Source: a virus
Virus record (IMG/VR): IMGVR_UViG_3300013132_002199
Coordinates: 1-25,078 of that record
Length of the DNA: 25,078 nt
Direction: 5' to 3' (one strand)
The notes beneath the pieces are model-generated. The model was not told the DNA's origin. It ran no database searches and worked only from the letters and a program-made list of their open reading frames with translations. The position numbers were made by a program, and so were the translations under genes. Shown one piece after another: positions 1 to 25,078 of this stretch. The number at the start of each line of letters is the position of its first letter. Position 1 is the first letter of the stretch.

Positions 1-580
1 AGCCACCCCATTTAATTTTAAATAGTTCTTTATTTTTATCAAAGTTTTGGTTTAAGTTTTTATCTCTAGCAATTGTTTGACTATTTCTAAATAATTCAGG
101 ATTAAAAAACTCATCATTAATTCTATTTAAGCCGGCTAATCTCATTCTATAACAATAGTCATTATCTTCAAAATAGGCCGGGAAAAACTGCTCATCAAAT
201 CCACCAACAGTTTCAAATGTAGATTTAGGTAATATAAAATTACACCAGGTACCAGTACCAACATAAAAATCACTTGGGTTATTAAGTACGTATTCCTGTA
301 CTTGTTCTTGTACTTTATACCACTCTACATCATCATTACAAAGTGCTACATGAGTGTAACCAAGTTTAAAACATGTACTAGCTAAATTATTCCAAGAACC
401 TGATACACCAAGATTACTTTGAGATCTCATTACTTTTACTTTAGGGTGAATTGTAATTGATTGATTACCATTATCTTGAATGTATATTCTATCCCAATTA
501 TTTACATATTTTTCTAATGCATTATTGAGTAAGTCTGCTCTGTTAATTGTTGGAATACATAACGCAATTTTTATACTCAT
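1..580 (-). CDS. GT2-type glycosyltransferase, 3' end outside window
   Basis: The leftward frame is open from the ATG at 580 to the window edge, giving about 193 N-terminal residues. The sequence reads as a GT-A fold nucleotide-sugar transferase. It starts with a short beta strand (IALCIPTINR, residues 5-14), has an NDDV motif near residues 82-85 where the DxD-type metal site is expected, then GGFDE (126-130) and FEDNDYCYRM (137-146), typical of the GT2 acceptor and catalytic-base region. A GT2 enzyme in a phage usually decorates virion proteins, phage DNA or the host surface; which applies here cannot be told. A TAACTTTG box lies 5 nt before the ATG, so the mRNA is probably leaderless or nearly so. 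The family call is firm; the substrate is unknown. Confidence 0.82.
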   Translation of the reverse strand, partial: MSIKIALCIPTINRADLLNNALEKYVNNWDRIYIQDNGNQSITIHPKVKVMRSQSNLGVSGSWNNLASTCFKLGYTHVALCNDDVEWYKVQEQVQEYVLNNPSDFYVGTGTWCNFILPKSTFETVGGFDEQFFPAYFEDNDYCYRMRLAGLNRINDEFFNPELFRNSQTIARDKNLNQNFDKNKELFKIKWGG

Positions 581-581
581 G

Positions 582-613
582 TTTACAAAGTTATAAAATA
601 ATATTTAACTTTG
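582..613 (+). promoter_or_regulatory. Bacteroidetes-type promoter for dcd-phoH
   Basis: A TTTA (-33-like, 582-585), a 20-nt spacer and TAACTTTG (606-613) fit the Bacteroidetes consensus TTTG / TAnnTTTG with one mismatch. The ATG of dcd follows only 4 nt later, which predicts a leaderless or nearly leaderless transcript. Confidence 0.6.
586..593 (-). promoter_or_regulatory. Divergent -7 box for the glycosyltransferase gene
   Basis: The minus strand reads TAACTTTG, identical to the -7 box of the opposite promoter, and lies 5 nt before the ATG at 580. The two boxes form an inverted repeat, ACAAAGTTA (585-593) and TAACTTTGT (606-614), with a 12-nt spacer. No good -33 TTTG is seen on this strand, so this side may be weaker or factor-dependent. 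Confidence 0.45.
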
Positions 614-617
614 TTCC

Positions 618-1151
618 ATGATATTATCAGATTCAGAAATCGTATTAAATCTTAACAAAGGTAACATTGTAATTAAACCATTTAACGCTAAGTATTTAAA
701 TCCTAATACAGTAGATCTTACATTAAATAAAACATGTAAGAGATATGTAGGAGATATACTTGACTGTAAAGCTGAAAATCCTGTAGAAGAATTTGATATT
801 CCTGAAGAGGGTTATATATTACAACCTGAAGAACTTTATTTATACTCTTGTAATGAGCGTATTGGTGTAAAAAATAATATTTGTGCTACAGTTATGGGTA
901 AATCTAGTTTAGGTAGACTTGGTTTAGATATTCATGTTTGTGCAGGCTTTGTAGATACAGGGTTTGAAGGTTCATTAGTTCTTGAGATGAGAGTAATTAA
1001 ACCACTAAAGATTTATCCTAATATGAAGATATGTCAAATTAAGTTTGAATATGTAGAAGGAGAGATAATGGAGAGTTATGATAAAAAGTCAACTAGTAAA
1101 TACCATAATCAAGCTGGAGTAGTTGAAAGCAAGATGCATAAAAACTTCTAA
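618..1151 (+). CDS. dcd: dCTP deaminase (possibly bifunctional with dUTPase activity)
   Basis: This 177-residue protein belongs to the trimeric dCTP deaminase/dUTPase family. It converts dCTP to dUTP, or directly to dUMP in bifunctional members, feeding dTMP synthesis. The key signature is GKSSLGRLGL at residues 94-103 (the Ser and Arg that bind phosphates in E. coli Dcd), followed by DTGFEGSLVLEM (113-124), where Glu123 matches the catalytic base Glu138 of E. coli Dcd. The C-terminal KYHNQAGVVES (161-171) matches the KYxNQxG nucleotide-binding lid. The length is slightly below that of bacterial Dcd. The ATG lies 4 nt after a -7 box, which supports this start. It is co-transcribed with phoH downstream. 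Sequence alone does not settle monofunctional versus bifunctional activity. Confidence 0.88.
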   Translation: MILSDSEIVLNLNKGNIVIKPFNAKYLNPNTVDLTLNKTCKRYVGDILDCKAENPVEEFDIPEEGYILQPEELYLYSCNERIGVKNNICATVMGKSSLGRLGLDIHVCAGFVDTGFEGSLVLEMRVIKPLKIYPNMKICQIKFEYVEGEIMESYDKKSTSKYHNQAGVVESKMHKNF

Positions 1152-1171
1152 TTTTTTAGTATCTTGTAAAT

Positions 1172-1177
1172 AGGAGA
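1172..1177 (+). promoter_or_regulatory. Shine-Dalgarno-like site before phoH
   Basis: AGGAGA lies 8 nt before the ATG at 1186. It is one of the very few clear Shine-Dalgarno-like sites in the window and supports that start. Confidence 0.5.
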
Positions 1178-1185
1178 TCAATCTA

Positions 1186-1866
1186 ATGAGTACTAATCCT
1201 GAAGAAGTCTTTAAGGCTAAAAGAAAACCAAAAAATCCTATTACATTTAAAATTCAATTAAATGATGAACAAAAAGAAGCTAAAGCAATTATTCTTGACA
1301 ACCCTATCACTGTTCTTACAGGGTCAGCCGGTAGTGGGAAAACATTACTTTCCTGTCAAATAGCTTTAGATCTTCTATTTACAAGAGAAATAGAAAAGAT
1401 TATTATTACTAGACCTACAGTAAGCCAAGAAGAAATTGGTTTTTTACCTGGAGATATTAAAGAAAAAATGGATCCTTGGTTGCAACCTATTTATCAAAAC
1501 TTCTATACCCTCTACGGCAAAGAAAAAGTTGATAAAGAGATAGCAGATGGTAATATTCAGATACTTCCAATGAGTTATATCAGAGGTATAACTTTTGTAG
1601 ATAGTTTTATTATTGCTGACGAAGTTCAGAATCTTACTCACTCTCAAATGGAAAGTTTACTAGGTAGACTAGGTAGAGGTTCTAAAATGATTTTGTGTGG
1701 AGATATTGCACAAATAGATCTTAAAGATAAAAAAAGATCAGGTTTATCTTTTCTTAAAAGAGTAGAAGAAGAAGTTAAAGGGTTTAAAATAATAAACTTA
1801 AAACAGAATCACAGACATGAAATTGTACAACCTATTTTAGATGTGTACAAGCTTTATGCAGATTAA
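1186..1866 (+). CDS. phoH: PhoH-like P-loop ATPase
   Basis: A 226-residue PhoH-family protein, an SF1-like ATPase domain common in tailed phages. The Walker A is GSAGSGKT (46-53). The family signature follows: ITRPTVSQEEIGFLPGD (74-90), with the Arg-Pro and GFLPGD elements, then EKMDPWLQP. Walker B is FIIADEVQN (141-149), and LCGDIAQIDL near residue 170 is the conserved sensor region. The length fits stand-alone phage PhoH proteins. The role in infection is not settled; RNA- or nucleotide-related ATPase functions have been proposed for the family. It is downstream of dcd in a two-gene rightward operon. Its stop codon overlaps the stop of the convergent gene within a palindromic TTAA. Confidence 0.9.
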   Translation: MSTNPEEVFKAKRKPKNPITFKIQLNDEQKEAKAIILDNPITVLTGSAGSGKTLLSCQIALDLLFTREIEKIIITRPTVSQEEIGFLPGDIKEKMDPWLQPIYQNFYTLYGKEKVDKEIADGNIQILPMSYIRGITFVDSFIIADEVQNLTHSQMESLLGRLGRGSKMILCGDIAQIDLKDKKRSGLSFLKRVEEEVKGFKIINLKQNHRHEIVQPILDVYKLYAD

Positions 1867-2303
1867 AGATTCTCTGTTTCTATAGTAAAAGGTATTACCC
1901 ATCTTTCGCAGTTTTGTGAAAGTTTGTTTACATGTCTATAGTTATTTATATAACCTATTATATTTGCACTCCCAATTGCATTTGCTGAGTGAACTAATAC
2001 TTTACATGCTGGTTTTCCATCCATCCATTGTTCTACTAACCACTTTGCGCAATCCATTCCTGTTTTTTCAGTGATGTTTTCGTAATTCAGGGTGTAATTT
2101 TTTGCTACGTTTGTTTTCCATTCTTTTATAGCACTATCTCCTAAGTCATGGTCTAAAGAAATTAAGGCTATGTTTTCTAAACCTAGCTCTTCAATTTTAC
2201 TTACAAACTCTTCATAGTTTCTTACTACTATCCATTCAGGTGTTTTGTGTGTTGATATGTTAATTGGTGTTCTAACATCATCTAAGTATATATAATATTT
2301 CAT
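1863..2303 (-). CDS. cREC: cyclic-phosphate processing receiver-like domain protein
   Basis: The 146-residue protein matches the receiver-like family annotated as cyclic-phosphate processing receiver domain (cREC). The visible pattern is LDDVRTP at 7-13 (the acidic pair of receiver folds), SLDHDLG at 49-55, TGMDCAKWL at 81-89 and VHSANAIGSANI at 104-115. The His-Ser-x-Asn and Gly elements distinguish this family from ordinary response regulators. The family is predicted from comparative genomics to act on cyclic phosphate ends of nucleic acids; this is a prediction, not a tested reaction. Its start codon overlaps the stop of the upstream gene. A role in RNA end repair during infection would be a reasonable but unproven inference. 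Confidence 0.75.
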   Translation of the reverse strand: MKYYIYLDDVRTPINISTHKTPEWIVVRNYEEFVSKIEELGLENIALISLDHDLGDSAIKEWKTNVAKNYTLNYENITEKTGMDCAKWLVEQWMDGKPACKVLVHSANAIGSANIIGYINNYRHVNKLSQNCERWVIPFTIETENL

Positions 2304-2914
2304 TATTCTTTATTTAAATCATAATAGTAACTATCTGTATCTTCTGATACCCACCTGTTACTTTGGTTTTCTACACTTGGTAGTTCTATATCTACTTTTA
2401 TTTTTTTAGGGTCTACTGGAAAATCTTTTGTTATCCAATTAGAATCTTTCCAATATATTCTATTATTAGGCATACATAATAAGTAACCATCATCAGCTAC
2501 TAAAATGTGGCCTGCTTTATAGTCAGTAGGTTCATCACTATACGGATTGTTATACCAATCTACAGTAAATAAATAACTGGCCCAAACTAATGTTTTATCT
2601 TTAAGTAATACTTGACATCTATGTCCTCCAAGAAAACTATATTCAATAACAGATACATTCTCACTAAAACAATCCCAAAGTTGTTTAAAATGAAAGGGTA
2701 TATCTGCAGTAGGTTCTTTAAAATAAATTTCACTAAGAGGCACTCTTGATCTTAACATACCATAATCAGTCATAACATGAAAGGTTAATATCTTTCCTGC
2801 TATACTTTGAATAGCAAACACATATATGTTATCATATTCAACATCTGATTCATCTCTTGTAAAATAAGATCTTTTTACTAGAGCTTTAAAGTATGGTATA
2901 TTTTCATTCAGCAT
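2303..2914 (-). CDS. Hypothetical protein, 203 aa
   Basis: No family is recognised. The protein is rich in aromatic residues and looks soluble, with no signal peptide or membrane segment. The central part (about 75-160) alternates hydrophobic and polar residues as in a beta-rich fold. It contains the phrases YSFLGGHRCQVLLKD and DDGYLLCMPNNRIYW. The C-terminus is acidic and Tyr-rich. It is the first gene after the 2920-2953 terminator and overlaps the cREC gene by one base, so the two are probably co-transcribed. Confidence 0.7.
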   Translation of the reverse strand: MLNENIPYFKALVKRSYFTRDESDVEYDNIYVFAIQSIAGKILTFHVMTDYGMLRSRVPLSEIYFKEPTADIPFHFKQLWDCFSENVSVIEYSFLGGHRCQVLLKDKTLVWASYLFTVDWYNNPYSDEPTDYKAGHILVADDGYLLCMPNNRIYWKDSNWITKDFPVDPKKIKVDIELPSVENQSNRWVSEDTDSYYYDLNKE

Positions 2915-2919
2915 ATTCT

Positions 2920-2953
2920 AAAAAAAGTAATGGGGTCAGTTACCTAACCCCAT
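2920..2953 (-). terminator. Rho-independent terminator, leftward
   Basis: On the minus strand a 10-bp stem (ATGGGGTTAG / CTGACCCCAT, one G.U pair) closes a GTAA tetraloop of the stable GNRA type and is followed by a short spacer and seven T residues (2926-2920). It ends the transcription unit that contains the gene at 3012-3302. Confidence 0.85.
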
Positions 2954-2993
2954 CAACCTAAACATATGAAAACTAAACAATGAAGAGAATGAG

Positions 2994-3001
2994 CAAATAT
3001 A
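2994..3001 (-). promoter_or_regulatory. Possible -7 box (TATATTTG)
   Basis: The minus strand reads TATATTTG between the stop of the 3012-3302 gene and the terminator. There is no well-spaced -33 TTTG. If active, the transcript would run straight into the hairpin at 2930-2953. Confidence 0.25.
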
Positions 3002-3011
3002 ATAAAAATAA

Positions 3012-3302
3012 TTATAATAAACCACTTTTTTCATACCAATCATACTCTTGATTTTTTATATCTTTTCTATTTAAATCTATAACTTTTTTCTTTAATTCAA
3101 AATATGTATCTAGTAATTCTATAAAAGCACTTTTTAGTGTTTTATATTTTTTATCTTGTTCAGTTTTATAAGACTTAAATTCTAAAGTTATATTCTGAAC
3201 AGCATCTGCATTGTTGTAAATAAATTCATGCTGACTAGCAATTTCTTTTTCAAGTTTACTTAAATCGTTCTTAAGGCTTGCAATTAATGTTTGATCATTC
3301 AT
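3012..3302 (-). CDS. Small coiled-coil protein, 96 aa
   Basis: No family is recognised. The protein is highly charged, and most of its length shows heptad-like hydrophobic spacing (for example LIASLKNDLSKLEKEIA, residues 6-22, and a second helix around residues 45-80). This suggests a dimeric coiled coil, perhaps an adaptor or regulatory protein. No membrane segment is present. It follows the polymerase gene with a 22-nt gap that is largely occupied by a strong inverted repeat. Its downstream end is marked by the 2920-2953 terminator, so it is probably the last gene of the polymerase unit. Confidence 0.65.
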   Translation of the reverse strand: MNDQTLIASLKNDLSKLEKEIASQHEFIYNNADAVQNITLEFKSYKTEQDKKYKTLKSAFIELLDTYFELKKKVIDLNRKDIKNQEYDWYEKSGLL

Positions 3303-3311
3303 ACTAGTATA

Positions 3312-3348
3312 TACAGACAGTATATTAAAAAAGTATATACTGTCTGTA
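3312..3348 (-). repeat. 14-bp inverted repeat overlapping the polymerase 3' end
   Basis: Perfect arms TACAGACAGTATAT (3312-3325) and ATATACTGTCTGTA (3335-3348) flank a 9-nt loop. The repeat covers the last codons and stop of the polymerase gene and ends about 9 nt before the ATG at 3302. There is no U-tract after it in either direction, so it does not look like an ordinary terminator. It could be an RNA processing or stability hairpin, an operator, or a hairpin that tunes translation of the downstream gene. Confidence 0.75.
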
Positions 3349-5319
3349 GCTAATTAATTCAGGGTCTATGTTTTTTATTTCTCTTTCAGCTGCGTTTATA
3401 TAGTAATCATAATTAATATCTATATCTTTAGGTTTCTCACCAGAATATTGATTCAGAGTTTTTTGTAGCCATCTTCCTGATTCTACTTGTATAATTCTAC
3501 CGTCTCTATTCTCTTTAGTAATTTTACAACCCTTGGTTGATATATAATATCTAATAATTTTTGAAAGTGGTGTTTTATGTATTTGTCCTTGTATAAGACA
3601 GGTTTCATAAAATTTCCAATCACCTTTAGCTTTTACACCACCACAAAAATCAAATATATTATCATGATTTTCTATAAACTTTTTTACATCTACGCCACGC
3701 ACAAAGAACTCATATAATGCTTTTCTTATTACTAAGAAAGATTTATTCTTGTGCATTGCAAGATCGGTAAATTCAAATCTACCTTTACATTTAGTAGGTG
3801 CATATAAATACTTACCAGATTTATTTATATATAGATATTCAGGTTTAGCATTTTTAAGTTCAAAATACTTTTCAGGCTCTGTTTCTCTATATGTATTAAT
3901 ACCAATGTAATTATTTACATCACCAATTATCATTTTCTGATACTGATCATGCTCTAACTGTAGTTTAGTTATGATTTCCCATTCTTTACATATTTCTAGA
4001 TATCTATCTTTCATATGTGTAGGAATCATCATTTCTAAACCATCAGTATTTTGCATGATAGGAATAGATCCTGGAATACCTTCACTTAACATTTCATACA
4101 ACATCATCAATGATAATTGACCATTGATAGTTATTCTCATTGTAAGTTCTGGATCATACAAGAAACTATTCTCATCATTGCTAAGACCATATGTACTATT
4201 TAAGATAATCTTATATACATAGTTCTTAGGATCTTTTTTAGGAATCTTTTTTCTTTCTTCAAAAAACCACTCATACTGATCACAAAATGCTGAATTTGGT
4301 ATGTGTGCAGGGGCCCATTTATTTCTAATAGCTAGATTGGGATAGAAACTAGTTACATCTGAAGACATGATTATCATTCCTTCTTTTGCTTCATAGATTC
4401 CACCTTTAGCACCATGAACACCACCTAAACCAAAGTCTGTTTGCACTCCTTTATAGTTTATACTAAAAGAGAATGCACCTTTGGTATTGTTTGCATCAAT
4501 AACTAATGCTTTAAACTTAGTAAGTATCTCATTAAATACATCTGTTTTAAACTTAATGTAATCAAGTATAATATTATTGACTATTATCTTATCACGTTTT
4601 GTTCTAAGTTTATTTAATTCATACTTGGATATACCAGTTTTAGCACTAAGAAAGTGTTTAAATAGTTCTTTAGAGATTCTTGGTTCAGAAGCAGAATATA
4701 GATCAATACCATATTCTTTAGTTAATGCTGCTCTCAGGTTTATTTGAGAAGAACTAAGCTCCATAATTTGCTTTGTGCTTAATACGTCATTGATACAATA
4801 CATGACAATCATGTCTTGCTTTTCAATAGTATCTACAAGCTCAGTATGGTGTATAGGCATCTCTTCCATGTTGTGCCAATCCATGGTATATTGTATCCAT
4901 TTTAAACTAGATGATTTTGCGGGATTGTCCCAATGGTTGAGTTTAAATACATCAACTTGTTTAATCATTAGTTTTTTTGGTACAAATTCATAGAATCTTT
5001 GACTATGTGCAGCATCAATAACTTCTTGGGCTTTTTCATAAATCATTTCAGTTATAACTGAATAGTCTTTACCTAACATTAATTTATAATTATCTAGAAT
5101 AAACTGTATAACTATACTGTCAAATCCAAGACCATTAAATGATATATGATACTCACCATTGTCTTTGTTCTGTTTTAAGAATTTCATTAAAGAAAGAAAA
5201 TCATTCTGAAATCTAGATACAATAAATGTATGTTGTTCGTCAGATTTGTAATGAATAAATACTGCACAGAATAAATCTTGCATAGTCTCTATATCCATTA
5301 CCCAGTTTGATTTTGTCAT
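3325..5319 (-). CDS. Family B DNA polymerase with 3'-5' exonuclease domain
   Basis: This 664-residue protein is a compact family B replicative polymerase. The N-terminal proofreading exonuclease shows Exo I DIE (Asp9, Glu11), Exo II FNGLGFD (61-67) and Exo III YCINDVLS (174-181). The polymerase part has motif A SSDVTSFYPNL (319-329; Asp321 binds metal), motif B YKIILNSTYGLS (369-380) and motif C QNTDGLEM (423-430). Motif C is NTDG rather than the canonical DTDS, so only one Asp (Asp426) is present at that site. The size is closer to the smaller phage PolB enzymes than to T4 gp43. It sits in the replication cluster and is followed by a coiled-coil gene. The upstream terminator at 5329-5358 implies a promoter in, or read-through from, the 5320-5383 gap. 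Confidence 0.92.
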   Translation of the reverse strand: MTKSNWVMDIETMQDLFCAVFIHYKSDEQHTFIVSRFQNDFLSLMKFLKQNKDNGEYHISFNGLGFDSIVIQFILDNYKLMLGKDYSVITEMIYEKAQEVIDAAHSQRFYEFVPKKLMIKQVDVFKLNHWDNPAKSSSLKWIQYTMDWHNMEEMPIHHTELVDTIEKQDMIVMYCINDVLSTKQIMELSSSQINLRAALTKEYGIDLYSASEPRISKELFKHFLSAKTGISKYELNKLRTKRDKIIVNNIILDYIKFKTDVFNEILTKFKALVIDANNTKGAFSFSINYKGVQTDFGLGGVHGAKGGIYEAKEGMIIMSSDVTSFYPNLAIRNKWAPAHIPNSAFCDQYEWFFEERKKIPKKDPKNYVYKIILNSTYGLSNDENSFLYDPELTMRITINGQLSLMMLYEMLSEGIPGSIPIMQNTDGLEMMIPTHMKDRYLEICKEWEIITKLQLEHDQYQKMIIGDVNNYIGINTYRETEPEKYFELKNAKPEYLYINKSGKYLYAPTKCKGRFEFTDLAMHKNKSFLVIRKALYEFFVRGVDVKKFIENHDNIFDFCGGVKAKGDWKFYETCLIQGQIHKTPLSKIIRYYISTKGCKITKENRDGRIIQVESGRWLQKTLNQYSGEKPKDIDINYDYYINAAEREIKNIDPELISYRQYILF

Positions 5320-5328
5320 AACATTTTA

Positions 5329-5358
5329 GAAAAGAAAAGGGGAATCTCTTCCCCTTTT
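5329..5358 (-). terminator. Rho-independent terminator, leftward
   Basis: A perfect 10-bp stem (AAAAGGGGAA / TTCCCCTTTT, 5335-5358) closes a GAGA tetraloop (GNRA) on the minus strand and is followed by a T-rich tract (CTTTTCT). It lies between the genes at 5384 and 5319. Confidence 0.85.
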
Positions 5359-5383
5359 ATCTTTTTATGTTGGTTTAATTTGG

Positions 5384-5755
5384 TTAGGCCTCTTTAAAGA
5401 ATTTTTTGTAGTCAAAAGATTCATGGTTAGTTGCACAAGCTTCAATAATAGCTGTTACTTCTTCATCTTTAATTACATAATATTCTTGATAAGAATCTAC
5501 CAGTTTTCTTTCTTCTTTGTAATCTTTACCGTTTACTCTTCTAGATAACTTCAAAGTCATTACATCACCACTTTCATCTAATTTAGGAAGCATATGGTAA
5601 CTTTGTTTTTTATTTTTTGAGATTACTACAAGCACTTGCATATCTACATCATAGATACATTCTACATACGGGCAATCATAACTAATAGGAATTAATCTAA
5701 AAGTTTCTTTTTCATTCCACACGGAAGAGATAATCATCATTGTTTCTTTCATCAC
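5384..5755 (-). CDS. Hypothetical protein, 123 aa
   Basis: No family is recognised. The protein is soluble and mixed alpha/beta in appearance: beta-like strands around residues 6-50 (including YVECIYDVDMQVLVVIS), a basic stretch KLSRRVNGKDYKEERK (69-84), then a helical C-terminus ending in FDYKKFFKEA. It is the last gene before the 5329-5358 terminator and follows the 188-aa gene by 6 nt, so it closes a transcription unit that includes the nuclease gene. It has no membrane segment or signal peptide. Confidence 0.7.
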   Translation of the reverse strand: MMKETMMIISSVWNEKETFRLIPISYDCPYVECIYDVDMQVLVVISKNKKQSYHMLPKLDESGDVMTLKLSRRVNGKDYKEERKLVDSYQEYYVIKDEEVTAIIEACATNHESFDYKKFFKEA

Positions 5756-5761
5756 TGCAAA

Positions 5762-6328
5762 TCAAATAATTAATTTTGGAATACGCAAATCTTCTGCGTT
5801 TAATTTTAAGGTTTCTTTATCTATGTCAATAGGAGCACATAACTCTCCTACTTCTCTAAGTATATTAACATCAACGTTTAACAACTCAGAATATATTTTA
5901 AAATAATCCTGTGGATATAAATAGCTCATAACATATTCATAACTAGCAGAAGTTTTTCCATAGTATTCTTCTATGGCTTTTTTAAACTGTGGACTTATTT
6001 CTGAGTATCTACCTTTTACAAAACTATCAAAGTTAAAACTGTCTTCTTCAAATGTAAAAATATAAACAGCTTTATCATCTACTGTTTGCATTACATTATC
6101 AAATCTCTTGTTGGATAATAGTTTTGCTTTTTCAAAAGCTTTAAACTCATCCGTATCCTGAGATTTGTAGACACATATTAACTTTCTGTCATTAGGTCTT
6201 ATAAACTCTTCCCATGCAATATAAGTCTCTTCAGGCTTTATATTACTACTTCTTCTTATACCTAATATTGGATATAGAAATATCCGGGATTTTTGAAAGT
6301 ATTCTTTAGGTAATTTACTCAACGTCAT
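5762..6328 (-). CDS. Hypothetical protein, 188 aa
   Basis: No family is recognised. The N-terminus reads KSRIFLYPILGI (13-24) and is followed by a long region with many aromatic and charged residues. A segment at 140-155 contains SYLYPQDYFKIYSELL. The IFLYP..GI and YPQDY elements look like conserved motifs of a phage-specific family, but no function can be assigned. The start overlaps the stop of the PD-(D/E)XK nuclease gene by 4 nt, which suggests translational coupling and possibly a shared role in recombination or replication. Confidence 0.7.
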   Translation of the reverse strand: MTLSKLPKEYFQKSRIFLYPILGIRRSSNIKPEETYIAWEEFIRPNDRKLICVYKSQDTDEFKAFEKAKLLSNKRFDNVMQTVDDKAVYIFTFEEDSFNFDSFVKGRYSEISPQFKKAIEEYYGKTSASYEYVMSYLYPQDYFKIYSELLNVDVNILREVGELCAPIDIDKETLKLNAEDLRIPKLII

Positions 6329-7305
6329 AAAATAAACTGTTCTTTAAGTAATTGATAAGGCAGATCATATTGATTGTTTTTTAAATGATAATCTGCAATT
6401 TTAAGTGTAAATTTAGTTTCTTTCATCCATTCTTGCATAGTAACTGCGCTTATAGGAAAAGAATAAATTTGATTATACTTATCTACAACTACAAAGTTAT
6501 TATTTATTGTATAATCTGAAATACTATTTTCTTTAGCGTACTCAGTAACTAATAATGTATAAATACCCATTTGTAACCAATACTTATAATAATCAATTGT
6601 TTCTTTAAAATCCACAAGAGTTTTACCTGTAGTCTTTAAGTCATTGATATTTATAGTTTTAGATTTATGGTTGATCACTACATTATCTAATATACCTTTA
6701 ATACCTGCAAAAGTATATCCGGAAATATCATACTGCATGGGTAACTCATTAAGTACTGTAATGTCTGTATCAAAATAACTATGATTTAGTTGTAATAGAT
6801 CACTAATTGTTTTATTAGATTTAATCTTTTCAACTATTGTATCCATTCTATTTAGAGTGATTGTATCAATAACAGTTTTACCTTGAGCATTTTTTACAAA
6901 CTGATAATACTTTTTATTATCATCAATAAGTATTTTTTCTATTCTCTGCTTGTCTGTTTTAAGAGACTGCATATAATTCATATCCTTCATAATCTGAATT
7001 ATTTCTAACTCAAGATCTTCCATGTTTAGTACATCAGGATAGTCTCTACATATTTTGTCAATAATAATCTTTACATTGTCAGTTGGAAGTTTATCCATAC
7101 CAACAATAAATTGATTGTTAAACTCATCAGGTTGTAGTAAACGGCAGTGTAATATTCTGCCGTCTACTAAATAACTGTCTAACTTATCTTCTCTTTCTCC
7201 AAGTATATAATGAGTATAAAATAATACTGGAGCGTATAGTAGTTTATTTAAACCACTATAACTAAAATAAAACTGTTCAGGGTTAAAATTATTCTGCATG
7301 TTCAT
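6325..7305 (-). CDS. PD-(D/E)XK nuclease (RecB/Cas4-like phage exonuclease)
   Basis: This 326-residue protein carries the RecB-family nuclease pattern. His53 lies in DGRILHCRLLQPDEF (48-62), an N-terminal helix typical of phage exonucleases of this class. Motif II is GILDNVV with Asp207, motif III is INDLKTTGK with Asp222 and Lys224, and YWLQMGIYTLL (242-252) gives the downstream QxxxY motif. Such enzymes degrade or process DNA ends during recombination and packaging. No annealing protein is obvious next to it, but the window also encodes a Sak4-like ATPase and an SSB-like protein. The start codon region overlaps the 411-aa gene upstream by 17 nt. Confidence 0.82.
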   Translation of the reverse strand: MNMQNNFNPEQFYFSYSGLNKLLYAPVLFYTHYILGEREDKLDSYLVDGRILHCRLLQPDEFNNQFIVGMDKLPTDNVKIIIDKICRDYPDVLNMEDLELEIIQIMKDMNYMQSLKTDKQRIEKILIDDNKKYYQFVKNAQGKTVIDTITLNRMDTIVEKIKSNKTISDLLQLNHSYFDTDITVLNELPMQYDISGYTFAGIKGILDNVVINHKSKTININDLKTTGKTLVDFKETIDYYKYWLQMGIYTLLVTEYAKENSISDYTINNNFVVVDKYNQIYSFPISAVTMQEWMKETKFTLKIADYHLKNNQYDLPYQLLKEQFIL

Positions 7306-8524
7306 TTACTTCTTCTATTTCTTCTTCTTTTTCTTCTTGATTTAAATACTCTTTACTATCATTTAAGTATTGAGTTAATAATTCAGTTGCAGATATTTTT
7401 TCTACTTTAAAGAATTTAGCAAGTCTGTAATCCATTAAGTGTCTTTCCATTTCATTTTTAAAAAAATCTAAATGTTCTTTTGTTAATACTTGATTTTTAC
7501 CAAGTATATCTATAGTATCAGTAAAATGCAAACGTGTAGTAAATATAGTATCTCTTCCAAGATTTACCATTTCATTTAGACTAGTTCTGAATGCTTTAAA
7601 GTTTACATGATTATAACCATCAGACCATCTCATTGTATGTCCATAGTCATTACAAAGTTTAATAATATTAAATAAAGATTTTTTAATATCTACATTAGCC
7701 ATTGTTTCCATAGCTAACATAATATTATCTTTATTACTACTTTCAAACATTTGTTTTAATCTAGTATACATAGCATCAGTAATCAAAACTTTTGGATTCA
7801 TTAAATCTAATAAAGTATTACTAGAAATGAATTTTTTGGTTTTGTTATAACTATGACTAATAACACTGCACATAGCATTTGCTAAGTCTCTATTATTAGA
7901 ATCTATGTCTCTTAAATCAATACCAGTCTCATAACTATTAACTTTAAATTCATAAAAACTATCGTTATTCAATAGAGTAAATAAGTGATCAATACTTTTA
8001 GCATATCCATTAGGAAAATAAAGTAAAGTATTATTATTTATTTCAGATTCAAAATTATTATAGTCAATAGGTATGTTTAATTCTTCTGCTATATGATCAA
8101 AATTAAATTTAGTAATAGTTGCAAATCCTACAGATCCTCTATTAGCAATTTTTTGTAGATTACTGTTTATTGTTTTATTATCAATTACAACATAATCTGA
8201 ATCATCAATTGATCTTTTAATTTTAAAACCTATTTCTTCACCTTTTTCTCTAACTTTATACCTTGGAAAAGCAAGATTGGGGACAAAATATATATTGTCC
8301 CCTTTTTTAAACTGCACATCCTTTTCTAAAGTAAATACTTTATCTATTTTTATTTCTCTAGGAAGAATTTTTATTTTTTCTAAAGTAAGTATTGGTTTAT
8401 TTTCTGTTCTATATTTTTTAATAATAGCTCTTATTTCATCACCAAGATATCTCCATCTTGTCATATTATTTAATTCAACACAAGGAGTAAAATAATAAAC
8501 TTCTTTAATTGGGTTAACTGACAT
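7289..8524 (-). CDS. Hypothetical protein, 411 aa, acidic C-terminal tail
   Basis: No family is recognised. The first 120 residues look beta-rich and basic, the middle (about 180-330) is mostly helical and Asn-rich, and the last 18 residues form a strongly acidic tail (EEKEEEIEEVNEHAE at the end). A segment near 290-312 (DYGHTMRWSDGYNHVNFKAF) looks like a conserved core. It lies between the nuclease and the MoxR ATPase and is likely translated with the nuclease because their ends overlap. It might be a substrate or adaptor of either system, but there is no direct evidence. Confidence 0.68.
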   Translation of the reverse strand: MSVNPIKEVYYFTPCVELNNMTRWRYLGDEIRAIIKKYRTENKPILTLEKIKILPREIKIDKVFTLEKDVQFKKGDNIYFVPNLAFPRYKVREKGEEIGFKIKRSIDDSDYVVIDNKTINSNLQKIANRGSVGFATITKFNFDHIAEELNIPIDYNNFESEINNNTLLYFPNGYAKSIDHLFTLLNNDSFYEFKVNSYETGIDLRDIDSNNRDLANAMCSVISHSYNKTKKFISSNTLLDLMNPKVLITDAMYTRLKQMFESSNKDNIMLAMETMANVDIKKSLFNIIKLCNDYGHTMRWSDGYNHVNFKAFRTSLNEMVNLGRDTIFTTRLHFTDTIDILGKNQVLTKEHLDFFKNEMERHLMDYRLAKFFKVEKISATELLTQYLNDSKEYLNQEEKEEEIEEVNEHAE

Positions 8525-8533
8525 AATTAATAA

Positions 8534-9502
8534 TTATTTAGAGGTTAGTTCAAGAATACTTTCTTTTAATAATAATTTTTGGAATTTACGCTTTGCGTCT
8601 TTCATAATGTTTCTGATAAACACATATTTTAAATCTACTGTAAGAACATCGCTAGTTGCAATGTTTTCTACTTTCTCTAGATATTTGTCAGAAATACTGT
8701 TTTCTTTAGCAAAGTTTACAGTATAGTTTACAAGACGTGTAGTCATAATACTTGCTATATCTGCACGGTAACCATTATTACTTTCAATTACATCTTTCAA
8801 TTTTTCAATTGTTGTTTCAGTTGTAATTTTATCACTCATCAATTCTTGAGGAGTTGGTAATAAGTCAAGTTTATTATGAATAAATGTAGTAAATAAAGTA
8901 GTTGCTTCAGGTCCAATACTACCTTCACCAATCATTTGAACCATTGGTAAATGATCTGCAAAGTTTTCAAACCCAGAGATACTATTAAAGAATGTAGTAA
9001 TAGAACGTGGATTAGTTTTTTGACCAATAAGTTCTGGGTGTTTGAGCACAAAGTTAATAGTTCGACCATCCATATCTACTTCTTCTGCCCATTTAGCCCA
9101 GCAATCTACATCAAATTTAAGTTTACAAGAAATAAATCTTGAAGTTTGTGCAGCATCTAGAGATGTAACTTGATAATCACCACCATCAGGATTTGAAGTT
9201 AGGATTACATGCCAATCTTCAGGTAATTTCCAAGAGTAATATTCTTGAGTATAAATCAAGTCCATTACAGCTTGCATCATTACTTGACTCCCACGCGTAA
9301 AATCATCTAACAAAAGTATCCCGCCATTCTTTTTATCTGCAATCCACTCAGGAGGACAGTATGTAGTACGCTTAACACCTGTTAGTTTTACAGCAGGGTC
9401 TTTAATAGCACGCTCTGCTTCCATTTCTGTAACCCATTTGGTCTTTGCTTGACCATTTACTTCTTTCACTACTTGAAATTCTTTCACTGGAAAGCCAACT
9501 AT
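8534..9502 (-). CDS. MoxR-type AAA+ ATPase, exon 2 (Walker B to C-terminus)
   Basis: This is the second exon of an intron-split gene; the complete CDS joins 10798-10580 to 9502-8534 and encodes 395 residues. Exon 2 begins with IVGFPVKEF, directly continuing ELSD of exon 1 to give the MoxR-like phrase ELSD-IVGFP. It holds Walker B ILLLDDF (about residues 135-141 of the joined protein), sensor 1 VILTSNPDGGDY (centred on Asn177), and the helical lid. MoxR ATPases act as chaperones with vWA proteins, and such a gene lies immediately upstream. A naive ORF caller would start at the ATG at 9505, but the G of that ATG is the last base of the intron. Confidence 0.88.
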   Translation of the reverse strand: MVGFPVKEFQVVKEVNGQAKTKWVTEMEAERAIKDPAVKLTGVKRTTYCPPEWIADKKNGGILLLDDFTRGSQVMMQAVMDLIYTQEYYSWKLPEDWHVILTSNPDGGDYQVTSLDAAQTSRFISCKLKFDVDCWAKWAEEVDMDGRTINFVLKHPELIGQKTNPRSITTFFNSISGFENFADHLPMVQMIGEGSIGPEATTLFTTFIHNKLDLLPTPQELMSDKITTETTIEKLKDVIESNNGYRADIASIMTTRLVNYTVNFAKENSISDKYLEKVENIATSDVLTVDLKYVFIRNIMKDAKRKFQKLLLKESILELTSK

Positions 9503-10579
9503 CATTAATGTTATCCTATAGGCTCTTTATCCTATAGTTCTGCAGTTTATTTTGTTATTTCTGCAGTTCAGACTATATCATCAATTACCTTTAAGTATTG
9601 GTATACATAAGTAATTGTTGTGCGCTCGTGGATATTTTGTCTTCAGCACCACCTGTTAAGATTACTTTATCTAGTCGTTGCTCCTTCAATGTATTTCTAC
9701 AAAGCTTGGATCAGGATTGTCCACTGCTGGATGTTCCCTGAGTTCACACAATTTTAGTCGGACCTAGTTGCTTTCCCTGTTTGTTTTTATTCTTATTGTA
9801 AATTCAAAATTTCCTTTGTTTACTTGATCTGTAAAAAACTGCCAACAGTCTCTTATATTTCTAAAAGCAAACAAATATTCTTCATTATCATTTTTTATTT
9901 CAAAAAAGAAACGTTTACCCAATGCATTAGGTATAACATTAAATTTTTGAACTGGTACAGATGAATTTGAATATCTTAATCTGTATCCATTTTCAGAAGC
10001 TACTCCTTTCTTATAACCTCCTGCAAGTCTATTTACTTGCTTTTTAGAGATTTTTAATTGTATAGCTGCTTCTTCTTTATCTTTAAATGATTTTAGATAA
10101 TTTCCTAGATAGTCATACATTTCAACTTCAGTATAATCATACTTAGTTTTGTATTTACCTTCCGCTCTCCCTTTTAGCACTGATTTAGAGAGTTTTTGCT
10201 TAGAGTAATTACTTAATGTTCTATCTACGGGATCTAATTGAAGATTAAAATCTGGTTTTAAATTTTGTATATAGTAAGATTCTTTTATAATCCTTTCTTC
10301 TGGATTACAAAATTCTACAATTTCATATAATATATGATCTTGTCCATATTTATTATATGCTTTTTGCAAAAAATCATTTGGGTGTTTTTTATAACCTAAA
10401 TGTTTTCTGTGTTCATGTAATCTTGCATACAAATCTTTACTGCTACCAATATAAAATCTATCATTACAAATGATTTTATATATACCAGACTTTTTTTGGA
10501 GTTCTTTTGAACTTAATTCTAAGAATAAATTTTTCATATAGTTATAATATACAACAAATATATGAAAAAATAAATTTTA
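9503..10579 (-). ncRNA. Group I intron (IA-like) in the MoxR ATPase gene
   Basis: The 1077-nt intron can be folded by eye. P1 pairs exon end GTCGGAT (10586-10580) with GTCCGAC (9763-9757), with the U.G pair at the splice site. P10 pairs exon 2 bases 2-7 (TAGTTG) with CAACTA (9770-9765). P3 is TTGTGTG (9751-9745) with CGCACAA (9624-9618). P4 is CAGG/CCTG, P5 is TCCA/TGGA, and P7 is GACTA (9676-9672) with TAGTC (9575-9571). A P7.1-like helix GTGG/CCAC lies between P7 and P3', a group IA feature. P8 is CAATTAC/GTAATTG (9617-9582), followed by two P9-type hairpins (CTGCAG arms 9540-9566; CTATAGG arms 9516-9537). The last base is G. Splicing restores the ORF; unspliced RNA hits TAA at once. Confidence 0.92.
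9764..10537 (-). CDS. GIY-YIG homing endonuclease inside intron 1
   Basis: This 257-residue intron-encoded endonuclease has an N-terminal GIY-YIG nuclease domain: SGIYKI (17-22), FYIGSS (28-33), Arg39 in LYARLHEHR, and the catalytic Glu at about 86 in RIIKESYYIQNLKPDFN. A degenerate NUMOD3-like stretch follows (LSNYSKQKLSKSVLKG, about 108-123). After it comes a NUMOD1/IENR-like DNA-binding repeat (VEMYDYLGNYLKSF..EAA..L.IS, then GYRLRY near 185). It would cut intronless alleles of the MoxR gene and drive intron homing. The whole gene sits in the P1 loop, and its last codons plus TAG overlap the P10 guide. A TATATTTG box (10555-10562) lies 17 nt upstream of the start but lacks a clear -33 partner. 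Confidence 0.9.
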   Translation of the reverse strand: MKNLFLELSSKELQKKSGIYKIICNDRFYIGSSKDLYARLHEHRKHLGYKKHPNDFLQKAYNKYGQDHILYEIVEFCNPEERIIKESYYIQNLKPDFNLQLDPVDRTLSNYSKQKLSKSVLKGRAEGKYKTKYDYTEVEMYDYLGNYLKSFKDKEEAAIQLKISKKQVNRLAGGYKKGVASENGYRLRYSNSSVPVQKFNVIPNALGKRFFFEIKNDNEEYLFAFRNIRDCWQFFTDQVNKGNFEFTIRIKTNRESN

Positions 10580-10798
10580 ATCCGACAGCTCATCTAATTG
10601 AGCAAGATTGATTTTAACAAAGTCTAATCCTTCTTCTTTTGCAATCTGACTAATAACAGTTGTCTTGCCAAGACCATGTTCACCCTCAACGTTAATTGCT
10701 ACGGGTGTCATTCCTTTTTGTTGAATAAGACGGTTGTTGTTAATAATCTGCTTTACAAAATCTTTTAATTCGTTTGTGTTTAAACTTACTTGTGCCAT
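10580..10798 (-). CDS. MoxR-type AAA+ ATPase, exon 1 (Walker A)
   Basis: First exon, 73 codons. It contains the Walker A loop GEHGLGKT (39-46) and the strand FVKINLAQLDELSD (60-73), where MoxR-like proteins normally continue with a hydrophobic residue plus VGFP. The ORF then stops with TAA, whose bases belong to the intron. Joined to 9502-8534 the reading frame is kept with no extra residues. The gene follows the vWA/metallopeptidase-like gene by 31 nt, the standard pairing of MoxR with its vWA partner. As a stand-alone ORF it would have a P-loop but no Walker B and would be inactive. Confidence 0.88.
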
Positions 10799-10829
10799 TG
10801 TTTTAGTTTTTTAATGTTTTGATTGTTTT

Positions 10830-12035
10830 TTAATTTAACTTAATTACTTTTCCAGGTAGATTCTCATTCATTGTAGACCTAGAAGATAGAACCCAAAGTG
10901 TTTTTACTTTAGGATTTACAGTACAAGATGCTTCACCATCTGTCAAATAAATTAGACAAGTATACTTACTTGTATTCTCATTCAAATGTTCTATTACGGG
11001 TTCAAATAATGTCCCACCCCTACCTTTAATTTCTAAATCTTTTTTGGGGTTATATACATCAATAGAATTAATTTGTGTATCACACTGTGCAATAGTAATA
11101 TTTACACCTACTTTATGCATGTGATATATTTCATTCATAAATTCTTTAAGTTCAGCATCACATACAGATCCTGAAGTATCTATACCAACTAATAATTCTA
11201 TTTTTCTAACAAACTTTTTACCAGGTACTTGTTCTTTTTCAAGTCTACGGTTAATCTTCTTTCTAGAAGTTTTGGTATGTGATCTAACACTACCATTTAC
11301 AAATTGTCTAAGATAAGCTTTCCAGTTAAACTTTGCTGGCTCAGGATTTATAATCTTATCATAAATTTGTTGAACTTCACCGGGTAAGTAACCTCTTGAC
11401 TTTAATGTTTGTTCTGCAGCCTCTTTAATTATATACTCATTTTGTTTAGTAATAAGTTTTCTTTCAGCTTCAGACATATTTTCAGTTATCTCATCCCATA
11501 TGTTATGATCATCTAATGTTTCAGGTAATTCTATACCATCACCACCATTACCACCATTGCATGTTTTATCAGGATTACCATTACATTTTTGCTTTTCTAA
11601 TTCTTGCTGTAAGATATTATAATAATAATGTGTACCTGCTCTTTTATTTAATGCAACACCTAACTGTTGTTCTAATGTTTCTGGTAAGATAGCACCATCT
11701 GGAAGTAATTGACTATCAATGAATTGATTTAATTCGCAATCCATTGCAATATTTGCCATTTTATGATTATGGAAATCATCTCTTAGCAATAAGTGATTAA
11801 ACACAAGATGCAAAGCTTCATGTAATATTAAACCTTGTTTGTGTTCTTTAGATAGACTATCCCAAAAATTAGGATTTACAATAAGTTTGTAATTAATACC
11901 TTCAATAGTTACACCTGCTGTTGGTACTCTTTCACTAAACTCTTTATTTACATTTAACAAAAACAGCCCATAAAAGGGCTGCTCTAACATAATGGTTTTA
12001 ACTATACTTGATAGTTCTTCTATGTGTTTACTCAT
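10830..12035 (-). CDS. vWA-like protein with N-terminal metallopeptidase-like domain (DUF2201 type)
   Basis: A 401-residue partner of the MoxR ATPase. The N-terminal half has a zinc-peptidase-like HEALH (72-76) in GLILHEALHLVFNH and, further on, NIAMDCELNQF (95-105), as in the DUF2201 putative metallopeptidase domain. A Gly-rich linker near 160-167 follows. The C-terminal half is a vWA-like domain with MIDAS-type DTSGS (286-290) in LLVGIDTSGSV and a later GRGGTLFEP loop. MoxR-vWA pairs are thought to act as metal- or cofactor-insertion or assembly chaperones; the phage role is unknown. It overlaps the 80-aa gene by 4 nt and precedes exon 1 of the ATPase by 31 nt. Confidence 0.86.
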   Translation of the reverse strand: MSKHIEELSSIVKTIMLEQPFYGLFLLNVNKEFSERVPTAGVTIEGINYKLIVNPNFWDSLSKEHKQGLILHEALHLVFNHLLLRDDFHNHKMANIAMDCELNQFIDSQLLPDGAILPETLEQQLGVALNKRAGTHYYYNILQQELEKQKCNGNPDKTCNGGNGGDGIELPETLDDHNIWDEITENMSEAERKLITKQNEYIIKEAAEQTLKSRGYLPGEVQQIYDKIINPEPAKFNWKAYLRQFVNGSVRSHTKTSRKKINRRLEKEQVPGKKFVRKIELLVGIDTSGSVCDAELKEFMNEIYHMHKVGVNITIAQCDTQINSIDVYNPKKDLEIKGRGGTLFEPVIEHLNENTSKYTCLIYLTDGEASCTVNPKVKTLWVLSSRSTMNENLPGKVIKLN

Positions 12036-12274
12036 AATAATGCTGCATAAGGATCATTCCAACCATTAGCATCTTCAATACCTTTAATATAGGCCTTTGC
12101 TTCTGCTTTAGTTTCAAATTCAATAATATCCCAATCTGTATACTTGTTAAGATTCTCATCTGTCTCAAAGTAATCTTCTAAACTTACTTCTAGAGAAGGA
12201 TCATAAACATCTAATTTTAAAGTTGCATCTTGGGAATAAGTGGCTAGCACTTTAAATACTTTTTTCTTTTCCAT
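12032..12274 (-). CDS. Hypothetical protein, 80 aa
   Basis: No family is recognised. The sequence is acidic: a short beta-like N-terminus (VFKVLATYSQDATLKLDVYD), then acidic and aromatic residues, then a helix EFETKAEAKAYIKGIEDANG (52-71) and the ending WNDPYAALL. It overlaps the RusA-like gene by 23 nt and the vWA gene by 4 nt, so all three are probably one translation-coupled set. It is a possible small partner of either neighbour. Confidence 0.62.
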   Translation of the reverse strand: MEKKKVFKVLATYSQDATLKLDVYDPSLEVSLEDYFETDENLNKYTDWDIIEFETKAEAKAYIKGIEDANGWNDPYAALL

Positions 12275-12638
12275 TTAATATTTTAATTTCAATTCTTGGG
12301 TTTTCTTTGTCATACTCATATTTACTAAATACTGGTATCATTTCATCACAATTATCATCATCTATCCATCCATGTTTTACCATAGCATCTTGTATAGTTT
12401 GAGCAGGATTTATATAATCAAACTTATGTTTACTACCTCTATAAAACTTAAACTCTATCATATATGGTTTTTCATACTTAGATATTTCTTTAATAAACTC
12501 ATCTTTTTGTTTATTAAAATCTTCTACTGTATCTGTTAACCATTTACGGGTTGCTTTACTTGCAATAAAGTGTCTACCTGTATAGACTCTAGAGTTTTTA
12601 CTTGAAGGTGTGTTACCGTGTATTGTAAATATTTTCAT
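12252..12638 (-). CDS. RusA-like Holliday-junction resolvase
   Basis: A 128-residue protein with the RusA pattern: an N-terminal strand FTIHGNTPSSKNSR (4-17), then KFDYINPAQTIQDAM (72-86) and HGWIDDDN (89-96). In RusA, acidic residues in PDxDN, in the following helix and in the DD pair bind metal in the active site. Here the candidates are Asp74, Asp84 and Asp93/94, with Asn77 near the usual DN position. RusA resolves four-way junctions during recombination and packaging. The length fits the family. It overlaps the primase gene by 4 nt. The motif match is good, although the PD pair is replaced by FDYIN. Confidence 0.75.
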   Translation of the reverse strand: MKIFTIHGNTPSSKNSRVYTGRHFIASKATRKWLTDTVEDFNKQKDEFIKEISKYEKPYMIEFKFYRGSKHKFDYINPAQTIQDAMVKHGWIDDDNCDEMIPVFSKYEYDKENPRIEIKILNGKEKSI

Positions 12639-13603
12639 GCTAATTCTTTAATTCTTTCAAATGTTTTTCTATAACCATAAACTTTTACAGCATCTGCTAC
12701 ATCTTTCTCTATATCTAGATATATAGGTTTAAGTTTAGGGTGTCTTTCAATATATTTTTCAGTAGATAATCTACCTGCTTCATCATTGTCAAAGATAATA
12801 TAAACTCTTGAATACTTAGATGTTATGTCATCTAGTTGTTCTTTTTTAATCATTGTATTTTCTGAATCAGGTGCAATAACATCATACTTCTTAAACATAT
12901 TTTTAAGACACATAGCATCTTTTAAAGAAGAAGCAATAAACAAAATATCTGAACCAATCAACTGTTCAATACCTTGTATATAATTTTTTACTTTTAGAAA
13001 TTTTTTATTTTGTACTTTGGGTTGATATATTTTATATAATGTCCCATCATCTTTAAAATAACCATAAATAAAATGACCTTGGATTTTAAGTTTTTTATTT
13101 GTAAGATCATCTTCTTTGGTCATTTCGTAATATTCAATAGGTTTTACATTGTATCTATTTAATAAATCAGAACTAATCTTATATTGCATCCAATATTTTA
13201 CATCTAAAGTATTCCATTCACGGGTTTCAAAACATGAAACTTGATACTTAGAGTGCTTTTTAAATTCAGCAATATTATATCCGCCATTGTTATGTAAAAC
13301 AAATTCATTGTAGTCTTCAATAATTTTATTAATTGTCTCTCTACGGGTACATATAGCATAAAGATTTCTTACTAAATCTACAGCATCACCACCTTTAGAT
13401 GTAGAAAAATCTTTGTAAAGATATTTATTACTATGTTTAGAATAATAAATAAACATACTAGGTGTTTTCTCTGTAGGATTAAATAGACTCTTAAATTTTA
13501 TATCTTGACCAACAAGTTTTTCAGATAATCTACAATATTTCTCAAATATCCATTCGTGTGGAACTCCAGATATTTCAGGTATTAAATGTTTAGTACTAAT
13601 CAT
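12635..13603 (-). CDS. DnaG-like primase with TOPRIM domain
   Basis: A 322-residue primase-like protein. Residues 36-80 resemble the CHC2 domain core (FKSLFNPTEKTPSMFIYY.., then YKDFSTSKGGDAVDLV), but the zinc-binding Cys/His set is not evident. The TOPRIM part is at about 218-300: LFIASSLKDAMCL (221-233) at the position of the usual EG..D motif, and VYIIFDNDEAGR (267-278) with the DxD pair Asp272/Asp274. The canonical TOPRIM Glu is missing, with Ser-Ser in its place. It would make RNA primers for the family B polymerase and work with the DnaB-type helicase. The 13603 start is followed upstream by a terminator, so it begins a new unit. Confidence 0.82.
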   Translation of the reverse strand: MISTKHLIPEISGVPHEWIFEKYCRLSEKLVGQDIKFKSLFNPTEKTPSMFIYYSKHSNKYLYKDFSTSKGGDAVDLVRNLYAICTRRETINKIIEDYNEFVLHNNGGYNIAEFKKHSKYQVSCFETREWNTLDVKYWMQYKISSDLLNRYNVKPIEYYEMTKEDDLTNKKLKIQGHFIYGYFKDDGTLYKIYQPKVQNKKFLKVKNYIQGIEQLIGSDILFIASSLKDAMCLKNMFKKYDVIAPDSENTMIKKEQLDDITSKYSRVYIIFDNDEAGRLSTEKYIERHPKLKPIYLDIEKDVADAVKVYGYRKTFERIKELA

Positions 13604-13614
13604 TTCACTACAAT

Positions 13615-13649
13615 ATTAAAAAAAGGGGATGTAATTGTACACCCCCTTT
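13615..13649 (-). terminator. Rho-independent terminator, leftward
   Basis: A 12-bp stem (AAAGGGGGTGTA / TACATCCCCTTT with one G.U pair, 13622-13649) with loop CAAT is followed by a T-run on the minus strand. It lies after the SSB-like gene. Confidence 0.87.
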
Positions 13650-13670
13650 AAGTTTAAACTTGTAAATCTT

Positions 13671-14360
13671 TTAGAGTTGAAACTCAAAAGCACTTTCTCC
13701 TGATTCAGAAGAAGTAAATGGATTCTCTTCTCCAAATGATTCTACTTTTTCTACTTTAAGTTTCTTAATATGCTTTTCAGCATCAAAAGGAATTAACTTA
13801 GATGGTTGAGCATCAGCTGCTTCCATACTATATAAATTCTTTTCATTTTTTACTAAGAATAAATCATAGTTAGTATAACCTTGTTTATTATTATACTCTT
13901 TACCACCAATAGTCATTTTAACCCATTGACCAGCAATAACTTTATTAAAACCTTTTACAAATTCTTCAATAGTTGCATATTTACCATCTACTTCTTCAAT
14001 CCAAGAAGCTTTGTTAATTGCAACACATGCATTGTAAACTGCTCTAAGAATTTGGTTATCTCTATTTACTTGCTGTCCATTAGGTAAAGTAGAATCTTTA
14101 TAACTATAGAAGTTACTTTTTACTCTACCAATTTGACCTTTGTATCTTGGACCATTTGGTTTAGCAGGATCAATTAAGAAACCTTCAAAGCTAGGGCCCA
14201 AATCTGGACCTTCTACATTGTATGATAAAAAGTATGAACTTGTGTCATACGGTGGTACAGTTAGTTCTACACTGTGAATTTGTACTGTCCATTGTCCTGG
14301 AGTAATAGTTTTAGGGGTTGAGCTACCAGTCTCTTTTGCTAAATTTTTAGTGCTAATCAT
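13671..14360 (-). CDS. Probable single-stranded DNA-binding protein
   Basis: A 229-residue protein with no catalytic motif. The first 170 residues look like a beta-rich OB-like core with several aromatic residues (TPGQWTVQIHSVEL, then YKGQIGRVKSNFYSYKD). The tail from about 205 is acidic, disordered and Ser/Glu-rich (FGEENPFTSSES) and ends in the hydrophobic tip FEFQL, like the acidic C-terminal tip by which SSBs recruit partners. It lies directly downstream of the Sak4-like ATPase; Sak4-type recombinases are often encoded beside an SSB. The annotation rests on tail architecture and context, so a different DUF669-like phage function remains possible. It ends at the 13615-13649 terminator. Confidence 0.6.
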   Translation of the reverse strand: MISTKNLAKETGSSTPKTITPGQWTVQIHSVELTVPPYDTSSYFLSYNVEGPDLGPSFEGFLIDPAKPNGPRYKGQIGRVKSNFYSYKDSTLPNGQQVNRDNQILRAVYNACVAINKASWIEEVDGKYATIEEFVKGFNKVIAGQWVKMTIGGKEYNNKQGYTNYDLFLVKNEKNLYSMEAADAQPSKLIPFDAEKHIKKLKVEKVESFGEENPFTSSESGESAFEFQL

Positions 14361-14367
14361 AATATTA

Positions 14368-14735
14368 TTAATTTTCGTAGTTAATTATTGCTTGTCTTAC
14401 TAGATCTAAATCATTTTCTATTTCAAAATTCTCAAACATACCAGATGGTGATTTACATGTATTGCTACCATCATTTCTGGTTTCAAATACATATTTCATA
14501 GTACCATCTTTATCTTTCTTTACTTTGGCAAATAATACAATAGAGAATAAACCTTCTAATGTAAGAGAGTTATCAATCATTTTACCAACTGTTTTTGCCT
14601 TAATTCTTTTTTCACCATAAGCATCCATACTTTCTTCTGCGTGAGTAAGCATATAGATGATAAGATCATCCCTCATAGTCTGAGGTGCTCTAGCAATATT
14701 TGCTAAATCTTTGGCAATTTTATTAAATTTTTCAT
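14368..14735 (-). CDS. Sak4-like RecA-fold ATPase, exon 2
   Basis: Second exon; the full CDS joins 15887-15572 to 14735-14368 and gives 227 residues. The junction creates a Tyr codon (T from exon 1, AT from exon 2), so the product reads ADEKG-Y-EKFNKIAKD, the expected phrase in this ATPase family. Exon 2 continues with helices and strands holding SIVLFAKVKKDKDG and FETRNDGSNTCKSP, consistent with the last strands and sensor region of the P-loop NTPase. An ORF caller starting at the ATG at 14745 would read intron sequence as MGYD and misplace the start. Confidence 0.87.
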
Positions 14736-14766
14736 CGTAACCCATATACTTTCATATATGGCTGGA

Positions 14767-15321
14767 CTATATCATATTTGATTTTTTTAAAGGAGTTGTC
14801 AAAGCTTTTTCTAAAGACCATCCTTTATGTAATCTATCAATAACATTTTGATATCTCACAACAGAAAATCTTTTTACTATTTCTTTTAAAGTTCCTTTAA
14901 ACCCATTAAATTCTTTAGAGTTATCTATTACAATTGCTTCTTCAAAAGTAAATCCTTGTCTGTAGATTCTTTGATATAGTGTTGTATACTTTATATCAAG
15001 TTCTTTTGCCCAATCTTTTAAAACCATACTTTTATTATTAAAAGTAAATACTTTATTAAAAGTACCTCTGTTTTTACATTGGTCAGCTTGTGTTGCCCAT
15101 CTACAGTTTTCAGGATAATATCCTTTTGAATTATCAATTCTGTCTAAACTATGTTTTTCTGAAGGTGCTTTACCCATATCTTCTAAAAAATTATCATATG
15201 ACTTTTTCCATCTATCACAGACTTCTATATCTACATACGTACCTTTTTTTGCTGAAGGAGCATTACATCTTGCTTTCATAGCTTTCCAAGCTCTATATTC
15301 TTTAATGGTTCTTTTATTCAT
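14767..15321 (-). CDS. HNH homing endonuclease inside intron 2
   Basis: A 184-residue phage-type HNH endonuclease. The nuclease part runs from YRAWKAMKARC (9-19) through CDRW (35-38) and DMGKAP (48-53) to HSLDRIDNSKGYYPENCRWAT (57-77) with a final Asn84; His57, Asp60, Asn64 and Asn72 form the metal-binding core of this family. The C-terminal half has two similar helix-turn-helix-like units, LKDWAKELDIKYTTLYQRI (101-119) and LKEIVKRFSVVRYQNVIDRL (145-164), each followed by F/W-x-x-E-x-A; they probably bind the homing site. It would spread the intron into intronless alleles. Its TAG stop lies in the 3' strand of P7. A good promoter (15345-15375) lies just upstream. Confidence 0.9.
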   Translation of the reverse strand: MNKRTIKEYRAWKAMKARCNAPSAKKGTYVDIEVCDRWKKSYDNFLEDMGKAPSEKHSLDRIDNSKGYYPENCRWATQADQCKNRGTFNKVFTFNNKSMVLKDWAKELDIKYTTLYQRIYRQGFTFEEAIVIDNSKEFNGFKGTLKEIVKRFSVVRYQNVIDRLHKGWSLEKALTTPLKKSNMI

Positions 15322-15344
15322 GCTATTAATTGAATTACTATATA

Positions 15345-15375
15345 CAAATATAGCACAAATAAATTAAAAATCAAA
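15345..15375 (-). promoter_or_regulatory. Bacteroidetes-type promoter driving the intron-2 HNH gene
   Basis: On the minus strand TTTG (15375-15372), a 19-nt spacer and TATATTTG (15352-15345) match the full -33/-7 consensus. The ATG at 15321 lies 23 nt after the -7 box. The promoter is inside the intron, between P3' and the endonuclease gene. Confidence 0.65.
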
Positions 15376-15571
15376 TCTACCTCTTTAGTCTCTGAACCTT
15401 CATCCTTTACAGGAAGCTTGGCTGCGGATTGTCCATTGTTCATACTATAGCTTTTTACTATACTGTTGTGGTTAGCAACACCCTTTATCATATTACTATA
15501 TAAAGTTAGTACCATAGTCTTTAGGATATCCCCGCAATTTAAGTAGTTTTACAAGGGCATGAAAAAATTCC

Positions 15572-15887
15572 ACCCTTTCTCATCTGCTCTATCAAAATAT
15601 TCAAAAGCACTAGTATACTGAAGATCATCTATTACAATATTCTTGATTTCAGGTCTTCTATCATTTACATACTTCAAACAAGCCATTATTTCATTTGCAC
15701 CTGGACGAGTATACATTCTACCTTCTTGGTTTTCTTTAGACCAAATAGGATACATAGACTTCCAACCTTTAAATGGTAGTGGTTTGTTTGCAACATTAAT
15801 AATAAATGTTTCTTCGGGTTTTAGATTTTTAATTGATGTGCTTTTACCTGCACCTGATTCTGAGATAATTAATACACTTGATGCCAT
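15572..15887 (-). CDS. Sak4-like RecA-fold ATPase, exon 1
   Basis: First exon of a phage nucleotide-binding protein of the AAA_24/Sak4-like class, a RecA-fold recombination ATPase. Walker A is SESGAGKST (9-17) near the N-terminus. Walker B is NIVIDDLQY (83-91), followed by EYFDRADEKG (96-105), after which the family normally continues with Tyr or Phe and a K-F pair. Exon 1 ends one base into codon 106. Without splicing, translation adds a few spurious residues and stops. Together with the SSB-like gene downstream it forms a likely single-strand annealing or strand-exchange module. One base separates this gene from the upstream 181-aa gene's stop. Confidence 0.87.
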
Positions 15888-15888
15888 T

Positions 15889-16434
15889 TTATTTAATTAA
15901 TTTATTTAACCATTCTTTTTTACTTACGGGTTTTCTTAATAATAATGCTGCTATATCTCTAAGAGTAATATCTTGTAGAGCAACATCATCACTAAAGATT
16001 TCAGCTTCATCAAACTGAATTTCTATTGTTTTAAGACTTTGTAATTTTTTAGCATTAGTTACAACATACAATTCATCAACTGGAATTGCATATCTTTCAT
16101 AACCTGCTTTGCTTTTTACTAAATCATACTCAGTTCTCCAATGTGGATTAAACTTCCATTTATATAAAGTTCTTTCTGGGTCTTCTGAATTATATTCTAT
16201 ATCAGCAAATTCAATATAGATATCTTTAGGACTATCAAATTTTTCAGCGTTTTCTAATTCACTTGTAAAAAATGTGACATGCTTCTCATCTTTACCTTCA
16301 GGCACATAAGCCATTTTAGGAATAAACAAAGGATCTTTAATACCATTAGTACTAAAGAAGTCTTTGTAGAAATTAAGTAAATTCTGAATTTTCTCTTTTC
16401 TTTCTTCTGTTGTTAATTTTTTTGTTGTTATCAT
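15889..16434 (-). CDS. Hypothetical protein, 181 aa
   Basis: No family is recognised. The N-terminal 30 residues are helical and basic, the middle is beta-rich with many acidic and aromatic residues (IYIEFADIEYNSEDPERTLYKWKF is the core of 72-95), and the C-terminus is helical and basic (LRDIAALLLRKPVSKKEWLNKLIK). There is no enzyme motif. It sits between the DnaB-type helicase, which it overlaps by 4 nt, and the Sak4-like ATPase. A role in replication-recombination complexes is an inference from position only. Confidence 0.7.
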   Translation of the reverse strand: MITTKKLTTEERKEKIQNLLNFYKDFFSTNGIKDPLFIPKMAYVPEGKDEKHVTFFTSELENAEKFDSPKDIYIEFADIEYNSEDPERTLYKWKFNPHWRTEYDLVKSKAGYERYAIPVDELYVVTNAKKLQSLKTIEIQFDEAEIFSDDVALQDITLRDIAALLLRKPVSKKEWLNKLIK

Positions 16435-17381
16435 TTAGATCTCCTTTCTGCTGTTGGAGGAGTTTCCATTTCAGAAACTCTCATTTTGTCAAACTCTGCT
16501 TTAAAGAATGACATTCTATTATCACCATTTCTACATTTAAGAAAATGCATTACAAGAACTGTATCATCTTCTATTATGTATCTATCTGGTCCATAGAATC
16601 TAATTTTTTGTTTAGCAGGTCTGTTTAGACCTACCAACAAATCTGCGTGTTGTAGTAATGCATCACCACCAAATATATCAGAGTCAAGTATGTAGTTACC
16701 ATACTTACCTTCTTCATTTCTTTCAGGTGATTCTATACCACGGTTAAGTTGGCTTAACACAATAAATGTAACAGGATACTTACGTTTTACATCAGTGAGC
16801 ATTTCTCCAAAAGAATACAACATTTCTAACTTGTCTTTATATGGTTGTTTCTTTAGAAGTACACTGTGGTCAACTGTAACAATTGTGGGTGTTTGATATT
16901 CATGTATATAAGCATCTATAATATCTTTCATCTCACTAACTGTACAAGGATCTTCTACTACATCTATAGGTAATTCAGCTTTTCTTTTTGCTAATTCATA
17001 GCATTTCATCATTTCATCTTTTGTAACTCTGTTTTGTTCTGCACTACATAAATATTTATATGATACACCAAGTTCACTTGAAAAGTCCCGCAAACATGAA
17101 GTTTGCATAATCATTTCAAAACTAAACTCTAATACTCTAAAATTCTGTGTAGGATTCAGAGCAAATGATTCTCTGATAATCTGGTCTTTTAAACCAGTTT
17201 TAAAACTACCAGGTCTTCCTGCAATAACATTAAGTGTTTTCCATTCTATACCATTAGTAGTAGCATCATTAAATTTAGACCAAGGAGTAATTAAACTTGA
17301 TATTTTACCTGATGATCTTCCTTGAATGTAATCAAGAGCATTCTTAAAACCTTCTTTTCTAGATAACCACTTACTTCTCAT
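16431..17381 (-). CDS. dnaB: DnaB-type replicative helicase, ATPase domain only
   Basis: A 316-residue RecA-fold hexameric helicase. Walker A is GRPGSFKT (55-62) after the DnaB-like entry WKTLNVIA. FSFEM (86-90) carries the catalytic Glu. Walker B is TIVTVDH (166-172, Asp171), followed by VTFIVLSQLNRG (about 204-215), the DnaB H3-type motif, and a late YGNYILDSDIFGGDALLQHADLLVGL segment like the DnaB H4 region. The protein is too short to hold the DnaB N-terminal domain, so it represents the C-terminal motor with a short linker. It would unwind the fork in front of the family B polymerase. The 195-aa gene immediately upstream overlaps it by 4 nt and may supply the missing loader or N-domain function. 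Confidence 0.88.
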   Translation of the reverse strand: MRSKWLSRKEGFKNALDYIQGRSSGKISSLITPWSKFNDATTNGIEWKTLNVIAGRPGSFKTGLKDQIIRESFALNPTQNFRVLEFSFEMIMQTSCLRDFSSELGVSYKYLCSAEQNRVTKDEMMKCYELAKRKAELPIDVVEDPCTVSEMKDIIDAYIHEYQTPTIVTVDHSVLLKKQPYKDKLEMLYSFGEMLTDVKRKYPVTFIVLSQLNRGIESPERNEEGKYGNYILDSDIFGGDALLQHADLLVGLNRPAKQKIRFYGPDRYIIEDDTVLVMHFLKCRNGDNRMSFFKAEFDKMRVSEMETPPTAERRSK

Positions 17382-17965
17382 ACTACTTTTTCTTTAAAGT
17401 AAGTGTCTTCATCAAGTTCCCCACCACTTGCAATTAATTCACAATAATCTGCAAGTTCTGAAGTTTTGCTTTTATCAAGGTTACTTTTACAAATAAAATA
17501 CTTTGATGTCTGCATATATTTATACCCATTTCTTTCATATTCATCTACATACTGTGCAGTAGCTTTTAATATTGTTTCCCAATCATAATCATAGTTATCA
17601 AAGAACCATTTAAAATTGGTTTCAATATTTTTAGGTGTAGACCTAGCTAACTTACCAGAAGGCAGTTTCTTTTTAGGAAATAGGTTTAAATACTTTGTGA
17701 TATTCTCCATATAATTATTACCCATATTAGATTTAGAAGCTTTAACACTTTTAGTTTTAAACTCTGAATCTATTTCATCTAGTAGTTCAATAGCCAAATC
17801 AGTGGGTTGGTTATTAGCATCAAGATAACCTTCAGGCATATTTCTAATTTCTAGATATGGATTAATATTAATGGTAGTACATCCATTTCTTAAACAATGT
17901 AACAAGTACAATTGATTAGGATTAATCTTTGCTCTAATGAGCTTATTAAATAAATCATTTATCAT
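17378..17965 (-). CDS. Hypothetical replication-linked protein, 195 aa (possible helicase loader)
   Basis: No family is recognised with confidence. The N-terminus is helical (LFNKLIRAKINPNQLYLLHCLRNG at 5-28). A central segment NYMENITKYLNLFPKKKLPSGK (about 83-104) is followed by ETNFKWFFDNYDYDWETILKATAQYVDEY, a helical block with many aromatics. A short YMQTSKYFI (154-162) follows. This helical two-part layout, with the gene lying between a DnaA-like gene and dnaB and overlapping both by 4 nt, suggests a helicase loader or primosome adaptor. That function is an inference from synteny. Confidence 0.68.
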   Translation of the reverse strand: MINDLFNKLIRAKINPNQLYLLHCLRNGCTTININPYLEIRNMPEGYLDANNQPTDLAIELLDEIDSEFKTKSVKASKSNMGNNYMENITKYLNLFPKKKLPSGKLARSTPKNIETNFKWFFDNYDYDWETILKATAQYVDEYERNGYKYMQTSKYFICKSNLDKSKTSELADYCELIASGGELDEDTYFKEKVV

Positions 17966-18357
17966 TTTAATGCTTTTATTATTTGATTGTACATACTAGC
18001 ATAAAGTGGATCTTTAGAGTCTACAAAATCATTTGCTTTATGACAACCATTAATAATACTACTATGGTCTCTTCCAATATTAGCAGCAATTGCTTTTAAA
18101 GAAAATCCTAAATCTTTTGAGATTTTAGAATAACAGTGTCTAGCATATACTACATTTTTCTTTCTATTTCTTTCAGAAATACTGCAGTTAGCTACTTTTT
18201 CTACTGTTTCTTTTAATTTTTCTAAAGTGATAAAATCATCTTTTTTCTTTACACCTTGTAATACAGTTACAGGAACTTCATAAATCTTTTCAAATCTAGA
18301 TTTAAATCTGTTAATTGTTCTCTGCATTTTTTCTTCTTCAGTCAATATTTTTTTCAT
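17962..18357 (-). CDS. DnaA domain IV-like origin-binding protein
   Basis: A 131-residue protein that ends in a DnaA-type DNA-binding domain. The helix-turn-helix is RKKNVVYARHCYSKISKDL (65-83), then FSLKAIAANIGRDHSSIINGCHKA (85-108), matching the DnaA signature with GRDHS (95-99) and the following helix. There is no AAA+ P-loop, so it is the DNA-binding module with a short N-terminal arm (about residues 1-45) that may bind a partner. Followed by the possible loader and the helicase, it is the natural candidate for marking the phage replication origin. It overlaps the upstream DUF5664 gene by 20 nt and the downstream gene by 4 nt. Confidence 0.88.
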   Translation of the reverse strand: MKKILTEEEKMQRTINRFKSRFEKIYEVPVTVLQGVKKKDDFITLEKLKETVEKVANCSISERNRKKNVVYARHCYSKISKDLGFSLKAIAANIGRDHSSIINGCHKANDFVDSKDPLYASMYNQIIKALK

Positions 18358-18706
18358 GTCTGTTATCCCATTCTGGTTTTTCTCTAAGCATGTAACTAAT
18401 AAACATTAAGTTACTCATCATATGTCCTAAGTGTGATAAGCCTGATTCAGGATCATTATCTTCACCATCCATAAATGCAAAAGTATGTCTTAACAAACTT
18501 TCACAAATACTTGTTACTTCTTGTCCTTTCATCCAATTCCAAGAAGCATATTTCTCTTCACCGTATTCTAAAACTTCAACCATTGGTTCAAGTGATTTAA
18601 AATCTACAAGTGCCCATTTTCTTTTGCCCTGATTGTATCTCAGTGCTTTTTGTTCTTTTAATTTTTCTCTTTCTAATGCAGAGATAAATGGATCATTATT
18701 ACTCAT
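18338..18706 (-). CDS. dATP/dGTP diphosphohydrolase-like protein (DUF5664, MazG-related)
   Basis: A 122-residue all-helical protein. The visible signature is RYNQGKRKWALVDF (23-36), EVLEYGEEKYASWNWMKG (44-61), SLLRHTFAFMDGEDNDPESG (70-89) and LSHLGHMMSNLMF (90-102). The acidic and His residues in these helices fit the metal-binding site of the MazG-like dATP/dGTP diphosphohydrolase N-terminal family (DUF5664). It probably hydrolyses dATP or dGTP to the monophosphate, shaping the dNTP pool. No purZ-like gene is seen in this window, so a 2-aminoadenine genome cannot be claimed. It is the first gene of the leftward set that leads into the DnaA-like gene, with a divergent lipoprotein gene on the other side. 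Confidence 0.82.
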   Translation of the reverse strand: MSNNDPFISALEREKLKEQKALRYNQGKRKWALVDFKSLEPMVEVLEYGEEKYASWNWMKGQEVTSICESLLRHTFAFMDGEDNDPESGLSHLGHMMSNLMFISYMLREKPEWDNRHEKNID

Positions 18707-18713
18707 ATGTCAT

Positions 18714-18721
18714 TAATTTTG
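18714..18721 (+). promoter_or_regulatory. Possible -7 box for the lipoprotein gene
   Basis: TAATTTTG fits TAnnTTTG and lies 18 nt before the ATG at 18740. No TTTG is found at the -33 spacing, so it is a weak call. Confidence 0.35.
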
Positions 18722-18739
18722 TTTAAATTAGCGGCTATT

Positions 18740-19270
18740 ATGAAACAAGTAATAGCAATTTTATTTATTTTAACTATTGCTGCATGCAATCCAGTTAAAC
18801 AAGCATTTAAACCTAAACACATTGAAAAGACTAAAGAAGAGTTCTTTAGGAGAAATCTTTGTATAGTTGATACTCAAACTAAAATTGTTACTGTTCACGA
18901 TAGTGTAGTCTACAAAGATACTGTAAAACTTGTGGAGTTTCAAAAAATACTCCCAAAATCTTTCAACTTAGATACCACAATTAATGGATCTAAAATTAAG
19001 ATTAGCAATGGTTCTATATCAATAGAATTAAAGGAAAAAGTAAAAACCGAATATAAGACTAATACTATTACTAAAACACTGAGAGATATTGGTTTTGAAC
19101 AATCACTTAAAAAAACAATATCAGCAAGAGATTCTGTTCTTTTACAAACAAAGAATGAATTAGTAGAAGTAAAAGGTAAATACTATAAATATAAGTCTAT
19201 TATTATAGGACTTGGATTACTTTTAGTTTTACTTATTACTTGGAGACTTTATAGAATTTTCAAACTCTAA
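18740..19270 (+). CDS. Lipoprotein with C-terminal TM anchor, candidate unimolecular spanin
   Basis: The start was set at 18740 because the protein then begins with a lipoprotein signal (MKQVIAILFILTIAAC, lipobox IAAC with Cys16); the longer in-frame start at 18707 would bury it. The mature protein would be a charged periplasmic region of about 130 residues, with long stretches of beta- and coil-forming sequence, and a C-terminal membrane segment IIIGLGLLLVLLITW (about 154-168) ending in a basic tail RLYRIFKL. A lipid anchor in the outer membrane plus a C-terminal inner-membrane helix is the layout of unimolecular spanins such as T1 gp11. It is 176 residues and stands alone on the plus strand. 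An anchored receptor-blocking or structural lipoprotein is the alternative. Confidence 0.72.
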   Translation: MKQVIAILFILTIAACNPVKQAFKPKHIEKTKEEFFRRNLCIVDTQTKIVTVHDSVVYKDTVKLVEFQKILPKSFNLDTTINGSKIKISNGSISIELKEKVKTEYKTNTITKTLRDIGFEQSLKKTISARDSVLLQTKNELVEVKGKYYKYKSIIIGLGLLLVLLITWRLYRIFKL

Positions 19271-19417
19271 TAGTCTTTGCTTTAGTGTTGAATCACTAAA
19301 TCTTACATGAAAGTAAATACTTAAGTATCTTTTAATAACTTCAAATTTTACTTCTTTTTCTTTCTCTGCAAGTTTCTCCAGAAACTCTACAATCATGTCT
19401 TTGTATTGCATTACCAT
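19229..19417 (-). CDS. Small hypothetical protein, 62 aa
   Basis: No family is recognised. The protein is short, charged and largely helical (MIVEFLEKLAEKEKEVKFEVI), with a C-terminal KQRLLEFENSIKSPSNK. Its 3' end overlaps the 3' end of the convergent lipoprotein gene by 42 nt, and its start overlaps the UDG stop by 7 nt. This is the weakest gene in this part, but tight coupling to the UDG gene supports it. Confidence 0.5.
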   Translation of the reverse strand: MVMQYKDMIVEFLEKLAEKEKEVKFEVIKRYLSIYFHVRFSDSTLKQRLLEFENSIKSPSNK

Positions 19418-20145
19418 ATTATTTGTTCTTTATTGTTATCTAACAAAAATTGGTTTACTCTATTAAAACAATTGTTACAATCCCAATCTGTTTTATTGTA
19501 AGAAGCACTAACAGGATGAGTAGTATTAATAACTATACTGTTACTATCATTAATAAGATCTTCCCAACCTTGTGCTACTTTACCCATTAGTATAAAAGCA
19601 ATTTCTTGTTTATTCCAATAAAGATAGTCTAAAACAAAACTAAGAAATGGTTTCCATATTTCATAATGTGTACCAGGTTTATTTATTTGAGTAGTTAATC
19701 CGGTATTTAATAATAATACTCCTTGGTTTGCCCATCTTTTTAAATCACAATCTCTATTATATTTTGTATCAGGATATACAGTAGTTTGGATTGCGTCAAA
19801 TATTTTTGTAAGTGATGGTTGTTCTTTTAAAGTAACAGAACATGAAAATGCTAATCCATCTGCTACTGTGTTAATTTGATCATGATCAAGCATAGGATAT
19901 GGATCTTGACCTAATATTACACATTTAAGATTAGATAATTCACATTCTTTGAATGCATTAAATACATCTTTTAATCTAGGTGTAAACCTACGTTTATTAT
20001 CAACTTCACTTATAAGTTTATTTATTATTTCAGTAAAATCATTACTTCCAGTAAAAGATTTAATAGCAGAATACCAATCAGTTGTTGATAGTATATTCTC
20101 TAGTTTAGTTTGAATTTCTTTTGAATTAATTTGTATGTTGTTCAT
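19411..20145 (-). CDS. ung: Uracil-DNA glycosylase (family 1)
   Basis: A 244-residue UDG from the ATG at 20145. The water-activating loop is GQDPYP (79-84, Asp81 as base). A uracil-binding region GLAFSCSV follows (97-104), LLLNTGLT (144-151) holds the Asn that recognises uracil, and THPVSASY (209-216) is the Leu/His loop with His210. These are the hallmarks of family 1 enzymes, which remove uracil from DNA. The ORF can be extended 13 codons further to 20184, but that would cross the promoter and start of the divergent gene at 20167, so 20145 is preferred. With the dCTP deaminase raising dUTP or dUMP in the same phage, uracil removal makes sense. Confidence 0.93.
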   Translation of the reverse strand: MNNIQINSKEIQTKLENILSTTDWYSAIKSFTGSNDFTEIINKLISEVDNKRRFTPRLKDVFNAFKECELSNLKCVILGQDPYPMLDHDQINTVADGLAFSCSVTLKEQPSLTKIFDAIQTTVYPDTKYNRDCDLKRWANQGVLLLNTGLTTQINKPGTHYEIWKPFLSFVLDYLYWNKQEIAFILMGKVAQGWEDLINDSNSIVINTTHPVSASYNKTDWDCNNCFNRVNQFLLDNNKEQIIW

Positions 20146-20161
20146 ATTGATAATATATTTG
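20130..20161 (+). promoter_or_regulatory. Bacteroidetes-type promoter, leaderless downstream gene
   Basis: TTTG (20130-20133), a 20-nt spacer and TATATTTG (20154-20161) match the Bacteroidetes consensus fully. The ATG at 20167 is only 5 nt downstream, so the transcript should start at or next to the start codon. Confidence 0.7.
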
Positions 20162-20166
20162 TAACT

Positions 20167-20487
20167 ATGAGTGAAGAAGTTCAAAAAATAGAAATGATGC
20201 CAAATGATAAGATTGTTTCAATCAAAGTTAGTGGTGCATTTCTTACAAGAATCCAGTCTGTTTTAGTTTACTTGTTAAGTAATTTTGAAACAGCAAGAAT
20301 CAAAGAAGCTGCTGAAAGAATCCAGAAACAGGAGCACACAGAACCTTGGGAGTTTCATTATGAAACCCTTGCTGTATTGATCAATGATATTGAACGTACT
20401 GCAAGAGCTGAAGGTTTGACTGAGCTTACTGATATTTCTGAACTCACAAAAGGAGAAGAAACAACAGAAGAGTCTTCTGAGAATTAA
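20167..20487 (+). CDS. Hypothetical protein, 106 aa, acidic C-terminal tail
   Basis: No family is recognised. The start was moved from 20131 to 20167 because the promoter lies between them. The protein starts with a beta-like strand (DKIVSIKVSGAFL), then helices IQSVLVYLLSNFETARI and WEFHYETLAVLINDIERTARAEG, and ends in an acidic tail (GEETTEESSEN). It is one of only four rightward genes in the window and has its own strong-looking promoter, so it could be expressed on a different schedule from the surrounding leftward genes. Its stop and that of the convergent gene share a TTAA. Confidence 0.7.
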   Translation: MSEEVQKIEMMPNDKIVSIKVSGAFLTRIQSVLVYLLSNFETARIKEAAERIQKQEHTEPWEFHYETLAVLINDIERTARAEGLTELTDISELTKGEETTEESSEN

Positions 20488-20882
20488 TATAAATTAATTC
20501 CAAGAAGCTCTCCTATTTCAATACTTGCTTGAATAGCAAGATTTAATTCTTCACGACTGCAGTCTCCAAAAGATTTACAGAGGGTGATATCTTCACCCTC
20601 TATTTTTTTGGTTATACAGAGTCCTGATTTATCTTTTACCATTAACTTAATTTCTTCAAATGTATGACCAGTATCATTAGCAATCTCTCTAATATTAGCA
20701 TGTATTTTAGCTAATTGTGCTGTTGTACCTGTATCATTCTGAACTTCAAAAATAACATCTACTTTAGATCCTTCAGGAATTGTCTCTACAAATCTGTGAT
20801 ATAATTCTTCCAAACCTTTTTTAGTGTATTTTAATCTACTATGTTCTTTTACTAATATTCCAGTAAAAATGTTTTGACTCAT
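20484..20882 (-). CDS. Hypothetical protein, 132 aa (weakly NinB/Orf-like layout)
   Basis: No family is firmly recognised. The layout is an N-terminal strand-rich part (MSQNIFTGILVKEHSRLKY, then VDVIFEVQND), a helix QLAKIHANIREIANDTG (56-72) with FEEIKLMVKDKSGL, and a C-terminal helix block LNLAIQASIEIGELLGINLY. This strand-helix order, with Q..K.H..I...A followed by E..K, resembles the lambda NinB/Orf recombination mediator, but the match is too loose to name it. The position beside an SF2 helicase gene (4-nt overlap) fits a recombination role. Confidence 0.65.
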   Translation of the reverse strand: MSQNIFTGILVKEHSRLKYTKKGLEELYHRFVETIPEGSKVDVIFEVQNDTGTTAQLAKIHANIREIANDTGHTFEEIKLMVKDKSGLCITKKIEGEDITLCKSFGDCSREELNLAIQASIEIGELLGINLY

Positions 20883-21982
20883 ATATTTAAGTTTAACTGT
20901 GTAGTTTTAATATATTGTATTTTCTTACTATCTAAACCAGATAAAGCATCAGTTACCCATTTTTCATCTGCAGTACCTTCATAACAAAGTATATGTACAG
21001 TAGCTACATCATCTGGATTTAAACGTAAAGTTCTACCAAGTCTTTGATTTAGTTTAGCACTTGTTCCACCATATGAATGCATAATAATAGATTCTTTAAG
21101 ATTAGGGATAGTAATACCTTCACTTAACTGATGAACACATGATAACTTATTAATAGTTCCTTTTTTAAATAACTCTAAGTTTTTATCAGAACTAGAATTA
21201 TTACTATGATAAGAATATTTACATAAATTATCTGCTTGTTCTTGGGTGTTAGCAAATACAATACATTTTTCATTAGTTTTTTCTAATAATTTTTTAGCAT
21301 AAAACTCTTTGGATGTAAAAGACATGAGTACTTTCATTCTCATAATTCTTAAGAATTGCTGACTTTTAGGATTTTGTTCTGTGGCTAACCTAGTATTCCA
21401 ATATTTATATTGTTTAGCTTCACTAGAATAAAAATTACCTTTTTTGTTTTTAATTGCTAATGTATTTCTAGTTTCTAATGGTAATAAATGTACTTGAATT
21501 TTGTAATCATTTAAAATTTTATCAGCAACTGCATCATCAACAACATACTCATATCTTACAGGACAGTATTTACTCAATCTTTTAAATTTATCTCCTCTTT
21601 TTGGATAAGTACCGGTTAAACCAACAATTATTCCAGTGTGAGAATTAAGAAAAGATTCTGCAGTATCAGTTAAACTATGACATTCATCAAGATATATTGA
21701 ATCATAACTATTAGTTTGTTTATGTAAACTAATATAAGTACAGAAAGTAATATGTTCTAGTAAATATTCACAGTTAAATAATTTAGCTTCATCTTTCCAG
21801 GATTGAAAAATACTAATTTTAGGAGCTACAACAAGAAATTCTGAATCTAAAGTAAGGATTCTTTTCATATGCATTAAACCAAGTCTGGTTTTACCTACAC
21901 CCATACTAATAGAAACAGCACCTTTTTTATGTTTAAGCAATATTTCTAATGCTTCATTTTGTATTTCGTCTTTGTTTTTCAT
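20879..21982 (-). CDS. SF2 DExH-type helicase
   Basis: A 367-residue superfamily 2 helicase. Motif I is SMGVGKT (26-32), Ia VVAPKISI (51-58), motif II LDECH (98-102), motif III GLTGT (121-125), and motif VI QRLGRTLRL (313-321). A middle basic insertion (about 180-210) separates the two RecA-like lobes. The DECH box and GLTGT are typical of UvsW-like and Snf2-like phage helicases that remodel branched DNA in replication and recombination. It is shorter than most Snf2 proteins. The start overlaps the 69-aa gene by 29 nt. Confidence 0.9.
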   Translation of the reverse strand: MKNKDEIQNEALEILLKHKKGAVSISMGVGKTRLGLMHMKRILTLDSEFLVVAPKISIFQSWKDEAKLFNCEYLLEHITFCTYISLHKQTNSYDSIYLDECHSLTDTAESFLNSHTGIIVGLTGTYPKRGDKFKRLSKYCPVRYEYVVDDAVADKILNDYKIQVHLLPLETRNTLAIKNKKGNFYSSEAKQYKYWNTRLATEQNPKSQQFLRIMRMKVLMSFTSKEFYAKKLLEKTNEKCIVFANTQEQADNLCKYSYHSNNSSSDKNLELFKKGTINKLSCVHQLSEGITIPNLKESIIMHSYGGTSAKLNQRLGRTLRLNPDDVATVHILCYEGTADEKWVTDALSGLDSKKIQYIKTTQLNLNI

Positions 21983-22163
21983 AAAGTTTAATTGTGTCTC
22001 CTATTTCAAGACAACCGTCTGTTATATATAAAGTACCTGTATCTTTATGACTACAGTTATATACTTTACATTTGTACATGCGGTCACGGTTTTCATGTTG
22101 TCTATAAGTATTTTCAATAGACATTAAATTGATTGATAAAATAACAAATGCTAACTCTTTCAT
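21954..22163 (-). CDS. Small hypothetical protein, 69 aa
   Basis: No family is recognised. The N-terminal 15 residues are hydrophobic (ELAFVILSINLM) but lack a positive start or clear cleavage site, so a secretion signal is doubtful. The rest reads YKCKVYNCSHKDTGTLYITDGCLEIGDTIKLYE, a small beta-rich unit with three Cys. The 3' end overlaps the SF2 helicase start by 29 nt, and 2 nt separate it from the upstream gene. Confidence 0.55.
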   Translation of the reverse strand: MKELAFVILSINLMSIENTYRQHENRDRMYKCKVYNCSHKDTGTLYITDGCLEIGDTIKLYEKQRRNTK

Positions 22164-22165
22164 AA

Positions 22166-22429
22166 TTAATCGTTTTCAAAGATATCAAAATAATGTGTAC
22201 TTGCATATACATTTGCTTCCACAATATAGCTGTTATCATTGATTTTATTAATTTCTGTTTTGTAAGCTTCTAAAGTTTTTACAGGATAGTCAAGTGAACA
22301 ACCATCAGCATTTAAAATATTGATTCTTACAATTTCATAATCATCAATTCTACCGGTTGCTTCAGCTCTATCTAACTCTACATTTGTAATAAATGTAAAT
22401 TTAAAATTTGGATTAAATGTTAATTTCAT
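22166..22429 (-). CDS. Small hypothetical protein, 87 aa
   Basis: No family is recognised. The protein is beta-rich and acidic (KFTFITNVELDRAEATG, then DDYEIVRINILNADG and ends YASTHYFDIFEND), soluble, with no motif. It overlaps the radical-SAM-like gene by 1 nt and precedes the 69-aa gene by 2 nt, so all three are probably co-translated. Confidence 0.62.
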   Translation of the reverse strand: MKLTFNPNFKFTFITNVELDRAEATGRIDDYEIVRINILNADGCSLDYPVKTLEAYKTEINKINDNSYIVEANVYASTHYFDIFEND

Positions 22430-23259
22430 TAAAATATGTATCTTATAGTGTTTAAATCAAAATATTTACTGTAAATTTTTTTAAATTCTTCTAAAGCTAC
22501 TGCTTTTTGTTTAACTGGGTATCTCATTACGCCAGATGTATTTTTAACTTCATTACTATATTTCATAAGTTCTTTTGCTTCAGGTGAAGCTTTATCCATT
22601 TGTCTCTGATGATTAGTAAGAGCAATTACTTCACATTTATTTTCACCACATGTCTGTTTAATCTCTTGAAATAATTGCTCATACTCTTTTTTCCAACCTG
22701 GATAAAATACTAAAGGGCTATAGTTAATATGTACTTCCCAACCTAAATCTTTAAGTCTGTTTATATCTTGTATTCTACTTGATATAGTCTGCATTTTAGG
22801 CTCTAAAACATCTGCATATACCTGTGGCATAACACTTACTCTTATTCTTGGCTTTTTATTAAAATGATTAACGTCTAAGGTTAATAATTTTGGATACTTT
22901 GTAGCCATTGTAGAATTTAATGTAGGATGATCATCATATCTTTTAAGATAATCATGTAAGGATTCAGGCATATGTTTTTGCATAAGTACTAAGTCAGTAT
23001 TACAACTGACATCACACATTACATAAACCGGATCTTGTTGATCAGGTTGTTTAACATAGTTTTTCTCCCACTCTACAACAGAGTTAAAAATATCATCTAC
23101 ATTAGTATTTACAAACACTCTATCATCATTATACCGGGCCATGTAGCAGTAAGACTTACAGTTACCTTGACAACCGTAGATTAAATTGGGAACAATACAG
23201 TTTGAACTATTGTTATTTTCTTTAGTTATTAAAGTCTTGGTTATCTGATGTTTTATCAT
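22429..23259 (-). CDS. Radical-SAM-like protein resembling spore photoproduct lyase
   Basis: A 276-residue protein. Near the N-terminus YGCQGNCKSYCYMARYN (28-44) has the look of the SPL iron-sulfur site, but the cysteines (30, 34, 38) are spaced CX3CX3C, not the CX3CX2C of radical SAM enzymes. Further on, RIRVSVMPQVYADVLEP, then RIQDINRLKDLGWEVHINYSPLVFYPGW (about 167-194), resemble the SPL middle strands, including the strand and helix before Y-P-G-W and a later ALTNHQRQMDK. SPL reverses a UV-induced thymine photoproduct; here a DNA-repair radical SAM role is likely, but the altered spacing makes it uncertain. It overlaps the next gene upstream by 38 nt. Confidence 0.7.
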   Translation of the reverse strand: MIKHQITKTLITKENNNSSNCIVPNLIYGCQGNCKSYCYMARYNDDRVFVNTNVDDIFNSVVEWEKNYVKQPDQQDPVYVMCDVSCNTDLVLMQKHMPESLHDYLKRYDDHPTLNSTMATKYPKLLTLDVNHFNKKPRIRVSVMPQVYADVLEPKMQTISSRIQDINRLKDLGWEVHINYSPLVFYPGWKKEYEQLFQEIKQTCGENKCEVIALTNHQRQMDKASPEAKELMKYSNEVKNTSGVMRYPVKQKAVALEEFKKIYSKYFDLNTIRYIF

Positions 23260-23665
23260 CTATAACTATTTTCCAAGTGTTGTCATCTACTGATTCAAAT
23301 TCTTTTACAATCATTCCTTTAAATTGATCATCAATGTAACCCATATTACTTCCTTCTGTAAGATATGGTCCACCACTAGGATCTACCATATGAATTTTTG
23401 AAGTGTCAGATTTTACATGTTTCATGTATTTTTTAGAAAACTCTGTATAACCATTTTCATCTGATTGATGTACAGCTTTTTTAAATTCTCCCATAGTCAT
23501 CATAGAACTACCATCACAATCTTCAGCTACATATTTATTATATGCTTCTGTGTAATCATTAGGCCATCCCATTCTGCAATGTTTAAATTCACCTTTCCAT
23601 AAAATATTTCCATCAGAATCTAATTCAAATCTGAATCTATCCCTATATCTATTTATAAATATCAT
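23222..23665 (-). CDS. Hypothetical protein, 147 aa
   Basis: No family is recognised. The first 30 residues read IFINRYRDRFRFELDSDGNILWKG in two beta-hairpin-like strands, then acidic, Gly- and Met-rich sequence (CDGSSMMTMGEFKKAV), and a C-terminal KEFESVDDNTWKIVIDD. The phrase MVDPSGGPYLTEGSNMGYID (93-112) could be a conserved motif. It overlaps the radical-SAM-like gene by 38 nt and the 79-aa gene by 4 nt, so translation is coupled. Confidence 0.66.
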   Translation of the reverse strand: MIFINRYRDRFRFELDSDGNILWKGEFKHCRMGWPNDYTEAYNKYVAEDCDGSSMMTMGEFKKAVHQSDENGYTEFSKKYMKHVKSDTSKIHMVDPSGGPYLTEGSNMGYIDDQFKGMIVKEFESVDDNTWKIVIDDKTSDNQDFNN

Positions 23666-23901
23666 TCGTGTATATTTAATTTACGTTCAGATAGTAACTC
23701 ATGTAAGTAATCTCTCAATACATAAAGAGCATTAACTGCTTCAGGATTATCATTATCTGATGCATATTTAGTTTTAGCTCTCAAGTGTTGGTCTAAATCC
23801 CACACAAGCATTTTCCATTTAGTGCCGTTTATAGCGTCTTGAAACTCTAAACGGTCATCACTGTCTTCTTTGTCAAAATCAAATTCAAGTATTGCTTTCA
23901 T
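23662..23901 (-). CDS. Small conserved phage-type protein, 79 aa
   Basis: The protein is acidic with the pattern LEFQDAINGTKWKMLVWDLD (18-37), then QHLRAKTKYAS (38-48) and LYVLRDYLHELLSERKL (59-75). The layout of an acidic start, a WKMLVWDLDQHLR helix and a C-terminal Y-x-x-R-x-x-L helix recurs in small hypothetical proteins of many tailed phages. No function is known. It overlaps the 106-aa gene by 17 nt. Confidence 0.66.
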   Translation of the reverse strand: MKAILEFDFDKEDSDDRLEFQDAINGTKWKMLVWDLDQHLRAKTKYASDNDNPEAVNALYVLRDYLHELLSERKLNIHE

Positions 23902-24205
23902 CTTCTATTTTAGTTAATGTATAAACTGAGTTTTGTGTTTTAAATCTTGCTGATCCATCTTCTCCAACATAAAGAATTTCTGTTACAGAAGTTGTTTGCC
24001 ATGTAAAAAATTCATTGAATGGAGACATAATAAGTGAATATCCAACAGCAGGAAAATCATGTAATGCTTTCCCTTTACCGTTTTCATCAAATTCTATCCA
24101 AGCAACTTCTGGTGATGCTTTAGTTAAACCGTCTCTTTCTCTAACAAGTTTCCACTTTTCTGGTAAAACTGCTAGAGGTATTTTAATTTGTGGTATTTTA
24201 CTCAT
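23885..24205 (-). CDS. Hypothetical protein, 106 aa
   Basis: No family is recognised. It is soluble and beta-rich: IPLAVLPEKWKLVRERDG (9-26), VAWIEFDENGKG (34-45), YSLIMSPFNEFFTWQT (56-71) and a C-terminal strand ARFKTQNSVYTLTKIEDES. No enzyme motif is visible. It overlaps the 93-aa gene by 4 nt and the 79-aa gene by 17 nt. Confidence 0.64.
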   Translation of the reverse strand: MSKIPQIKIPLAVLPEKWKLVRERDGLTKASPEVAWIEFDENGKGKALHDFPAVGYSLIMSPFNEFFTWQTTSVTEILYVGEDGSARFKTQNSVYTLTKIEDESNT

Positions 24206-24483
24206 ATTGTTTTATGTTTATCTTTTTTAAATAAAAATTTGATACATCCTTTCCAAATCAATAATCTGCATAATCTGGGATCTAAATACCCAGCAGCATA
24301 TTCATCAGTTTTAAGTAGAACATATCTAGCATTAATTAAATCATATTCCCAACATGCTTCTGATTGACTAAATTCAATAGTTGCTTCTTCATACCTAGCT
24401 CTAAAATAAAAATAATATCCTAAGAACCAACCTTCAGCTTGTACTGGACATTGTCCCCCTGGTTTATGTTTCCATTTAATCAT
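24202..24483 (-). CDS. Hypothetical protein, 93 aa
   Basis: No function can be assigned. The N-terminus WKHKPGGQCPVQAEGWFLGY (4-23) followed by YFYFRARYEEATIEFSQSE is a distinctive phrase with a Cys and many aromatics. The C-terminus is basic (KFLFKKDKHKTI). No membrane segment is clear despite the aromatic content. It overlaps the neighbours on both sides by 4 nt, so it belongs to the same translation-coupled run. Confidence 0.64.
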   Translation of the reverse strand: MIKWKHKPGGQCPVQAEGWFLGYYFYFRARYEEATIEFSQSEACWEYDLINARYVLLKTDEYAAGYLDPRLCRLLIWKGCIKFLFKKDKHKTI

Positions 24484-24758
24484 CTTAATTCTATTTTTTC
24501 AATATATGCTTTATTAACCTCCATGATTTGATATGCTCTATTTACTTTTGCATCTAAATGTGCTATTATCCAAGCATTTTTCTCATCAACTATTTCCTTG
24601 GAATATGTTTTCCATTTATTCAACATTGTGTTGAATTTATCTACATATTCCTGTGCCTTGGTTTCATCATGTGTTACAAATATGTTAATGTCTACATGTT
24701 CATCCCATACACCTTGTGAATAATAAACTAAGTATGCATATTGTTTATTGTTGTTCAT
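24480..24758 (-). CDS. Hypothetical protein, 92 aa
   Basis: No family is recognised. It opens with a strand (YAYLVYYSQGVWDEHVDINIFVT at 7-29), then a helical, charged body (ETKAQEYVDKFNTMLNKWKTY) and a C-terminal IMEVNKAYIEKIELR. The strand, then helix ending in a helix or strand, suggests a small alpha/beta fold. It overlaps both neighbours by 4 nt. Confidence 0.63.
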   Translation of the reverse strand: MNNNKQYAYLVYYSQGVWDEHVDINIFVTHDETKAQEYVDKFNTMLNKWKTYSKEIVDEKNAWIIAHLDAKVNRAYQIMEVNKAYIEKIELR

Positions 24759-25078
24759 AACTCTACTTTTATTTGATTTGAATCTTTAGTGCTTAAGTGT
24801 ACACTTGACATTACTACATGTTCTGACCTATTTGGATCAGCTTTCCAAAACTCATGTCTAATTACTTGAACTAGGTCATAAGCTACTCTACAAGATTCAT
24901 CTACTTCTTTATTATAAATTCCAAAGCTACCATGTTGGCCTAGTATAGAATCTATCAATAAAGTATCTCTGCCTAATGTAAAGTATTTGTCTGCTTTTTC
25001 TCTCATGTCATGATAGATGTTATAATCAACTTTACCATCAAATGTAGATTTTTTACGGAGAATTTCTTGAAATGTTGG
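24755..25078 (-). CDS. Hypothetical protein, 5' end outside window
   Basis: The frame stays open from the window edge (25078) without a stop, so the ATG at 25006 need not be the start; the visible part is 107 residues. The extra N-terminal stretch (PTFQEILRKKSTFDGKVDYN) reads like real protein. The body contains KYFTLGRDTLLIDSILGQHG and YDLVQVIRHEFWKADPNRSE and ends in VHLSTKDSNQIKVEL. No family is recognised. It overlaps the 92-aa gene by 4 nt. Confidence 0.65.
   Translation of the reverse strand, partial: PTFQEILRKKSTFDGKVDYNIYHDMREKADKYFTLGRDTLLIDSILGQHGSFGIYNKEVDESCRVAYDLVQVIRHEFWKADPNRSEHVVMSSVHLSTKDSNQIKVEL

Follow-up and report, generated by a model that had tools for sequence, protein, structure and literature searches.

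The window analysed here, a 25,078-nucleotide stretch of viral DNA, carries on its minus strand an ORF (10798-10577) with a P-loop (GEHGLGKTT) and another (9505-8534) with a Walker B-like motif (GGILLLDDF). The earlier note had taken these for one split gene, with the P-loop only in one half and Walker B only in the other, and we confirmed both motif-bearing ORFs on the two sides of the intervening element. Joining 10798-10580 to 9502-8534 gives a single open frame of 395 residues that passes from DELSD directly into IVGFP, the joint (ELSD-IVGFP, frame kept) that the note had predicted. This spliced protein aligns without gaps, over 395 of 395 residues and at 79-80% identity, with continuous ORFs of four relatives (L001, L002, L005 and L011). 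Among the MoxR relatives that we fetched, 88 are continuous, with a clean empty site, and these uninterrupted genes support the predicted splice junction. Both exons match phrog_1297 (ATPase), exon 2 with E 4.2e-29 and exon 1 with E 7.9e-6. Consistent with a MoxR-type AAA+ ATPase, the predicted spliced protein unites P-loop and Walker B, and its gene adjoins a DUF2201 VWA-like gene (12035-10830), that is, a VWA/metallopeptidase partner. The locus had also been described as a replication region, a fair label since the neighbouring genes are of replication type (DNA polymerase, primase, DnaB and Sak4). With DnaB at 30-34% identity, the phage is related only weakly to the crAss-like phages. Coordinates of all features are collected in Table 1.

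Table 1. Features of the two interrupted genes and their introns (window positions)
Feature	Positions	Strand	Remarks
MoxR-type ATPase exon 1	10580..10798	-	73 codons, P-loop
Group I intron, 1077 nt	9503..10579	-	First codon in exon-1 frame is the stop TAA; terminal G is G9503
MoxR-type ATPase exon 2	8534..9502	-	322 codons and stop, Walker B
P1 exon strand GUCGGAU	10580..10586	-	U.G at splice site
GIY-YIG homing endonuclease ORF, 257 aa	9764..10537	-	PF01541 E 1.4e-7; phrog_314 E 1.4e-12; 1mk0 E 1.5e-5
P10 intron strand CAACUA	9765..9770	-	Includes first two bases of endonuclease stop UAG (9766-9764)
P1 internal guide sequence GUCCGAC	9757..9763	-	Directly before P3
P3 5' strand	9745..9751	-	
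P4 (9741-9736 with 9716-9711) and P5 (9731-9728 with 9723-9720)	9711..9741	-	
P6 (9709-9708 with 9684-9683) and P6a (9704-9698 with 9693-9687)	9683..9709	-	
P7 5' strand GACUA	9672..9676	-	
P7.1 (9671-9668 with 9634-9631) and P7.2 (9661-9658 with 9643-9640)	9631..9671	-	
P3 3' strand	9618..9624	-	
P8 (9617-9610 with 9589-9582)	9582..9617	-	
P7 3' strand UAGUC	9571..9575	-	
P9 (9566-9561 with 9545-9540) and P9.1 (9537-9531 with 9522-9516)	9516..9566	-	
P10 exon-2 strand UAGUUG	9496..9501	-	Exon positions +2 to +7
Sak4-like exon 1	15572..15887	-	
Second group I intron, 836 nt, Sak4-like gene	14736..15571	-	RF00028 partial matches; empty site in L174
HNH endonuclease ORF, 184 aa, in second intron	14767..15321	-	phrog_3377 HNH endonuclease E 4.2e-47
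Sak4-like exon 2	14368..14735	-	

With regard to the nature of the interruption, a run of the group I model on 9503-10579 had been proposed as a check. When this region was scanned alone, RF00028 (group I intron) matched 9811-9561 of the minus strand at 58.8 bits (E 4.7e-14), just 9 bits above the Rfam cut-off of 50. The match had E 2.2e-16 in the genome search, and RF00028 did not detect the MoxR intron in Rfam scans of the whole window. Every helix listed in the earlier note (P1 with its U.G, P10, P3, P4, P5, P7, P7.1, P8 and P9) could be located, and to these we added P6, P6a, P7.2 and P9.1. The interruption thus has the features of an RF00028 member, namely a P3-P8 core with the P3/P7 pseudoknot, a P1 with U.G, a P10, a terminal G and a known empty site. 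P6a contains two U-U mismatches, both in the window and in L004, a relative with an intron at the same MoxR site (L018, L022 and L026 belong to the same contig as L004). Of the P1/P10 combinations in the intron's 3' part, that of a 7-bp P1 with a 6-bp P10 is the best, and its total of 13 pairs was reached in 24 of 5000 dinucleotide shuffles. The intron is of subgroup IA type by its P7.1 and P7.2, which lie between P7 and P3 and both covary, and from this structure it would be expected to splice itself.

To follow the fold through evolution we aligned 20 distinct intron cores from sites 219 and 435 of the MoxR-type gene over 60 pairs. Of 1056 cells, 99.6% are paired, and both sides have changed in 29 of the 60 pairs, as against a mean of 12.5 and a maximum of 20 in 500 shuffles. 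As the 20 cores are related sequences, the shuffles overstate significance; controls in which the structure was slid along the alignment preserve that relatedness, and gave 29-40% of cells paired and at most two pairs changed on both sides. P7 never varies among the 20 cores and is accordingly backed by conservation only. Compensatory change extends to pairs with one exonic and one intronic partner: the outermost P1 pair is exon G with guide C in the window and exon A with guide U in L004, and P10 is UAGUUG/CAACUA in the window versus UAGUAG/CUACUA in L004, so that one U-A pair has become A-U. Covariation among these sequences thus supports the predicted core fold.

The locus could also be read as a broken gene, into which an endonuclease gene or a decayed intron has been inserted and whose halves are pseudogene fragments or separate proteins. 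Each half is an ORF for which a start is possible, splicing is itself a prediction, and the family includes a candidate for decay: the insertion L024:2904-4021, at the same MoxR site as in the window, has a frameshifted endonuclease, and a search for P1 within it found no good one, so that it may be a decaying intron. In the window, however, the two exons remain in frame and resemble intact relatives, their join gives a gapless protein, and the core is conserved with compensatory changes, some of them in pairs with exon bases, all of which makes a broken gene highly improbable. Together, the Rfam score, the uninterrupted relatives and the covariation bear out the earlier proposal of a complete group I intron, rather than a pseudogene, in the MoxR ATPase gene; its base-precise splice sites are backed by the gapless alignment and the covariation.

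Homologous introns of other phages occupy the window's site and three further ones in the coding sequence of this same gene, the four being nt 128, 219, 435 and 464, and RF00028 matched in 34 of the 43 records searched. At each site P1 is matched to its own exon and lies next to the core, and any ORF present lies in the P1 loop. Three records (L101-L103) carry two introns in the MoxR-type gene. At site 435 the exon ends in GCGGAT, which includes CGGAT, in 20 of 20 distinct intron-bearing alleles versus 4 of 69 intronless ones; at site 219 the end TCGGAT, again including CGGAT, is found in 3 of 3 versus 1 of 68. As the base that differs stands in a third codon position, this bias is probably due to P1 pairing or co-conversion. 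Sites 219 and 435 have the exon end CGGAT and the guide start GUCCG in common, and the intron may therefore have moved from one to the other. In an unrooted core tree, site-219 introns cluster with three site-435 introns (support 98/99), and a single origin per site still appears in 44% of bootstraps, for which reason we dropped the tree as proof of hopping. Our tentative scenario, to which we give rather less than an even chance, is that one lineage of introns with a GIY-YIG ORF in the P1 loop settled at all four sites by retuning P1 and P10 to each exon, with a possible move between 219 and 435 by ectopic homing or reverse splicing. In L014, a weak group I match (1429-1563, 26.8 bits) begins shortly before the DUF2201 gene and extends into it. 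The DUF2201 ORF is shorter here than in L016, and the match is possibly another intron.

Most of the MoxR intron is taken up by an ORF that sits entirely within the P1 loop, between the splice site and the guide sequence, its stop codon overlapping the intron strand of P10. Neither this ORF nor its location had been reported in the earlier note, which also lacked the evidence for homing and the second intron described below. The predicted protein matches PF01541 above that family's cut-off, and its closest solved structure is the I-TevI catalytic domain. It is intact, with conserved G18 I19 Y20 and Y29 I30 G31, the two halves of the GIY...YIG motif, and the catalytic positions R39, E86 and N98. 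A hairpin over the start codon is strong in both window introns and in L004. Start-codon pairing in ten distinct introns did not differ from that in 109 control genes (mean 0.56 versus 0.51, Mann-Whitney p 0.44), and we rejected such a hairpin, a control known from T4, as a trait of the family.

Evidence that the intron has moved comes from contig 3300005613_001385 (L023/L174), which is ~75% identical to the window across most of the DNA that the two share. In the first 487 nt of the MoxR intron their identity is 96-100% (about 97%), and in the final ~60 nt of exon 1 it is 95-100%, versus 65-85% in the preceding exon; the contig ends inside the intron, and this profile therefore covers its 5' side. 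Recent homing in which the flanking exon is co-converted would be expected to leave such a profile. The profile suggests that the intron recently passed between phages and, as judged from these alignments, supports its horizontal spread. Identity could also rise without any endonuclease, through ordinary recombination between phages or because the intron itself is strongly conserved, and here a single pair of relatives reaches this level, its 3' side missing. Against this, identity climbs within ~60 nt of the insertion site and is high at third positions and in the endonuclease ORF alike; moreover, L004 carries the same intron with an endonuclease just 81% identical, and so the intron is not intrinsically invariant. 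We consider an explanation without homing quite unlikely. It is also conceivable that the intron splices while its endonuclease is inactive and inheritance has become vertical. Activity of the GIY-YIG protein is predicted from its sequence, and the family includes an ORF-less derivative, a 431-nt intron at site 435 of L171 (L171:1340-1770) that retains remnants of a deleted GIY-YIG ORF. The window ORF, by contrast, is intact, with its motifs and conserved R, E and N positions, and the far greater likeness of the intron than of its surroundings in the L023/L174 contig points to recent transfer, which leaves an inactive enzyme unlikely. The L171 contig is filed as a Sphingomonadaceae MAG and is probably phage DNA binned with its host.

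The element at 10579-9503 is thus almost certainly a mobile group I intron of subgroup IA type, with a GIY-YIG endonuclease, in a MoxR-type gene. As its anatomy implies, the transcript would fold into P3-P9, and the guide GUCCGAC would pair with the last seven exon bases as P1, placing U.G at the cut. An external G would cut after U10580, and the freed exon would attack after G9503 while P10 holds exon 2, giving a message for the 395-aa MoxR-type ATPase. The endonuclease would cut intronless alleles, whose repair would copy the intron in. Ribosomes would be stopped at the splice site by the TAA with which the intron begins; in other phage introns a ribosome stop there is thought to aid folding.

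A second group I intron interrupts the Sak4-like gene. RF00028 matches it in two parts (38.3 and 18.5 bits), each below the Rfam cut-off, and the HNH ORF lies between the two P7 strands, by eye in the P8 loop. Joining 15572 to 14735 yields a 227-aa Sak4-like protein; it has matches in 80 full-length relatives, and in 72 of these the alignment is gapless. In agreement with this predicted junction, the alignment to L174, which lacks the intron, is interrupted at 15574 and continues from 14735. Inspection by eye gives a P1 of AAGGGU with GCCCUU and a P10 of AUGAAAAAU with AUUUUUUCAU. Placing the 3' splice site after TTACG gives the GYEKF of the relatives and a long P10; placements before GTTACG or GGTTACG were rejected, as they add a residue or break the frame. 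In L025 (2709-5190) a Sak4-like gene contains two consecutive group I introns, one carrying a GIY-YIG ORF and the other an HNH ORF. Before the HNH ORF of the window, 15375-15345 of the minus strand is a perfect match to a Bacteroidota-type promoter (TTTG-N19-TATATTTG), and as many such matches arose in 9 of 100 shuffles. A transcript from this predicted promoter would begin within a hairpin that otherwise covers the HNH start codon.

Two replication-region phage genes that appear broken can therefore be read instead as intact genes with predicted splicing. The MoxR intron family is well resolved and rich in natural variants: the same intron type occupies four sites of one gene, the sites also occur empty, one derivative lacks the ORF, and a distant phage carries a near-identical copy. 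The family offers a good natural series for the movement of group I introns between sites and the adaptation of P1 and P10. Where an endonuclease gene separates the parts of an intron, the standard Rfam scan of a whole contig misses it.

The MoxR intron shares with T4 td/I-TevI its place in a phage protein gene, P7.1 and P7.2, and a GIY-YIG homing endonuclease. The td host gene, in contrast, is thymidylate synthase rather than a MoxR ATPase, and its endonuclease ORF is not in the P1 loop, which the window ORF fills, but in a loop of the core domain. The 3' end of the td ORF enters the core (PMC2988022). Both GIY-YIG and HNH endonucleases are familiar from group I introns of phages (PMC2988022, PMC3984707, PMC11878797), as are stop codons near the 5' splice site (PMC3984707), and such introns abound in some crAss-like and Jug phages (PMC7886860, PMC12363816). 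In the crAss-like survey, introns lie in core replication genes of delta-group genomes, including the AAA ATPase ATP_43b, primase and PolB; they were identified mainly through endonuclease domains, with no splice sites given in the passages considered here (PMC7886860). The likeness is one of introns in replication genes, with ATP_43b comparable by its AAA ATPase class. Genes of the Bastillevirinae harbour numerous introns of subgroup IA type; an endonuclease-coding loop often divides these introns, and group I models then match them only in part. Their host genes, however, are chiefly those for DNA polymerase, ribonucleotide reductase and terminase, and their endonucleases mostly HNH (PMC11878797). 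Group I introns are likewise numerous in the 'Jug' phages, where metatranscriptome reads back the splicing of 37 out of 76, but there they lie in terL, nrdD and DNA polymerase, and the endonucleases are mostly free-standing (PMC12363816). A partial literature search found no pairing of MoxR with a phage group I intron and, for phages, neither a homing endonuclease in the P1 loop nor four intron sites in one gene. Two features are less usual: the endonuclease lies in the P1 loop throughout the family, and the family occupies four sites of a single gene.
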